Source: an uncultured Lachnospiraceae bacterium (lineage in GTDB: Bacteria; Bacillota; Clostridia; Lachnospirales; Lachnospiraceae). From it: 58,415 nucleotides of DNA. A program made the translations under genes and the position numbers. The DNA lies in the NCBI GenBank assembly GCA_947567595.1, contig CANOMQ010000024.1, positions 1 through 58,415 on the forward strand, in the 5' to 3' direction. This document shows positions 1-58,415 of this stretch, piece by piece; position 1 is the first letter of the stretch; each line of letters starts with the position of its first letter. The notes under the pieces were generated by a model. It was not told the DNA's origin, ran no database searches, and worked only from the letters and a program-made list of their open reading frames with translations.

Positions 1-86
1 TCCTGCTTGTCGGTATCGGCTACGATAAAGACAACCCGAACAAGCCGCACAGCTGTGTGATAGAAAAAATAAACAAGGAGAAATAA
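1..86 (+). CDS. C-terminal tail of an AAA-ATPase-like/PD-(D/E)XK protein (partial)
   Basis: The window opens inside a gene whose reading frame begins at base 3 and ends at the TAA at 84-86. Only the last 27 residues are visible (LLVGIGYDKDNPNKPHS, then a lysine-rich end). Bases 1-55 are identical to 1585-1639, the 3' end of the next gene, so this is a tandem paralogue and its function should match that gene. Its last codons contain the AAGGAG that serves as ribosome binding site for the next gene, so the two are probably co-transcribed. Confidence 0.8.
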   Translation, partial: LLVGIGYDKDNPNKPHSCVIEKINKEK

Positions 87-89
87 GGA

Positions 90-1667
90 ATGGGCATTTA
101 TTTAAATCCCAGTGATGATGGCTTTCGGGAAAGCATACACTCCCAAATTTATGTGGATAAGACAGGGCTGATTGCGTGTACCAATGGGGTAATTAATACA
201 AAGCAAAAATATCTTTGCGTGAGCAGACCGCGCCGTTTCGGAAAGTCTATGGCATTGGAAATGCTTGCCGCATATTATTGCTGCGATTGTAATTCAAAAG
301 AGCTATTCAAAGGGTTCCGAATTGAGAAGACGGACAGCTTTCACGAGCATTTAAATCAATACGACGTCATTTTCCTAAATATGCAGCAGTTTTTGATTGA
401 ATCAGTCAATCGGGAAGTAACGCAATATTTAGAGCAAGAGGTATTAGGGGAACTCCAAGAGGAATATGGGGAATTGTTCATGCAGCAGAATATCGGACTT
501 GCTGCCGTGTTGAGAAGGATTTACGTAAAAACAAAGAAAAAGTTTATCTTCCTCATAGACGAGTGGGACTGCGTCATGCGAGAGCGGCAGGAGTCTGAGG
601 AACTACAGAAACAATATCTTGATTTCCTGCGTAATCTGTTGAAGGATCAGCCCTATGTCGCACTTGCCTACATGACAGGGATTTTGCCCGTAAAAAAATA
701 TGGCGTTCATTCCGCACTCAATATGTTTTGGGAATATTCCATGACGGATCAGTTTGATCTTGAAGAGTTCACCGGATTTACGGAAGATGAAGTAAAGGAA
801 CTATGCAGGCAGTACGACATGGATTTTGCGCAGGTCAGCAATTGGTATGACGGATACAGACTTCGGCGGTTTGTGCATATTTATAATCCAAGATCCGTCG
901 TAGCAGTCATGAAAAACCGTGTTTTCTCAAGCTACTGGACTTCCACGGAGACCTATGATGCACTGAAAACCTACATGGACATGGATTTTGACGGACTGCG
1001 TGCGGACATTATACAAATGCTTGGCGGGGAGCGTATTAAAGTAAACACACGCAGCTTCCAAAATGATATGCGCAATTTTCACACAAAGGACGATGTGTTG
1101 ACATTGTTAATACATTTAGGATACCTTGCCTATGACGCAGAACACGAGGAGACATTTATCCCAAACAAGGAAATCATTCGGGAATTTGAAAACGCCATGA
1201 GTGTCGGCGGCTGGACAGAGATCATGCGTATCTTAAAGGCGTCAGAAAAACTGCTTTCAGACACCTTAAATGGCGAGGCACAGAAAGTTGCCGATGCGCT
1301 CGACAAGGCACATACGGAAGTCGCGTCAATCCTTACGTATAACGATGAAAATTCCTTAAGTTGTGCAGTCGGACTTGCATACTACAGTGCAAGAAAGGAC
1401 TACAGACTCATCAGGGAATTTCCCACAGGAAAAGGCTTTGCCGACATCGTTTTCCTGCCACTGCCCCATACAAACAAGCCTGCGCTTATCATTGAACTAA
1501 AGTATGGCAAACCCGCCGACACGGCAATCCAACAAATCAAAGACCGGCAATACACACAGGCACTTGCGGGCTATCAAGGCGAAATCCTGCTTGTCGGTAT
1601 CGGCTACGATAAAGACAACCCGAACAAGCCGCACAGCTGCATGATTGAACGGGCGCAAAAGATGTGA
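90..1667 (+). CDS. AAA-ATPase-like domain protein with C-terminal PD-(D/E)XK nuclease domain
   Basis: A 525-aa protein of the common Clostridia/Bacteroidetes family that pairs an N-terminal AAA-ATPase-like domain (PF09820 type) with a C-terminal PD-(D/E)XK nuclease-superfamily domain (PF08011 type). Visible motifs: a P-loop variant SRPRRFGKS at about residues 45-53, a Walker B strand FIFLIDEWD at about 152-160, and a nuclease core with ADIVF near 450 followed by IIELKYGK near 467-474, giving the D...ExK arrangement. Length is usual for the family. The start is supported by AAGGAG nine bases upstream. It lies 3 bp after a near-identical paralogue, so it belongs to a tandem expansion. The cellular role of this family is unknown; it may act on nucleic acids, but this is inference. 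Confidence 0.85.
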   Translation: MGIYLNPSDDGFRESIHSQIYVDKTGLIACTNGVINTKQKYLCVSRPRRFGKSMALEMLAAYYCCDCNSKELFKGFRIEKTDSFHEHLNQYDVIFLNMQQFLIESVNREVTQYLEQEVLGELQEEYGELFMQQNIGLAAVLRRIYVKTKKKFIFLIDEWDCVMRERQESEELQKQYLDFLRNLLKDQPYVALAYMTGILPVKKYGVHSALNMFWEYSMTDQFDLEEFTGFTEDEVKELCRQYDMDFAQVSNWYDGYRLRRFVHIYNPRSVVAVMKNRVFSSYWTSTETYDALKTYMDMDFDGLRADIIQMLGGERIKVNTRSFQNDMRNFHTKDDVLTLLIHLGYLAYDAEHEETFIPNKEIIREFENAMSVGGWTEIMRILKASEKLLSDTLNGEAQKVADALDKAHTEVASILTYNDENSLSCAVGLAYYSARKDYRLIREFPTGKGFADIVFLPLPHTNKPALIIELKYGKPADTAIQQIKDRQYTQALAGYQGEILLVGIGYDKDNPNKPHSCMIERAQKM

Positions 1668-1781
1668 AACGGAATAGTTCCATAGAAAGACGCACATATA
1701 GAGAAACAAAAGGGTTTAGCAAAAGGGTACTTTAAATAATATCCAAAAGAACGTTCAATGCGTCCAAAGCAGACAAAAATA

Positions 1782-1810
1782 TTGACGCCCCCTAAAATTA
1801 ATGCTAGTAT
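1782..1810 (+). promoter_or_regulatory. SigA-type promoter of trpS
   Basis: TTGACG at 1782-1787, a 17-bp spacer and TAGTAT at 1805-1810. Transcription would start near 1817, leaving a leader of about 50 nt. That is too short for a T-box, so trpS is probably not T-box controlled here. Confidence 0.75.
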
Positions 1811-1865
1811 AACAGAAGACTAAAACAACATTCCAATATACAAATATCCAAAAGGGGAAAACAAA

Positions 1866-2960
1866 ATGAGTAAAATCATACTAACAGGCGACAGACCAAC
1901 CGGAAGACTTCACATCGGGCACTACGCAGGCTCGCTTCGCCGCCGCGTGGAGCTTCAGAATTCAGGGGAATTTGACAAAATATATATCATGATAGCAGAC
2001 GCACAGGCACTGACGGACAACTTTGAAAACCCCGAAAAAGTGCGCCAGAACGTAATCGAAGTAGCGCTCGACTACCTTTCGGCAGGACTCGATCCTGCAA
2101 AATCCACACTATTTATCCAGTCGCAGATTTCTGAATTAACAGAACTTACGTTTTATTACATGAACTTGGTAACCGTGGCAAGACTGCAAAGAAATCCGAC
2201 CGTAAAAAACGAAATCCAGCTTCGCAATTTTGAGGCAAGCATACCCGTAGGCTTTTTCACATATCCAATCAGTCAGGCAGCAGATATCACGTTCTGTAAG
2301 GCAAACGTCGTGCCAGTGGGTGAGGATCAGCTTCCCATGATTGAACAGACAAAGGAAATCGTACACAAGTTCAACTCCATCTATGCGCCCGAAAATCCCG
2401 TGCTGGTAGAGCCAAAGGCGCTTGTCCCCGAGGCGGAGGCGTGCAAGCGGCTTCCCGGAACGGACGGAAAGGCAAAGATGAGCAAATCACTTGGCAATTG
2501 CATTTATCTTGCGGATAGTGCAGACGAGGTGCGCACGAAGATTATGAGCATGTATACCGACCCGTTGCATCTGCAGGTAAGTGACCCCGGACATTTGGAG
2601 GGAAATACGGTGTTTACTTATCTCGATGCGTTTGCAAAAGACGAACATTTTGCACGTTACTGTCCTGATTACGCAAACTTGGACGAGATGAAGGCACATT
2701 ATCAAAGAGGCGGGCTTGGCGACGTGAAGGTTAAAAAGTTTCTGAACAACGTTATGCAGGAGGAGCTTGAGCCAATTCGCAAGCGGCGTGCCGAATATGA
2801 AAAAGATATTCCGGAGATATACAATATCCTGAAAAAAGGCTCAGAGACGGCAAGACAGGTTGCCGCCGAGACGCTTTCAGAAGTAAAAAATGCAATGAAA
2901 ATAGACTATTTTGAGGACTTGGAGCTGATACAGGCGCAGAGCAAAAAATATGCGAAATAG
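1866..2960 (+). CDS. trpS: Tryptophanyl-tRNA synthetase
   Basis: Cytosolic class Ic aminoacyl-tRNA synthetase that charges tRNA-Trp with tryptophan using ATP. The 364-aa length is normal for the bacterial enzyme. The HIGH signature appears as HIGH at residues 16-19 after TGDRPTGRL, and the KMSKS loop is intact (KMSKSLGN) at about 204-211. The start follows AAAGGGG-type purines seven to twelve bases upstream. The gene stands alone, with its own promoter about 55 bp upstream and a hairpin terminator just downstream. No T-box or trp leader can fit in the short 5' region. Confidence 0.96.
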
Positions 2961-2993
2961 AAATTAAGAAATAGAAATGAAGAAATAAAAACG

Positions 2994-3021
2994 AAAAGAG
3001 ACTTATCAAGGTCTCTTTTTT
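2994..3021 (+). terminator. Rho-independent terminator of trpS
   Basis: AAAAGAGAC (2994-3002) pairs with GTCTCTTTT (3011-3019) around an 8-nt loop, followed by a run of T. It sits 34 bp after the trpS stop. Confidence 0.85.
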
Positions 3022-3157
3022 GCTGCCTGACTGCACAAAATCCCATGCGCAAAATCTCATGCCCAAAATCCACTGTATAGGAATGAACCATATGAGAAAA
3101 GATAAGAATTAAGTAGAACATACAAAGACAAGGATTGTTTTGGAATGGAGGATTGGC

Positions 3158-4252
3158 ATGGAAAACAACACATCAAAAAACACCCCTCTTGGCACCTCGA
3201 GCGTGGCATACGCGCAGCCGGTGCTGATTATGGGCAGCGGAAACATTGTAGGGCAGATGGAAAACGAGGGACCGCTTGCGGGCAGCTTTGACAAGGTCAG
3301 TGACGACAAAAACGACATGTTTGGAGAGGACTCTTGGGAGAAGGCGGAAAGCCAGCTCCAAAAGCAGGCAGTCGCGCTCACGCTGCAAAAAACATGCGCG
3401 CAGGCAGACGACATACGCTACTTGTTTGCCGGGGATTTGCTGGGACAGAATATCGCAAGCTCCTTTGGCATTAAGGACTATCACATTCCGCTGTTCGGAC
3501 TGTACGGCGCGTGCTCGACATGCGGCGAGTCGTTAATTCTTGGCAGCATGAACATTGCGGCGGGCTATGCGGACAGGGTAATCGCGCTGACATCAAGCCA
3601 TTTTGCAAGCGCGCAGAAGGAGTTCCGCTTTCCACTGGAATACGGAAGCCAGCGTCCGTTATATGCGTCATGGACAGTGACCGGAAGCGCTGCGTTTTTG
3701 TTACAGGGAGTCAACGCGAATGGAAAGTCTGTCAGTGAGAGGCAGATTAAAAATGTGCTGGAGGCGGAGCATGGCGGCAAAGTCGGAATAACGGGAGTTA
3801 CAGTTGGAAAAATAGAAGATTTCGGGATTAAGGACTCGTTTAACATGGGCTGCGCGATGGCTCCGGCGGCGGCATGGACAATTTCCACGCACTTAAAGGA
3901 CTTTGGAAGGACGCCGGACGATTACGACGCGATTTTTACCGGAGATTTGGGAAGCGTGGGGCAGCAGGCGCTGTTTAACCTGCTCTCGCAGGAGGACATT
4001 GACATTTCGGACAACCATTATGACTGCGGAATGATTATTTACGACGCCGATAAGCAGGACGTGCACGCGGGCGGAAGCGGCTGCGGGTGCTCGGCGGTGG
4101 TGTTGTCCGCGCATATCCTGCCAAGGCTTGCGAAAAGAGAGTGGAACCGGGTGCTGTTTGTCCCGACAGGCGCGCTGCTCAACAAAACTTCTTTTAACGA
4201 GGGGCAGAACGTTCCGGGAATTGCCCATGCGGTTGTCATTGAGGCACTGTAA
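3158..4252 (+). CDS. spoVAD: Stage V sporulation protein AD
   Basis: 364-aa protein of the thiolase-like SpoVAD family. In Bacillus and Clostridium this component of the SpoVA complex is made in the forespore and is needed to load dipicolinic acid into spores; it binds DPA on the outer face of the inner spore membrane. Family features are clear: GSGNIVGQMENEGPLAGSFD near the N-terminus, DYHIPLFGLYGACSTCGESL around residues 105-125, and a glycine-rich HAGGSGCGCSA near 305-315. I chose ATG 3158 because GGAGG ends six bases before it; an upstream TTG at 3140 overlaps that site. No spoVAC or spoVAE flanks it, which departs from the usual AC-AD-AE operon. No convincing SigG promoter could be assigned. 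Confidence 0.93.
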   Translation: MENNTSKNTPLGTSSVAYAQPVLIMGSGNIVGQMENEGPLAGSFDKVSDDKNDMFGEDSWEKAESQLQKQAVALTLQKTCAQADDIRYLFAGDLLGQNIASSFGIKDYHIPLFGLYGACSTCGESLILGSMNIAAGYADRVIALTSSHFASAQKEFRFPLEYGSQRPLYASWTVTGSAAFLLQGVNANGKSVSERQIKNVLEAEHGGKVGITGVTVGKIEDFGIKDSFNMGCAMAPAAAWTISTHLKDFGRTPDDYDAIFTGDLGSVGQQALFNLLSQEDIDISDNHYDCGMIIYDADKQDVHAGGSGCGCSAVVLSAHILPRLAKREWNRVLFVPTGALLNKTSFNEGQNVPGIAHAVVIEAL

Positions 4253-4308
4253 CCGTGCAAAATCGAAAATGGAACGGGAACATGTTTTGTAAAAATTATA
4301 CAAATATT

Positions 4309-4338
4309 TTGTAAAAAAGGTAGATATTTCAATACAAT
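4309..4338 (+). promoter_or_regulatory. Candidate promoter of the acyl-CoA ligase run
   Basis: TTGTAA at 4309-4314, an 18-bp spacer and TACAAT at 4333-4338, in an AT-rich gap about 80 bp before the ligase start. It would drive the co-directional genes up to rarA. Confidence 0.55.
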
Positions 4339-4420
4339 AATGATAGAATAAAAAGGTACGCAATTCACGAAAATTGGTAATTTTCATGAAACAAAAAAAC
4401 AAAAGCGAGGAGTTACAACA

Positions 4421-6055
4421 ATGCCAATCACTGACATTTTAGAGAGAAACTGTAAATTATATGGAAACGACATCTGTCTTGTGGAGATTAATCCGGAAAT
4501 CAAGGAAACAAGGCGTGTCACATGGAAAGAATATGACTTGATAGAACCAAATCCCGTGACGCACTACCGCAGGGAAATTACATGGAGCGTGTTCAACGAA
4601 AAGGCGAACCGCTTTGCAAACCTATTGCTTGAGCGGGGGATTAAAAAGGATGATAAGGTGGCAATCCTTCTGATGAATTGTCTTGAGTGGCTGCCGATTT
4701 ACTTTGGCATCTTAAAGACGGGGGCACTTGCCGTACCGCTCAATTTTCGCTATGCTTCCGATGAGATTGAATACTGTCTGAATTTAGCCGAGGCAGATGT
4801 GCTTGTGTTCGGACCGGAGTTTATCGGACGTGTGGAGGAGATTGCGGACACAGTCAGCCAAAACAGGCTTTTGTTTTACGTAGGAGACAACTGCCCGAGC
4901 TTTGCGGAGGACTACACAAGCCTTACGGCAAACTGTTCTAGCCAGACGCCTTTGATTGCGTTGACTGATATGGATAATGCGGCGATTTATTTTTCGTCTG
5001 GAACGACGGGCTTTCCCAAAGCAATCCTGCATAATCACGAGAGCCTCATGCATTCGTGCAAGGTAGAGCAGAACCACCACGGACAGACGAATCAGGACGT
5101 TTTTCTGTGCATTCCGCCCCTTTACCACACGGGCGCGAAAATGCACTGGTTCGGGAGCTTTTTGGAGGGCGCGAAGGCGGTTCTGTTAAAGGGCACGAAG
5201 CCGGAGTTCATACTGGACGCGGTTTCAAAGGAAAAGTGCACGATTGTGTGGCTTTTGGTGCCGTGGGCGCAGGATATTTTGGATGCCATCGACAGGGGCG
5301 ATGTGAAGCTGGAGGATTATGAGCTTTCGCAGTGGAGGCTGATGCATATCGGTGCGCAGCCTGTTCCGCAGAGCTTAATTCAGAGATGGAAAAAGGTCTT
5401 TCCACATCACCAGTATGACACGAACTATGGACTGAGCGAGTCAATCGGTCCCGGCTGTGTGCATTTGGGTGTGGAAAATATTCATAAGGTAGGAGCAATC
5501 GGAAAGGCGGGCTATGGCTGGGAGGTCAAAATCGTGGATGAAGCCGGCAATATTGTGAAGCGCGGTGAGGTCGGTGAGCTTGCGGTCAAAGGTCCGGGCG
5601 TGATGACCTGCTATTACAATGACGAGAAGGCGACGGCCGAAGTGTTAAGGGATGGCTGGCTTTTTACGGGCGATATGGCGCAGGAGGACGAGGATGGCTT
5701 CATTTTCCTTGTTGACCGCAAAAAGGATGTTGTTATCAGCGGCGGTGAAAATATTTATCCAGTGCAGATTGAAGATTTTCTGCGCACAAATGACAAGATT
5801 AAGGATGTGGCGGTCATCGGCATCCCTGACAAGCGGCTTGGTGAGATTACGGCGGCAGTGATTGAGATTAAAGAAGGAATGGCGGCGACAGAGCAGGAGA
5901 TTAACGATTTTTGCATGAAGCTTCCCAAATATAAACGCCCAAGAAAGATTATTTTTGCGGAAATCCCGCGCAATCCGACAGGTAAGATTGAGAAGCCGAA
6001 GCTTCGGAAAATGTACGGCGGAGAAAGTCTTGTGGCGGCTCAGAACAGGGGCTAG
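4421..6055 (+). CDS. AMP-dependent acyl-CoA synthetase/ligase (class I adenylate-forming)
   Basis: 544-aa cytosolic enzyme expected to activate a carboxylic acid as the acyl-adenylate and pass it to CoA or another thiol. The ANL-superfamily motifs are intact: the P-loop-like YFSSGTTGFPKA near residue 190, YGLSES near 338, GWLFTGDMAQEDEDG near 412, DRKKDVVISGGENIYP near 428 and the catalytic lysine motif NPTGKIEKPKLRK near 518. The N-terminus carries about 25 extra residues between LVEI and the first conserved region. The acid substrate cannot be told from sequence. It heads a tight co-directional run, 18 bp before the PocR-domain gene, which suggests that run senses or responds to a metabolite; that link is inference. 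Confidence 0.85.
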   Translation: MPITDILERNCKLYGNDICLVEINPEIKETRRVTWKEYDLIEPNPVTHYRREITWSVFNEKANRFANLLLERGIKKDDKVAILLMNCLEWLPIYFGILKTGALAVPLNFRYASDEIEYCLNLAEADVLVFGPEFIGRVEEIADTVSQNRLLFYVGDNCPSFAEDYTSLTANCSSQTPLIALTDMDNAAIYFSSGTTGFPKAILHNHESLMHSCKVEQNHHGQTNQDVFLCIPPLYHTGAKMHWFGSFLEGAKAVLLKGTKPEFILDAVSKEKCTIVWLLVPWAQDILDAIDRGDVKLEDYELSQWRLMHIGAQPVPQSLIQRWKKVFPHHQYDTNYGLSESIGPGCVHLGVENIHKVGAIGKAGYGWEVKIVDEAGNIVKRGEVGELAVKGPGVMTCYYNDEKATAEVLRDGWLFTGDMAQEDEDGFIFLVDRKKDVVISGGENIYPVQIEDFLRTNDKIKDVAVIGIPDKRLGEITAAVIEIKEGMAATEQEINDFCMKLPKYKRPRKIIFAEIPRNPTGKIEKPKLRKMYGGESLVAAQNRG

Positions 6056-6073
6056 GCAGACGGGGGTGAACGC

Positions 6074-7327
6074 ATGAGAGGCATTAAGCTTTCAGAGCTG
6101 ATTGATGTTAGAATATTGCAGCGCATGCAGGACGCTTTTTCCGAATTTACGGGAATGGCGGCGCTTATAACGGATGAAAAAGGCGTACCAGTCACGAAAA
6201 ACAGTGGATTTACGCATTTGTGCATCCAACTTATCCGCAAGTGTGAAAAGGGCAGGAAAAGGTGCGCGGAATGCGACCGGATGGGTGCGATTCATACATA
6301 TGAAAACGGAACGCCTACTGTTTATACCTGCCATACGGGGCTGACGGATTTTGCGGCGCCGATTATGGTGGAAGAACATATGATTGGGTGCGTTATCGGC
6401 GGGCAGGTGCGGACGCAGCCGCTGGATGAGGCGCACGAGCGTAAAGTGGCACGGGAGCTTGGAATTGACGAGGAGACATATCTTGCGGCATCGCGGGAAA
6501 TTCATATTGTGAAAGAAGAACATATCATGCGGGCTGCGAAATTTCTGACGGAGCTTGCAACGGTGCTCTCGGACATGGCGTATCAAAACTATATTGCGTT
6601 GCAAAACAGTACAAAGCTTGAGAAAATATCGAGAAGTCAGACCAATCGCATGGTTGATATTTATACAAATATGGAAAATACCTTATCCTTGTGGATTGAG
6701 AGTGCAAAGCTTTCACTTGCCAACAATGATCCAAAGGCGATGGCAGGCGCAATGGAAATGCTGATAAAAAACGGCAACGAGATTTTGGCAGCATTTGGAA
6801 ACACGGTAGAGTATGTCAAAATGACGGATAACGACCTTTCCTTAAAGGAAACGTCGTACAATCTTAGGCAGATTATCAACGATGCCATTAAAAAACAACG
6901 CAATGCCATTAAAAATCGAAGAAACAGAGTACGTATTAACACATCCGATGAAATGTCTGTTTGCTTCTTCGGTGATATGGGGCGGCTTAAGCAGTTGATG
7001 TCGATGATTATTACCATCGGAAACAGTTTTACGAAAGACGGTATTATTGAAATCAATGCGTGGTCAGAAAAAGTTGATTATGCGGACATGATTGGGATGG
7101 AAGTGCGGACCAATAAAAGTGAACTGCAGCAGAGCAGTATTACGGCGCTCAATAAATACATGCAGCATGCGAACATGAACCTGCTAATCTGTACGGAAGA
7201 AGACGAAAAATCGCTTTTTATCCTGCGGATGCTTGTGGAACAGCTTTCCGGCAGAATTGTCTTTGAGGCTGCAAAGGACGGTGTGACGGTCACAAGGGTT
7301 ATTGTACCTCAGTTGGAAATGAAGTGA
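6074..7327 (+). CDS. PocR sensory-domain protein with degenerate histidine-kinase-like C-terminus
   Basis: 417 aa. Residues about 5-170 form a PocR ligand-binding domain (PF10114 type): FTGMAALITDEKG, then a cysteine cluster CEKGRKRCAECD, TCHTGLTDFAAPI and IGCVIGGQV. PocR-type domains are proposed to bind small hydrocarbon derivatives such as 1,3-propanediol. Residues about 195-265 look like a DHp helix pair (IYTNMENTLSLWIESAKLSL) but show no obvious phospho-acceptor histidine. The end resembles an ATPase lid (DMGRLKQLMSMIITIGNSFTKDG in place of a normal N box) without clear G boxes. It is therefore probably a sensor or pseudokinase rather than an active kinase. It lies between the ligase and a GGDEF/EAL gene with gaps of 18 and 13 bp, suggesting that it feeds c-di-GMP signalling. 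Confidence 0.8.
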   Translation: MRGIKLSELIDVRILQRMQDAFSEFTGMAALITDEKGVPVTKNSGFTHLCIQLIRKCEKGRKRCAECDRMGAIHTYENGTPTVYTCHTGLTDFAAPIMVEEHMIGCVIGGQVRTQPLDEAHERKVARELGIDEETYLAASREIHIVKEEHIMRAAKFLTELATVLSDMAYQNYIALQNSTKLEKISRSQTNRMVDIYTNMENTLSLWIESAKLSLANNDPKAMAGAMEMLIKNGNEILAAFGNTVEYVKMTDNDLSLKETSYNLRQIINDAIKKQRNAIKNRRNRVRINTSDEMSVCFFGDMGRLKQLMSMIITIGNSFTKDGIIEINAWSEKVDYADMIGMEVRTNKSELQQSSITALNKYMQHANMNLLICTEEDEKSLFILRMLVEQLSGRIVFEAAKDGVTVTRVIVPQLEMK

Positions 7328-7340
7328 TGAGGGATGATTT

Positions 7341-8999
7341 ATGGAGTTTGATACGAAAAAATATGCAGACGCAATGGATCAATTTCATTTGCGGATAGCA
7401 AGTGTCTGTGAGCTGGACTCTCCGGAAATTGCGAATGCGCTCGACGCAGTCTGTAAGGTGTTGCGCATAGCAAAGATTGACATGCGCTGCTATGATGCCA
7501 TTAGCTTGGAAAAGCGAAAAAACGGCAGGACGATTCTCCTATACGAAGGCGCTAAGCCGGATGATAGCGCAGTTTTTATCAAGCGCGAGATTACGGATCG
7601 GGGAAATGTGGTTGTTTACAGTTTTTACAAAACAGACGATGGTGTGGAGTGGGAAGAGGAGGAGCTTGAAAAAGTAAAAGTGTTACAGACCTGCCTGTTT
7701 GCCTATAATGCACGCGTTCGGCTTGCGCAGATTGCGGATCAGTTTACATTCCACGATACGCAGCTTGGTATGTACAATCTCAACTTTTTTATGAAGCACG
7801 TAGGTACGCTGCTTGAGGAAGGCGTGGTGGATCAATACGGTGTATGTTATTTTAATCTAAAGCATTTTTCGGTGGTTAATCAACGGTTCGGAAGGGATAA
7901 AGGCACCCAGATTATGGTGGAATACATCACGCGTTTGGAGGAGCTTTTGGAAGAAACCGAGTTGGTATGCAGGATTGGCGGCGACAATTTTATCATATTG
8001 TTTCGCAAGGAAAAGCTTGATGTGATTATTCAGCATATGAAGGGGTTTGAGATTGACACGCAGGACGAGGGTGAAAGTGCGTTTGTGTCTGCTGTGGCAG
8101 GCTATTATATGGCAGATAAGACAGTCCGCTATCCGTCGGATTTGATGGATCGGGCGAATGTGGCAATGAACGTGGCAAAGCACAGCAAAACAACGGATCG
8201 GGTATTTTACGATGAGGCGCTTTTGGAGCTGTCGAATGAGCGTAAACAGATTGAAACCATGTTTCCGGATGCAATCCGCAATGAGGAATTTAAGGTGTAT
8301 TATCAGCCGAAGGTCTTTATGAAGGATTATAAGCTTAAAGGCGCGGAGGCGCTTTGCCGCTGGTATCATGGGGGCAAAGTTGTTGCGCCTGATAAATTTA
8401 TTCCTGTGTTGGAGCAAAGCAAGGATATCTGTGATCTTGATTTTTATATGCTGGACCATGTGTGCGCCGACATCCGGCGCTGGCTGGACGAGGGCAGGCG
8501 CGTCGTGAAGGTGTCGGTCAATCTTTCACGCTGTCATTTGGGAAACAGTCATTTGCTGCAGAACATTCTCGATACAATAGACCGGCATAATGTTCCGCAT
8601 GAGTATATCGAAATCGAGCTTACGGAGACAACGACGGACGTTAGCTTTAACGATTTAAAGGATATGGTCAATGGTCTGCGGGAGCACGGGATTAGTACGT
8701 CAGTGGACGATTTTGGCGTGGGGTATTCCTCGTTTAATCTCATCCGTGAAATTCCGTGGAACGTGATTAAGATTGACAAGAGCTTTCTGCATGACGAGGG
8801 GGATGAGCTTTCGGGTAAAAATCGCGCTATGCTTAAGTATGTTATTGCCATTGCACAGGAGATGGGAATGGTGACAATCTGTGAGGGCGTGGAGACGATT
8901 GAGCAAATCCGGCTTTTAAAGGAGTACGGATGTTTTATGGCACAGGGCTTTTACTTTGACAGACCAATGCCGCGGGAGCGCTTTGAGGAAAAACTTTGA
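7341..8999 (+). CDS. GGDEF/EAL protein, probable c-di-GMP phosphodiesterase
   Basis: 552 aa with a GAF-like N-terminal region (about 1-130), a GGDEF domain (about 140-295) and an EAL domain (about 305-552). The cyclase signature reads RIGGDNF near residue 212, so the catalytic acidic residue is replaced by Asn and diguanylate cyclase activity is unlikely. The phosphodiesterase motifs are intact: YYQPKV, GAEALCRW near 332, VSVNLSR, IEIELTETT, DDFGVGYSSF, KIDKSF and CEGVET, then MAQGFYFDRPMP. It should hydrolyse c-di-GMP to pGpG in the cytosol; there is no membrane segment. The start has a GATGAGGGATG region upstream and lies 13 bp after the PocR gene, so the pair is probably one signalling unit. 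Confidence 0.88.
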   Translation: MEFDTKKYADAMDQFHLRIASVCELDSPEIANALDAVCKVLRIAKIDMRCYDAISLEKRKNGRTILLYEGAKPDDSAVFIKREITDRGNVVVYSFYKTDDGVEWEEEELEKVKVLQTCLFAYNARVRLAQIADQFTFHDTQLGMYNLNFFMKHVGTLLEEGVVDQYGVCYFNLKHFSVVNQRFGRDKGTQIMVEYITRLEELLEETELVCRIGGDNFIILFRKEKLDVIIQHMKGFEIDTQDEGESAFVSAVAGYYMADKTVRYPSDLMDRANVAMNVAKHSKTTDRVFYDEALLELSNERKQIETMFPDAIRNEEFKVYYQPKVFMKDYKLKGAEALCRWYHGGKVVAPDKFIPVLEQSKDICDLDFYMLDHVCADIRRWLDEGRRVVKVSVNLSRCHLGNSHLLQNILDTIDRHNVPHEYIEIELTETTTDVSFNDLKDMVNGLREHGISTSVDDFGVGYSSFNLIREIPWNVIKIDKSFLHDEGDELSGKNRAMLKYVIAIAQEMGMVTICEGVETIEQIRLLKEYGCFMAQGFYFDRPMPRERFEEKL

Positions 9000-9019
9000 A
9001 ATAATATTGGAGACCACAT

Positions 9020-10363
9020 ATGGACTTGTTTGAATATATGAGCAATACGGCAAGGGAGAAGGATTCTCCGCTTGCCTCCCGACTCAGACCTGCCACGCTT
9101 GATGAGGTGGTAGGTCAGTCGCATATTATCGGGAAGGATAAGCTTTTGTACCGTGCAATCAAGGCGGATAAACTTCGCTCACTCCTTTTTTATGGGCCGC
9201 CCGGGACGGGAAAAACGACGCTTGCGCAGGTGATTGCAAACACCACAAGCGCCGATTTTGTGCAGATTAACGCAACCAGCGCAGGGAAAAAGGACATGGA
9301 GGAGGTTGTAAACCGGGCAAAGGAGACGCTTGCGATGTATGCAAGGCGCACGATTTTGTTTATCGACGAGATACACCGCTTTAATAAGGGACAGCAGGAT
9401 TACCTTCTGCCGTTTGTCGAGGACGGCACGATAATTTTAATCGGCGCGACAACGGAAAACCCGTACTTCGAGGTCAATTCCGCACTGATTTCGCGCTCCA
9501 TTATTTTTGAGCTAAAGCCCCTTGTCATTGAGGACATTAAAACGCTGATTAAGCGTGCGGTTTACGACAAGGAAAAGGGAATGGGGAGCTTTGACGCAGA
9601 GATTGACGAGGAGGCGCTTTGTTTTCTTGCCGATGTCTCGGGAGGGGACGCAAGACATGCACTGAACGCGGTGGAGCTTGGCGTGATGACGACCGAGCGC
9701 AGCGCGGACGGGAAAATCCATATCAATATCGGCGTGGCGCAGGAATGCATTCAGCGGCGGCGCGTGCTGTACGATAAAAACGGCGACAGCCATTATGATA
9801 CCATTTCGGCGTTTATCAAGAGCATGAGAGGCTCTGACCCGGACGCGGCGGTTTATTATCTTGCGAAAATGCTGCATGCGGGCGAGGACGTGAAGTTTAT
9901 CGCGCGCCGCATTATGATTTGCGCGTCGGAGGACGTGGGAAACGCGGACCCGCAGGCGCTTAGCGTGGCGGTGAGCGCGTCGCTTGCGGTGGAGCGCATT
10001 GGTATGCCGGAAGCGCAGATTGTTTTGTCGCAGGCGGCGACGTATGTGGCATGTGCGCCAAAGAGCAATGCGGCGTGTAATGCGATTTTCGCGGCAGGCG
10101 AGGAGGTGCAAAAAAGCGGCAACCTGCCCATTCCGCCCCATTTGCAGGACGCGCACTATAAGGGTGCAAAAAAGCTTGGGCGCGGCACGGGCTACAAATA
10201 TGCGCACGACTATCCCAACCATTATGTGGAGCAGCAGTATCTGCCGTATGAGCTGACAGGCGAGACCTTTTATGAGCCCTCGTGGAACGGGTATGAGGCG
10301 AAAATCAGGGAGCACATGAAGCGCATTAAAAAGGAAGCGCGGGAAAATGGCGAAAAGGCATGA
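9020..10363 (+). CDS. rarA: Replication-associated recombination protein A (AAA+ ATPase)
   Basis: 447-aa cytosolic AAA+ ATPase of the RarA/MgsA/WRNIP1 family, related to clamp loaders, which acts at stalled replication forks. The family opening PLASRLRPATLDEVVGQ is present near residue 20, followed by Walker A GPPGTGKTT near 56, Walker B FIDEIHRFNKGQQD near 115 and sensor 1 GATTEN near 139. The C-terminal tetramerisation part includes SGDARHALN-type and KSMRGSDPDAAVYYLA segments, so the protein is full length. It follows the EAL gene by 20 bp as the last gene of the run and ends at a hairpin shared with the convergent DUF4364 gene. Confidence 0.94.
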   Translation: MDLFEYMSNTAREKDSPLASRLRPATLDEVVGQSHIIGKDKLLYRAIKADKLRSLLFYGPPGTGKTTLAQVIANTTSADFVQINATSAGKKDMEEVVNRAKETLAMYARRTILFIDEIHRFNKGQQDYLLPFVEDGTIILIGATTENPYFEVNSALISRSIIFELKPLVIEDIKTLIKRAVYDKEKGMGSFDAEIDEEALCFLADVSGGDARHALNAVELGVMTTERSADGKIHINIGVAQECIQRRRVLYDKNGDSHYDTISAFIKSMRGSDPDAAVYYLAKMLHAGEDVKFIARRIMICASEDVGNADPQALSVAVSASLAVERIGMPEAQIVLSQAATYVACAPKSNAACNAIFAAGEEVQKSGNLPIPPHLQDAHYKGAKKLGRGTGYKYAHDYPNHYVEQQYLPYELTGETFYEPSWNGYEAKIREHMKRIKKEARENGEKA

Positions 10364-10364
10364 A

Positions 10365-10395
10365 AATGCAGGAGGCTTAGAAAAGCTCCTGCATT
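10365..10395. terminator. Bidirectional terminator between rarA and the DUF4364 gene
   Basis: AATGCAGGAG (10365-10374) pairs perfectly with CTCCTGCATT (10386-10395). On the minus strand the hairpin is followed by TTTTCAT, so it works better for the DUF4364 transcript. It overlaps that gene's 3' end. Confidence 0.75.
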
Positions 10396-10892
10396 AAATA
10401 TTTGTAAATCTTTTCATTTTTATGGTACCACCCGTCACAGACGGCTTCCGCCATATCCTGCGTGGGGACGGAGAGCCTGATATTGACAAGCACTATGTCC
10501 TTTTCCTTTGCGGTAAGCTCCGCCTCATATTCACCCGAAACGGATTTGTAGTAGTTTGCCGTGATGGACGCCTCGTTTTTCAGCTCCAAATGCTTTTCCG
10601 AGAGGAAGGTGTCAATCTCGCCGCGGATTGCGTCGCTGATACGGTTGCCAAAGTAGGATAAGGTGCTCTGCCCCTCCTGCGTAATCGAGTAATATGTGCG
10701 GTTCATGGAGGTGTCTGCCTTGATAAGCTCCGTGTCGAGCAGGTCCGAGATAACCTGCTGGAGCGTCATGTAGCTTGTGTATTCCTTTTCGAGGATAAAG
10801 TCGCTAATCTGCGCGTTGGTCAGCTTGAACGATACCTTGTCAAGCATATACAGGACAATCAGCTTATAAAGCGTCAATGGATCTTGTGTCAT
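10377..10892 (-). CDS. DUF4364 winged-helix family protein
   Basis: 171-aa cytosolic protein of the DUF4364 family common in Clostridia. The first 75 residues (TLYKLIVLYMLDKVSFKLTN, then LTNAQISDFILEKEYTSYMT and YYSITQEGQ) look like a PadR/winged-helix DNA-binding fold. The rest is a mixed region ending in YLMQELF. It starts 15 bp after the malic enzyme stop with AGGCAGGA as ribosome binding site, so it is probably the second gene of that transcript. Whether it regulates malic enzyme is not known. Confidence 0.85.
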   Translation of the reverse strand: MTQDPLTLYKLIVLYMLDKVSFKLTNAQISDFILEKEYTSYMTLQQVISDLLDTELIKADTSMNRTYYSITQEGQSTLSYFGNRISDAIRGEIDTFLSEKHLELKNEASITANYYKSVSGEYEAELTAKEKDIVLVNIRLSVPTQDMAEAVCDGWYHKNEKIYKYLMQELF

Positions 10893-10907
10893 GAAAATTC
10901 CTGCCTT

Positions 10908-12062
10908 TCATCGTACGATATGGGATTTTACTGCCTGCGCGACAAGCTCTGCAACCTTCGGGTTGAACGCCTCCGGCATGATATTGTCCTCGCTTAGCTC
11001 CTCGTCAGGCACAAGACCTGCAATCGCGTCTGCGGCGGCAAGTTTCATTTCCTCCGTAATCTGCGTGGCACGTCCCTCGAGCGCACCCTTGAAAATTCCC
11101 GGGAACGCGACGACGTTGTTGACCTGATTGGGGAAATCGCTTCTTCCGGTGCCGACTACCCTTGCGCCTGCGGCTTTTGCCACGTCCGGCATGATTTCCG
11201 GCGTCGGGTTTGCCATCGCGAACAAAATGCTGTCGGGTGCCATGGACTGAACCATTTCCGGTGTCACGATATTTGGTGCGGAAACGCCCACAAAAATGTC
11301 CGCGCCCTTTAACGCGTCGGCAAGCGTTCCGGTTTCATTATTAGGATTTGTGAGCTTCGCCATTTTCTCCTGCATCCAGTTGAGTCCCTGTGTCGAGGTG
11401 GAGACAATGCCGACCTTGTCGCACATAATCACGTTGGTAAAGCCGTAAGTGAGCAGAAGCTTTGTGATGGCGACGCCTGCGCTGCCCGCGCCGTTTACGA
11501 CAACCTTGCAGTTTTCCTTCTGTTTCTTTACAACCTTGAGCGCGTTGATAATGCCCGCGAGCACGACAATCGCCGTCCCGTGCTGGTCGTCGTGGAATAC
11601 GGGAATGTCAAGGATTTCCTTTAGGCGCTCCTCAATCTCAAAGCAGCGCGGTGCGCTGATGTCCTCAAGGTTAATGCCGCCGTAGGCGGGCGCAAGCCAA
11701 GTGACTGCCTTGATGATTTCCTCGGTATCCTGTGTGTCAAGGCAGATGGGAACCGCGTTCACGCCGCCAAATTCCTTGAACAGGACGGCCTTCCCTTCCA
11801 TGACGGGCATTGCCGCATAAGGTCCGATATTGCCAAGCCCGAGCACTGCGCTGCCGTCCGAGACGACTGCGACGGTGTTTGCTTTCATGGTGTACTGATA
11901 GGCGGCGTCCTTGTTTTCGGCAATTACCTTGCAAGGCTCGGCAACGCCGGGCGTGTAGGCAAGCGAGAGCGCTTCCCTTGATTTTACGGGGGTTTTTGAG
12001 ACTGTTTCGAGTTTTCCGTTCCATTCCTTGTGCAGTGCGAGCGCCTGTTCCTGTAAAGTCAT
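10908..12062 (-). CDS. NAD(P)-dependent malic enzyme (short form)
   Basis: 384-aa cytosolic enzyme expected to decarboxylate L-malate oxidatively to pyruvate. It is the short bacterial form, without the C-terminal phosphotransacetylase-like domain of MaeB. Signatures: LAYTPGVAEPC near residue 33, SDGSAVLGLGNIGP near 68, the catalytic lysine in GKAVLFKEFGG, DISAPRCFEIE, the metal-site FHDDQHGTA near 155 and a Rossmann NGAGSAGVAI near 188. The start lies 8 bases after AGGAG. It is transcribed away from the MATE gene and followed by the DUF4364 regulator. Cofactor preference was not determined. Confidence 0.92.
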   Translation of the reverse strand: MTLQEQALALHKEWNGKLETVSKTPVKSREALSLAYTPGVAEPCKVIAENKDAAYQYTMKANTVAVVSDGSAVLGLGNIGPYAAMPVMEGKAVLFKEFGGVNAVPICLDTQDTEEIIKAVTWLAPAYGGINLEDISAPRCFEIEERLKEILDIPVFHDDQHGTAIVVLAGIINALKVVKKQKENCKVVVNGAGSAGVAITKLLLTYGFTNVIMCDKVGIVSTSTQGLNWMQEKMAKLTNPNNETGTLADALKGADIFVGVSAPNIVTPEMVQSMAPDSILFAMANPTPEIMPDVAKAAGARVVGTGRSDFPNQVNNVVAFPGIFKGALEGRATQITEEMKLAAADAIAGLVPDEELSEDNIMPEAFNPKVAELVAQAVKSHIVR

Positions 12063-12239
12063 ATGTAAAATCTCCTATTCTTTAAAAATTTTTTGAAATG
12101 ATGTCAAGTTCTGTATGAATTTCTTCCTATATTAATGTATAATAATTTTAGGAACTTCGCAATAAGAAAATTGAAATAAGGAAATTGTAATCAAAAATTT
12201 GATTAGAAAAGATAGAATGCATAAATGGAGGGACATAAG
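12063..12239. promoter_or_regulatory. Divergent promoter region of malic enzyme and MATE genes
   Basis: AT-rich intergenic stretch. On the minus strand TTGACA lies at 12107-12102, with only a weak -10 (TAAAGA) 17 bp further on and very close to the start codon. TTGCGA with TACATT further upstream is an alternative. On the plus strand TATAAT at 12136-12141 has no good -35. A promoter pair is likely, but the exact boxes are uncertain. Confidence 0.4.
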
Positions 12240-13622
12240 ATGAAAACAATGAGTTATGAAGAAAAATACAAAATGATGACGGAAACACCAGTCAACCGGC
12301 TTATTCCAAGACTGGCAGTGCCGACCATCATCAGTATGCTGATTACGTCCATCTACAACATGGCGGACACCTTTTTCGTAAGTCAGTTAAGCACCAGCGC
12401 TTCGGGGGCGGTCGGCGTGAACTTTTCCCTGATGGCAATGATTCAGGCGATTGGCTTCACGCTTGGCATGGGAAGCGGCAACTATATGTCAAGAATGCTT
12501 GGCGCAAAAGAGCAGGACAGGGCACAGAAAGCATGTTCGGTGGCAGTCTATACGGCATTTGCACTGGGGCTTGCCTTGGCGGTTTTCGGGATTTGGAACA
12601 TCGACTGGCTGGTACGGGTGCTTGGGGCGACACCGACCATTGCCCCTTTTGCAAAGGATTATGGCAGGTATATCCTGATTGCGGCGCCTTACATGACGGT
12701 TTCGTTCGTGTTTAACAATCACCTGCGCTCACAGGGAAACGCCGCGCTTTCCATGATTGGCATTACAACGGGCGGCATTCTGAACGTGATTTTGGATCCG
12801 GTTTTAATTTTCGGCTTTGATTTGGGCATTTCGGGGGCGGCAATCGCAACGATTTTCAGCCAGTTTATCAGCTTCCTGATTTTGCTGACGCTGGTAGTCC
12901 GTTCCAAAAACGTCTTGAAGCCGTTACCAAAACACTTTGTATTCCGGGCATGGGTTTACAAGGAAATTCTTGCCGCAGGTATGCCGACGCTTGGTAGGCA
13001 GGGGCTTGCGAGCGTGGCATCCGTGCTCTTAAACGTGGCGGCGTCGGGCTTTGGCGACGCGGCGGTGGCGGCAATGTCGATTGTCACGCGCATTATGATG
13101 TTCATCAATTCCGCGCTGATTGGCTTTGGACAGGGGTTCCAGCCGGTCTGCGGGTTTAATTTCGGGGCGGGACGCTATGAGCGCGTGTTGGAGGCATACT
13201 TTTTCTGCCGCCGCGTGGCGCTTGTCTTTCTGCTGACAATGGGTATCATCATGTTTGCGATTTCCACGCCGATTATGCGCCTGTTTCGAAAGGACGATGC
13301 GGAGGTTATCCGCATTGGCGCAAGGGCGTTGAAAATGCAGTGCTGTCTGCTCCCGTTCCAATCGTATGTCATCATGGGAAACATGCTTGCGCAGTCGATT
13401 GGCTACAGCTTTCGGGCAACGCTTACCGCCATCAGCAAGCAGGGCTTGTTTTTCGTCCCGTCCATTCTGATTTTGCCGAAGCTTTTTGGCGTGACGGGGC
13501 TTCAGCTTGCGCAGCCTGTTGCGGACGCGCTCACGTTTGTATTGACTACAGTGGTCATTACAATGATTGTAAAAGAGCTGCGCGGCATGGCGCAGGCGGG
13601 TGACAATGGCAGGAAGGCGTGA
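12240..13622 (+). CDS. MATE family efflux transporter
   Basis: 460-aa integral membrane protein with about 12 hydrophobic segments in two similar halves, typical of cation-coupled multidrug and toxic-compound exporters. Family features: PVNRLIPRLAVPTIISMLITSIYN-like opening, MADTFFVSQL, LGMGSGNYMSRMLG, GNAALSM followed by ILDPVLIF, and in the second half GMPTLGRQGLASV and GFGQGFQPVCGFNFGA. I use ATG 12240 because GGAGGG lies seven bases before it; an ATG at 12225 sits inside that site. The natural substrate is unknown. Immediately downstream is a broken epimerase gene preceded by its own orphaned AGGGAG. Confidence 0.93.
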   Translation: MKTMSYEEKYKMMTETPVNRLIPRLAVPTIISMLITSIYNMADTFFVSQLSTSASGAVGVNFSLMAMIQAIGFTLGMGSGNYMSRMLGAKEQDRAQKACSVAVYTAFALGLALAVFGIWNIDWLVRVLGATPTIAPFAKDYGRYILIAAPYMTVSFVFNNHLRSQGNAALSMIGITTGGILNVILDPVLIFGFDLGISGAAIATIFSQFISFLILLTLVVRSKNVLKPLPKHFVFRAWVYKEILAAGMPTLGRQGLASVASVLLNVAASGFGDAAVAAMSIVTRIMMFINSALIGFGQGFQPVCGFNFGAGRYERVLEAYFFCRRVALVFLLTMGIIMFAISTPIMRLFRKDDAEVIRIGARALKMQCCLLPFQSYVIMGNMLAQSIGYSFRATLTAISKQGLFFVPSILILPKLFGVTGLQLAQPVADALTFVLTTVVITMIVKELRGMAQAGDNGRKA

Positions 13623-13645
13623 TATAATAGGGAGTGCAGTGGACA

Positions 13646-13795
13646 GCCAGTTTTTGGAAAACCGATTGGCGCGTGAAAGGAGTATTCCCAAAGATATTCC
13701 ACACCTGTCGCCCTTTTTTTCAGGGATTTCAGCTCCGCGCCGTGCGAGTCCACGCAGATACTGATTTGTTCATTGTTCAATTCATATAATGCCAT
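13646..13795 (-). pseudogene. Inverted N-terminal fragment of an aldose 1-epimerase (LacX-like)
   Basis: Reading the minus strand from the ATG at 13795 gives MALYELNNEQISICVDSHGA, ELKSLKK..., GVEYLW and APIGFPKTG. This matches the first 50 or so residues of LacX-type aldose epimerases (compare their GAELxSI, EYLW and RxAPxLFPxxG signatures). It then runs into antisense MATE sequence. The matching C-terminal part lies right next to it on the opposite strand. An orphan AGGGAG at 13629-13634, just after the MATE stop, is probably the original ribosome binding site. The fragment is non-functional as it stands. Confidence 0.7.
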
Positions 13796-14254
13796 ACGCT
13801 CGGCGGACACCCGGCGTTTCTTTGCCCGATTGACGGCAAAGGGGTTCAGACGGACTATAAACTGATGTTTGATACGCAGGATAAGGTCGTATCGGGGATA
13901 ATAGGGGACGGCGGCACCCTTTCGCAGCGCACGAAGGAATTTACCTTAGACCACGGAAAGATGGACATTACGGCAGATTTGTTTGACGAGGACGCGCTGA
14001 TTATTGAGAACAATCAGGCGCATAAGGTGTCGCTGTGCAATCAGGAGGGACAGCCATATTTGACGGTGTGCTTCGACGCGCCGCTGTTTGGGATTTGGTC
14101 TCCGGCAAAAAAGAACGCGCCGTTTATCTGCATTGAGCCGTGGTATGGCAGATGTGACAGGGAGTCGTTTACGGGAGATTTATCGGAGCGCGAGTGGGGT
14201 AATGCGCTTGATGGCGGGGCGGAATTTTATGCAGAATATACGATTGTGGTTTAA
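13796..14254 (+). pseudogene. C-terminal fragment of an aldose 1-epimerase (LacX-like)
   Basis: The plus frame from 13799 reads LGGHPAFLCPIDGKG, then continues through LSQRTKEFTLDHGKMD, FGIWSPAKKNAPFICIEPW and GRCDRE to a stop at 14252-14254. GGHPAF with a later ICIEPWYG is the diagnostic second half of galactose-mutarotase-like LacX proteins, including the active-site histidine. About 150 residues remain; the N-terminal half is inverted and roughly 70-90 central residues are missing. An ATG at 13865 could give a 129-aa product, but there is no ribosome binding site before it. Confidence 0.75.
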
Positions 14255-14298
14255 ATGATATGATTATCATATAAATTTCATTTTGTGTTAAATTTTCC

Positions 14299-14327
14299 TT
14301 CCTATTTTTCCCGAAATGCGTTATAAT
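14299..14327 (+). promoter_or_regulatory. Promoter of the rho transcript
   Basis: A perfect TATAAT at 14322-14327 with a poor -35 (TTCCTA at 14299-14304, 17-bp spacing). Transcription would begin near 14334, only a few bases before the outer stem of the structured leader. Confidence 0.55.
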
Positions 14328-14336
14328 GTGGTTGAA

Positions 14337-14442
14337 TTATACTGCAGACCGCCAGAATTTACAGTAATGCTTCCATAGGAAGTGACTGGCTGACGGTCTG
14401 CAAGTCGGGTTGTACTGTAAGTTTAACTGGTGCGCAGTATAA
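14337..14442 (+). ncRNA. Structured pseudoknotted RNA leader upstream of rho
   Basis: Paired elements seen by eye: outer stem TTATACT 14337-14343 with AGTATAA 14436-14442; a long stem GCAGACCG 14344-14351 with CGGTCTGC 14394-14401, continued by CCAG 14352-14355 with CTGG 14386-14389 after a CTGA bulge; an apical hairpin CTTCC 14370-14374 with GGAAG 14378-14382. TTACAGTA (14359-14366), inside the long stem's loop, is the exact complement of TACTGTAA (14413-14420) downstream of it, giving an 8-bp pseudoknot. No T-run follows, so it is more likely a 5' leader of rho (about 90 nt before ATG) than a free small RNA. I do not recognise the class; it may be an autoregulatory or ligand-binding element. 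Confidence 0.65.
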
Positions 14443-14533
14443 ATTCTAGTTGCTGTATCTTCATGTATTTATGTATATAGAAGCATTTCAGAATAGTTAT
14501 TTCCCATTGAACAATATTTTTTAGGAGGCATTC

Positions 14534-15952
14534 ATGAGAGAAAAATATGAATCACTTGCGCTTTCAGAGCTCAAGGAAATTGCAAAGGCGCGTGGCTTAA
14601 AGGGGATAAGCACGCTGAAAAAGGCGGAATTAATTGAGCACATGCTTGAGGCGGATGAAAAGGACAAGGCGGACGGAAGAGATGTAGAACCAAAGCCCGT
14701 GCTCAAGGGAATCAGCGAGCGTCCTTCCAATGAGCGTCGGGAAGGCGCGGAACGCCGAGAGGTTCGTCGTGACAGACCGCAGCAGACGGACAATGAAAAG
14801 CAGGAGGGGTATCCGGCGGAGCTTGACAGCGGGATTACGGCGCGCGGCATTTTGGAGGTCATGGCAGACGGCTTTGGCTTTATCAGAAGCGATAATTTCC
14901 TTCCGGGCGAAAATGATGTGTATGTGGCGCCAAGCCAGATTCGCCGTTTTAATCTGCGCACGGGTGACATTATCGAAGGAAATACCCGCATTAAGACGAT
15001 GAATGAAAAGTTCAGCGCCCTGTTATACCTGAAAAAAATAAACGGCTATCCGCCTGAAATTGCGCTAAGAAGACGCAATTTTGAGGATATGACGCCGATT
15101 TTCCCCAACGAGCGCATTCGGCTTGAGACAAAGAAGGCGAGCGTGGCAATGCGCATTATGGATTTGATGAGCCCTGTGGGAAAGGGGCAGCGTGGCATGA
15201 TTGTTTCACCGCCAAAGGCAGGTAAGACGACGCTGCTTAAGGAGGTTGCAAAGTCCATTTTGGCAAATGCACCCGATATGCATATGATTATCCTGCTGAT
15301 AGATGAGCGTCCTGAGGAGGTAACAGACATCAAGGAGGCGATTGAAGGACCAAACGTTGAGGTAATTTATTCCACGTTTGACGAGCTGCCGGAGCACCAC
15401 AAGCGTGTTTCGGAAATGGTCATTGAGCGTGCGAAGCGTCTTGTGGAGCACAAGAAGGACGTGTGCATTCTGCTGGACAGCATTACGCGACTGACGCGTG
15501 CCTACAACCTTACGGTTCCGCCCAGTGGACGTACGCTTTCGGGCGGTCTTGATCCGGCGGCGCTGCATATGCCGAAGCGCTTTTTCGGTGCGGCGAGAAA
15601 CATGCGCGAGGGCGGAAGCCTTACCATTCTTGCGACGGCGCTTGTGGAGACGGGCTCCAAGATGGATGATGTGGTGTACGAGGAGTTTAAGGGCACAGGC
15701 AATATGGAAATGGTGCTTGACCGCAAGCTTTCCGAGAAGCGTGTATTCCCCGCGATTGATATTCCGAAATCGGGAACAAGGCGTGAGGATTTGCTTTTGG
15801 ACGCGGAGGAGCTTGAGGCAATCAACATCATGCGCAAGGCGTTAAACGGTTTGAAGCCGGAGGAAGCGGTTGACAAAATCCTTGACATTTTTGCGCGGAC
15901 AAGGGACAATGCGGAGTTTGTCGCAACGGTAAAGAAGATGCGCTTTATTTAG
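14534..15952 (+). CDS. rho: Transcription termination factor Rho
   Basis: 472-aa homohexameric RNA helicase/translocase that terminates transcription. N-terminal SAP-like helix bundle (LALSELKEIAKARGLKGIST), then a hydrophilic Arg/Glu-rich insert at about residues 55-95, a cold-shock RNA-binding domain (GILEVMADGFGFIR, then YVAPSQIRRFNLRTGD) and the RecA-like ATPase. The ATPase shows Walker A SPPKAGKTT near 224, Walker B ILLIDERPEEV near 255, LLDSITRLTRAYN near 315 and the R-loop PPSGRTLSGG. AGGAGG five bases before the ATG fixes the start. A structured RNA leader precedes it; rpmE, prmC and prfA follow, as in many Firmicutes. Confidence 0.97.
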   Translation: MREKYESLALSELKEIAKARGLKGISTLKKAELIEHMLEADEKDKADGRDVEPKPVLKGISERPSNERREGAERREVRRDRPQQTDNEKQEGYPAELDSGITARGILEVMADGFGFIRSDNFLPGENDVYVAPSQIRRFNLRTGDIIEGNTRIKTMNEKFSALLYLKKINGYPPEIALRRRNFEDMTPIFPNERIRLETKKASVAMRIMDLMSPVGKGQRGMIVSPPKAGKTTLLKEVAKSILANAPDMHMIILLIDERPEEVTDIKEAIEGPNVEVIYSTFDELPEHHKRVSEMVIERAKRLVEHKKDVCILLDSITRLTRAYNLTVPPSGRTLSGGLDPAALHMPKRFFGAARNMREGGSLTILATALVETGSKMDDVVYEEFKGTGNMEMVLDRKLSEKRVFPAIDIPKSGTRREDLLLDAEELEAINIMRKALNGLKPEEAVDKILDIFARTRDNAEFVATVKKMRFI

Positions 15953-16039
15953 GAAAGGCGGCTGGTTTGACATAATGGGTTGCAAATGGTTTAAGTTCAT
16001 GAAATTGTTATAAAATTGCCATGAAATTGTAAAAAACGC

Positions 16040-16068
16040 TTGCGTATCGTAAAAACCTATGCTATACT
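16040..16068 (+). promoter_or_regulatory. Promoter of rpmE
   Basis: TTGCGT at 16040-16045, 17-bp spacer, TATACT at 16063-16068. The leader would be about 60 nt. I see no convincing L31-type leader structure in it. Confidence 0.65.
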
Positions 16069-16133
16069 GAATAAGCTTGTTTATGACATGGAATGAAAAT
16101 TTTAAGAAATGCATTTATAGAGAGGTGAAAAAG

Positions 16134-16340
16134 ATGAGAGAGGGAATCCATCCAAACTACTATCAGGCAACTGTTACCTGCAACTGTGGCAACACGTTCG
16201 TGACAGGTTCGACAAAGCCTGAAATCCACGTGGAAATTTGTTCAAAGTGCCACCCGTTCTATACAGGACAGCAGAAGTCGGCGGCGGCGCGCGGACGTAT
16301 TGAGAGATTTAATAAGAAGTACGGCGTAGAAAGCAAATAG
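16134..16340 (+). CDS. rpmE: 50S ribosomal protein L31 (zinc-binding form)
   Basis: 68-aa large-subunit ribosomal protein. It keeps the zinc-ribbon cysteines CNCG near residues 16-18 and CSKC near 36-39, so it is the C+ (zinc-containing) form. [16 protein letters not shown] and [12 protein letters not shown] are standard. I chose ATG 16134 rather than an upstream codon at 16077 because AGAGAGGTG lies just before it and the family starts here. It has its own promoter and a strong downstream terminator. Confidence 0.96.
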
Positions 16341-16360
16341 GAAGCGTTGAATAAAAGAAG

Positions 16361-16395
16361 AGGTTGAGGTAAGCACATTATCTCAACCTATTTTT
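16361..16395 (+). terminator. Rho-independent terminator of rpmE
   Basis: AGGTTGAG (16361-16368) pairs with CTCAACCT (16382-16389), with extra TAA/TTA pairing in the loop, followed by ATTTTT. Confidence 0.88.
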
Positions 16396-16416
16396 CATAT
16401 GTAAATGGGGGTAATG

Positions 16417-17391
16417 ATGGCTAAAAACAAAAAAACCCACTACTCCGGGATTGGCGGTCAGGCAGTCCTAGAGGGTGTTATGATGAAAAATGGCGAGAAG
16501 TATGCCGTTGCGGTGCGCACGCCGGACGGTCAGATTGATGTGGAGACGCAGGAATACCGGGGATTTTGCGGGGATAAGTCTTTTACGAAGGTTCCGTTTA
16601 TCCGGGGGATTTTTTCGTTTATCGATTCCCTTGTGCTTGGCATGAAGGTGACCATGCACTCCGCGTCGTTTTATGAGGAGGACGGGGAGACGGACGGACA
16701 GCCCGAAAAAGAAGCAATCGGGAAAAAGTCAGATGATATTATGATGGGAATTACGGTGGCGCTTTCCGTGATTATTGCCGTGGCGCTGTTTATGGTGGTT
16801 CCGTTCCTGCTTTCCGACCTGCTTGGCAGGGTGGTTCGGAATGCAAGCCTGATTGCGATTTTTGAGGGGCTTATCAGGATATTGATTTTTGTAGGGTATA
16901 TTGCGGCGATTTCGCTGATGGAGGATATTAAGCGGCTTTATCGGTATCACGGCGCGGAGCACAAATGCATTAACTGTATTGAGCGCGGCAGACCGCTCAA
17001 TGTCAAGAATGTTACGCGCAGCTCGCGGCAGCATAAACGCTGCGGCACGAGCTTTCTGCTGTTCGTGGTGCTTGTCAGCGTGATTGTATTCTTTTTTATC
17101 CGCGTTGACAATTTGGCGTTGAAAATCGTTATCCGGCTTTTGCTGGTGCCCGTGATTGCGGGAATTTCGTATGAGATTATCCGCCTTGCGGGAAGAAGCG
17201 ACAACATTGTCGTGCAGATTATTTCAAGACCGGGACTGTGGCTTCAGAAGCTGACCACAAGGGAGCCGGACGAGGACATGATCCGGGTTGCAATCGCGTC
17301 GGTTGAGGCGGTGTTTGACTGGAAGACCTATTTAAAGGAAGAGTTTGGCTATACGGACGAAAACCTTGAGACCACGGACGAACAGCCATAG
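16417..17391 (+). CDS. DUF1385 (YqhQ-like) membrane protein
   Basis: 324-aa membrane protein of the DUF1385 family (B. subtilis YqhQ). Hallmarks: YSGIGGQAVLEGVMMKNG at the N-terminus, FIRGIFSFIDSLVLGMK, four to five hydrophobic segments between residues 100 and 265, and the conserved HGAEHKCINCIE with RCGTSFLLF-type ending. Two adjacent ATGs (16414 and 16417) and one at 16405 are possible; 16417 has the best spacing from GGGGGT. The family sits next to prmC-prfA in many Clostridia, as here (10-bp gap). Its biochemical function is not established. Confidence 0.88.
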   Translation: MAKNKKTHYSGIGGQAVLEGVMMKNGEKYAVAVRTPDGQIDVETQEYRGFCGDKSFTKVPFIRGIFSFIDSLVLGMKVTMHSASFYEEDGETDGQPEKEAIGKKSDDIMMGITVALSVIIAVALFMVVPFLLSDLLGRVVRNASLIAIFEGLIRILIFVGYIAAISLMEDIKRLYRYHGAEHKCINCIERGRPLNVKNVTRSSRQHKRCGTSFLLFVVLVSVIVFFFIRVDNLALKIVIRLLLVPVIAGISYEIIRLAGRSDNIVVQIISRPGLWLQKLTTREPDEDMIRVAIASVEAVFDWKTYLKEEFGYTDENLETTDEQP

Positions 17392-17401
17392 CGGAGGGGT
17401 T

Positions 17402-18259
17402 ATGACCTACAGGGAATTGTATGATTATGGCGTAAGCCTGCTTGAGGAGGCACAGGTTGCGGAGGCGAAGCTCAATGCAAGGCTTTTGCTGGAATATGTG
17501 TGCCGCACGGACCGCAACACGCTTTTGGTGCACGGGGACAGTGTGCGCAGCCCGATGGAGGAGGAATTTTACAAGCTCACGATAGAGAAGCGCAGGCAGC
17601 ATGTCCCGTTGCAGCATATTACGGGCGAACAGGAGTTCATGGGGCTTGTGTTTCGGGTAAACGAGCATACGCTTATTCCGCGGCAGGACACGGAAATCCT
17701 TGTCGAGGAGGCTATGCGCTCTTTGGGCGACGGAATGCGGATTTTGGATTTGTGTACCGGTTCGGGGTGCATTTTGTTAAGCCTGTTAAAATACAGCAAC
17801 GAGTGTGAGGGCGTCGGGATTGACCTTTCCGGGAATGCGCTTTTGGTGGCACGGGAAAATGCCGAACGGCTTGGACTGGACGCGACGTTTTTGTGCGGTG
17901 ATTTGTATGCGCCGCTTGCGGATTTTGTGTCAGAGCGGACGCGGGATAAGCTGTTTGACCTGATTATATCCAATCCGCCGTATATTCCAAGTGGTGAAAT
18001 CCCGAAGCTTATGCCGGAGGTGCGGGACTTTGAGCCAGTCATGGCGCTTGACGGAAAAGAGGACGGACTGCATTTTTACCGCAGGATTATCAAGGAGGCG
18101 CCGCTTTATTTACGGCGGTACGGGCTGCTTTTGCTGGAGATTGGCTGTGAGCAGGCGAAGGCGGTATGTGCTGTTTTGCAGGAAAATGGTTTTTCGAATA
18201 TAGAGGTGATAAAGGACTACGCGGGATTGGACCGTGTGGTTCGGGCAAGCTTTGGCTGA
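17402..18259 (+). CDS. prmC: Peptide chain release factor N5-glutamine methyltransferase
   Basis: 285-aa SAM-dependent enzyme (HemK family) that methylates the glutamine of the GGQ motif in release factors. N-terminal helical substrate-binding domain with VPLQHITGEQEFMGL and LIPRQDTEIL near residues 65-97, SAM-binding LDLCTGSGCILLSL near 115 and the catalytic NPPY at about 188-191 (ISNPPYIPSGE). ATG 17402 follows GGAGGGG; an upstream codon at 17345 overlaps DUF1385. Its substrate prfA comes 37 bp later. Confidence 0.95.
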   Translation: MTYRELYDYGVSLLEEAQVAEAKLNARLLLEYVCRTDRNTLLVHGDSVRSPMEEEFYKLTIEKRRQHVPLQHITGEQEFMGLVFRVNEHTLIPRQDTEILVEEAMRSLGDGMRILDLCTGSGCILLSLLKYSNECEGVGIDLSGNALLVARENAERLGLDATFLCGDLYAPLADFVSERTRDKLFDLIISNPPYIPSGEIPKLMPEVRDFEPVMALDGKEDGLHFYRRIIKEAPLYLRRYGLLLLEIGCEQAKAVCAVLQENGFSNIEVIKDYAGLDRVVRASFG

Positions 18260-18295
18260 CAGATTTCCATGTCAGCGGTATGGAGGGAAAGAAAG

Positions 18296-19375
18296 ATGTT
18301 TGATAAATTGGAGGATTTGCTCCATCGGTTTGAGGAGATTTTAAATGAGTTAAACGAGCCGACGGTAGCGGAAAATCAGGCGCGGTTTCGGGCGCTGATG
18401 AAGGAACAGAGCGATTTGACGCCGATTGTGGAGGCGTATCGGGAATATAAGAAGTGCAATGAGACGGTGGCGGACTCACTTTCGCTGTTAGAGTCCGAGA
18501 ATGACGACGAAATGCGGGAAATGCTAAAGGAAGAGTTAAATGACGCGAAAAAGCGCATTGAGGAGCTGGAAACAGAGCTTAAGGTGCTGCTTTTGCCAAA
18601 GGATCCGAACGATGACAAGAACGTTATCGTGGAAATCAGGGCAGGCGCAGGCGGAGACGAGGCGGCGCTGTTTGCGGCGGAGATATATCGAATGTATGTT
18701 CATTACGCGGAGGGAAGGCGCTGGAAAATCGAGCTGCTGAATGTGGACGAAATCGGCATTGGCGGCATGAAAGAGGTGCAGTTTGTCATTACGGGACAGG
18801 GCGCGTACTCGCGCATGAAGTATGAGAGCGGCGTGCACCGCGTGCAGCGTGTGCCGGAGACCGAGAGCGGCGGGCGTATCCATACGTCCACAATCAGCGT
18901 GGCGGTCATGCCGGAAGTAGACGAGGACATTGATATTGTGATTGACGAGAAGGACATTCGTGTGGACGTCATGCGTGCGTCGGGAAACGGCGGGCAATGC
19001 GTTAACACGACGGACTCTGCGGTGCGCCTGACGCATTATCCGACGGGGATTGTGGTGTATAGTCAGACAGAGAAGTCGCAGCTTCAGAATAAGGCGAAGG
19101 CGTTTGCGCTGTTAAAGTCAAAGCTTTACGATATGGAACAGCAGCAGCGCCACGACGCGGAAGCGGAGCTTCGCAGAAGCCAGATTGGCACGGGCGACCG
19201 CTCGGAGAAAATCAGGACGTATAATTTCCCGCAGGGGCGCGTGACAGACCACCGGATTAATCTGACGCTTTATAAGCTTGATAAGATTATGAATGGGGAT
19301 ATTGACGAGATTTTGGACGCCTGCATTTCTGCGGATCAGGCTATCCGCTTAAGCCGTTTAAATCAGGAGGTCTAA
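18296..19375 (+). CDS. prfA: Peptide chain release factor 1
   Basis: 359-aa RF1, which recognises UAA and UAG and triggers peptidyl-tRNA hydrolysis. The stop-codon reading PxT motif appears as RVPETES and the catalytic loop as [15 protein letters not shown] near residues 229-243, so it is RF1 rather than RF2. The length is standard. ATG 18296 has GGAGGG eight bases upstream. It is the last gene of the DUF1385-prmC-prfA run. No terminator hairpin is obvious after it. Confidence 0.96.
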
Positions 19376-19404
19376 AAGCCTTGATTTGCGTGGAAAAAAA
19401 ATTC

Positions 19405-19433
19405 TTGACTTTACCGCACTAATGTGGTAGCCT
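19405..19433 (+). promoter_or_regulatory. Candidate promoter and operator of the opp operon
   Basis: TTGACT (19405-19410) with TAGCCT (19428-19433) 17 bp later. The spacer contains an inverted repeat, TACCgCAC with GTGGTA (19412-19429), placed where a repressor would block polymerase. The -10 is weak, which would fit an activated or repressed promoter. Confidence 0.45.
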
Positions 19434-19439
19434 AAAAAA

Positions 19440-19484
19440 GACGTAAAGGAGCGCCATTAACATGAGCACGCGCTCTTTTACGTC
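19440..19484 (+). promoter_or_regulatory. Long stem-loop in the oppA leader
   Basis: The 15-nt arm starting GACGTAAAGG (19440-19454) pairs with the arm ending TTTTACGTC (19470-19484), with one G-U pair and a 15-nt loop. It ends about ten bases before the oppA AAGGAGG. It may stabilise the abundant binding-protein mRNA or control access to the ribosome site. There is no T-run directly after, so it is not a simple terminator. Confidence 0.7.
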
Positions 19485-19509
19485 GAAATTATTTAAGGAG
19501 GAATTTATT

Positions 19510-21252
19510 ATGAAAAAGGCAAAGGCTTTTTTGGCTATCGCAATGGCTGCAACCCTTACAGTGGGTTTGACAGGATGCGGTGGCGGCGCTGACACCTCGG
19601 CACCAGCAGCAAATGCGCCAGCTACAGAAAACAATGCAGGTACGCAGGATGCGTCTGCGGATAATAGCGGCGCTGCGCCGGCAGAAACAGTGACGGCAGG
19701 CACATCGGATTTGAATGTCATGCTTGAGACACCTGTGGAGTCTCTTGACCCGCAGCAGGCAACAGACGGTACTTCATTCGAGGTTATCGCAAACTTTACG
19801 GACGGTCTGATGCAGATGGACGCGGACGGACAGGCAGTAAATGCACTTGCAGAGAGCTATGAGCTTTCTGATGATGGTCTTACATATACCTTCCATATCC
19901 GTGAGGACGCAAACTGGAGCAACGGGACACCTGTTACGGCGGCGGATTTCGTGTTCGCATGGCAGAGGGCAGTCGACCCGGCAGTTGCGTCAGAGTATGC
20001 ATACATGCTCAGCGACATCGGACAGATTAAGAATGCCGCAGAGATTATCGCGGGAGAGGCAGACAAGAGTGAGCTTGGCGTTACGGCAGTAGATGATAAG
20101 ACACTTCAGGTAGAGTTAAATGTACCTGTCAGCTATTTCCTGTCCTTAATGTATTTCCCGACCTATTATCCGGTAAACGAGGAGTTCTTTACTTCCTGCG
20201 GGGATACGTATGCGACAAGTCCGGAAACCGTTCTTTCAAACGGCGCGTTTATCATGGACTCTTATGAGCCGGCAGCGACAGCGTTCCATCTGACAAAGAA
20301 TAATGATTACTATGACGCAGGACGCGTGCAGCTTGCAGGATTAAATTATCAGGTCATTCAGGATTCGCAGCAGGCGCTGATGAGTTATCAGACAGGTGCG
20401 CTTGACACCACGCTTGTAAACGGCGAGCAGGTGGATCAGGTTCAGGACGATCCGGAGTTTATGGCAATCGGAGCAGGATACTTATGGTATGTTACACCAA
20501 ACATTGATGCGGTGGAGGAGCTTGCAAACTTAAATATCCGTCTTGCCCTGACACATGCAATCAATCGTGAGTCAATCACAACAGACGTATTAAAGGACGG
20601 CTCCGCTCCGACTTATACGGCAGTGCCGATGGATTTTGCGACAGGTCCCGATGGTTCGGACTATGCAGGGGATCAGGAAAGATATGCCGATGTCTGCGCA
20701 TATGATGCGGACAAGGCGCTTGAGTGCTGGAATGCAGGTCTTGAGGAGCTTGGCGTCAGCGAGATTACGCTTGACATGGTAGTAGATGCCGACGACGCGC
20801 CGCAGAAGGTTGCGCAGGTATTAAAGGAGCAGTGGGAGACGACACTTCCGGGCTTTACGGTAAACCTTGTTGTTGAGCCGAAGAAGCAGAGAGTGGAAGA
20901 CCTTCAGAACGGAAACTTTGAGCTTGGTCTGACACGCTGGGGACCGGATTACGCAGACCCGATGACCTATCTTGGAATGTGGATTACAGACAACTCAAAC
21001 AACTATGGTCTGTGGAGCAATGCAGAGTATGACGCAATCATCGACGAGTGTACAACGGGCGACCTTTGTACGGACGCCGAGGGACGCTGGGCAAGACTTT
21101 ATGACGCAGAGAAGCTTGTGATGGACGAGGCGGTAATTTTCCCGCTCTATACACAGTGCAATGCGGAAATGATGTCTTCTAAGGTTACAGGCGTTGAGTT
21201 CCACCCGGTTGCGCTCAACAGAGTATACAAGAATGCAGTCAAAGCTGAATAA
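19510..21252 (+). CDS. oppA: Oligopeptide ABC transporter substrate-binding lipoprotein
   Basis: 580-aa family 5 solute-binding protein that captures peptides outside the membrane and hands them to OppBC. The signal peptide MKKAKAFLAIAMAATLTVG ends in the lipobox LTGC, with the lipidated Cys near residue 20, followed by an Ala/Thr/Asn/Gly-rich linker to about residue 70. The SBP_bac_5 core follows: SLDPQQATDGTSFEVI, LTYTFHIREDANWSNGTPV, TAADFVFAWQRAVDP and LTRWGPDYADPMTYL. ATG 19510 follows AAGGAGG; an upstream codon at 19462 lies inside the leader hairpin. It is the first gene of oppABCDF. Confidence 0.93.
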   Translation: MKKAKAFLAIAMAATLTVGLTGCGGGADTSAPAANAPATENNAGTQDASADNSGAAPAETVTAGTSDLNVMLETPVESLDPQQATDGTSFEVIANFTDGLMQMDADGQAVNALAESYELSDDGLTYTFHIREDANWSNGTPVTAADFVFAWQRAVDPAVASEYAYMLSDIGQIKNAAEIIAGEADKSELGVTAVDDKTLQVELNVPVSYFLSLMYFPTYYPVNEEFFTSCGDTYATSPETVLSNGAFIMDSYEPAATAFHLTKNNDYYDAGRVQLAGLNYQVIQDSQQALMSYQTGALDTTLVNGEQVDQVQDDPEFMAIGAGYLWYVTPNIDAVEELANLNIRLALTHAINRESITTDVLKDGSAPTYTAVPMDFATGPDGSDYAGDQERYADVCAYDADKALECWNAGLEELGVSEITLDMVVDADDAPQKVAQVLKEQWETTLPGFTVNLVVEPKKQRVEDLQNGNFELGLTRWGPDYADPMTYLGMWITDNSNNYGLWSNAEYDAIIDECTTGDLCTDAEGRWARLYDAEKLVMDEAVIFPLYTQCNAEMMSSKVTGVEFHPVALNRVYKNAVKAE

Positions 21253-21279
21253 TCAGTTTCATAAAACAAAAGGTGAGAG

Positions 21280-21312
21280 ACCGCACTGGTAAGATTTACC
21301 TAGTGCGGTTTT
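21280..21312 (+). terminator. Intercistronic hairpin between oppA and oppB
   Basis: ACCGCACTGGTAA (21280-21292) pairs with TTACC plus AGTGCGGT (21296-21309), with one bulged T and a 3-nt loop, followed by TTTT. It is probably a partial terminator or 3'-stabilising structure that keeps oppA mRNA above the permease genes. The same ACCGCACT octamer occurs in the oppA promoter spacer. Confidence 0.8.
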
Positions 21313-21366
21313 ACCGCCTTTACAACGTTAATACTTTATCAATCAAAAGCAAAAGGAGGCAAAGCT

Positions 21367-22302
21367 GTGAAGAAATACGTAGGTAAAAGAATTTTAACTT
21401 CTCTCTTTACACTTTTGGCGATTTTGCTGGTTCTGTTTATCTTAATGCAGCTTATGCCCGGTTCACCGTTCAATGATGAAAAGCTGAATGAGGAGCAGCG
21501 TATGGCGCTTTATACGAAATATGGACTCGACCAGCCAATCGTCGTACAGTTTTTTAAATATGTGGGAAATATGCTGAAGGGTGATTTGGGTGTCAGCTAT
21601 AATATTTCAAAAAATACACCGATTTCCCAGTTGATTCAGACAAGGCTTCCCATCTCGATTCGGATTGGCGGCTGCGCGGTAGGCTTAGGGGCGGTAGTCG
21701 GGTTACTTTTGGGACTGATTGCCGCGTTAAAGCATGATACGATTTGGGATTCCCTTGCAACGGTCATTTCGGTTATCGGCGTGTCGGTGCCGTCATATGT
21801 GTTTGCACTGGCGCTTTCGTATAATTTCGGATTTAAACTGGGGTGGTTTCCGATGCTGTTCTCCCAACAGGACATTTTCAAATCGAGTGTCCTGCCAAGC
21901 GTCTCCCTGTCCATGTTTACGATGGCATCGATTGCGCGGTTTACAAGAAGTGAAATGCTCGAAGTGTTAGGAAGCGATTATATGCTGCTTGCGGAGAGCA
22001 AGGGGATTTCGGGGGCGGCGCTGATTTTCCGCCATGCGCTTCGAAACGCGCTCATTCCGATTATTACGGTATTGGCGCCCCTGATTGTGGATTTGATGAC
22101 GGGCTCCCTTGTGGTGGAAAAGATTTTTGCCATTCCGGGCGTCGGAAGTCTTCTTGTGACGGCAATCCAGTCCAATGACTACAACGTCGTCATCTCATTG
22201 AGCTTTATCTATTCGGCAATGTATATCGGCATTATGCTTGTGGTTGATATTCTTTATGGCATTATTGACCCGAGAATCCGGCTTGCGAAGAAAGGAGACT
22301 GA
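21367..22302 (+). CDS. oppB: Oligopeptide ABC transporter permease OppB
   Basis: 311-aa inner-membrane permease with six hydrophobic segments. It begins with GTG (MKKYVGKRILTSLFTLL) after AAAGGAGG. The family opening and LMPGSPFNDEKLNEEQ with YGLDQPIVVQFFKYVGNMLKGDLG are typical of OppB/DppB. The cytoplasmic EAA loop reads LLAESKGISGAALIFRHALRN near residues 210-230 and contacts the ATPases. It precedes oppC by 5 bp. Confidence 0.93.
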   Translation: MKKYVGKRILTSLFTLLAILLVLFILMQLMPGSPFNDEKLNEEQRMALYTKYGLDQPIVVQFFKYVGNMLKGDLGVSYNISKNTPISQLIQTRLPISIRIGGCAVGLGAVVGLLLGLIAALKHDTIWDSLATVISVIGVSVPSYVFALALSYNFGFKLGWFPMLFSQQDIFKSSVLPSVSLSMFTMASIARFTRSEMLEVLGSDYMLLAESKGISGAALIFRHALRNALIPIITVLAPLIVDLMTGSLVVEKIFAIPGVGSLLVTAIQSNDYNVVISLSFIYSAMYIGIMLVVDILYGIIDPRIRLAKKGD

Positions 22303-22307
22303 CGATT

Positions 22308-23348
22308 ATGGAAAATATAGCAGCATATGTGCCGGTTGAGACTGATTTCAGGTTGAAAAACAATGACGGGGCAGATTTGATTGATGAAAACTTTGCCGCG
22401 CAGAGCTTTTGGAAAGATGTGTTTATCCGGTATTTCAGAAAAATCAGCGCGGTGGTTGGCTTGGTGTTGATTTTGTTGATTTCGTTGTTTGCGATTATCG
22501 GTCCCGGAATGAATGAATACACATATTCCGGTCAGGATCTTAGTCAGAAAAATTTTGCACCGCGTATTATCGCGCTTGAAAAGTTCGGGATTTTTGACGG
22601 CAGTGAGACCATGCGCACGACGACAGGCTCTAAGGAGATTAATTATTATGTGGAAAAAGGTCTGACAGACGTGGAATACTGGTTTGGAAGCGATAATTTT
22701 GGCAGGGACATTTGGACGCGTACATGGTCGGGTGCGCGGGTATCCCTGATTATTGCCGTTGCCGCCGCAATCATTGACATGGTCATCGGTATGAGCTATG
22801 GTTTGATATCCGGCTACTTTGGCGGACGGGTGGACATGGTTATGCAGCGGTTCCTTGAGATTGCAAACGGCATTCCGAGACTGGTTATCGTGACGCTTTT
22901 ACTTTTGGTATTACAGCCCGGTATGCTGACGATTATCTTTGCATTGATGCTCACGGAATGGGTGGGCATGAGCCGCATTGCGCGGGCGGAAATGCTCAAG
23001 CTCAAAGAACAGGAGTTTGTGCTTGCGTCAAGAACCTTGGGTGCGGGAAACTTCTTTATTATCTTTCGGGAAGTGCTGCCCAATATCATCGGACCGATTA
23101 TCACGCAGGTGATGTTTTCCATTCCGACAGCGATTTTTACGGAGGCATTTTTAAGCTTTGTCGGACTTGGAATTCCGGTTCCGCAGTGCTCTCTGGGTTC
23201 GCTGATTTCGGAGGGCTTTAACAGCTTCACGACGCACCCGTATCAGATTATTCCGCCGATTGTGGTCATGGCGCTTTTGATGTTAAGCTTTAACCTTGTG
23301 GCGGACGGACTGCGTGAGGCGCTTGATCCGAAGATGAAGGAAATGTAA
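22308..23348 (+). CDS. oppC: Oligopeptide ABC transporter permease OppC
   Basis: 346-aa permease partner of OppB. It has an N-terminal cytoplasmic stretch, a first membrane segment near residues 48-70 (GLVLILLISLFAIIGPG), a roughly 60-residue outer loop, then five more segments. The EAA loop is LASRTLGAGNFFIIFREVLPN near residues 240-260. WFGSDNFGRDIWTR and LSFVGLGIPVP are strong OppC/DppC signatures. AAGGAGA precedes the ATG. Confidence 0.93.
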   Translation: MENIAAYVPVETDFRLKNNDGADLIDENFAAQSFWKDVFIRYFRKISAVVGLVLILLISLFAIIGPGMNEYTYSGQDLSQKNFAPRIIALEKFGIFDGSETMRTTTGSKEINYYVEKGLTDVEYWFGSDNFGRDIWTRTWSGARVSLIIAVAAAIIDMVIGMSYGLISGYFGGRVDMVMQRFLEIANGIPRLVIVTLLLLVLQPGMLTIIFALMLTEWVGMSRIARAEMLKLKEQEFVLASRTLGAGNFFIIFREVLPNIIGPIITQVMFSIPTAIFTEAFLSFVGLGIPVPQCSLGSLISEGFNSFTTHPYQIIPPIVVMALLMLSFNLVADGLREALDPKMKEM

Positions 23349-23389
23349 AGGATTGTTGTGATAACAGAGAAAGGAGTATGTTTTTTAAA

Positions 23390-24481
23390 ATGGCAGAGGA
23401 AGAGAAGAAAATACTGGATATATGTGACCTTGATATCACCTTTCGCACCACAGCAGGTCCGGTTCATGCCATCAGGGGCGTGAATATTGATTTGTACAAG
23501 GGAGAAACCGTGGCAATTGTCGGAGAGTCGGGTTCGGGTAAATCCGTGACCATGAAAGCGGCGATGGGAATACTTGCCGCGAATGCGACTGTCACAAACG
23601 GCACGATTGAATTTTCGTATCATCATGCGGACGGCAGCCCGGAGACGGTTGATATTCTGAAAAAGGATAAAAAATGGATTAGACGCCACATTAACGGAAA
23701 GCGGATTGCGATGGTCTTTCAGGATCCGATGACAAGCTTAGACCCGACCATGACAATCGGTAAGCAGATTATGGAGGGCATGATTTGGCATTTCAAGACG
23801 CCGAAAAAGGAGGCGTGGAATAAAGCAGTTTCCCTGTTAAAGGAGGTTGGAATTGAGGACGCCGAAAAACGCATGAAAAATTATCCGCATCAGCTTTCGG
23901 GCGGAATGCGCCAGCGTGTGGTCATTGCCATAGCGCTTGCCTGCAATCCTGATTTATTGATTTGCGACGAGCCGACGACGGCGCTTGATGTGACAATTCA
24001 GGCAAAGATTATCGAGCTGATTCGAAGGGTGCAAAAAGAGCGCGGCATTTCGGTTATTTATATCACGCATGACCTTGGCGTTGTGGCGAAGGTGGCGGAT
24101 TATGTCAACGTCATGTACGCGGGCAAGATTGTGGAGAAGGGAAAAATCGAGGAGATTTTCTATGATCCGAAGCACCCGTATACATGGGGACTGTTGTCGG
24201 CGATGCCGGATCTTGATACGGACGATGAGCGGTTATATACCATTCCCGGTTCGCCGCCGAACCTTTTGCATGAAAAGGCGGGAGACGCGTTCGCACCGCG
24301 CAATCGTTTTGCATTGGAGATTGACGAGAAGGCGGATCCTCCGATGTTTCAGGTCACAGATACCCACTACGCGGCGACATGGCTTTTGGATCCGAGGGCG
24401 CCAAAGGTGGAGATGCCAAAAGAGCTTGCCCAAAGGCTTGAGAGAATGAAGAAGGAGGCATCAAAATATGGCACAGAATAA
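23390..24481 (+). CDS. oppD: Oligopeptide ABC transporter ATP-binding protein OppD
   Basis: 363-aa cytosolic ATPase. Walker [12 protein letters not shown] near residue 44, Q-loop [14 protein letters not shown] signature LSGGMRQRV near 171 and Walker [13 protein letters not shown] near 191. The C-terminal oligopeptide-specific extension ([15 protein letters not shown], then PGSPPNL) has fewer cysteines than Fe-S type homologues. An ATG at 23378 lies only one base after AAGGAG, so I prefer 23390; the true start is uncertain by four codons. It overlaps oppF by 14 bp, indicating translational coupling. Confidence 0.92.
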
Positions 24482-25403
24482 GGAAAGGGAGCCGCTTTTA
24501 AAGGTAGAAGGCTTAAAACAGCATTTCAGGGTGAGCAGCAAATATACCGTGAAGGCAGTGGAGGGTGTGTCCTTTGAAATCTATCCCGGTGAGACGTACG
24601 GTCTTGTCGGGGAGTCGGGTTCGGGAAAGTCAACGATTGGCAGAAGCATTATCCGGCTTTACGATCCCACAGCGGGAAAAATGATTTTTGATGGTACGGA
24701 TATTAGTGGAAAACTCTCGCGGGCGGATAACAATAAGCTGCGCACGCAGATGCAGATGATTTTTCAGGATCCGATGGCGTCACTCAACCCGAGGAAGAAA
24801 ATCGGCGATATTATCGGGGAAGGGATAGACATTCATAAGATGTACAAGACGAGCGCGGAGCGCGAGGAAAAAATCAAGGGGATTTTGCAAAAGGTAGGGC
24901 TTGCACCGGAGCACGCAACCCGTTATCCGCATCAGTTTTCGGGCGGACAGAGACAGCGTGTCGGTATTGCGCGGGCGCTGATTATGAATCCGAAGCTGAT
25001 TATTGCCGATGAATGTATTTCGGCGCTTGACGTTTCCATTCAGGCGCAGGTGGTGAACCTGATGAAGGATATCCAGCAGGAAACGGGTACGGCATATCTG
25101 TTTATCGCGCACGACCTCTCGATGGTGAAGTATATTTCAGACCGTATCGGCGTGCTGCATTTGGGGCATTTGCTGGAGACTGGGACGACGGAGGAGATTT
25201 TTGAAAATCCGGTTCACCCGTATACAAAGAGCCTGTTATCGGCAATTCCTGCGCCAAATCCGGTGGTGGAGAAGCAGCGGATTGCGCTAAGCTATGATTA
25301 TAAGACTTCCGGGATTGATTATAACAAGGGAACAAACCATTTGGTGGACGGTACGCATTATGTGAAATGCACGGACGACGAGCTTCAGGAGTGGGTAAAA
25401 TAG
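24468..25403 (+). CDS. oppF: Oligopeptide ABC transporter ATP-binding protein OppF
   Basis: 311-aa partner ATPase. Walker [14 protein letters not shown] near residue 48, Q-loop FQDPMASLNPR, signature FSGGQRQRVGIARAL near 165, Walker B LIIADECISALDVS and the H-loop IAHDLSMVKYIS. The C-terminal HPYTKSLLSAIPAPNP is typical of OppF/DppF. It starts inside the end of oppD and closes the operon before a 16-bp terminator stem. Confidence 0.93.
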   Translation: MAQNKEREPLLKVEGLKQHFRVSSKYTVKAVEGVSFEIYPGETYGLVGESGSGKSTIGRSIIRLYDPTAGKMIFDGTDISGKLSRADNNKLRTQMQMIFQDPMASLNPRKKIGDIIGEGIDIHKMYKTSAEREEKIKGILQKVGLAPEHATRYPHQFSGGQRQRVGIARALIMNPKLIIADECISALDVSIQAQVVNLMKDIQQETGTAYLFIAHDLSMVKYISDRIGVLHLGHLLETGTTEEIFENPVHPYTKSLLSAIPAPNPVVEKQRIALSYDYKTSGIDYNKGTNHLVDGTHYVKCTDDELQEWVK

Positions 25404-25440
25404 ACAGTGGAAAATTGCTGTCGGGAAATAGATGTTTTTC

Positions 25441-25485
25441 ATACAAAGCGGGTGTGACTTGTCCAAAGCCACACCCGTTTTGTAT
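25441..25485. terminator. Bidirectional terminator between oppF and the DUF3089 gene
   Basis: ATACAAAGCGGGTGTG (25441-25456) pairs with CACACCCGTTTTGTAT (25470-25485) over 16 bp with one G-U pair. It lies between two converging genes and carries T-rich flanks in both directions. Confidence 0.88.
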
Positions 25486-25497
25486 ATAAAACTTATA

Positions 25498-26559
25498 CTA
25501 TCTTGTTTTCAAGAACGCGTCCACTCTCGTTTTTACATTTTCCCGCAAATTCTCATAATAAAAATCATAATCATGCGAGTGCAGGCTTTCCGGTCCGAAT
25601 AAATAGGCGGGCGCGTATTCGACATCTTCCGTCGTGCAGATGACAACACCCCGCTCCATATCGATTTGCGCGTCTGCAACGCCTTTCACAATCTCATAAG
25701 CTCCTGTTTCTTCATTCATAATACGGCTGCCTAAATTTTCCTCAAATCCGGCGTAAGTATCGTCCAGCTTCCAGTTAATCGGATTGATACTGATAGCATT
25801 TGGCGTCACAACGATATTATGCTGTCCTTTATTCCCTGTTCCTTCCGTGTTCCATGAAACAATGACACCAGTGTCGTCTGCCCCTTGGGCAAATTTCAGA
25901 TAGGGGTGTTCTTTCAGCCAGTCCTTCGTTATGCAATAACCAATCGGATATGCCGCAACCATGCGTTCATAATATTCCGGATGGGCTTTCATATACTCTC
26001 CCAAAACAATTTTTGTCATGATGGAGCCTTGGGAATGACCGGCAATGATAAACGGTCTTCCTTCATTATAATGCTCAAAGTAGTAATCCAGCGCGGCATA
26101 AACATCTGTACGCTGTTCCTGCGTCTGATACTGCTCCAACTCCTCATTGCTTAGATATACAACCTCATAGATATTGCTCTGACGGTAAAATGGCGCAAAC
26201 ACATTGGTGGATTCTTCATAGACCGTCGCTTGGTTTTCATAAATTGGCTTTGCCTTCTCCTGCATTTGCTTATTGTCGATGTCGCAGATTGGCTTTGCGT
26301 CCTTGGACTCGTCAATATAGCAGGTAGGGTAAAGATAGAAAGTATCTACTTCGTGTGTAATTTCAGGAATGTTCAGCCAGTTCTCCTCCTTGGAATAATC
26401 CGAAGGCTCTCCCACTAAATCAGCAATTACAGACGTATCTGCATTTTGGGGCTGATTTTTGCCGCTGCCGCACGCTGTTATAAAACACAGCAAAAAGCAA
26501 GCCGTCATGACATACATCCGGTTACGAAATCTCTTTTTTGGTAGTTTGTTTTTTTTCAT
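25498..26559 (-). CDS. DUF3089 alpha/beta-hydrolase lipoprotein
   Basis: 353-aa surface lipoprotein. A basic start (MKKNKLPKKRFRNRMYV) is followed by a hydrophobic stretch and the lipobox FITAC. The catalytic-type elbow is GHSQGS near residues 160-165, and the family-typical VDTFYLYPTCYID, FAPFYRQ and AALDYYFEHYNEGRPFI are present. DUF3089 proteins are predicted serine hydrolases of unknown substrate. The start at 26559 has GGAGG eight bases upstream; a more upstream ATG lies across that site. It is monocistronic and converges on oppF. Confidence 0.85.
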   Translation of the reverse strand: MKKNKLPKKRFRNRMYVMTACFLLCFITACGSGKNQPQNADTSVIADLVGEPSDYSKEENWLNIPEITHEVDTFYLYPTCYIDESKDAKPICDIDNKQMQEKAKPIYENQATVYEESTNVFAPFYRQSNIYEVVYLSNEELEQYQTQEQRTDVYAALDYYFEHYNEGRPFIIAGHSQGSIMTKIVLGEYMKAHPEYYERMVAAYPIGYCITKDWLKEHPYLKFAQGADDTGVIVSWNTEGTGNKGQHNIVVTPNAISINPINWKLDDTYAGFEENLGSRIMNEETGAYEIVKGVADAQIDMERGVVICTTEDVEYAPAYLFGPESLHSHDYDFYYENLRENVKTRVDAFLKTR

Positions 26560-26760
26560 AGGTATATCCTCCTTCATGGAAACACTATATCATTTCGGAA
26601 ATGAAAACGCTACATGGTGGGTTGCTTTCGTGTTTATTAGGGACATAAATCCATTTTCAATTCCATTCAAACAGGTCTATTCATCATTCGTGCTGTTAAA
26701 ACATATGCTGTATAGATAAGGACAGACAATATATGTTTTAAGAAAGGACGAAACAAATCC

Positions 26761-28041
26761 ATGAGAAATATTTATATCGGCGATACGGGTACGACGGTGC
26801 AGTATATGCAGCTTGCGCTGAAAAGGGCGGGTTATGATGTTGCGATAAACGGTGCGTTCACACGTGATACCTGCAAGGCGCTCGGCGCGTTTTTGAAAGA
26901 AGGGGTGGGGTGCTTTGTTGACACGTCGGTCTGGCTGAAACTGCTGCCGTATCTTAGGGGCTATACGACGCATATCGTAACACAGGGTGAGAGCCTTTGG
27001 AGTATTGCGGAGGCTTATGATACAAGCCTTTCGGCGATTGTTACGGCAAATCCGTCGGTGGAGGCGGCAAACCTACAGGCAGGGACAAGACTTTATGTGC
27101 CGTATGCGTTTTCGCTTGTGTCGGAGGAGGTGGCATATACTTCGGAATTTACACGGCTGATAATTGAGGGACTTGGGGTTCGTTACCCGTTCCTTGTGAC
27201 AGGTTCCATCGGGAAAAGCGTGATGGATAATGAGCTATCGCTTATCCGGCTTGGCAGGGGCGCAACGCAGGTAAGCTACAATGCAAGCTTTCACGCAAAT
27301 GAGTGGATTACCACGCCGGTGCTTTTAAAATTTGCGGAAGAATACGCGATGGCATATGCGGACAGGGAGCCGCTTTATGGAACGGACAGCAGGGAGCTGT
27401 TTGAAACGTACAGTCTTTATTTAGTTCCAATGGTCAATCCTGACGGGGTAGACCTTGTGAATGGCGTGCTGCCCGAGGGGGAATATTTGGAGCAGGCAAA
27501 GAAGATTGCGTCAAAATATCCGTCCATACCATATCCAAACGGCTGGAAGGCAAACATCAACGGTGTGGATTTAAATCTACAGTTTCCGGCAGGCTGGGAG
27601 CAGGCAAAAGAAATTAAATTTAAGCAGGGCTATACCTCTCCGGCGCCGAGGGATTATGTCGGGGAAGCACCTGTATCACAGCCGGAGAGCCGCGCAATGT
27701 ACGATTTTACAAAGGCAAATGATTTTCAGCTAATTCTTGCGTACCATACACAGGGCAAGGTCATTTACTGGAAATACCTTGACTATGAGCCGGAGCATTC
27801 CGGACAGATTGCGGACTATTTTGGGAGTGTCAGCGGGTATCTCGTGGAGGAGACGCCCTATGCGTCGGGTCATGCAGGCTACAAGGACTGGTTTATCAAG
27901 CAGTATAATCTGCCGGGATATACCATAGAGGTCGGAATTGGGGAAAATCCGCTGAATATGAACCAGTTTGCACCCATTTATGAAGACAATAAGCTCATTT
28001 TGCTAGGGGGGATGACACAGATTATTGGGAAAAGTTCCTAA
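26761..28041 (+). CDS. M14-family cell-wall peptidase with peptidoglycan-binding and LysM domains
   Basis: 426 aa: a PG_binding_1-like repeat (about 1-60, YIGDTGTTVQYMQLALKRAG), a LysM domain (about 70-118, HIVTQGESLWSIAEAYD) and an M14 zinc carboxypeptidase domain (about 125-420). Zinc and catalytic residues are visible: FHANEW (His, Glu) near 180, NPDGVDLVNG, AYHTQGKVIYW (third His) near 325 and the general-base Glu in PGYTIEVG near 390. Related proteins such as the gamma-D-glutamyl-diamino-acid peptidase I of Lysinibacillus cleave peptidoglycan stem peptides. No signal peptide is present, so it probably acts in the mother cell or after lysis during sporulation; this is inference. Confidence 0.88.
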   Translation: MRNIYIGDTGTTVQYMQLALKRAGYDVAINGAFTRDTCKALGAFLKEGVGCFVDTSVWLKLLPYLRGYTTHIVTQGESLWSIAEAYDTSLSAIVTANPSVEAANLQAGTRLYVPYAFSLVSEEVAYTSEFTRLIIEGLGVRYPFLVTGSIGKSVMDNELSLIRLGRGATQVSYNASFHANEWITTPVLLKFAEEYAMAYADREPLYGTDSRELFETYSLYLVPMVNPDGVDLVNGVLPEGEYLEQAKKIASKYPSIPYPNGWKANINGVDLNLQFPAGWEQAKEIKFKQGYTSPAPRDYVGEAPVSQPESRAMYDFTKANDFQLILAYHTQGKVIYWKYLDYEPEHSGQIADYFGSVSGYLVEETPYASGHAGYKDWFIKQYNLPGYTIEVGIGENPLNMNQFAPIYEDNKLILLGGMTQIIGKSS

Positions 28042-28048
28042 AAGAGCT

Positions 28049-28076
28049 TTGAAAACAGAGAAAAATATGTTAAAAT
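28049..28076 (+). promoter_or_regulatory. Candidate promoter of the second EAL gene
   Basis: TTGAAA at 28049-28054, 16-bp spacer, TAAAAT at 28071-28076, about 50 bp before the start codon. Confidence 0.5.
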
Positions 28077-28124
28077 ATACAAGTATAGAGAATTTTGTAA
28101 CTATCGAAAGATAGGAGAATGTAT

Positions 28125-29510
28125 ATGAGAGAAAATCAGGGAGCTACGGTAGTCAATACGGCAAAGCTTGTGCGGGAATCAATGAGTGATAAGGATTTTG
28201 AGCTTTATCTCTACTCGCTCAAAAAGCTTGCTGAAAATAATATGGAGGGAAATCTGACCTACATGACAAACCTGTATAACGTCAGGGCGTTTCAGGTAAA
28301 GGCGCAGGAGGAGATGCTTGAACATCCGGAGTTGAAGTTTGCCATCATTGTGTTGGATTTTGCCAATTTTAATACGATTAATGAGTTTTGCGGACGCAAT
28401 GTGGGAGACGGATTGTTAACATGCGTGGCGGACGCACTGCGCGGTGAGGCCGAGGGGAAGGAGCACGTCGTTTTGTCTCATTTTCGTGCGGACATATTTT
28501 CCTATTTTACGCCGTTTGAGGAAAAATCCGAATTAATTGAGATTGTCAATCATATTGATAAAAAAATTGCGGCATATAAAATACCTTATAAGGTGCTTCC
28601 GGCATTTGGCGTCTGCATTGCGGATTCGCCGACGATGGCAGTAAGCACAATGCGCGACTATGCAATTCTTGCGCTCGATACCATCAAGGGTAAATTTTAT
28701 GCAAAATATGCGTTTTTTGATGAAGAGATGAGAACGCAGATGCTGATTAATAAAATGGTGGAAAATGACATCATCAAGGCGCTCGAGGAGGAACAGCTTG
28801 TGCCGTTTATCCAGCCGAAGGTTGACATGGCAAGTGGTGAAATTGTGGGCGGCGAGGCGCTTGTGCGCTGGAATCACCCGGAGCGGGGAATTGTCATGCC
28901 GATGAATTTTATTCCCGTGCTGGAAAAAAACGGGCTGATTATTGATGTTGATATATGTATTTGGAGACAGATTTTTAAGTTCCTTGGGAAACGGCTTGCC
29001 ACAGGAGAAAAGGTAGTGCCGATTTCCATCAATATTTCAAGGCAGCATGTGTTTGACAGTGTATTTCGGGACTGCATTACGAATTTTTCCAAGGAGTTTG
29101 ATGTGCCGCCCGAGCTGGTCGTTTTGGAGCTGACGGAGAGCGGATTTTTGGAGGATAACGAAAAAATGTTCGAGCATCTGCGTTATCTGAAAAAACAGGG
29201 CTTTACGCTTTCCATGGACGATTTTGGAACGGGCTATTCTACCATGACCATGCTGAAAAACCAGCCGATGGACGAGATTAAGATTGACAGGGGCTTTATT
29301 GTGGACATCGAAAATCCAAAGAGCCAGAGCATCTTAAGTCATACGATTGATATGCTGCACGACCTTGATATCAATATTATCGTGGAAGGCGTGGAGAGCG
29401 CCGCACAGCAGGAATACCTGCTAAAGTACGGGTGCAATAAGGCGCAGGGATTTTTGTATTACAAACCCATGCCGATAGAAGAGTTTGCGGCGCTTTTGGA
29501 TAACGCATGA
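28125..29510 (+). CDS. EAL-domain c-di-GMP phosphodiesterase with degenerate GGDEF
   Basis: 461-aa soluble protein. Residues about 40-200 fold like a GGDEF domain (LYNVRAFQ, LDFANFNTINEFCGRNVGDG) but the active-site turn reads HFRADIFSYF, so it cannot be a cyclase. The EAL domain (about 210-461) keeps PFIQPKV, GGEALVRWNHP near 240, ISINISRQH, LELTESGF, DDFGTGYSTM, EIKIDRGF and VEGVES, so it should cleave c-di-GMP. ATG 28125 is seven bases after AGGAG. A lipase-like gene follows after 25 bp. Confidence 0.88.
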   Translation: MRENQGATVVNTAKLVRESMSDKDFELYLYSLKKLAENNMEGNLTYMTNLYNVRAFQVKAQEEMLEHPELKFAIIVLDFANFNTINEFCGRNVGDGLLTCVADALRGEAEGKEHVVLSHFRADIFSYFTPFEEKSELIEIVNHIDKKIAAYKIPYKVLPAFGVCIADSPTMAVSTMRDYAILALDTIKGKFYAKYAFFDEEMRTQMLINKMVENDIIKALEEEQLVPFIQPKVDMASGEIVGGEALVRWNHPERGIVMPMNFIPVLEKNGLIIDVDICIWRQIFKFLGKRLATGEKVVPISINISRQHVFDSVFRDCITNFSKEFDVPPELVVLELTESGFLEDNEKMFEHLRYLKKQGFTLSMDDFGTGYSTMTMLKNQPMDEIKIDRGFIVDIENPKSQSILSHTIDMLHDLDINIIVEGVESAAQQEYLLKYGCNKAQGFLYYKPMPIEEFAALLDNA

Positions 29511-29535
29511 GTTTTACGCTGGGGGAAGGCTGAAC

Positions 29536-30852
29536 ATGAGAAACATTGCAAAGGCGGTTCAGTATGTCTGCTGTGGGCTTCTTCTTTTTGCCGCGGCAAA
29601 CTGCTATGCGCTTTGTCAGGATATCAAAATCATCGCATTGCTTTTGGGAGTATATATTGGTATCAATATTGCTCCCATATTTGTGCTGCCACGGACAAAA
29701 CGGTTAAGGGCATGCGCGCGCGGAAATGCGCTGTTAATCGAGTTTCTGATATCAACGGCGTGTTCCGTGGTGTATTTTCTACAAAGCCTGTTTTCTTCGC
29801 CTGATTGGAAGGCGATTTTGGTGAATACGCTGTTTGCGATTTTGCTTGAGGCAATCGTTTTTTGGAACGGCATTATCCGTGTGTATATCCGTTCGCAGCA
29901 GCTTGGCATCAAAATCCGTGTGATTGGAATCGTCTGTGGCTTAATTCCCGTTGCGCAGCTTATTGCGCTTGGGTTGATTATCCGCACGGTGTCAAAGGAG
30001 ATTGCGTTTGAAAACCGCCGTGTTCTTTTGGACGAGCAGCGAAAGGATTTGCGGATTTGCGCCACAAAATATCCGGTTTTGATGGTGCATGGCGTGTTTT
30101 TCCGGGATTTCCGGTATCTGAATTACTGGGGGCGGATTCCGGAGGCGCTGCAGAAGAATGGTGCGCGGATTTTTTATGGCAATCACCAGTCGGCAGCGGC
30201 GGTTGCGCAGAGCGGGCAGGAGATTTCGGACAGGATTTTGCAGATTGTTAAGGAAACGGGGTGTGAAAAGGTGAATATCATTGCACACTCCAAAGGGGGG
30301 CTTGATTGCAGGAGCGCCCTGACCAATCCGGAAATTGCGAAGCATGTGGCGACGCTGACGACGATTAACACGCCGCACAGGGGCTGCGAGTTTGCGGATT
30401 ATCTGCTGGATAAAATTCCAAAGGACGAGCAGGAGGTCGTGGCGGGGGCGTACAATGCGGCGCTTAGGCGGCTTGGCGATACCAGCCCTGATTTTATGGC
30501 GGCAGTGACAAACCTTACGGCATCGTTTTGCAAGGCGTTTAATGAGCGTGTTTTTGATGCGCAGGGGGTGTATTATCAAAGTATTGGTACGAAGCTGAAT
30601 AAGGCGTCGGGAGGGCGGTTTCCGCTGAATTTTACGTATCATCTGGCGCATTATTTTGACGGTGCAAATGACGGGCTTGTCGGGGAGGCTTCCTTTGCGT
30701 GGGGGGAGGATTACAGGCTTCTTACCGTGAACGGAAAGCGCGGCATATCGCACGGAGACATGATTGATTTGAACCGGGAAAATATCGAGGAGTTTGATGT
30801 CAGGGAATTTTATGTGCAGCTTGTGGCGGATTTAAAAAAGCGCGGATTCTAG
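29536..30852 (+). CDS. Membrane-anchored alpha/beta-hydrolase, triacylglycerol-lipase-like
   Basis: 438 aa. The first 160 residues hold about five hydrophobic segments (for example YVCCGLLLFAAANCYALC and IIALLLGVYIGINIAPIF). A hydrolase domain follows from about 185: PVLMVHGVFFRDFRYLNYWG (oxyanion HG), the nucleophile elbow IAHSKGGLD at about 248-256, and a late ANDGLVGEAS plus SHGD segment supplying plausible acid and histidine residues. It resembles class I lipases with an extra membrane anchor. The substrate is unknown. ATG 29536 has GGGGGAAGG upstream. The stop codon overlaps that of the convergent aroA inside a hairpin. Confidence 0.82.
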   Translation: MRNIAKAVQYVCCGLLLFAAANCYALCQDIKIIALLLGVYIGINIAPIFVLPRTKRLRACARGNALLIEFLISTACSVVYFLQSLFSSPDWKAILVNTLFAILLEAIVFWNGIIRVYIRSQQLGIKIRVIGIVCGLIPVAQLIALGLIIRTVSKEIAFENRRVLLDEQRKDLRICATKYPVLMVHGVFFRDFRYLNYWGRIPEALQKNGARIFYGNHQSAAAVAQSGQEISDRILQIVKETGCEKVNIIAHSKGGLDCRSALTNPEIAKHVATLTTINTPHRGCEFADYLLDKIPKDEQEVVAGAYNAALRRLGDTSPDFMAAVTNLTASFCKAFNERVFDAQGVYYQSIGTKLNKASGGRFPLNFTYHLAHYFDGANDGLVGEASFAWGEDYRLLTVNGKRGISHGDMIDLNRENIEEFDVREFYVQLVADLKKRGF

Positions 30853-30859
30853 TCCGCGC
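30840..30859 (-). terminator. aroA terminator with both stop codons in its loop
   Basis: GCGCGGA (30840-30846) pairs with TCCGCGC (30853-30859). On the minus strand it is followed by TTTTTT, so it terminates aroA. The loop contains CTAG (30849-30852), which supplies the stop codon of aroA on one strand and of the lipase gene on the other. Confidence 0.85.
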
Positions 30860-32150
30860 ATAATTGTTCCAGTACGTCAAAATATTCTTCAAAGGTCTTT
30901 TTGCAGCACATCGGATTTGCGATTTCGATTCCTTCAATTCTTAATCCAATCAGCGCAAATGCCATTGCCATACGGTGGTCGTCGTACGTTTGTACGATTC
31001 CGGCTTTGGGTGTGCCGGGGTGTATAGTGATTGCCGCATCTTCCTCTTCGCATTGAATGCCAAGTCTTGCAAGCTCTGTTGCAATGGCGTGAATGCGGTC
31101 TGATTCCTGTAGGCGGATATGCCCGATGTTTTCAATGCGCACGGGCGACTGGGCAAAGGGGGCTAGTGCGGCGAGTGTCATTGTCTGGTCGGAGAAATCC
31201 TTCATGTCTACGGTAATTCCTTTGATGCTTCCATTTTCTGCTCCCCTTACTTCAAGTCCCAAAGAGGTTTCCTGCACACTACAGCCAAGCCGTTCCAATA
31301 GCTTTATGAATTTCAAATCGCCCTGCATACAGTCCCATGTGACATGTTCGACGACTGCCCGTCCGCCTGTGAGCGCTGCCGCGGCATAGAAATAGCAGGC
31401 TGCGGAGACGTCAGGCTCGATTTGATAGGCGCCTGCCTTGTAGGAAATGCCTTGTGGCATGAGATAGCTTTCGCCGTCAAATGCTGTTTTTGCGCCAAAC
31501 TGTTCCATCATTTTTTGCGTGATTCGGATATAAGAGCCTTCTTTTCGTTCGCTTGTGATTTTGATGTGAAGTCCCCGCCCAAGCATTGGGGACACGAGCA
31601 TAAGTGCGCTTAGAAACTGCGTGCTTTTGCTGATGTCAAGCGTGATATGGAGGGGGGCGCTGGTGTCTGCTGTTTTGCCGATTCCCTGTATTTTTACCGG
31701 AAGAAAGCCCTCCTGACCGAGGTATGTGATTTTTGCGCCCATGCCTGTAAGGACGTCAAACAATGGCTTCATGGGGCGTTTTTGCATTTGCCCGGAGGCG
31801 TTGACGGTGAAGGTGCCTTTGGCGAGGGCGAGCATTGCGGTTAAAAAGCGTGCTGCCGTGCCTGCGCTGCCGACGTATATTTCGCCGCTTGTGACGGGAA
31901 TCTCGCCGTTTTGTCCGGTGACGGTGACTTCTTTTTTTTGTTCGTCTGCCGTTACGGAAAACCCGAGTGATTTGAGCGAGCCTAAAAAGTTTCTGGAATC
32001 GTCGCTGAATAATACGCCGCTTAGGCGCGTTGTCCCGTCTGCCAAAGCAGCCATTAAAAGTGCGCGGTTTGTCATGCTCTTGGAGCCGGGGACGCGGACG
32101 GCCCAATCTATTTTTTTGTGAAGTGTTTTTACGTGATAGGTGTTTTCCAT
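30849..32150 (-). CDS. aroA: 3-phosphoshikimate 1-carboxyvinyltransferase (EPSP synthase)
   Basis: 433-aa cytosolic enzyme of the shikimate pathway joining shikimate-3-phosphate and PEP. Motifs: VPGSKSMTNRALLMAAL near residue 20, GSAGTAARFLTAML near 93 (AARF where class I plant/E. coli enzymes have AMRP), QMQKRPMKPLFD near 120, LDISKSTQFLSALML near 170 and IRLQESDRIHAI with DDHRMAMAFAL near the end. The changed glyphosate-loop residues suggest a class II-like site, which is an inference from sequence. It is transcribed alone here, away from other aro genes. Confidence 0.95.
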   Translation of the reverse strand: MENTYHVKTLHKKIDWAVRVPGSKSMTNRALLMAALADGTTRLSGVLFSDDSRNFLGSLKSLGFSVTADEQKKEVTVTGQNGEIPVTSGEIYVGSAGTAARFLTAMLALAKGTFTVNASGQMQKRPMKPLFDVLTGMGAKITYLGQEGFLPVKIQGIGKTADTSAPLHITLDISKSTQFLSALMLVSPMLGRGLHIKITSERKEGSYIRITQKMMEQFGAKTAFDGESYLMPQGISYKAGAYQIEPDVSAACYFYAAAALTGGRAVVEHVTWDCMQGDLKFIKLLERLGCSVQETSLGLEVRGAENGSIKGITVDMKDFSDQTMTLAALAPFAQSPVRIENIGHIRLQESDRIHAIATELARLGIQCEEEDAAITIHPGTPKAGIVQTYDDHRMAMAFALIGLRIEGIEIANPMCCKKTFEEYFDVLEQLCAD

Positions 32151-32302
32151 TGTTTCCTCCGTGTGGATTTTGTTTTTTATTGTATGTTTAGTGTAGCATA
32201 TTTTTTTTCGTGCGACAATATTGAGATGTGTTTGCGGCTGGGGACAGGCATAGAATTTATGCGGTGTTAATATATTTTATAAAAAATAGTGCAGAGGTTT
32301 TC

Positions 32303-32674
32303 ATGTTGGGGAAAAGTGATGATAAATTGGACCGTCAGACGAGTGGTGTGCTGATACAGTATCTTCATGAATTGAGTGATTATTTAAGGGAGCGCAATTT
32401 GTCCAAAAAGGTCGTGACAATGGCGGTGGCGGTGCTGGTGTTGGCGGGGCTTACGGGGGTGCATTACAGGGCGTCAGGTTCACTGCTTCCGACAAGCGGG
32501 GCAGCGTCCAAGAGGGAACTGCCAATTTACTGTGTGCAGACGCAGGAGCCTAAAATCGCACTGACGTTCGACGCAGCTTGGGGCAATCAGGATACACAGA
32601 AAATTATGGAGATATTGAAGAAGCATGATGTGAAGGTGACGTTTTTTATGACAGGCGGGTGGGTGAGCATATAG
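32303..32674 (+). CDS. PdaB-type polysaccharide deacetylase, 5' part (interrupted by a mobile element)
   Basis: Intact codons run from ATG 32303 (MLGKSDDKLDRQTSG) through a membrane anchor VVTMAVAVLVLAGLTGV near residues 36-52 to the NodB-fold start IALTFDAAWGNQDTQ and VTFFMTGGWV. Three foreign codons then lead to TAG at 32672-32674. The part present holds the first NodB motif (TFDxxWG, typical of the PdaB/YlxY sporulation group) but lacks the HSxxH, RPPYG and later motifs, so the 123-aa product should be inactive. The missing part resumes at 35927. Joining 32665 to 35927 gives one 284-codon frame (GGWV then DTYPDDV). The gene starts after AGAGG. GCATA/TATGC symmetric bases lie about 45 bp upstream. 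Confidence 0.9.
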   Translation: MLGKSDDKLDRQTSGVLIQYLHELSDYLRERNLSKKVVTMAVAVLVLAGLTGVHYRASGSLLPTSGAASKRELPIYCVQTQEPKIALTFDAAWGNQDTQKIMEILKKHDVKVTFFMTGGWVSI

Positions 32675-32681
32675 GCATATC
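32657..32681 (+). other. attL junction
   Basis: Core GGGTGGGTG (32657-32665) within the codons for Gly-Trp-Val of the deacetylase, followed by eight bases and the element-side arm GGCATATC (32674-32681). Confidence 0.85.
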
Positions 32682-32846
32682 TGACAGTTTCATTGAAAAG
32701 TGTGTGAAAAGTATGCCATTTGGATAAAGCTCTTTTTTCGTGCTTCATTTTATGGTAGAATAGCAATGACAATAGTTTCATTCGTAAAATTCTTACAAAG
32801 ATGAAATCATATTTGGAAATACCATTTTTAGGAGGTGTACTGACGG

Positions 32847-34139
32847 ATGACGATGCTCAGGGATTTATCCATGCTGTGGTCGCTGTTTCATATTCTGATT
32901 CTTTTTATGCTGCTATACCGTTCCCGGTATCCGAGAAAGAAGACCTTTTTCCTCACAGGGATAACGATGGGCCCACTCGCCCTGCTGACGGTGGCAGGGC
33001 TTATGTACTATGGGGCGGAGTTTATGGGGAAGATTTTTATTTTGACTCTTACCCTGCCAAGTCTCTTGTTTTTTTGGTTCATGTCAAAGGATAAGAACGG
33101 AAAATTTTTCTTTACATTCTGTATGACAGACACGGTGGCGCTGTGGATTATTGCCGTGACAAACATCGGCGATTTTTATCTGGGTGGGCAGCAGTATGTT
33201 CTGATGTTTATCGGACGGCTCATACTGTTCCCGCTGACGGAGTGGGTGGCGTATCAGCATCTGCGAAAGCCCTACAGGGAATTGCAGGAATCGGTAGACA
33301 GCGGCTGGTGGCTTTTTGCGGGAATGACGGCAGTCTATTATGTCCTGCTTACCGTAACCGCCAACTTTCCCACAGTCGTGACAAAAAGGCAGGGGGAGCT
33401 TCCGGCATTTTTGCTGATACTGGTGCTGATGCCGATGACCTATGGCACAATCTTTGTGGCGATGTACCGCCAGCTTCTGCTTTCCCGCAGGCGTCAGAGC
33501 GAGCGGATTTTGCAGGAACACAAGAACACACTGGAGGCGCAGCTTGGCAGCCAGCAGAACATAAGAAAAATGAAGCACGACATGAAAGGCTACACGGTCA
33601 CGCTCTCCGGCTTGTTGATGGATGGGAAGCTTGACGAGGCAATGAAATACTTGCAGGGCATTGAGACAAAGATGGACACCCTGACAGGAGAGTATTGTGC
33701 CAATCCCTATATTAACGCGGTGCTTGTCCATTATGCCGAGGAGTTCAAAAAAATAGAAGCCAAATTCCAATATAACATACACATCGGGACGGAGGAACTG
33801 CCTTACATGGAGCTGTGCCAAATTCTCTCCAACGGGCTGGAGAATGCCTGCGACGCCCTAAAGGGGCTGGACAAGGAAAAACGGGAAGTTTCCGTACAGA
33901 TGCGGTATAACAGGAATTCTCTGCTGATACGCTTAAAGAATAAATGCCGTGATGATTTGTATGTGGCGCGGGGAGAACTGCCCGCCACGGATAAGGAGGG
34001 GCAGGAGCACGGCTTTGGTCTTGTCACGGTGCAGGAAGCGGCAGGACGCCTTGACGGGGATATTTTTTGCTATACGGAAGACGGAAATTTTGTACTGGAT
34101 GTGATGGTCTCGTGCAAGGCATTTTCGAAGGCTGGTTAG
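32847..34139 (+). CDS. AgrC-like GHKL-domain sensor histidine kinase (element cargo)
   Basis: 430-aa membrane kinase. Six or seven hydrophobic segments fill residues 1-215 (for example LFHILILFMLLY and MFIGRLILFPLTEW), then a helical linker, the phospho-acceptor motif MKHDMKGY near residue 242 (His 244), an N box QILSNGLENACDAL near 325-338 and a G box HGFGLVTVQEAAGRLDGD near 387. This is the HPK10/AgrC-type layout that senses peptides or other signals in Gram-positives. No response regulator or AgrBD pair is within the element, so it is an orphan. GGAGG lies 11 bases before the ATG. It is the largest cargo gene and lies 28 bp before the small 63-aa gene. Confidence 0.9.
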   Translation: MTMLRDLSMLWSLFHILILFMLLYRSRYPRKKTFFLTGITMGPLALLTVAGLMYYGAEFMGKIFILTLTLPSLLFFWFMSKDKNGKFFFTFCMTDTVALWIIAVTNIGDFYLGGQQYVLMFIGRLILFPLTEWVAYQHLRKPYRELQESVDSGWWLFAGMTAVYYVLLTVTANFPTVVTKRQGELPAFLLILVLMPMTYGTIFVAMYRQLLLSRRRQSERILQEHKNTLEAQLGSQQNIRKMKHDMKGYTVTLSGLLMDGKLDEAMKYLQGIETKMDTLTGEYCANPYINAVLVHYAEEFKKIEAKFQYNIHIGTEELPYMELCQILSNGLENACDALKGLDKEKREVSVQMRYNRNSLLIRLKNKCRDDLYVARGELPATDKEGQEHGFGLVTVQEAAGRLDGDIFCYTEDGNFVLDVMVSCKAFSKAG

Positions 34140-34150
34140 AGGGATATGAT

Positions 34151-34184
34151 GACAGGTAACAACAGGAATGAAATGTTACCTGTC
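34151..34184 (+). promoter_or_regulatory. Hairpin enclosing the start codon of the 63-aa gene
   Basis: GACAGGTAAC (34151-34160) and GTTACCTGTC (34175-34184) are perfect 10-bp complements around a 14-nt loop. The loop contains the weak AACAGGA ribosome site and the ATG at 34168-34170. It could gate translation or act as a protein operator. There is no T-run, so it is not a typical terminator of the kinase gene. Confidence 0.75.
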
Positions 34185-34359
34185 CCAATATATTAGTAGT
34201 AATTCTTCTCAAAGCGGGGCATTGCGTGTGAAGGAAGTGCTTCAGGACATTTCGGACGAGGATGAGCGGGTGGTAGTCCGGTATTTGTTGGACATTATGA
34301 GGACGCACGGTATCATTACAGAGGAAGAGTATCGTGCGGTTTTGTATCAATCTCGTTAG
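34168..34359 (+). CDS. Small acidic protein between kinase and recombinase (SHOCT-like end)
   Basis: 63 aa (MKCYLSQYISSNSSQSGALR, then VKEVLQDISDEDERVVVRYL and a C-terminal THGIITEEEYRAVLYQ). The ending GIITEEEY resembles the short SHOCT motif found at protein C-termini, usually LK..G.IT..EF. A GTG at 34228 in the same frame is an alternative start that would give 43 residues. Its stop codon lies within the AGGAG used by the recombinase, so the two are translationally coupled. Position suggests a helper of the recombinase, for example a directionality factor, but nothing in the sequence proves it. Confidence 0.7.
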   Translation: MKCYLSQYISSNSSQSGALRVKEVLQDISDEDERVVVRYLLDIMRTHGIITEEEYRAVLYQSR

Positions 34360-34374
34360 GAGCAGTGTATTTGT

Positions 34375-35940
34375 ATGGAAGACATCAAACCAAGAGCCGT
34401 ATTTTACGCTAGGGTAAGCACAGAGGAGGAAGAACAGCTCAATGCAATTCAGAAACAAATTGAAGAAAACAAGGAAGTAATCAGCCAGAAAAACTGGATT
34501 TTAGTGGATGATTACATTGATAAGGGAATAACAGGCACACAGGCAAGGAAGCGCAACGAATACATCAGGCTGCTTGAGGACATTCAAAGAGATAAATTTG
34601 ACATCATCGTGGCAAAGGACCAGTCGCGCCTGCAGCGCAACACAATGGACTGGTACCTGTTTTTAAATGAAATTGTCCAAAATCAGAAAAAGCTGTATTT
34701 ATATTTGGAGAATACGTTCTTTGATCCGAAAGACAAGTTTATTTTTGGAATTAAGGCAATGATGGCAGAGGAGTACAGCCGTGATTTGAGCAGGAAAGGC
34801 AATGCGGCGAAGAAAAGGAGGCAGGAAAAGGGAAAGCCGATTATCACAAACCGCACATGGGGCTTTCGAAATGTGAATGGTGAAATCCTGATAGATGAAG
34901 AAGAGGCGAAGCTTGTAAAGCATATTTATGAGCTTTTTGCAGATGGCTTTGGGGGGCGCGCTGCTGCAAGATTACTGCGGGAGGAAGGCGTTCGAAACAG
35001 AAACGGCAAAACGTTGTCCGAAAATACCATACGCGAAATTGTAAAAAATCCGCTCTACAAGGGGATTGCGGTTATGAATAAGGAGCATTTTGACTTTGAG
35101 GCAAAAAAGATAATCAAAAATCCGCAGAGCGAATGGATTTATCGAAAAGGGCTTGTGCCGCAGATGATTTCAGATGCGTTATGGGAAAAGGCAAATGCGC
35201 AGATAAACAGTAGAAAAACGGTAGACAGGACACATAATGTCGGTATTAATAAAGGGAATGCTTTGCTTTCATCAAAGATTATTTGTGGCGAATGTGACTC
35301 AAAATATTGGAGAAACAAAAGAAAGCAAGGTATTTATTGGTATTGCAGTGAAGGGGCGCGCTCCAAATGCGCGTCTTTAAATCTGAAAGAAGATGAAGTC
35401 CTGTTTTTGATAGAACGGATAGGAAATCAACTGATTGCGGAAGAGACAAGAGAGGAAGTATTGCGGAAAGCCATTCTGAAAATTCATGCCGCGCTGTCTG
35501 GTAATGCCAATATAGGGGAAAGCATAGAAGACATACAGGCACAGAAGGAGAAGCTGGGCAGAAGAAAAGATACGCTTATGGACTTTTTATTAGATGGGAC
35601 GATTACAAAATCCGATTATACTGCTAAAATGGATGACATGGCAAAACAGATTGCTTTGCTGAATGAAAAGGAAATAAGAGTACAGGAAAAGAAGGAAGAA
35701 AAGGGCGAACTACTGGAACGGCTGGACAAAGTGCGGGCATTATTTCAAAATAAAACGGAGAAGGGAATAGCGGTTCCTTTGATGTGCGCCCATATCAAAC
35801 AGATAAAAGTATATGAAAACCGTTTGGACATTTACCTTGATTTTTTAAAGGAGGCAGAATGTCTTACCGTAAGCTATGGAAAAACGGGCAGGAAGGGAAG
35901 TTACGATATGCCCATTTGGGTGGGTGGACACTTACCCTGA
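34375..35940 (+). CDS. Large serine recombinase (site-specific integrase)
   Basis: 521 aa. Resolvase catalytic domain (1-150) with the nucleophile in YARVSTEEEEQ (Ser 15) and the DRSR-like motif AKDQSRLQRNT near 80; a recombinase domain (about 160-290, RTWGFRNVNGEILIDEEEA, then GGRAAARLLREEGVRNRNGK); a zinc ribbon near 302-330 (IICGECDSKYW with YCSEGARSKC); and a long coiled coil near 385-455. This is the large serine integrase layout used by phages and skin-type elements. The ribosome site AGGAG lies 13 bases upstream. The last four codons and stop (GHLP, TGA) belong to the target gene beyond the att core, so the C-terminus depends on the integration state. Confidence 0.93.
   Translation: MEDIKPRAVFYARVSTEEEEQLNAIQKQIEENKEVISQKNWILVDDYIDKGITGTQARKRNEYIRLLEDIQRDKFDIIVAKDQSRLQRNTMDWYLFLNEIVQNQKKLYLYLENTFFDPKDKFIFGIKAMMAEEYSRDLSRKGNAAKKRRQEKGKPIITNRTWGFRNVNGEILIDEEEAKLVKHIYELFADGFGGRAAARLLREEGVRNRNGKTLSENTIREIVKNPLYKGIAVMNKEHFDFEAKKIIKNPQSEWIYRKGLVPQMISDALWEKANAQINSRKTVDRTHNVGINKGNALLSSKIICGECDSKYWRNKRKQGIYWYCSEGARSKCASLNLKEDEVLFLIERIGNQLIAEETREEVLRKAILKIHAALSGNANIGESIEDIQAQKEKLGRRKDTLMDFLLDGTITKSDYTAKMDDMAKQIALLNEKEIRVQEKKEEKGELLERLDKVRALFQNKTEKGIAVPLMCAHIKQIKVYENRLDIYLDFLKEAECLTVSYGKTGRKGSYDMPIWVGGHLP
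35905..35926 (+). other. attR junction
   Basis: Element-side arm GATATGCC (35905-35912), five bases, then the core GGGTGGGTG (35918-35926) and the resumed deacetylase codons. It lies within the 3' end of the recombinase gene. Confidence 0.85.
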
Positions 35941-36418
35941 CGACGTTAAGATGATTTACGGCGAAGGACATGACCTTGGAAATCACAGTCAGAACCACAA
36001 AAACATGAGCCAGCTTTCCGATGCCGAAAAGGAAACCGAACTGATGAGCGTCCACGATAAGGTAAAAGCACTGACAGGCTATGACATGTTCCTGTTCCGG
36101 CCGCCTTATGGCGACTATGACAACGCAGTCGTATCAACGGCAAAAAAGTGTGGGTATTATGCGATACAATGGGACGTTGACAGTCTTGACTGGAAGGACT
36201 ACGGCGTTGAGTCCATTATCAATACGGTAACACAGAACGAGCACCTTGGAAACGGCAGCATCATTCTCTGCCACAATGGGGCAAAATACACCGCAGAAGC
36301 GCTTGACACCCTGATAACCACATTAAAGGATGCGGGTTATACATTTGTGCCGCTCTCGGAACTGATTTATCGGGACGGGTACCATATGGATCACGAGGGA
36401 AGACAGATAAAGGATTAA
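35927..36418 (+). CDS. PdaB-type polysaccharide deacetylase, 3' part (separated by the mobile element)
   Basis: 163 codons continuing the deacetylase after the insertion: DTYPDDVKMIYGEGHDLGNH, the metal-site LGNHSQNHKNMSQLS, RPPYGDYDNAV, AIQWDVDSLDWKDYGVESI and IILCHNGAKYTAEALDTL. These are NodB motifs 2 to 5 in order. No ribosome binding site precedes it, and the nearest upstream ATG (35876) lies in recombinase sequence, so the part is probably silent unless the element is excised. The restored 284-aa protein would be a membrane-anchored deacetylase of the PdaB sporulation group, implicated in spore cortex peptidoglycan. It ends six bases before a strong bidirectional terminator. Confidence 0.88.
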   Translation, partial: DTYPDDVKMIYGEGHDLGNHSQNHKNMSQLSDAEKETELMSVHDKVKALTGYDMFLFRPPYGDYDNAVVSTAKKCGYYAIQWDVDSLDWKDYGVESIINTVTQNEHLGNGSIILCHNGAKYTAEALDTLITTLKDAGYTFVPLSELIYRDGYHMDHEGRQIKD

Positions 36419-36423
36419 AAAAT

Positions 36424-36456
36424 AAAAACCCCTGCCATTTTGTGGCAGGGGTTTTT
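36424..36456. terminator. Bidirectional terminator after the deacetylase and the minus-strand lipoprotein
   Basis: AAAAACCCCTGCCA (36424-36437) pairs with TGGCAGGGGTTTTT (36443-36456), a perfect 14-bp stem with a TTTTG loop and U-runs for both strands. Confidence 0.95.
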
Positions 36457-36480
36457 GTGCTATATCGCAAATTACAAAAA

Positions 36481-36828
36481 TTAGTTTGCAGCAGCAGTTG
36501 TCTCAACTTCTGTCGTCTCAGCCTCAACATTAGCCGCGTCAGCAGTAGCAGTCTCAACCTCTGTAGCCTCAGCATCAGCCGCGTCAGCAGTAGTCGTCTC
36601 AACCTCTGTCGTCTCAGCATCAGCCGCATCAGCAGTAGTCGTCTCAACCTCTGTAGCCTCAACTGTCGTCTCAACAGGTGTCGTCTCAGCAGGTGTTGTC
36701 TCTGACTCTGATACAACAGACTCATTTACGTTTGTATCAACAGTCTCATCTGATGCAGAACCGCAAGCGGTAAGCATGGCAGCGCCTAATGTAAGTGTCA
36801 TGATTGCTGTTAAAAGTTTCTTTTTCAT
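36481..36828 (-). CDS. Small acidic repeat lipoprotein
   Basis: 115 aa. Signal peptide MKKKLLTAIMTLTLGAAMLT with lipobox MLTAC (Cys 22). The remainder is almost only Thr, Glu, Ala, Val, Asp and Ser, with a 15-residue repeat (TEVETTTADAADAET) in about three and a half copies from residue 59 to the end. It should be an extended, strongly acidic, possibly glycosylated cell-surface stalk. No enzymatic domain is present. GGAGGAG precedes the ATG. It has a strong promoter and a 100-nt structured leader, so it is probably highly expressed. Confidence 0.85.
   Translation of the reverse strand: MKKKLLTAIMTLTLGAAMLTACGSASDETVDTNVNESVVSESETTPAETTPVETTVEATEVETTTADAADAETTEVETTTADAADAEATEVETATADAANVEAETTEVETTAAAN
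36484..36654 (-). repeat. 45-bp coding tandem repeat
   Basis: Two exact-length 45-bp units, one 51-bp unit and a partial unit encode TEVETTTADAADAET-type repeats in the lipoprotein. Copy number could vary between strains by slippage. Confidence 0.8.
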
Positions 36829-36962
36829 AATTTATTCTCCTCCTTGCGCTTAATGCGCGTGCTCAAATTGAGCAAGTTTTTGTTCGGGCATGTTCACGCC
36901 CGTGGTGTAATATGTTTCTGCCTTACAATTAACCATTATACAGAAAAACGCAGGAAGGTCAA
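36829..36962 (-). promoter_or_regulatory. Promoter and hairpin-rich leader of the repeat lipoprotein
   Basis: On the minus strand TTGACC (36962-36957) and TATAAT (36940-36935) are 16 bp apart. The leader of about 100 nt contains three small hairpins: GGGC/GCCC arms at 36886-36901, TGCTCAA/TTGAGCA at 36860-36874 and GCGC/GCGC at 36846-36858. The GGAGGAG follows. The remaining stretch 36963-37084 is AT-rich and holds only the symmetric TATGCAC/GTGCATA pair at 37019-37039. Confidence 0.65.
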
Positions 36963-37084
36963 TAAAAAAAGTATAAAATGTTCAAAATTTGTTTACAATT
37001 TGTTCATAATCTCAATTCTATGCACTTTTTTTGTGCATATTTCAAAAAGAAGAACGTCAAATAGTAAGAAATAATAATTATTTT

Positions 37085-37113
37085 TTGTTGATTTTTTACA
37101 ATAATCGTACTAT
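37085..37113 (+). promoter_or_regulatory. Candidate promoter of the plus-strand lipoprotein
   Basis: TTGTTG (37085-37090), 17-bp spacer, TACTAT (37108-37113), about 90 bp before the chosen start. Confidence 0.5.
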
Positions 37114-37205
37114 GATGATACTAATCAAGTGACACATTAGGCAATATGACAAAGAACATCGATAAAATAAAACCATATATTCGAAAAAATGGAGAGACGC
37201 ATAGC

Positions 37206-38276
37206 ATGTTAAAACAAAACGAACAACGAAGCATAATGATGACAATGATAATGACGCTGCTATCCTGTATCCTGCTGACCGCCTGCACGAAGCAGGAAAC
37301 AGCTCCGGCAAAGGACGCAGAGACAATCACGGAGGAAGAAAGCAGCACCATATATGATGGTTTGGTGGAAAATCCACAGCCGAATGCAGAAAAAAACGCA
37401 TACAACACCCTGAATGTTGCGACGTACATCACAAAGGCGGACGATACGTATTTTATCGCGGACTGTTACCACGACCAGATTATCTACAGCGATACATTGG
37501 AGCAGCCGCTGACCGAATGGCACGTCCTTACAGACGCGGTGCATTACGCGCACACAATCGCTTTTGACGGCACAACGCTTCTCATTGACGACACGGAAAA
37601 TAACAGACTGCTCGCTTTTCAAAAAATAGACAAAAATTATGTAAACACACAAATACTGGACGAAATCGGAATGAAGCCGCACTTTGTCCAATATGATGCA
37701 AAAAGGCAGGTATTCATGGCGTGGAGCTCCATCACAGGAGAGCTTTATTTGGTAAAACGCGCCAAAACGCCAAATGAACAAGGCATCTATCCATTATATA
37801 TAGAAGATATCCTGAAAATAGACGAGCTTTACGGTGTGTATGTGCGTTCCTTCACGCTTATGGACGACACAATCTACTTTGTATCCGGTCATAACAATCA
37901 GAAGCTCTTAAAGGCGGACATCGTGGAACAGGACAACAAAATCCGCCTTGAAATCACAGCGCGCTACGACGTGCCGGACAAGCTTGCGGGAATGGTGCAG
38001 CTCTACAAAATACAGGATTATTATTATATAACGATATCAACCGACAACACGGAAAATCAGGATTATGCCACCATCATCAGGACAAAAAACCTTGACGGGC
38101 TAAATACGGGGGATTATGAGGAGCTTTACGCGGATTTTGGGCTAAGCGGCGGAACGCCTTATTATATCAACGAAATCGAAGGCAGATATTACATGACGCA
38201 TCATAGGACGGACGAAAATATCATTGCCTTCGATGTGATTGACAACACGATAGAAAACGTGGCAGTCGTTTACTGA
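37206..38276 (+). CDS. Lipoprotein of unknown function, beta-propeller-like
   Basis: 356 aa from ATG 37206, chosen because GGAGAG lies nine bases upstream; an ATG at 37146 is also in frame. The signal MMTMIMTLLSCILLTAC ends in lipobox LLTAC. The mature part has repeating short beta segments (NTLNVATYITKADDTYFIAD, TIAFDGTTLLIDDTENNRL, SFTLMDDTIYFVSGHN, YITISTDN) that look like propeller blades. I do not recognise a named family. It ends 3 bp before the convergent stop of the polytopic membrane protein. Confidence 0.75.
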   Translation: MLKQNEQRSIMMTMIMTLLSCILLTACTKQETAPAKDAETITEEESSTIYDGLVENPQPNAEKNAYNTLNVATYITKADDTYFIADCYHDQIIYSDTLEQPLTEWHVLTDAVHYAHTIAFDGTTLLIDDTENNRLLAFQKIDKNYVNTQILDEIGMKPHFVQYDAKRQVFMAWSSITGELYLVKRAKTPNEQGIYPLYIEDILKIDELYGVYVRSFTLMDDTIYFVSGHNNQKLLKADIVEQDNKIRLEITARYDVPDKLAGMVQLYKIQDYYYITISTDNTENQDYATIIRTKNLDGLNTGDYEELYADFGLSGGTPYYINEIEGRYYMTHHRTDENIIAFDVIDNTIENVAVVY

Positions 38277-38279
38277 CCA

Positions 38280-40043
38280 TCAGCCTTTCTCGTGGACAAA
38301 CGGAGCAATCAGCAGAACCGGCATACCAAAAAACAAAGCGTACGCATAGCGAAATTCCGTTGCAACCGGCGTGGCGGCGATAAGCGTCAGCATCAGAAAC
38401 AGCATCGGCAAGCCAACCAAAGCGTTGGAAGAGCGCTCATTGCGGATATCCAGCGCAATCGTGAAAATCAATGTCCAAAGCATAAAGCCCATGCTCCAAA
38501 GCAGTCCGTAAAGCGGAATCAAATCATGCAGCTTAAACAGGATTTCCCTGATTTTGACAATCACAGCCCCGCCTAAAATGGGCTGCCACGAAAGACCAAA
38601 TTCGTTGGGGTAAATCCCGTCCGCAAGCCCTGCCTGATAAGAAACGTCAGGATACCAAAAACCGACCGTCTGTGCCACGAACGCATCAAAATACGTTTTG
38701 GGGTGTGACAGACCAATCAGAAACCAGTTTTTGAAAAATTCGCTTTTATGAGCGTTTAAATAGTCCATGCCGCTTTCCCGGACTAGATTTTTGATGCTGT
38801 CGGAAACGTCCGGCTGATAGGCAGCGGCAACCTTTGTCACGTCCATGAGCTTTTCCACAAACACAATCTGCTCTTCACGCATCCCCTCATTCTGCGCGAC
38901 AACGCGCGCAAGCTGCTGAAGGGGAATGGACAGGGATTCCACAAAATCCGCCTGCTTGATGTCATAGACCTGCATGACGGGATATTTCACAAACAGCACA
39001 AGCAGCAAAATGACCGCATGAATCGGTATCATGCTGCGCCAGCTTTTGCGGTAAACCCACAGGATAAACGGAAGGGAGATGAAAAAGGCATACCAGCCGT
39101 TTGTGCGCAGCAGGCAGAGCATGACGCCCGAAAACACATACGGAAGCACCAAGGTAAAATATTCCCCGATACGCAGCTTTGGCGCACGCCCTGACGTGAC
39201 TGCCGCATTCCCGCGCACAAGAAAGCGTAGCAGGGCAGCCGAAAACAAGGTCATGCAGCCTGCAAAGGGCACGTCCTTCCAAATCGTGACAGCATAAATC
39301 CCGTGATAGGGAATGAGCGCGTAAAATAAGATGGTTATTATAATTACAGGTGTTATTATATCTGCCTTCTGCATTGTCCTGACCACATATCCCGCGACAA
39401 GCGCCATAAAAAGCATCTGTGCGAGCGTATAGAGGGCAAGCCCGAAATGGATATTCCCCGTAAGGGAGAGCCCGATGTTGTAAAAAAGCCCAATCAGCGC
39501 CGTATGCACAATCGAATGGTGGTTGCTCAGCGCATAAGCGCCGATAACCTGCGCATACTGATTGATGCTGTCAGGCGTCATGACGCCGGGATACTCATGC
39601 AGAAAATAAAGCGACCAGCAGATAAGACATGCACAAACGGTCAGAATGCCAAGCCAAGCCGACGAGTAGACATTTCCTGTAATATGAAGGTATTCTGACG
39701 CCTGTAAAAGCCATATCGAAAGATAAAAATAAATCAAAAACAGCCCGAACCATGTAAAAAGCAGTATCACGGCACAAAAAAGCGTGCTTGTCATCGTTCC
39801 CAAGATGGTATCATACTTGGCAGCAAGCGTGAAGGTGCAAAAAATCAGCGAAAGGACAGCGGCGATATAAGGATCGCGGGACGCAATGTGGCTTTCCGTG
39901 CTGTCGCTGTTTAAGCCCGAGAAGATAAATAAAAAGATAATGAAAATAATGATGGAGACGGGATTTCTTGTCTCCATACCCGTAAGCCGCATGACGGCAA
40001 ACAGCGCAAGAAAGCTGTTTAAAAATAATTTCAAACGATACAT
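38280..40043 (-). CDS. Large polytopic membrane protein (DUF6020-like)
   Basis: 587 aa with about 12-14 hydrophobic segments. Conserved-looking features: HEYPGVMTPDSINQYAQVIG near residue 150 in an outer loop after a membrane segment, NHHSIVHTALIGLFYNIG, and YAVTIWKDVPFAGC. The Asp/His-rich first loop and TM layout resemble GT-C-fold glycosyltransferase-type proteins of the DUF6020 group, so a role in envelope glycan assembly is possible but unproven. It faces the lipoprotein gene convergently and hisC divergently. Confidence 0.7.
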   Translation of the reverse strand: MYRLKLFLNSFLALFAVMRLTGMETRNPVSIIIFIIFLFIFSGLNSDSTESHIASRDPYIAAVLSLIFCTFTLAAKYDTILGTMTSTLFCAVILLFTWFGLFLIYFYLSIWLLQASEYLHITGNVYSSAWLGILTVCACLICWSLYFLHEYPGVMTPDSINQYAQVIGAYALSNHHSIVHTALIGLFYNIGLSLTGNIHFGLALYTLAQMLFMALVAGYVVRTMQKADIITPVIIITILFYALIPYHGIYAVTIWKDVPFAGCMTLFSAALLRFLVRGNAAVTSGRAPKLRIGEYFTLVLPYVFSGVMLCLLRTNGWYAFFISLPFILWVYRKSWRSMIPIHAVILLLVLFVKYPVMQVYDIKQADFVESLSIPLQQLARVVAQNEGMREEQIVFVEKLMDVTKVAAAYQPDVSDSIKNLVRESGMDYLNAHKSEFFKNWFLIGLSHPKTYFDAFVAQTVGFWYPDVSYQAGLADGIYPNEFGLSWQPILGGAVIVKIREILFKLHDLIPLYGLLWSMGFMLWTLIFTIALDIRNERSSNALVGLPMLFLMLTLIAATPVATEFRYAYALFFGMPVLLIAPFVHEKG

Positions 40044-40134
40044 GAATACCTCCGGTCTGTTGTTTTGGAATAATCTGTAAGAACCCGTAATTCCATAGTA
40101 AAATGAAAATCTTTGATAGTCAACAAATATTGAA

Positions 40135-40163
40135 TTGCATAAAGTAAAAAAGTTTGCTATTAT
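40135..40163 (+). promoter_or_regulatory. Promoter of the hisC-DUF368-hslO-nadE run
   Basis: TTGCAT (40135-40140), 17-bp spacer, TATTAT (40158-40163), about 50 bp upstream of hisC. Confidence 0.6.
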
Positions 40164-40212
40164 TAATGGCAGCAGTAAAATTTACCAAAATACATTTTCA
40201 GGAGATAAGATA

Positions 40213-41271
40213 ATGAGCTGGGAAAAGAATGTACGCAAGGTCGTGCCCTATGTGGCAGGCGAACAGCCCCAAAATAAAAATGTCATAAAGCTAAATACAA
40301 ACGAATGCCCTTACCCGCCGGCGCCGGGGGTGGAACGCGTGCTGCACAGCTTTGACTATGATATCCTGCGCAAATACCCTGACCCCGACGTCTCGCTTCT
40401 TGTGGACGCCCTTGCAAAGCGGCATGGTCTTTCAAGGGAGCAGGTGTTTGTGGGCGTCGGCTCGGACGATGTGCTTGCGATGTCGTTTCTCACTTTTTTT
40501 AACGCGGACAGACCAATCCTGTTTCCCGATATTACATACTCATTTTATGATGTATGGGCAGATTTATACAAAATTCCGTACGAATGCCAGCCGTTGGATG
40601 AAAATTTTCAAATCAGGAAAACCGATTACCAAAAGCCAAACGGCGGAATTGTCATTGCAAACCCCAACGCACCGACGGGCGTCTGCGAGGATATCGCGTT
40701 TTTCGAGGACATCATAAAAGCGAACCCCGATTCTGTCGTGATTGTTGACGAGGCGTATATTGATTTTGGCGGGAAAAGCTGCGTGCCGCTGATTGAACGA
40801 TATGAAAATCTGCTCGTCGTGCAGACCTTCTCAAAATCGCGCGCACTGGCAGGGCTTCGCATCGGCTATGCGATGGGCAGCAAAAAATTAATCAAATACT
40901 TAAATGACGTGAAATTTTCCTTCAATTCATACACCATGAATGCCGTGACCATTCAGGCAGGCACGGCGTCGGTCGAGAATGAGGAGTATTTTCAGCTTAT
41001 TACGGCAAAAATAGTGGAAACAAGGGAAAATACCAAAAAGCGTTTGGAAGCGCTTGACTTTGTATTTCCAAATTCCATGACAAACTTTATTTTTGCGTCG
41101 CATAAGCGCGTCCCGGCACAGGAGCTTTTTGACGTATTGCGGCAAAATGAAATATATGTAAGACATTGGAACAAGCCGCGCATTGAAAATTATCTGCGCA
41201 TCTCCATCGGGACGGACGAGGAAATGAAAACGGTGCTTGACTTTTTGGAGCAGTATTTAAAAGGGAGATAG
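40213..41271 (+). CDS. hisC: Histidinol-phosphate aminotransferase-like PLP enzyme
   Basis: 352-aa class I/II aminotransferase. IKLNTNECPYPPAPGV, GVGSDDVLAMSFLTF, DITYSFYDVWADLY, NPNAPTG, DEAYIDFGG and the PLP lysine motif TFSKSRALAGLRIGY near residue 205 are all HisC-type. It would convert imidazole-acetol phosphate and glutamate to histidinol phosphate. No other his genes are adjacent, so it may instead serve aromatic or other amino acid transamination. ATG 40213 follows AGGAGATAAG; a TTG further upstream overlaps the promoter. It leads a five-gene co-directional run. Confidence 0.88.
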   Translation: MSWEKNVRKVVPYVAGEQPQNKNVIKLNTNECPYPPAPGVERVLHSFDYDILRKYPDPDVSLLVDALAKRHGLSREQVFVGVGSDDVLAMSFLTFFNADRPILFPDITYSFYDVWADLYKIPYECQPLDENFQIRKTDYQKPNGGIVIANPNAPTGVCEDIAFFEDIIKANPDSVVIVDEAYIDFGGKSCVPLIERYENLLVVQTFSKSRALAGLRIGYAMGSKKLIKYLNDVKFSFNSYTMNAVTIQAGTASVENEEYFQLITAKIVETRENTKKRLEALDFVFPNSMTNFIFASHKRVPAQELFDVLRQNEIYVRHWNKPRIENYLRISIGTDEEMKTVLDFLEQYLKGR

Positions 41272-41295
41272 AAAGGAAAAAGGAAGTTTTTTATT

Positions 41296-42153
41296 ATGAA
41301 AGAATTTATTTTGAACATTCTGCGCGGAATTGTTATTGGCATTTCCAATGTCATTCCGGGTGTGAGCGGCGGCACGATGATGGTGTCGATGGGCATTTAT
41401 GACAGGCTGATTTTGGTGCTGACACACTTTATCAAGCGCATGAAGGAGGCGGTGGCACTTCTTGTCCCGATTGCGATTGGAATGCTGCTTGCCATTGCGA
41501 TTTTTGCAAAGCTGTTTTCCGAGGTGCTTTTTCCGCGGTTTCCATTGCAGACCAACCTGTTTTTTATCGGTCTGATTTTGGGCGGGCTTCCGATTATTTA
41601 TCGGAAGGTAAAAGGTGTTTCGATAAGGCTTCCGCAGATTATTGCGTTTTTGTTGTTTTTTGTGCTGGTTACCGTACTGGCGTTTGTGGGGGAAGGCGGC
41701 GGTGCTGACGCGGATATCACGCTTAGCGTAGGAAATGTGATAAAGCTGTTTGGCGTGGGCGTAATTGCGGCGGCTACAATGGTAATCCCCGGCGTGAGCG
41801 GCTCCATGATTATGATGATTTTGGGCTATTACAACACGATTATCAATACCATCAATGATTTTATTGACGCGCTTCGGGCGTTTGACATTCCGGCGATGTT
41901 AGATACCTTTGTTGTGCTTGTGCCGTTTGGAATTGGTGTTGTAGTCGGAATTGTGGCAGTGGCAAAGCTGATTGAGTTTATGCTCAAAAAATTTCCGGCG
42001 GTCACGTATTGGGCGATTATCGGGCTGATTGTGGCGTCGCCGATTGCGATATTGATTATGATGGAAATCGGCTCTATTGGCATAATCGAAATCCTTTCCG
42101 GTGTTGTGTTATTAGCAGTCGGCTTTGTGATTTCCATGAAAATCGGGGCATGA
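41296..42153 (+). CDS. DUF368 membrane protein (PopT-type polyprenyl-phosphate carrier family)
   Basis: 285-aa integral membrane protein with about eight hydrophobic segments and an internal repeat marked by VIPGVSGGTMMVSMG near residue 22 and VIPGVSGSMIMMILG near 165. This pair of PGVSG motifs defines DUF368. Recent work identified DUF368 proteins as undecaprenyl-phosphate recycling carriers (PopT) alongside DedA-type UptA. By family it should return the lipid carrier to the inner leaflet for peptidoglycan and glycan synthesis. It lies 24 bp after hisC and 1 bp before the methyltransferase gene. Confidence 0.88.
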   Translation: MKEFILNILRGIVIGISNVIPGVSGGTMMVSMGIYDRLILVLTHFIKRMKEAVALLVPIAIGMLLAIAIFAKLFSEVLFPRFPLQTNLFFIGLILGGLPIIYRKVKGVSIRLPQIIAFLLFFVLVTVLAFVGEGGGADADITLSVGNVIKLFGVGVIAAATMVIPGVSGSMIMMILGYYNTIINTINDFIDALRAFDIPAMLDTFVVLVPFGIGVVVGIVAVAKLIEFMLKKFPAVTYWAIIGLIVASPIAILIMMEIGSIGIIEILSGVVLLAVGFVISMKIGA

Positions 42154-42154
42154 T

Positions 42155-42931
42155 ATGGAGGAATATACAGGATTTGCGGCGGTGTATGACCGCTTTATGG
42201 ACGAGACGCCCTATGAGGCGTGGTGTGAGACGATTGTGCGCGAGCTAAGGCAGCACGGCATTACGGACGGGCTTGTGCTGGAGCTTGGATGCGGAACAGG
42301 CAGCATGACTGAGCTTCTTGCGGGGCAGGGCTATGACATGATTGGGATTGACTTGTCAGAGGAAATGTTAAACCTTGCAATCGCTAAGCGCGAGCAGTCC
42401 GGGCATGATATTTTGTATCTCAATCAGGATATGCGGGAGTTTGAGCTGTACGGTACGGTGCGCGCGGTGGTCAGCGTGTGTGACAGCATCAACTACCTTC
42501 TTCGGGAAAAAGACATCGTTGCCTGTTTTCGGCTGGTGAACAATTACCTTGACCCGGGCGGGATTTTCCTGTTTGACTTTAACACCAAATATAAATATGA
42601 AACAATCGGTGACGCGACGATTGCGGAAAACAGGGAAGACTGCAGCTTTATATGGGAGAATGATTACGACAAAAAACGGTGCATCAATGCGTATGACCTT
42701 ACCATATTTGTGAGAAACGAAGAAGTTTCTGAACATGGTCAGGAGCTTTTTTTGCGTTTTTCGGAGGAGCATTACCAAAGAGGGTACACGCTTGACGAAA
42801 TGAAGCAGTTTCTCAAAGCGGCAGAACTGGAGTTTGTTACGGCATATGACGCCGATACGCTTTTGGAGATTAAGGACACGAGCGAACGGATTTACTGTAT
42901 CGCAAGGGAAAGGGGCAAAGAGCGATTATGA
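42155..42931 (+). CDS. Class I SAM-dependent methyltransferase
   Basis: 258-aa soluble protein. SAM motif I LVLELGCGTGSMTELL near residue 43 and motif II MIGIDLSEEMLNLA near 67, followed by DMRE, SVCDSINYL and an extra beta-rich insert (NREDCSFIWENDYD) near residues 150-200. The family start MEEYTGFAAVYDRFMDE is common in Firmicutes. The substrate is not predictable. It begins 1 bp after DUF368 and overlaps hslO by 4 bp. Confidence 0.85.
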   Translation: MEEYTGFAAVYDRFMDETPYEAWCETIVRELRQHGITDGLVLELGCGTGSMTELLAGQGYDMIGIDLSEEMLNLAIAKREQSGHDILYLNQDMREFELYGTVRAVVSVCDSINYLLREKDIVACFRLVNNYLDPGGIFLFDFNTKYKYETIGDATIAENREDCSFIWENDYDKKRCINAYDLTIFVRNEEVSEHGQELFLRFSEEHYQRGYTLDEMKQFLKAAELEFVTAYDADTLLEIKDTSERIYCIARERGKERL

Positions 42932-43806
42932 AGGATTACATTGTACGGGCAACTGCGGCAAACGCACAGATACGTGCTTTTGCAGTTACCTCAAAGGAGC
43001 TTGTAGAACAGGCGCGAAAAATCCACAATACCAGTCCGGTGATAACAGCAGGACTTGGCAGGTTTCTTACGGCAGCGGCGATGATGGGCAGTATGCTAAA
43101 GGGAGAAAAAGACGTACTTACCATGCAAATTCATTGTGATGGGCCAGTCAGAGGGCTTACGGTCAACGCCGATTCCCATGCGAACGTAAAGGGCGCGGCA
43201 CTCGAGCCGCAGGTCATGCTGCCCCCGAATGCGCTTGGGAAGCTGGACGTCGGCGGTGCTGTCGGAAACGGAATTTTAAGTGTTATCAAGGATATGGGTT
43301 TAAAAGAACCGTATGTGGGACAAACTCAAATACAGACGGGGGAAATCGCGGAGGATTTGACGTATTATTTCGCAACCTCGGAGCAGGTGCCCTCCGCGGT
43401 CGGTCTTGGCGTGTTAATGGAGAAGGACAACACGGTCAGGCAGGCGGGCGGCTTTATCATACAGCTTATGCCCTTTGCGGAAGATGCGACAATCAATACG
43501 CTTGAGGAAAAATTGAAAACAATGGACACCGTGACCAATCTTCTTGACGCGGGAAACACGCCGGAGCAGCTTTTGGAGTTATTACTGGGCGATTTGGGAC
43601 TGGAAATCAATGATACCATTCCCACGCAGTATTACTGCGATTGCAGCCGTGAGCGCGTGGAGCGGGCAATCATCAGCATTGGCAAAAAGGACATTCAGGA
43701 AATGATAGACGACGCAAAGCCGGTCGAGGTGCGGTGTCAGTTTTGCGATAAGATTTATAACTTTGACATGGAGGACTTAAAGAGGCTGCTAAAGGCGGGA
43801 AAGTAG
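42928..43806 (+). CDS. hslO: Hsp33 redox-regulated chaperonin
   Basis: 292-aa cytosolic holdase chaperone activated by oxidative unfolding. The zinc-binding redox switch is intact: YCDCS near residues 235-239 and CQFC near 270-273. The N-terminal domain has RATAANAQIRAFAVTS, GRFLTAAAMMG and ALEPQVMLPPN. Start and stop overlap the methyltransferase gene (ATGA), so translation is coupled. Confidence 0.95.
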   Translation: MKDYIVRATAANAQIRAFAVTSKELVEQARKIHNTSPVITAGLGRFLTAAAMMGSMLKGEKDVLTMQIHCDGPVRGLTVNADSHANVKGAALEPQVMLPPNALGKLDVGGAVGNGILSVIKDMGLKEPYVGQTQIQTGEIAEDLTYYFATSEQVPSAVGLGVLMEKDNTVRQAGGFIIQLMPFAEDATINTLEEKLKTMDTVTNLLDAGNTPEQLLELLLGDLGLEINDTIPTQYYCDCSRERVERAIISIGKKDIQEMIDDAKPVEVRCQFCDKIYNFDMEDLKRLLKAGK

Positions 43807-43836
43807 GCAGCTCTTTGAAAGGAGCGTGGCGATAAA

Positions 43837-45741
43837 ATGGTTGACGGATTTATCAAGGTGGCGGCAGTCACACCAAAAATTAAGGTGGCAGACACCACAT
43901 ACAATGCGCATGAAATCACAAATCTGATTTTGGAGGCGGACGGCGCGGGCGCAAAAATCATTGTGCTGCCGGAGCTTTGCATTACGGGGTATTCCTGTGG
44001 CGATTTATTTTTGCAGGACAAGCTTTTGCGCGAGGCAAAAAAGGCGCTTTTGGAGATTGCGGAGCGCACAAAGGATACGGACGCGCTCATTTTCGTGGGA
44101 CTTCCGATGGAACAGGAGCAAAAGCTTTATAATGTGGCGGCAGCCCTAAAGGGCGGGGAAATCCTTGCGTTCATTCCAAAGAAAAATATCCCGTCCTATG
44201 GGGAATTTTATGAGGCAAGGCATTTTGCGGCAGGGACAACGCTTTGCAATACGGACATACCGTTTGGAACGGATATTTTGTTTGCGTGTGACAATGTGGA
44301 AGGGTTTGTCGTCGGGTGTGAAATCTGCGAAGATGTGTGGGAGGCTGACACGCCAAGCACGCACCATGCGCTTGCGGGGGCAAATGTCCTTGTCAATCTT
44401 TCCGCAAGCAATGATTTGGTTGGAAAGGATACCTACCGAAAAGAGCTTGTGAAGGCGACAAGCGCAAGGCTTTTGGCGGCATATGTCTATGCGAGCGCAG
44501 GGGACGGCGAATCCACGCAGGACGTCGTGTACAGCGGCCACAATATCATTGCGGAGAACGGCACGGTGCTTGCGGAAAGCGCGCCGTTTTCGACAGGGAT
44601 TTTATATACGGAGATTGACATACAGAAGCTTCGCATGGAGCGCAGGCGCATAACAACCTTTGTGCCGGAGGGGACGCGGTCGTACCTGAGCATTCCATTT
44701 CATTATGAAAAGATACAGGAAACACAGCTTACAAGAACCTTTGACCGCACGCCCTTTGTGCCGACGGACGAACAGACAAAGACAAGGCGGTGTGAACAAA
44801 TTCTTTCCATACAGGCAAACGGCTTAAAAAAGCGCTTGGAGCATACCGGGGCAAAGGCGGCAGTGCTTGGCATTTCCGGCGGACTGGATTCCACGCTTGC
44901 GCTGCTTGTGACCGTGCGGGCGTTTGATATGCTGGGACTGGAACGGGGAGCGATAAAGGCGGTCACAATGCCCTGCTTTGGGACGACGGACAGGACATAT
45001 GACAATGCCTGCAAGCTTGCAAAAACGTGTGGTGCCGAATTAATTGAAGTGGATATAAAGCAGGCAGTGCTGCAGCATTTTGCGGATATTGGACAAAGCG
45101 CGGATAATCATGATGTGACGTATGAGAATGGACAGGCAAGAGAGCGAACGCAAGTTCTTATGGATATAGCCAATCAGACAAACGGTCTCGTGATTGGAAC
45201 GGGCGATATGTCGGAGCTTGCGCTTGGCTGGGCGACCTACAATGGTGACCACATGTCGATGTATGGTGTCAATGCAGGCGTGCCAAAGACGCTTGTGCGT
45301 CATTTGGTGCAGTATTATGCAGACACCTGTAAGCATGAAGAAATGACGTCCATATTGTTAGACGTCATTGATACACCGGTAAGCCCGGAACTTCTGCCGC
45401 CAAGTGACAATGGCACGATTTCCCAAAAAACGGAGGACTTGGTCGGACCGTATGAGCTGCATGATTTCTTCCTATATTATATGCTGCGCTGTGGCTATCC
45501 TCCCTCAAAGGTTTATCGCATTGCAGCAGCGACCTTTAAGGGAGAATATGACACGGATGTCATTTTAAAGTGGCTTAAGACCTTTTACCGGAGATTTTTC
45601 GCGCAGCAGTTCAAGCGTTCCTGTCTTCCCGACGGGCCAAAGGTCGGAAGCGTGGCGCTCTCACCAAGAGGCGATTTACGAATGCCCTCGGACGCGTGTG
45701 CGCGGATTTGGCTTGACGAGTTAGAGCAGATTAATAAATAG
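43837..45741 (+). CDS. nadE: Glutamine-hydrolysing NAD+ synthase
   Basis: 634 aa. The N-terminal nitrilase-fold glutaminase (about 1-290) has the Glu-Lys-Cys triad in LPELCITGY near 43, a PKKNIPSYGEFYE lysine region near 111, and VGCEICEDVW near 160. The C-terminal synthetase (about 325-634) has the PP-loop LGISGGLDSTLAL near 344, then GTGDMSELALGWATYNGDH. It amidates nicotinate adenine dinucleotide using ammonia from glutamine. It has AAAGGAG before the ATG, is last in the hisC run and overlaps the convergent gene by 11 bp. Confidence 0.95.
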   Translation: MVDGFIKVAAVTPKIKVADTTYNAHEITNLILEADGAGAKIIVLPELCITGYSCGDLFLQDKLLREAKKALLEIAERTKDTDALIFVGLPMEQEQKLYNVAAALKGGEILAFIPKKNIPSYGEFYEARHFAAGTTLCNTDIPFGTDILFACDNVEGFVVGCEICEDVWEADTPSTHHALAGANVLVNLSASNDLVGKDTYRKELVKATSARLLAAYVYASAGDGESTQDVVYSGHNIIAENGTVLAESAPFSTGILYTEIDIQKLRMERRRITTFVPEGTRSYLSIPFHYEKIQETQLTRTFDRTPFVPTDEQTKTRRCEQILSIQANGLKKRLEHTGAKAAVLGISGGLDSTLALLVTVRAFDMLGLERGAIKAVTMPCFGTTDRTYDNACKLAKTCGAELIEVDIKQAVLQHFADIGQSADNHDVTYENGQARERTQVLMDIANQTNGLVIGTGDMSELALGWATYNGDHMSMYGVNAGVPKTLVRHLVQYYADTCKHEEMTSILLDVIDTPVSPELLPPSDNGTISQKTEDLVGPYELHDFFLYYMLRCGYPPSKVYRIAAATFKGEYDTDVILKWLKTFYRRFFAQQFKRSCLPDGPKVGSVALSPRGDLRMPSDACARIWLDELEQINK

Positions 45742-46261
45742 TGCTCATGTCAGGCGAATCGGCGTTTTCCGATACGACTGCCTTGTCAAGCGTCGTGGTG
45801 ATTGCCTGCATTAAAAGCATGGAGGTATAGCGGTTTTCGTCGGTATAATTAATTCCCTCAAGGCTTTGGTTTTCCAAAATGCTTGCTGAAAGCTCATCTA
45901 AGGTCGGCTGCATGAGCGGATAGAGTGTTGAAACCGACTCGTCAAGATTTAAGAGCGTGATGGAATTAATGTGGTTCTCATCTACGGTGATTTGCAGCTC
46001 TACGTTCGCATTGCCAAGCTTAATCGCACTGCAGTAAACGCCGGGAACGTATTGAGACAAGGAGGCTTCGCCGGCGTTTGTCGGCTGTGTGTCCTCGGGT
46101 TGTGTTTCTGCCTGCGGCTCCTTGCTCTCCGCGGCAGCTTTCTTTTGCGGAACAAAAAGTGACACGGCTGTCATTATTATAAGTACACTTATCACAATAA
46201 GCACAAGTGCATAAACTAATTCCTTTGAACGAAGGACGACGATTTTTGTTTGAGAGCTCAT
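45731..46261 (-). CDS. Membrane-anchored protein resembling an FMN-binding domain
   Basis: 176 aa with one membrane segment (YALVLIVISVLIIMTAVSLFV, residues about 17-37; quoted here as YALVLIVISVLIIMTAV), a Glu/Gln/Pro-rich linker and a C-terminal domain: VPGVYCSAIKLGNANVELQI, VDENHINSITLLNLDES, then RYTSMLLMQAITTTLDKA. The pattern of G.Y, tandem strands and a final helix fits FMN_bind domains, but the SGAT flavin-threonine motif is missing (YTDENRYTS instead). It may be a structural relative. It faces away from glnA and converges on nadE. Confidence 0.6.
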   Translation of the reverse strand: MSSQTKIVVLRSKELVYALVLIVISVLIIMTAVSLFVPQKKAAAESKEPQAETQPEDTQPTNAGEASLSQYVPGVYCSAIKLGNANVELQITVDENHINSITLLNLDESVSTLYPLMQPTLDELSASILENQSLEGINYTDENRYTSMLLMQAITTTLDKAVVSENADSPDMSTIY

Positions 46262-46349
46262 AAGCAGGACTCCGTTTCATTCTTTTTTATAAGGTATGAG
46301 ACAGGAGAGCGGTTTATGCATAAATGATTGTAGGAAAAGGAGATGGAAT

Positions 46350-47684
46350 ATGGCAAAGTATACAAAACAGGATATTATCAATATGGTCGAGGAGGAGGAC
46401 GTGGAGTTTATCCGCCTTCAGTTCACGGATATTGAGGGAAATTTTAAAAATGTGGCAATTACGGCGGGGCAGCTTGAAAAGGCGCTGAACAATGACTGCA
46501 TGTTTGACTGCTCGCTTGTGGAGGGAATGCTTCCTACGGACAATGCGGATATGTTTCTCTATCCCGATTTGGATACGTTTACCATTTTCCCGTGGAGACC
46601 GCAGCAGGGGAAGGTGGCACGCTTTATCTGCGATGTGTACCGTGCAGACCGTACGCCTTTTGAGGGGGACTGCCGCTACATATTAAAGAAAGCGATTAAA
46701 CAGGCTGCCGATATGGGGTATACGTTTGAGGTAGGACCGGAGTGCGAATTTTTCCTGTTCAATGCGGACGAAAATGGCAGACCGACGACAAACACCGACG
46801 AGCAGGCAGGATTTTTTGACATGGGGCCGCTTGACAATGGGGAAAACGCAAGAAGGGACATTGTGCTGACCTTAGAGGATATGGGCTTTGACGTGGAGGC
46901 AAGCCATCACGAGAAGGCGCCCTCACAGCATGAGGTGGATTTCCGCTACGACGAGGCATTGACCACGGCAGACAATATCATGACCTTCAAGCTTGCGGTC
47001 AAAACCATCGCAAAGCGTTACGGACTGCACGCGACCTTTATGCCAAAGCCAAGAAAGGAATTCTGCGGCTCGGGAATGCACATCAATATGTCGCTGACAA
47101 AGAACGGAAGAAACGTGTTCCATGATTTGGGCGGAAAAAACAAGCTCAGTAAGGAAGCCTATTATTTCATTGGCGGACTAATGAAGCATGTCAAGGGAAT
47201 TTGTGCGGTGACCAATCCGCTGGTCAATTCCTACAAACGCTTAAAGCCGGGCTTTGAGGCGCCTGTTTATATTGCGTGGAGCACGGTTGGCGCAAATCCG
47301 CTGATTCGCATTCCGAATATCCGGGGAGAGCATACGAGAATCGAGCTTAGAAGCCCCGACCCTTCCGCAAATCCCTATCTTGCGATTGCCGCCTGTCTGA
47401 TGGCAGGTCTTGACGGGATTAAGAATAAAATTGAGCCGGAAATGGAAGAAGTGCGTGACAATATCAACCGCATTTCAGAAGAGGAGGCAGGAAAGCGCGG
47501 TATTGAGACGCTTCCGACAGACCTGCTGCAGGCGTGCGAGGAGATGAAAAAGGATGCTCTTTTACGTGATTTGCTTGAAGAACGCGTGTTTGAACAATAC
47601 TACGAGTCCAAAATTGCGGCATGGAAGGAGTATGACGCGCAGGTGACACCGTGGGAAATCGCGTCGTATCTTTATAAAATTTAG
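46350..47684 (+). CDS. glnA: Glutamine synthetase (type I)
   Basis: 444-aa dodecameric enzyme making glutamine from glutamate, ammonia and ATP. Signatures: FIRLQFTDIEGNFKNVAIT at the N-terminus, the DCSLVEGM region, EVGPECEFFLF near residue 130, HHEKAPSQHEVDF near 190, TFMPKP near 230 and GSGMHINMSL near 244. The length fits the GSI-alpha form lacking the adenylylation loop found in enteric enzymes. ATG 46350 follows AAAGGAG. It precedes an ANTAR-domain regulator by 40 bp, a known Clostridia pairing. Confidence 0.95.
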   Translation: MAKYTKQDIINMVEEEDVEFIRLQFTDIEGNFKNVAITAGQLEKALNNDCMFDCSLVEGMLPTDNADMFLYPDLDTFTIFPWRPQQGKVARFICDVYRADRTPFEGDCRYILKKAIKQAADMGYTFEVGPECEFFLFNADENGRPTTNTDEQAGFFDMGPLDNGENARRDIVLTLEDMGFDVEASHHEKAPSQHEVDFRYDEALTTADNIMTFKLAVKTIAKRYGLHATFMPKPRKEFCGSGMHINMSLTKNGRNVFHDLGGKNKLSKEAYYFIGGLMKHVKGICAVTNPLVNSYKRLKPGFEAPVYIAWSTVGANPLIRIPNIRGEHTRIELRSPDPSANPYLAIAACLMAGLDGIKNKIEPEMEEVRDNINRISEEEAGKRGIETLPTDLLQACEEMKKDALLRDLLEERVFEQYYESKIAAWKEYDAQVTPWEIASYLYKI

Positions 47685-47724
47685 GACACCTTGGATAACG
47701 TTTGTGTGAATTGGAGGTGTACCT

Positions 47725-48267
47725 TTGACAAATATAATCGTGGCTTTTGCCAAAATAGAGGAGGCAAAGAGTGTCAAGAACATTTTAGTCAAGAATGGCT
47801 TTAGCGTGACTGCGGTCTGTACCTCTGGCGCGCAGGCGCTTAGCTTTGCCGATGAGTTCCACTATGGCGTGATTATCGCGGGCTTCCGGCTTACGGACAT
47901 GATTTGCGTGGAGCTTAAAAACAGCATTCCGGCAGGCTTTGAGCTGTTGGTGATGGCGCCGCAGCGGCTTTTGGCAGATGTGTCCGGGACTGGTATCATG
48001 GGACTTGCAATGCCGCTGAAGGTACATGAGCTTGTGAGTACGGTGGGCATGATGTCGCAGGAGATTATCCGGCGAAAGAAAAAGCAGAGGGAAATGCCAA
48101 GGGTGCGCAATGCGGAAGATGAGGCAGTCATAGAGAGCGCGAAGCTGCTTTTGATGGAACGAAATAAAATGACGGAGGACGAAGCGCACCGTTATCTTTT
48201 GAAGCGCAGCATGGACAACAGCATCAGCCTTGTGGAGACGGCGCAGATGCTGCTGGCGCTGGGATAA
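47725..48267 (+). CDS. ANTAR-domain RNA-binding regulator with degenerate receiver
   Basis: 180 aa beginning with TTG after GGAGGT. The N-terminal 110 residues fold like a response-regulator receiver (TNIIVAFAKIEEAKSVKNIL, then YGVIIAGFRLTD) but the acidic pocket and phospho-accepting Asp are absent, so phosphorylation control is unlikely. The C-terminal ANTAR helices read ESAKLLLMERNKMTEDEAHR, then YLLKRSMDNSISLVETA. ANTAR proteins bind paired hexaloop hairpins in mRNA and prevent termination. Adjacent to glnA, it probably links to nitrogen control. I found no clear twin-hexaloop target in this window. Confidence 0.87.
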   Translation: MTNIIVAFAKIEEAKSVKNILVKNGFSVTAVCTSGAQALSFADEFHYGVIIAGFRLTDMICVELKNSIPAGFELLVMAPQRLLADVSGTGIMGLAMPLKVHELVSTVGMMSQEIIRRKKKQREMPRVRNAEDEAVIESAKLLLMERNKMTEDEAHRYLLKRSMDNSISLVETAQMLLALG

Positions 48268-48286
48268 GACGAATGGGGGACTAATT

Positions 48287-49138
48287 ATGAAATTTACAAA
48301 GATGCATGGTTGTGGGAATGATTATGTGTATATCAACGGCATACAGGAACAGGTTGCGCCTGACAAAAAGCCGGAGCTTGTGCGAAGGCTGAGCGACAGG
48401 CATTTTGGGATTGGCGGCGACGGCGTGATTTTTATCAATCAGGGCAAAACCGCGGAATTTGAGATGGAGATGTACAACGCGGACGGCAGCCGCGCGCAGA
48501 TGTGCGGCAACGGTATCCGCTGTGTGGCAAAATATGTTTACGACTATGGGCTTACGGATAAGACCAGTATCACAATCGAAAGCTTTGGCAGTGTGAAATA
48601 TTTAGAGCTTAGCGTGGGCGCGGACAATAAGGTGGAGCGCGTGCGTGTCAATATGGGCGCGCCGATTTTAAAGGCAGCCGACGTGCCCGTGCGCTCGGAC
48701 AATGAACGGGTGGTCGATGAGGAGATTATTGTACAGGACAAGGCTTACAAAATGACCTGTGTTTCGATGGGAAATCCGCACGCCGTTGTATTTGTGGAAA
48801 ATATCGCGGATATGCGTGATTTTGATTTGGAGAGTGTGGGGCCGTATTTTGAACATCACGAGCGCTTTCCGGAGCGGACAAACACGGAGTTTGTGCGTGT
48901 GATTGACAAAAATAACGTGCAGATGCGCGTGTGGGAGCGTGGTACAGGCGAGACGCTTGCCTGTGGTACGGGGTGCTGCGCGACAGCGGTTGCAGCGGTA
49001 CTGAACGGACTGACGGACACGTGCGTCAATGTGCATGTTCTGGGCGGTGTGATTACGTGCGAGTGGGACAGGGAAAACAATACGGTTTATATGACGGGAC
49101 CTGCCGCGACCGTTTTTGACGGCGAAGTCGAAGTATAG
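48287..49138 (+). CDS. dapF: Diaminopimelate epimerase
   Basis: 283-aa cytosolic enzyme converting L,L- to meso-diaminopimelate for lysine and peptidoglycan. Both catalytic cysteines are present: MCGNGIRC near residue 72 and ACGTGCCATAVAA near 224. The start KFTKMHGCGNDYVYIN is diagnostic. ATG 48287 follows GGGGGA; an upstream codon at 48230 overlaps the ANTAR gene. It lies 19 bp after that gene and 9 bp before the MBOAT gene. Confidence 0.95.
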   Translation: MKFTKMHGCGNDYVYINGIQEQVAPDKKPELVRRLSDRHFGIGGDGVIFINQGKTAEFEMEMYNADGSRAQMCGNGIRCVAKYVYDYGLTDKTSITIESFGSVKYLELSVGADNKVERVRVNMGAPILKAADVPVRSDNERVVDEEIIVQDKAYKMTCVSMGNPHAVVFVENIADMRDFDLESVGPYFEHHERFPERTNTEFVRVIDKNNVQMRVWERGTGETLACGTGCCATAVAAVLNGLTDTCVNVHVLGGVITCEWDRENNTVYMTGPAATVFDGEVEV

Positions 49139-49147
49139 GAGGACAAA

Positions 49148-50557
49148 ATGCTTTTTCCAAGTGAGGTTTTTTTATTTGTATTTTTGCCAGTCGTGCTTGT
49201 GGTCTACTATGTGCTGCTTCGCAGGACGAAAACACTCAAAAACGTATTTTTGCTGCTTGCGAGCCTCTTTTTCTACGCATGGGGCGAGCCGGTCTATGTA
49301 AATTTGATGATTGGAAGCATTTTGTTTAACTGGCTGATGGGGATTTTGGTAGACCGCTTCCGTGGAAAAAAATGGCTATCCGTACTGTTGTTCGTTCTCT
49401 TGGTGGCAGTGAACATCGGCGTACTCGGGTGGTACAAATACAGTGAATTTACGGTATTGCAGATTAACCGTTTCCTGCATACCAGCATTCCGGTTCCGAT
49501 TGTCCCGCTGCCGATTGGGATTTCCTTCTTTACCTTTCAGGCAATGTCCTATGTGATTGACGTGTACAGGCAGCGCGGGAAGGTGCAGAAAAATCCGCTC
49601 AATGTCGGACTTTATATTTCCCTTTTCCCGCAGCTTATCGCCGGACCGATTGTGCGGTATGAGACGATTGCGGAACAGATTGAGCATAGGGTGGAGAATT
49701 TTACGGACTTTTCGGCGGGCGTTACGCGCTTTTGCGTGGGACTTGCCAAAAAGGTGCTGATTGCAAACAACATGGCGCTGGTTGCCGACAATGCGTTTGG
49801 GCTGATTATCAGCGGTGAATTTCAAGGCTCTGTAGGAATGGCGTGGCTTGGGGCAATTGCCTATACCTTTCAGATTTTCTTTGACTTTTCGGGATATTCC
49901 GACATGGCAATCGGGTTAGGGCAGATGTTTGGGTTCCACTTTGAGGAAAACTTCCGTTATCCTTATATTTCCAAGACGGTATCGGAGTTTTGGAGACGCT
50001 GGCATATTTCCATGCAGACATGGTTTCGGGATTATGTATACTTCCCGCTTGGGGGAAGCCGCGTGTCGGTTCCAAGGAATGTCTTCAACCTGTTTGTGGT
50101 ATGGCTCTTGACGGGTATCTGGCATGGGGCGAACTGGACGTTTATCGCATGGGGACTGATGTACTTTGTGATACTTACCTTTGAGAAGCTTACCGGGCTT
50201 TCCAAGAAGGAATACTGGTGGGGACACATATATACCATGCTGCTTGTCATCATCGGCTGGGTGATTTTCCGCTCGACCGGAATGGGGAATGCCTTCCTCT
50301 ATATCAAGGCGATGTTTGGAATTGGCGCAAAGGGCTTGATTGACAAGGCGGTGTGGGCATATATCGCGCAGAACTGGATATACTTTATTTTTGCAATCAT
50401 AGGAAGTGTGCCGCTTATGCCGTGGATTGACAAAAAGCTTGGGACAAACAGGGTATGGCAGACCGTTTATGCCGTGGGACTTGTGGTCTGCCTTGTTGTC
50501 AGTGTCTCGTTTATCAGCAATAATGCGTATAATCCGTTTATTTACTTTAATTTTTAA
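49148..50557 (+). CDS. MBOAT family O-acyltransferase (AlgI/DltB-like)
   Basis: 469-aa polytopic membrane protein. VFLLLASLFFYAWGEPVYV, GISFFTFQAMSYVIDVYRG-like, LFPQLIAGPIVRYETI, FRYPYISKTVSEFWRRWHIS and the catalytic-histidine motif LTGIWHGANWTFIAWG near residue 320 are standard for AlgI/DltB/PatA-type enzymes. It would move an acyl (usually acetyl) group across the membrane for attachment to a surface polymer. The next gene encodes the usual extracytoplasmic DHHW/AlgJ-like partner. Confidence 0.92.
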   Translation: MLFPSEVFLFVFLPVVLVVYYVLLRRTKTLKNVFLLLASLFFYAWGEPVYVNLMIGSILFNWLMGILVDRFRGKKWLSVLLFVLLVAVNIGVLGWYKYSEFTVLQINRFLHTSIPVPIVPLPIGISFFTFQAMSYVIDVYRQRGKVQKNPLNVGLYISLFPQLIAGPIVRYETIAEQIEHRVENFTDFSAGVTRFCVGLAKKVLIANNMALVADNAFGLIISGEFQGSVGMAWLGAIAYTFQIFFDFSGYSDMAIGLGQMFGFHFEENFRYPYISKTVSEFWRRWHISMQTWFRDYVYFPLGGSRVSVPRNVFNLFVVWLLTGIWHGANWTFIAWGLMYFVILTFEKLTGLSKKEYWWGHIYTMLLVIIGWVIFRSTGMGNAFLYIKAMFGIGAKGLIDKAVWAYIAQNWIYFIFAIIGSVPLMPWIDKKLGTNRVWQTVYAVGLVVCLVVSVSFISNNAYNPFIYFNF

Positions 50558-50631
50558 CGGCTTGACGGCGGGCGGATTGTGTTGGGATTTTTGAAGTGGA
50601 ATTTGGCGTATGCGCACAGATGGGAGCAAAT

Positions 50632-51771
50632 ATGAAGAACAAAGATAAATGGATTGCGATTGCTTTTCTGATTTTTATCCTTGTCATACCGGCGGTGACG
50701 GTGGTGCGGAACCTGTTTTGGCAGTCAGAACAGCAGCTTAGTGATGAGGAAAAAGCAATTCTTGAGAACAACGGAACGAATGCGGAGGATAACGGGGAAC
50801 AGGAAAGCGAGACGCAGACCGACGCGGCAGCGCAGCCTGCCCCGGCAGACGAGCCTGCGTTTGTGAAGCTGCAAAATAAAATCAATTATTTTACGGACGG
50901 TCTTTTTGGCAGGACAAGGCTGATTGCGTTTAATGCGGAGCTGACATCGCTGCTTACAGGCGGCACGTATATTGAATCGACGCAGGTGCTTATGGGAAAG
51001 AACAATATGCTGTTTTACAAGACAGAGCTTGACGGGCACCCGCCGATATGGGATTACATGGGAATTGACCATTTCACGACACAGCAGCTTGAGACCATTG
51101 CGGCGAACCTTGTAGCGACAAAGGCGCACCTCGAATCAAAGGGAATGGAATTTTACGTGATGTGTATGCCAAACAAGGAGATTGTGTACGAGGAAAATAT
51201 GCCGGACACGATTGCGCGGGTAAGCGAGGTGTCGCGGGGCGTCCAGCTTGCACAGTACATGGCGGAAAACACGGACGTGACGTTTGTCTATCCAAAGGAC
51301 GCGCTGATTGAGAACAAGAAGGACGCGCAGATATATTATCTGACAGATACACACTGCAATCAGAAGGGCTCTTTTGTGGCAATGCAGGCGTTTTTCGAGG
51401 AGGTATACGGAACGCATTCCGGGCTTGACGACGTGGTGTTTGAGACGGGTGCGACGGATTATGTGGGCGACCTTGCGTATATCGCGGGGCTTGCGGACAA
51501 GTTTAACATTGATACCGTGTACGCCTTTCAGAGGGCGTCAGCGGACAAGGCGCAGTATCATGATCAGGTGCTCTTGTTTGTGGGCGACTCCTTTGGCGGC
51601 TTTTTGTCAGCGGTATGCAAGGGATATTATAAGGAAGTCCACTGGGAACACCCCGACAAATTTGAGTACGGAATGTATGAGGAATATCAGCCGGACGTCG
51701 TGATTTTTGAGCGTGCCGAGCGCTACTGCCATGAGTTTGACAAACCGATTTTAATCAATGCATATGAATAG
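50632..51771 (+). CDS. DHHW/AlgX-like extracytoplasmic acyl-transfer protein
   Basis: 379 aa. One N-terminal membrane anchor (DKWIAIAFLIFILVIPAVTV), an acidic Glu/Gln/Ala-rich linker near residues 45-80, then an SGNH-like domain. STQVLMGKNNMLFYKTELDG, MPNKEIVYEE, LTDTHCNQKGSFVAM (in place of DHHW/DTHW) and the serine motif FVGDSFGG near 318 mark the family. It should receive the acyl group from the MBOAT protein and transfer it to a polysaccharide outside the cell. ATG 50632 follows GGGAG. Confidence 0.85.
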   Translation: MKNKDKWIAIAFLIFILVIPAVTVVRNLFWQSEQQLSDEEKAILENNGTNAEDNGEQESETQTDAAAQPAPADEPAFVKLQNKINYFTDGLFGRTRLIAFNAELTSLLTGGTYIESTQVLMGKNNMLFYKTELDGHPPIWDYMGIDHFTTQQLETIAANLVATKAHLESKGMEFYVMCMPNKEIVYEENMPDTIARVSEVSRGVQLAQYMAENTDVTFVYPKDALIENKKDAQIYYLTDTHCNQKGSFVAMQAFFEEVYGTHSGLDDVVFETGATDYVGDLAYIAGLADKFNIDTVYAFQRASADKAQYHDQVLLFVGDSFGGFLSAVCKGYYKEVHWEHPDKFEYGMYEEYQPDVVIFERAERYCHEFDKPILINAYE

Positions 51772-51794
51772 TGCGGACTTAAAGCGCAAAAAGC

Positions 51795-51827
51795 AAGAGA
51801 GTGTAAAAGGCTACACTCTCTTTTTTT
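51795..51827. terminator. Bidirectional terminator between the DHHW gene and the minus-strand gene
   Basis: AAGAGAGTGTA (51795-51805) pairs with TACACTCTCTT (51812-51822), followed by a T7 run for the plus strand. The minus-strand stop codon lies at the foot of the loop (51811-51813). Confidence 0.9.
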
Positions 51828-52572
51828 CGCTCGGTTCTTTAGGCTCTTTGTTTTGGTCTGCTGTCAGTTGGTTTAAAATTTCCATTTGGGGATCCATATG
51901 TGGATTGTCGTCGTCAAGGACGTTTTCCTCCGCATCGTCCCCGATGCTGTTTTTATCTTCCTCGATTTCATTCTGCGCCGACTGTGCTTTCTTGTCGTCA
52001 GCGATTGCACGCAAAATCCGGTTCTGGTCTTCCGGCGAAAACATCGTGATTGCCTGCGACAGGTCGCCGAAATTATCCCTGTTGACCATCAGGCAGCCAC
52101 CCTCTGTCAAAGGAATGGTGAGAACATTCTTCCGGTTGCTCATATCGCCAAGGCAGATTGCGTTCCAGTCTGAATTACAGGTAAAGATAACGCCTTTATA
52201 ATTGATGACGCCGTCCTTTGCAAGATATTCGTATGGGACGGACGGTCCCTTGTAGGTTCCGTTTATTTTTTCCATAAAATAATTTCTTTTGACGGTCTCG
52301 GGCTCTAACAAGCTGACGGAAAACGGCTCCTTTTTTTCTTCCTCCTCCATTGCTTCCTTGCGCTGCTCCTGCTCCTCCTTGATGGCGTCAAGCGTTTTGT
52401 CAAATTTGCGGATGAGATTGTCCCATTCCTTACAGGTGTAGGACTCGGCGCCAATGGCAAAGGTTGGCTCGGTTTCGCCTGTTTCTAGCTTGTGGGCAAT
52501 TTCGCTTTTGCGGTTGCTGATACATTCCATCAGCTCGGAACGTGTCATTTTGGCAGCAGTATTTACATTCAT
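51811..52572 (-). CDS. Uncharacterised acidic protein
   Basis: 253 aa from the start at 52572, which has GGAGG nine bases upstream; a longer frame to 52662 lacks one. The N-terminal part (MTRSELMECISNRKSEIAHK, then TGETEPTFAIGAESYTCKEW) is followed by a Glu-rich coiled coil (about 85-115), a central globular stretch (YLAKDGVINYKGVIFTCN, IPLTEGGCLMVNRDN) and a highly acidic tail. No signal or membrane segment. I do not recognise the family; similar layouts occur in Lachnospiraceae proteins of unknown role. Confidence 0.75.
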   Translation of the reverse strand: MNVNTAAKMTRSELMECISNRKSEIAHKLETGETEPTFAIGAESYTCKEWDNLIRKFDKTLDAIKEEQEQRKEAMEEEEKKEPFSVSLLEPETVKRNYFMEKINGTYKGPSVPYEYLAKDGVINYKGVIFTCNSDWNAICLGDMSNRKNVLTIPLTEGGCLMVNRDNFGDLSQAITMFSPEDQNRILRAIADDKKAQSAQNEIEEDKNSIGDDAEENVLDDDNPHMDPQMEILNQLTADQNKEPKEPSEKKRV

Positions 52573-52773
52573 AAGCAATCCTCCATTTTCTCTGTACCAA
52601 GTCATAAATCTATTCAAAAAACAATCATTTGAAATATACATCGGCGAAAAGCAGGCGCGCATTTAGGGCAGTTGCATAAACCGACCATCATTGTCCACGA
52701 ATGGCAAAAAAACGGAATGATTTTACATAAAACGGATAACAAAAATGCTCATTATGACACCAATGTCATAGAA

Positions 52774-52940
52774 AAAGTGCAATTTTACCCGTGACAAAAA
52801 TTGTGGATAACTTTGTGGATATTGTGGTTTTCTTTTTGTTGTTTATCGGTTTTTTATTTTGTGGAAAGTGTTGTCAAGCAAAAAAAACCAGTCATTTATA
52901 ACGCACGGTTTCATGGAAAAGGCGGTTAAAATTGCACTTT
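52774..52940. repeat. Inverted repeat flanking DnaA-box-like sites
   Basis: AAAGTGCAATTTTACCCG (52774-52791) and CGGTTAAAATTGCACTTT (52923-52940) are complementary at 17 of 18 positions, 131 bp apart. Two DnaA-box-like nonamers lie between them. It may be a regulatory or replication-linked locus, but the function is unknown. Confidence 0.7.
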
Positions 52941-52982
52941 ACATAAGCTGATAAAGTTTTAAAAAATTTAATATTTACTTCA

Positions 52983-53057
52983 TTTACGCAAGGGGAATAG
53001 TATGATAGGATATAGTTATCCCGTAATGATGAGGGCACAAAAGGCTGCGGGATTACT
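52983..53057 (+). promoter_or_regulatory. Candidate promoter and leader hairpin of the 129-aa gene
   Basis: TTTACG (52983-52988) and TAGGAT (53006-53011) are 17 bp apart. The transcript would begin almost at a stem AGTTATCCCG (53014-53023) with CGGGATTACT (53048-53057), one T-T mismatch, and a 24-nt loop. The two-codon frame ATG GAT TAA at 53076-53084 follows, directly before the gene. Confidence 0.45.
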
Positions 53058-53085
53058 TTCAGAAAAAGGATAGGTATGGATTAAG

Positions 53086-53475
53086 ATGGCAGGAATTGTA
53101 TATGATGCCAGAAGAATCAAGGCATACGAGGGAATGCTCGCGCTTGGGGAGCTTGCGGGCGAGGAGCAGGCATGGTGCGAAGCGCTTTGGGAGGAGATTA
53201 TATTTGACGCGGAGCTTATGGAAGAGCTGGTGTTCTATTTGGAGCATCACGCCCTGTTGGACAAAATGAAGTGCGAGGGTTATGGGCTGACGGATTTGTA
53301 TATATGGCAGATGAACCGGTATAATATTATTGGGGATTCGGGAAAAAATACAGCCGCATGTAATAAAGAAAGAATGGTTTTACATGCGTTTTGTGATATG
53401 GCGGCAATGAAAAAGAATCCTGCTGCGTATGTGAAAAAAATGACACTTGGCAGAGGCATGGACGAGCAGGCGTAG
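53086..53475 (+). CDS. Uncharacterised small cytosolic protein
   Basis: 129 aa, helical and acidic (YDARRIKAYEGMLALGELAG, LWEEIIFDAELMEELVFYLE, GLTDLYIWQMNRYNI), with no signal or membrane segment. Not a family I recognise. The ribosome site is unusual: AAAGGA is well placed for an ATG at 53076 that gives the two-codon frame Met-Asp-stop, and the gene's ATG follows one base after that stop, suggesting reinitiation. The HAAS/DUF1700 gene follows 14 bp later, so the two are probably co-transcribed. Confidence 0.75.
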   Translation: MAGIVYDARRIKAYEGMLALGELAGEEQAWCEALWEEIIFDAELMEELVFYLEHHALLDKMKCEGYGLTDLYIWQMNRYNIIGDSGKNTAACNKERMVLHAFCDMAAMKKNPAAYVKKMTLGRGMDEQA

Positions 53476-53489
53476 AATGGAGGATTGCG

Positions 53490-53960
53490 ATGAACCGCGA
53501 GGAATTTTTGAGACAGTTTCAGGAAGCGCTGGAAGGAAAAGTCACGCAGCAGGTAATCAACGAAAATACCGCTTATTATAGAAGCTATATCAACAGTCAG
53601 GTCGGCAGCGGAAAAAGTGAGCAGCAGGTGCTGCATGAGCTTGGGGACCCAAGGCTTCTTGCAAAGACGATTGAGGAGAGCTATCGGTTTTCCGGCGGCA
53701 GGCAAAGCACACAGGGAACCTATGGCGGCAGCTATGGAAGTACGGCGGACTATCGTGAGGAAGCCTATGGCAATGATATGCAAAGAACCGACAGGAAGGT
53801 GACGACGGTTCCGGTGTGGGTTGTTGTCGTGCTTGGAATTTTACTCATTGTGCTAGTGATTACGATTGTGTTTAATGTGTTTATGTTCTTTCTGCCGGCG
53901 ATTTTGGTGGGAGCGGTCGTGATGCTTGCATACCGGCTGATACGTTCCATTTTAAAATGA
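53490..53960 (+). CDS. DUF1700/HAAS-domain membrane protein
   Basis: 156 aa. Residues 1-65 match the HAAS/DUF1700 helical domain (NREEFLRQFQEALEGKVTQQ, YYRSYINSQVGSGKSEQQVL, then LGDPRLLAKTI). A Gly/Ser/Tyr-rich linker and two hydrophobic segments follow (VPVWVVVVLGILLIVLVI and VFMFFLPAILVGAVVMLA). HAAS domains often pair with PadR-type regulators, but none is adjacent. GGAGG precedes the ATG. Confidence 0.85.
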   Translation: MNREEFLRQFQEALEGKVTQQVINENTAYYRSYINSQVGSGKSEQQVLHELGDPRLLAKTIEESYRFSGGRQSTQGTYGGSYGSTADYREEAYGNDMQRTDRKVTTVPVWVVVVLGILLIVLVITIVFNVFMFFLPAILVGAVVMLAYRLIRSILK

Positions 53961-53974
53961 AAAGGAAACAGAAG

Positions 53975-54019
53975 AAAAACGGATAAAAGTACCAGATGCG
54001 GGACAGTTATCCGTTTTTT
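53975..54019 (+). terminator. Terminator after the DUF1700 gene
   Basis: AAAAACGGATAA (53975-53986) pairs with TTATCCGTTTTT (54007-54018), a 12-bp stem with a 20-nt loop and T-rich end. Confidence 0.85.
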
Positions 54020-54380
54020 CCTGTGAAATGATTTGACAAATGAAAAACAGCCACCGAAGTAGCTGCTTTTCGTTAAGGGGAGTATAAATAATTAATATAT
54101 AAGGGTTGTAAAGAGGATTGAAGGAGTATCTCTTTACTGTTACTATTATAGCAACGATTCAAGAAAAGGTCAACATTTTTTCAGAAAACATTTTTAACAA
54201 ACAATAGTTGTCAGTTTTGGGCAGTGTTTCCAAAGTTAACATTATATGTAAATCAGTTTGTGTGTATAAAAATGTGCATTTGTGCAAATCATAAGCTTGT
54301 AGCACAAATCAGTGCTTCTCCGGGAGTACATCCCAAACTAGAAAAGGGGAACAAACCCCGAAAATTTTGGAGGTATCATT
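54020..54380. other. Non-coding region before the Asn-rich microprotein
   Basis: 361 bp without a supported gene. GTAAAGAG (54108-54115) pairs with CTCTTTAC (54130-54137). Closer to the gene is a row of hairpins: ATTTGTGC/GCACAAAT (54278-54285, 54302-54309), GGGA/TCCC (54322-54334) and GGGG/CCCC (54346-54359), ending just before GGAGGT (54369-54374). The long structured leader suggests post-transcriptional control. Confidence 0.6.
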
Positions 54381-54569
54381 ATGTCTGGAACAAACAACAA
54401 TTCAAACAACAGCTATCAGAATTCACAGAATTCAAACAACTCACAGAATTCTCAGAATTCTCAGAACGCAAACAACAGCACAAAGAACAACTCAAAGAAC
54501 TGCTCAGACAGCTATAACAACAGCACAAAGAACAGCAGCAACAATAACAACAACAATAACAACAACTAA
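54381..54569 (+). CDS. Asn/Ser/Gln-rich 62-aa microprotein
   Basis: 62 aa of extreme low complexity: MSGTNNNSNNSYQNSQNSNN, then NSQ repeats, a KNCSDSYNN stretch with the only Cys, and a C-terminal run of nine Asn. No signal peptide. The perfect GGAGGT six bases before the ATG, the structured leader and a strong hairpin 14 bp after the stop mark it as a real gene. Such proteins could form hydrogels, amyloid-like fibres or spore-coat material, but nothing here proves a role. Its codons are nearly all AAC/AAT, AGC/TCA and CAG, unlike its neighbours. Confidence 0.8.
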   Translation: MSGTNNNSNNSYQNSQNSNNSQNSQNSQNANNSTKNNSKNCSDSYNNSTKNSSNNNNNNNNN

Positions 54570-54583
54570 TTGCTGTTGTCAGG

Positions 54584-54619
54584 AAGGGGCGGAATTGTGT
54601 GAGCGCACATCCGCCCCTT
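54584..54619 (+). terminator. Terminator of the Asn-rich gene
   Basis: AAGGGGCGGA (54584-54593) pairs perfectly with TCCGCCCCTT (54610-54619), with an inner TGTG/GCACA helix in the loop. The T-run is short. Confidence 0.75.
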
Positions 54620-54678
54620 TGGCTGTTTTCTGACAGTGCTTTCCGGTATCAATTTTTCATGGGCAATGCAGAAACTAT

Positions 54679-54708
54679 TTGACATCTGTTTATAAGTAAA
54701 TGTAATAT
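54679..54708 (+). promoter_or_regulatory. Promoter of the RNA methyltransferase gene
   Basis: Perfect -35 TTGACA (54679-54684), 18-bp spacer, TAATAT (54703-54708). Transcription should start within a few bases of the ATG at 54715, and no Shine-Dalgarno lies between. Confidence 0.65.
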
Positions 54709-54714
54709 ATACCT

Positions 54715-55887
54715 ATGAGAAAATTTGAATTGATAGCTCCATGCCATTTTGGGCTGGAGGCAGTATTAAAAAAAGAGATTATTGATTTAGGCTATGACGT
54801 GTCACAGGTGGAGGACGGGCGTGTCACGTTCCTCGGTGATGATGAGGCAGTTTGCCGTGCCAATATCGGTCTTAGGACAGCCGACCGGATTCTGATCAAG
54901 GTGGGGAGCTTTCGCGCCGAAACCTTTGATGAGCTGTTTGAAAATACAAAGGCACTCGCATGGGAGGAGTACATACCGTCAGACGGAAAGTTCTGGGTGG
55001 CAAAGGCGGCAAGCATCAAAAGCAAACTGTTTTCCCCGTCGGACATACAGTCCATCATGAAAAAGGCGATGGTGGAGCGGTTAAAGCAGGCTTATGGGAT
55101 TGAGTGGTTTACGGAAGAAGGGGAGCATTTTCCAGTCCGCGTATTTTTGATGAAGGATATCGTTACGGTAGGGCTTGACACGACAGGAGAGTCGCTTCAT
55201 AAGAGAGGATACCGGAAGCTTACGGCAAAGGCGCCGATTGCGGAGACGCTTGCGGCGGCGTTAATTATGTTAACTCCTTGGAGGGGGGACAGGATTTTGG
55301 TGGATCCGTTCTGCGGCAGCGGGACAATCCCGATAGAGGCGGCGCTCATGGCGGCAAACATTGCCCCGGGAATGAAGCGCGGCTTTACGGCGGTGCGCTG
55401 GGAAAACCTGATTGCAAAGCGCATGTGGGACGACTGTTATGAGGAAGCGCGCGAGCTGGCGGACTGGTCGTTCAAGCCGGACATCAGCGGTTACGATTCG
55501 GATCCGGAAATGATAAAAATTGCGATACAGAACGCAAGGCTTGCAGGTATGGAGCAGCAGATTCATTTTGAGAAGCGGGATATTGGCGCACTTTCCCACG
55601 ACGAACAATATGGCTTTATCATCACGAACCCGCCCTATGGAGAACGGCTTGAGGAGAAGTCGGCAATGCCTGCGCTTTACAAAAAAATCGGCGAGCGTTT
55701 TCAGATGCTTGATGCGTGGTCGCTTTATGTGATTACTTCGTATGAGGAGGCGGAAAAAGCGATTGGCAGAAGGGCGGATAAGAACCGTAAAATCTATAAC
55801 GGAATGATGAAGACGTACTATTACCAGTTTATGGGGCCAAAACCGCCAAAGCCTGACAGAGGAAAAGCAGATGGATTTCAACGATGA
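54715..55887 (+). CDS. THUMP-domain class I rRNA methyltransferase (RlmL N-terminal/YpsC-like)
   Basis: 390 aa. THUMP RNA-binding part (about 45-155; FELIAPCHFGLEAVLKKEI at the start, FPVRVFLMKDIVTVGLDTTG) followed by the UPF0020 methyltransferase: RGYRKLTAKAPIAETLAAAL, SAM motif LVDPFCGSGTIPIEAAL near 198 and the catalytic NPPYGERLEEK near 305. This family makes N2-methylguanosine in 23S rRNA (position 2445 in E. coli numbering). The start lies within a few bases of the predicted transcript start with no ribosome site, so the mRNA may be leaderless. It overlaps the next gene by 17 bp. Confidence 0.9.
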   Translation: MRKFELIAPCHFGLEAVLKKEIIDLGYDVSQVEDGRVTFLGDDEAVCRANIGLRTADRILIKVGSFRAETFDELFENTKALAWEEYIPSDGKFWVAKAASIKSKLFSPSDIQSIMKKAMVERLKQAYGIEWFTEEGEHFPVRVFLMKDIVTVGLDTTGESLHKRGYRKLTAKAPIAETLAAALIMLTPWRGDRILVDPFCGSGTIPIEAALMAANIAPGMKRGFTAVRWENLIAKRMWDDCYEEARELADWSFKPDISGYDSDPEMIKIAIQNARLAGMEQQIHFEKRDIGALSHDEQYGFIITNPPYGERLEEKSAMPALYKKIGERFQMLDAWSLYVITSYEEAEKAIGRRADKNRKIYNGMMKTYYYQFMGPKPPKPDRGKADGFQR

Positions 55888-56986
55888 CATGGAACAGCTT
55901 GTGGTGCTGCCCGAAGAACCGCAGACACTCACAAGCGCGGAAGTGGAACAGATCATAGCGCACAGACGGGACGTGCTTTATAAAAATTCGGCAGTCGTGG
56001 CAGTGTTGTTTTGCATTGCGGCGGCAGCGCTGATGGTTTCGTTTAAGCTCAATGAAGATTTTTTTGATGCCAGCAGCCGCTTCGGACTTCTGATGGAGAG
56101 CGTCAATGAGCAGGCACAAAACAGCACGTATCCAAAGATTAACGTAAAAGCGGAATTTGACGATAAAGAGGAAGCAAGGCTTGTGATACCGGTTGATGCA
56201 CTGGCGAATCAGGAGAACATTGCCATACACGAGGAATTTACGAAAAATAAATTGGTTGTAACCTTAAAGGGTGCATCGGAGACAATTCGTGACGGGATTC
56301 GCCTGACAAGCGATTCGCGCATAATGGACGCAGTCGGGATTTACCGGCAGAATCTTGATGTCGTGGTGGAGGTGTATTGTAAGGAGACGTACTCCTATAC
56401 AGTCGAAAATGCAGGAAATGCGCTTGTCGTCAATTTCCTGCCGCTTCGAAGCGATTATGACGCGGTGGCGGTGATTTATATTCCATATGAAGATAAGAAC
56501 CGCTTGGAGCTTCCCGAGTGGCACCAAAGCCTTGCAAAATTTGTTTCCGATAACCGCATCAGGCTCTTTATGGCGTCTGACATGCAGGAACCGTATACAC
56601 AGCAGGATATCATTGAATTTGCGGAAGACATCGGGGCAGATGTGGTGCTTGGCATTGACGTGACGGTCGATGCGACGGCAGAGCAGACGACCGCCTTGGC
56701 AATCTGCAACACGACGTATTTTATATCAGACTTTAACAGCGCGCAGCTTTCCGTGATTTTTGCGGAGAACCTTGTGTCACAGACACAGCTTGCGTTTTTG
56801 GGCTTTGAGGAGGCAGATGAGCAGACGCCGCTTGTGTTTTTGGCGACAAGACCTTCGGCAATGATAAAAATAGCGCAGTCGCAAAAAGAGGCGCAGAGCG
56901 TGGAGACCGTATATAAATTAAACGAACGGATTGTCAATGTGATTAAGGATACCTTGGGAAACATTTATGCGAAACAGGAGCAGTGA
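55871..56986 (+). CDS. Membrane-anchored protein related to N-acetylmuramoyl-L-alanine amidases, degenerate
   Basis: 371 aa. An N-terminal cytosolic stretch, one membrane segment near residues 41-60 (SAVVAVLFCIAAAALMVSF), an AMIN-like beta domain near 95-195 (NLDVVVEVYCKETYSYTVEN, then GNALVVNFLPL) and a C-terminal domain near 198-365. The last domain follows the order of Amidase_3 strands (AVAVIYIPYE, IRLFMASD, GADVVLGIDV, LAFLGF), but the DPGHGG and later zinc ligands are missing. It is probably a non-catalytic relative. This reading rests on pattern only. It overlaps the methyltransferase end and precedes rdgB by 31 bp. Confidence 0.6.
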   Translation: MDFNDDMEQLVVLPEEPQTLTSAEVEQIIAHRRDVLYKNSAVVAVLFCIAAAALMVSFKLNEDFFDASSRFGLLMESVNEQAQNSTYPKINVKAEFDDKEEARLVIPVDALANQENIAIHEEFTKNKLVVTLKGASETIRDGIRLTSDSRIMDAVGIYRQNLDVVVEVYCKETYSYTVENAGNALVVNFLPLRSDYDAVAVIYIPYEDKNRLELPEWHQSLAKFVSDNRIRLFMASDMQEPYTQQDIIEFAEDIGADVVLGIDVTVDATAEQTTALAICNTTYFISDFNSAQLSVIFAENLVSQTQLAFLGFEEADEQTPLVFLATRPSAMIKIAQSQKEAQSVETVYKLNERIVNVIKDTLGNIYAKQEQ

Positions 56987-57017
56987 ATTGATACGAAAAT
57001 AATGATGAAGGAAAGGC

Positions 57018-57650
57018 ATGATTATGAGCAGGGAAGAAACGAAAATCATTTTTGCCACGGGAAACGAGGGGAAAATGAGGGAGATACGCATGATAATGGC
57101 TGATTTGGGAATGGAAATCCAGTCCATGAAGGAGGCAGGCATTGACATCGATATCGTGGAAAATGGCAAAAGCTTTGAGGAAAATGCCATGATAAAGGCA
57201 GCGGCAATTGCGCAGGAGGTAAAGCGGCGCGGCGAAAAGGCGATTGTCCTTGCGGACGATTCAGGGCTTGAGGTGGATTATCTGAACAAGGAGCCGGGGA
57301 TTTATTCCGCGCGGTATATGGGCGAGGACACCTCCTACACAATCAAGAATGCCAATATCATATCGAGACTGGACGGGGTGGCGGACGAGCAGCGGACGGC
57401 GCGGTTTGTGTGTGTCATCGCGGCAGTGTTTACGGACGGCAAACGCTTTAGCCGCAGGGCAACGGTTGAGGGAAGAATCGGCTATGAGGAAAAGGGAGAG
57501 AACGGGTTTGGCTATGATCCGATTTTTTATCTGCCCGAATACGGCTGCTACAGCGCAGAGCTTTCCCATGAGGAAAAGAACAAAATCAGCCACAGGGGAA
57601 AAGCGCTTCAGGCGGTGAAAGAGGTTATTCGTGAGGAATTAGGGTTATGA
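57018..57650 (+). CDS. rdgB: XTP/dITP diphosphatase (RdgB/HAM1)
   Basis: 210-aa house-cleaning enzyme that hydrolyses ITP, dITP and XTP to monophosphates. IIFATGNEGKMREIR, FEENAMIKAAAIAQE, VLADDSGLEVDYL, PGIYSARYMGE, GFGYDPIFY and SHEEKNKISHRGKALQ are all present. ATG 57018 (AAGGA six bases upstream) and ATG 57024 are both possible. It overlaps the phosphodiesterase gene by 4 bp. Confidence 0.95.
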   Translation: MIMSREETKIIFATGNEGKMREIRMIMADLGMEIQSMKEAGIDIDIVENGKSFEENAMIKAAAIAQEVKRRGEKAIVLADDSGLEVDYLNKEPGIYSARYMGEDTSYTIKNANIISRLDGVADEQRTARFVCVIAAVFTDGKRFSRRATVEGRIGYEEKGENGFGYDPIFYLPEYGCYSAELSHEEKNKISHRGKALQAVKEVIREELGL

Positions 57651-58126
57651 AAATACTGATTATAAGTGATACACACAGAAAAAATGAAACGTATCTGAAC
57701 ATCGTTGGGAAGCTGGGTGCGCTTGATATGGTCATTCACTTGGGTGACGTGGAGGGCAGCGAGTACACCATCACGGAGGCTGTTTCGTGTCCCGTGGAGA
57801 TGGTGGCGGGAAACAACGATTTTTTCAGCGACCTTCCATCTGAAAAGTTTTTCCGCATCGGAAAATACAATGTCATGATTACGCACGGTCACAGATATTA
57901 CATCGGAATGGGGAACGAGATGCTCAAACGGGAGGCAGTCGCGCAGGGAGCGGATATCGTGATGTACGGACATACGCACAAGCCCGTCATTGATATTTCC
58001 CGAAATATCATCGCAATCAATCCCGGAAGCCTTTCCTATCCGAGACAGGAGAACAGAAAGCCTTCTTACATAATCATGGAGACAGACGCGCAGGGAGAGG
58101 CGCATTTTGAAATCCGGTATGTCTAA
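57647..58126 (+). CDS. YfcE/MJ0936-type metallophosphodiesterase
   Basis: 159-aa calcineurin-fold protein. Metal ligands are visible: ISDTHRKNE near residue 6, IHLGDVEGSE near 30, GNNDF near 55, ITHGHRYYI near 80 and MYGHTHKPV near 106. Family members cleave artificial phosphodiesters; the natural substrate is unknown. The ATGA overlap with rdgB implies translational coupling, an arrangement frequent in Firmicutes. Confidence 0.92.
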   Translation: MKILIISDTHRKNETYLNIVGKLGALDMVIHLGDVEGSEYTITEAVSCPVEMVAGNNDFFSDLPSEKFFRIGKYNVMITHGHRYYIGMGNEMLKREAVAQGADIVMYGHTHKPVIDISRNIIAINPGSLSYPRQENRKPSYIIMETDAQGEAHFEIRYV

Positions 58127-58192
58127 TAAGGAAGGTATGAAATCCGATGAAACGGGTTGGGAAAAAATCGGTGTAAAAATTGGAAAAAGTGT

Positions 58193-58221
58193 TGACACGG
58201 ATAGGAATGTTATGTATAATA
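58193..58221 (+). promoter_or_regulatory. Consensus promoter of the tRNA operon
   Basis: TTGACA (58193-58198), 17-bp spacer, TATAAT (58216-58221): both boxes are perfect, as expected for stable RNA. The tRNA-Pro begins 40 bp later. Confidence 0.92.
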
Positions 58222-58261
58222 ATATTCGTCGCTGTGGTAAACGATAAATAGAGACAACCTC

Positions 58262-58336
58262 CGGGGTGTGGCTCAGCTTGGCTAGAGCGCCTGGTTTGGG
58301 ACCAGGAGGTCGCAGGTTCGAATCCTGTCACCCCGA
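58262..58336 (+). tRNA. tRNA-Pro (anticodon UGG)
   Basis: Acceptor stem CGGGGTG with CACCCCG, anticodon stem CCTGG with CCAGG around loop TTTGGGA (anticodon TGG at 58297-58299), and a T-arm containing GGTTCGAATCC. Discriminator A. The CCA end is not encoded. Confidence 0.95.
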
Positions 58337-58361
58337 CTTGGTTCCGTTAAAGGATAGATAC

Positions 58362-58415
58362 GCAGGTGTAGTTCAATGGTAGAACACTAGCCTTCCAAGC
58401 TAGATACGTGGGTTC
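58362..58415 (+). tRNA. tRNA-Gly (anticodon UCC), 3' end beyond the window
   Basis: Starts GCAGGTGTAGTTCAATGGTA, with anticodon stem CTAGC/GCTAG around loop CTTCCAA (anticodon TCC). The sequence stops in the T-arm at GGGTTC. Confidence 0.92.

Follow-up and report, generated by a model that had tools for sequence, protein, structure and literature searches.

A compact serine-recombinase element interrupts the putative spore-cortex gene pdaB of an uncultured Lachnospiraceae bacterium at a recurrent insertion site

Intervening elements are known to interrupt several genes of the sporulation pathway. The skin-Cd element in sigK of Clostridioides difficile is described as prophage-like and resides in a gene of the terminal mother cell; it encodes a large serine recombinase, and its directionality factor and its control by sigma-E and SpoIIID have been demonstrated (PMC5025042). 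The gin element in gerE, a mother-cell gene of Bacillus cereus ATCC10987, is a non-phage element of 28.6 kb with three serine recombinases and a 9-bp overlap at the split, and its excision was shown experimentally (PMC5595907). Excision at the time of sporulation is reported for both skin (PMC5025042) and gin (PMC5595907), and excision of the SP-beta prophage rebuilds spsM during sporulation (PMC4191935). The prophage-like yin element in yabG of Clostridium botulinum is reported from one isolate, where excision, which is growth-phase-dependent, and the resulting circle were observed and the element was dispensable for sporulation; the same source describes the phage-derived vfbin in spoVFB (PMC10747680).

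The element analysed here lies in pdaB of an uncultured Lachnospiraceae bacterium, within a stretch of 58,415 nucleotides (hereafter the window). It has the structural features by which intervening elements are recognised, namely two gene parts in frame, a direct repeat at the edges and a site-specific serine recombinase. It shares with gin the non-phage character, the use of serine recombination, the 9-bp overlap and a target predicted to be a mother-cell gene; with skin-Cd the type of large serine recombinase, down to its three Pfam domains, and a target gene that would act in the terminal mother cell; with yin the location in a probable clostridial spore gene; and with SP-beta and vfbin the interruption of such a gene. 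It differs from gin, skin-Cd, yin, SP-beta and vfbin in its target, from gin also in its small size and single recombinase, and from the others in having no phage character; its excision is a prediction, whereas that of gin and yin was observed. No title or abstract listed in a literature search that covered few subscription journals and no bioRxiv preprints reported an interrupted pdaB; one listed paper, PMC13036507, contains the words pdaB, prophage and integrase. The pdaB target, the multi-point hotspot and the genes in several pieces described below go beyond the named cases (sigK, spsM, spoVFB, gerE and yabG) as the cited sources present them.

The interrupted pdaB locus of the window

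The pdaB gene begins at position 32303, divergent from aroA (30849-32150), and by homology is predicted to be a mother-cell spore-cortex gene. Its frame is broken at 32665 and taken up again at 35927, and the 9-bp core GGGTGGGTG occurs at both edges, at 32657-32665 (attL) and 35918-35926 (attR) of the forward strand. The 5' half (32303-32665, forward) encodes residues 1-121 through GGWV and the 3' half (35927-36418, forward) residues 122-284 and the stop codon, as judged from the open reading frames, the joined frame and comparison within the genus. Between them lies an element of 3,261 bp, counted with one copy of the core (32666-35926, forward). The joined halves form an ORF of 855 nt for 284 amino acids with no internal stops, GGWV being followed at the junction by DTYPDDV. 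They align to positions 1-44 and 43-191 of the PdaB profile TIGR02764, and an intact relative in the same genus (G002) is 91% identical to the joined protein over residues 1-284. PdaB is the best NCBIfam model for the joined protein, whose 215.9 bits lie below the curated cut-off of 237.4 for TIGR02764, as do the 216.7 bits of the intact orthologue. The original prediction of a deacetylase frame split between two copies of the core and restored by joining the edges is thus borne out. A second true PdaB, named in that prediction as evidence against it, was looked for in the same genome (E 1e-30) and not found: besides pdaB itself, two matches were listed, at 38% and 36% identity. No empty pdaB copy was found in this genome, and neither an excised gene nor a circle was seen.

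A promoter-like region precedes the gene on the forward strand (32249-32278), with CATAGAAT at 32249-32256 and AATATATTTT at 32269-32278. A comparison by column of 25 sequences from the genus shows CATA in all of them and the positions of AATATAT conserved in 23 to 25, and the arrangement CATA-N16-AATATAT, with its fixed offset of 20 nt, is kept in nearly all; the motif scan anchored two of the sequences (L054 and L088) on a different CATA. The CATAnAAT motif resembles a sigma-E/sigma-K -10 element, and the promoter is left unassigned to a sigma class. A terminator-like hairpin with a 14-pair stem follows the gene (36424-36456, listed on the reverse strand). A scan of positions 30000-38000 for known RNA elements of Rfam gave no matches.

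All three genes of the element are oriented as pdaB, on the forward strand. The last of them (34375-35940) encodes a protein of 521 amino acids with Resolvase (PF00239), Recombinase (PF07508) and Zn-ribbon (PF13408) domains, which identify it as a large serine recombinase (integrase). Its Ser15, which we take to be the catalytic residue, is invariant in a four-row alignment (A1). The earlier view that such a recombinase made the insertion, precisely and in a way that looks reversible, is supported. The small ORF upstream (34168-34359, 63 amino acids, ending in VVVRYLLDIMRTHGIITEEEY) matches no Pfam family. In 14 of the 20 loci of this recombinase lineage, a motif scan found a counterpart with the same C-terminal motif adjoining the recombinase gene; an alignment of 19 loci places the block in L142, L152 and L153 too, and it is absent from L151 and L158. 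The small ORF is a candidate excision (directionality) factor. The first gene (32847-34139) encodes a GHKL sensor histidine kinase of 430 amino acids (HATPase_c_5, 3.3e-17), an orphan cargo protein with six relatives at 64-68% identity elsewhere in the genus. Two of these (in G009 and G037) lie near ORFs judged by eye to be response-regulator-like; the best candidate for a partner response regulator in the kinase's own genome reaches 36%. Both the kinase and the end of the recombinase frame at 35940 are additions to what had been noticed earlier. No CATAnAnT mother-cell promoter was found within the element on the forward strand.

No phage structural or replication genes were recognised in the 3.26 kb, which hold the kinase, the small ORF and the recombinase. 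A phage origin of the element was also considered and lacks support, an IMG/VR scan with the recombinase alignment having returned five loci with a best identity of 38%.

Reconstruction of attP places a left inner arm GGCATATC at 32674-32681 and a right inner arm GATATGCC at 35905-35912 (both forward), as read from the sequence, with symmetry about a central GG at 13 of 24 positions. Two centres were tried, and the better one was the middle GG of TGGGT: around it, seven of the eight elements compared have arms that agree at between 13 and 17 of the 24 positions; the eighth (L151, 5/24) was probably mis-anchored by the search pattern.

The recombinase frame continues through the right core into the 3' half of pdaB in the 16 loci examined, and the circle junctions computed for two elements (G000 and G009) indicate that the C-terminus of the recombinase would change upon excision. 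This reading through the core is a regularity for which we offer no explanation.

Recurrent insertion points in the genus and the family

Among 38 genomes of the genus, by our classification, 19 carry an intact pdaB and 14 an interrupted one, and in the remaining five no match was found at E 1e-30 above the level of the paralogues. The halves lie on one contig in four of the 14 interrupted genomes (G000, G009, G013 and G033) and on two contigs in four (G005, G006, G028 and G029), one half is joined to foreign DNA in another four (G014, G024, G025 and G034), and in two (G012 and G023) pdaB merely stops at a contig end; both halves or foreign DNA at the break were thus found in 12 of the 14. In the same 38 genomes, aroA was in two pieces in none of 34 matches at E 1e-30 and SpoIVA in none of 36, with one partial match each. 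SpoIVA is present in all 14 genomes with an interrupted pdaB.

Low-rate excision and re-insertion in growing cells, in the manner of phase variation or active lysogeny, could also maintain a mixed population with no sporulation control. Both forms are reported to coexist in cultures carrying the yabG yin element (PMC10747680), and the contigs that end in or beside the core (G028:C29, G012:C24 and G023:C195) are what would be expected where an assembly forks into filled and empty sites, though mixtures of strains would have the same effect. However, none of the 38 genomes contains a full-length pdaB in addition to an interrupted copy, and phage serine integrases are described as requiring a directionality factor for excision (PMC5595907). 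We therefore regard such free switching as improbable.

A family-wide scan found a PdaB match at E 1e-45 in 158 of 397 genomes. Among the matches listed, 16 genomes, that of the window included, have a pdaB piece that starts or ends at a recurrent site. The other 15 were inspected: seven show both halves in the DNA fetched and eight show one, so that in these eight the interruption is read from where homology stops. For four insertion points, one locus or more displays the break on both flanks of an element: A at W94 (codons for TFDAAWG), B at W120-V121 (GGWV), C at about G183 (RPPYG) and D at about residue 209 (WDVDSLDW). A fifth, E, at about G135 (GHDLGNH), is probable, two loci showing one flank of the break. 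All five sequences are, we assume, motifs of the NodB family. The recombinases that BLAST detected at A and C share 23 to 25% identity with that of the window; the D element has a recombinase-like ORF, recognised by eye and missed by BLAST, and none was detected in the element of G261. The elements between two halves measure 1.5 to 12.6 kb, the smallest with a BLAST-detected recombinase being 2.35 kb (L144). The insertions are spread over four or five points in conserved motifs and involve distantly related recombinases.

Some genes are in more than two pieces. In L157, pdaB lies in three pieces on one contig, with elements at sites A and B and the register kept. A second break, at D or E, occurs in L141, L148, L144 and L146, where the fetched DNA did not contain the last piece; these genes may really have lost their 3' end. 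A Cys codon replaces the Trp94 position in the left piece of G005 and G421. Stops are present within some split matches (G028, G034, G013, G014 and the 5' piece of G029) and, where inspected, are located beyond the junction, within the element.

These breakpoints also bear on the notion that the two halves function as separate polypeptides, the 3' half being started inside the element. In the window the reading frame of the 3' half extends back into the element without a stop and includes an ATG at 35876. The split, however, separates the aspartate motif TFDAAWG of the 5' piece from the His and Arg motifs of the 3' piece, motifs to which we presume functional roles, and the breaks at four or five places are all in register; independent function of the halves is hardly credible.

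The relatives of the window's recombinase were sought in public genome contigs with an alignment of four recombinases, which yielded 19 loci at 67 to 81% identity, in records mostly of Lachnospiraceae. Carriers of the site-B element include Bacterium C-53, Bacterium 0.1xD8-71, Lachnospiraceae bacterium 1XD21-87 and IMSAGC_011, none of them labelled as a MAG in its record title. With the window included, all 20 loci found for this lineage are in pdaB, in agreement with the earlier expectation that the conserved G-W-V codons would offer the site in many hosts, the same insertion point being used in many genomes. The 3' part of pdaB follows the recombinase directly and in frame in 17 of the 20; in L144 and L146 a short pdaB piece follows, broken again at about residue 135, and in L155 the element is inverted beside the 5' half. 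The junctions join stop-free and in frame in 19 of 20 loci, a result that denotes compatibility rather than a blind test since the joins were picked by best score; the join of L144 was scored out of frame because its right piece was cut at an arbitrary base. In the wider order, the lineage was found in none of 195 other genomes at E 1e-150. A recombinase group related at 47% (in G000:C27 and G002:C13) is not adjacent to pdaB.

Cargo was also inspected. Defence genes were considered for the contigs of G009 and G006 and rejected, PADLOC giving one weak match among eight proteins (2TM effector, E 0.0062). Near the G006 element, one protein combines pentapeptide repeats with weak matches to STAND-type NTPases and is suggestive only.

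Selection on the detached halves and movement of the elements

Decay mutations in the 3' part had been named as a finding that would speak against a functional split gene. Across the family, stop codons occur in none of 30 3' parts of pdaB split at A or B, over 87 codons. Selection was analysed over residues 122-208 in 77 sequences, 47 intact and 30 split; the latter comprise 16 of the 20 site-B loci and 14 site-A loci, with the C and D genomes left out and four site-B loci dropped (L144, L146 and L152 as incomplete, L155 as inverted and lacking the 3' part). In a codon model with two omega values, fitted to the IQ-TREE topology, omega was 0.039 on the split terminal branches and 0.048 on the rest, and omega=1 on the split branches was worse by 2dlnL 922 with kappa and the background held fixed. 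For the five-genome clade in which all members are split (L141, L147, L148, L151 and L158), omega is 0.040 on eight branches and omega=1 is worse by 2dlnL 244. Pairwise values agree with the branch model. The detached 3' halves are thus under purifying selection with no sign of relaxation, a signal that includes selection before insertion, since the branches cover that time as well and the omega on split branches is a mixture.

The history of the elements is distinct from that of the gene. Distances among recombinases and among pdaB 3' halves are uncorrelated (Mantel r 0.09, p 0.25, 16 loci), and the disagreement rules out vertical inheritance of one old insertion as a general account. The recombinases of L141 and L147 are closer than their pdaB genes (pS 0.22 vs 0.53); some elements are younger than the split of their hosts. 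The 3' part in G009 is 97.7% identical over 87 codons to that of the intact gene in G021, with synonymous differences only (pS 0.12). The elements therefore pass between hosts and re-insert. As a consequence, insertions may be young, even too young for decay, which weakens the argument from selection, and the unrelated distances, the young elements and the closeness of G009 to G021 make pre-insertion selection a part of the signal. For the same reason, of the original prediction of a developmental switch rather than a random insertion, the non-random site stands and the switch stays an inference.

This mobility is also what would be expected if a mobile element had simply inactivated pdaB by recent, recurrent insertions, with the loss tolerated or sporulation poor and nothing regulated. 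That some split 3' parts are almost identical to intact ones fits such inactivation, as does the lack of pdaB in five of the 38 genus genomes, among them G016, which is 99% complete and SpoIVA-positive. Against it, 14 of the 38 genomes are interrupted and yet the A- or B-split 3' parts are free of stops, aroA, the sole non-sporulation gene compared, is nowhere in two pieces, the double insertion of L157 is in register, and the all-split clade retains its low omega. On balance, plain inactivation appears unlikely, though less so than the mixed population considered above.

A link of pdaB to sporulation is also seen in its distribution. SpoIVA is present in 151 of 158 PdaB-positive family genomes (E 1e-45) and 105 of 239 PdaB-negative ones (p 8e-30; two SpoIVA matches under the cut-off were dropped), and in all 16 split genomes among the matches listed. 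The 105 SpoIVA-positive genomes with no PdaB match at E 1e-45 imply that PdaB is dispensable for, or undetected in, some sporulators. A published table of sporulation mutants assigns Bacillus subtilis pdaB (spoVIE) to the sigma-E regulon and gives it a value of 5, presumably per cent sporulation (PMC4703394), and a pdaB mutant is cited in a 2018 paper as having lost muramic lactam (PMC6037195).

A possible route of excision and its significance

We favour, with a probability of roughly two in three, the reading that the locus is an intervening element in a sporulation gene which would be excised precisely in the mother cell. The large serine recombinase of a small integrative element would recognise the GGWV codons of pdaB and enter by conservative recombination, probably at the GG within TGGGT, leaving the halves of the gene in register. 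Precise excision in the terminally differentiating mother cell, driven perhaps by the small ORF beside the recombinase as its directionality factor, would rebuild pdaB for cortex maturation, and the forespore chromosome would retain the element. With excision timed in this way, the host would have the use of pdaB and the forespore would pass on the intact element. Since all genes of the element are co-oriented with pdaB in this copy, we would guess that transcripts started at the pdaB promoter in sporulating cells could run on into the element and activate the recombinase.

More broadly, and as a tentative proposal with somewhat less than even odds, pdaB of the Lachnospiraceae may be a fragmented gene on which several distantly related serine recombinases have converged as a common landing pad; they use the codons of different conserved motifs and sometimes place two elements in one gene, so that at least two independent DNA-splicing events would be needed in the mother cell for one cortex enzyme. 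The doomed mother cell would offer these elements a cost-free exit, and their cargo would be varied (kinases, transporters and possibly defence genes).

The present analysis thus describes one spore gene struck repeatedly, at four or five motif positions, by compact elements in a family rich in gut spore formers. The recombinase lineage, with its defined core and attP arms, may serve for DNA integration in laboratory strains. The natural replicates make it possible to ask how integrases come to target mother-cell genes, how the time of excision is set and whether two excisions in a single gene are coordinated.

Recombinase frame and its relatives

The reading frame of the large serine recombinase runs through the right core into the 3' half of pdaB (35918-35940 of the window), as it does in the 16 loci examined, and the computed circle junction of genome G000 predicts a recombinase of 537 aa as against 521 aa. 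A relative of this enzyme (47% over the N-terminal part) is found on contigs G000:C27 (28308-29258, locus L047) and G002:C13 (L051), within a 616-aa ORF common to both genomes, and pdaB is absent from these two neighbourhoods.

Cargo and variant insertions

Relatives of the kinase cargo (32847-34139 in the window; also locus L163) occur at 64-68% at other places in the genus. The relative in genome G009 adjoins a response regulator judged by eye to be LytTR-like, of which the window's own genome has no close counterpart (best 36%). The site-A insert of locus L131 (genome G261) measures 1.47 kb and contains a single 425-aa ORF; no recombinase was detected in it, so any excision would depend on an enzyme from elsewhere. 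At locus L155 the site-B element is reversed relative to the direction of pdaB.

Copies and surroundings of pdaB

A second, unsplit PdaB-like gene is present in two genomes with a split pdaB (L139 in G287, immediately downstream of the split gene; G300:C32). In G016, a SpoIVA-positive genus member 99% complete, no pdaB match above paralogue level was obtained. Shortly downstream of pdaB in the window, the minus strand (36481-36828) encodes a 115-aa protein of Thr/Ala/Glu repeats that begins like a lipoprotein.

Contig ends at the core

Three contigs (G028:C29, G012:C24 and G023:C195) end inside or adjoining the insertion core, a pattern that would be expected where the assembly forks between a filled and an empty form, or where strains are mixed.
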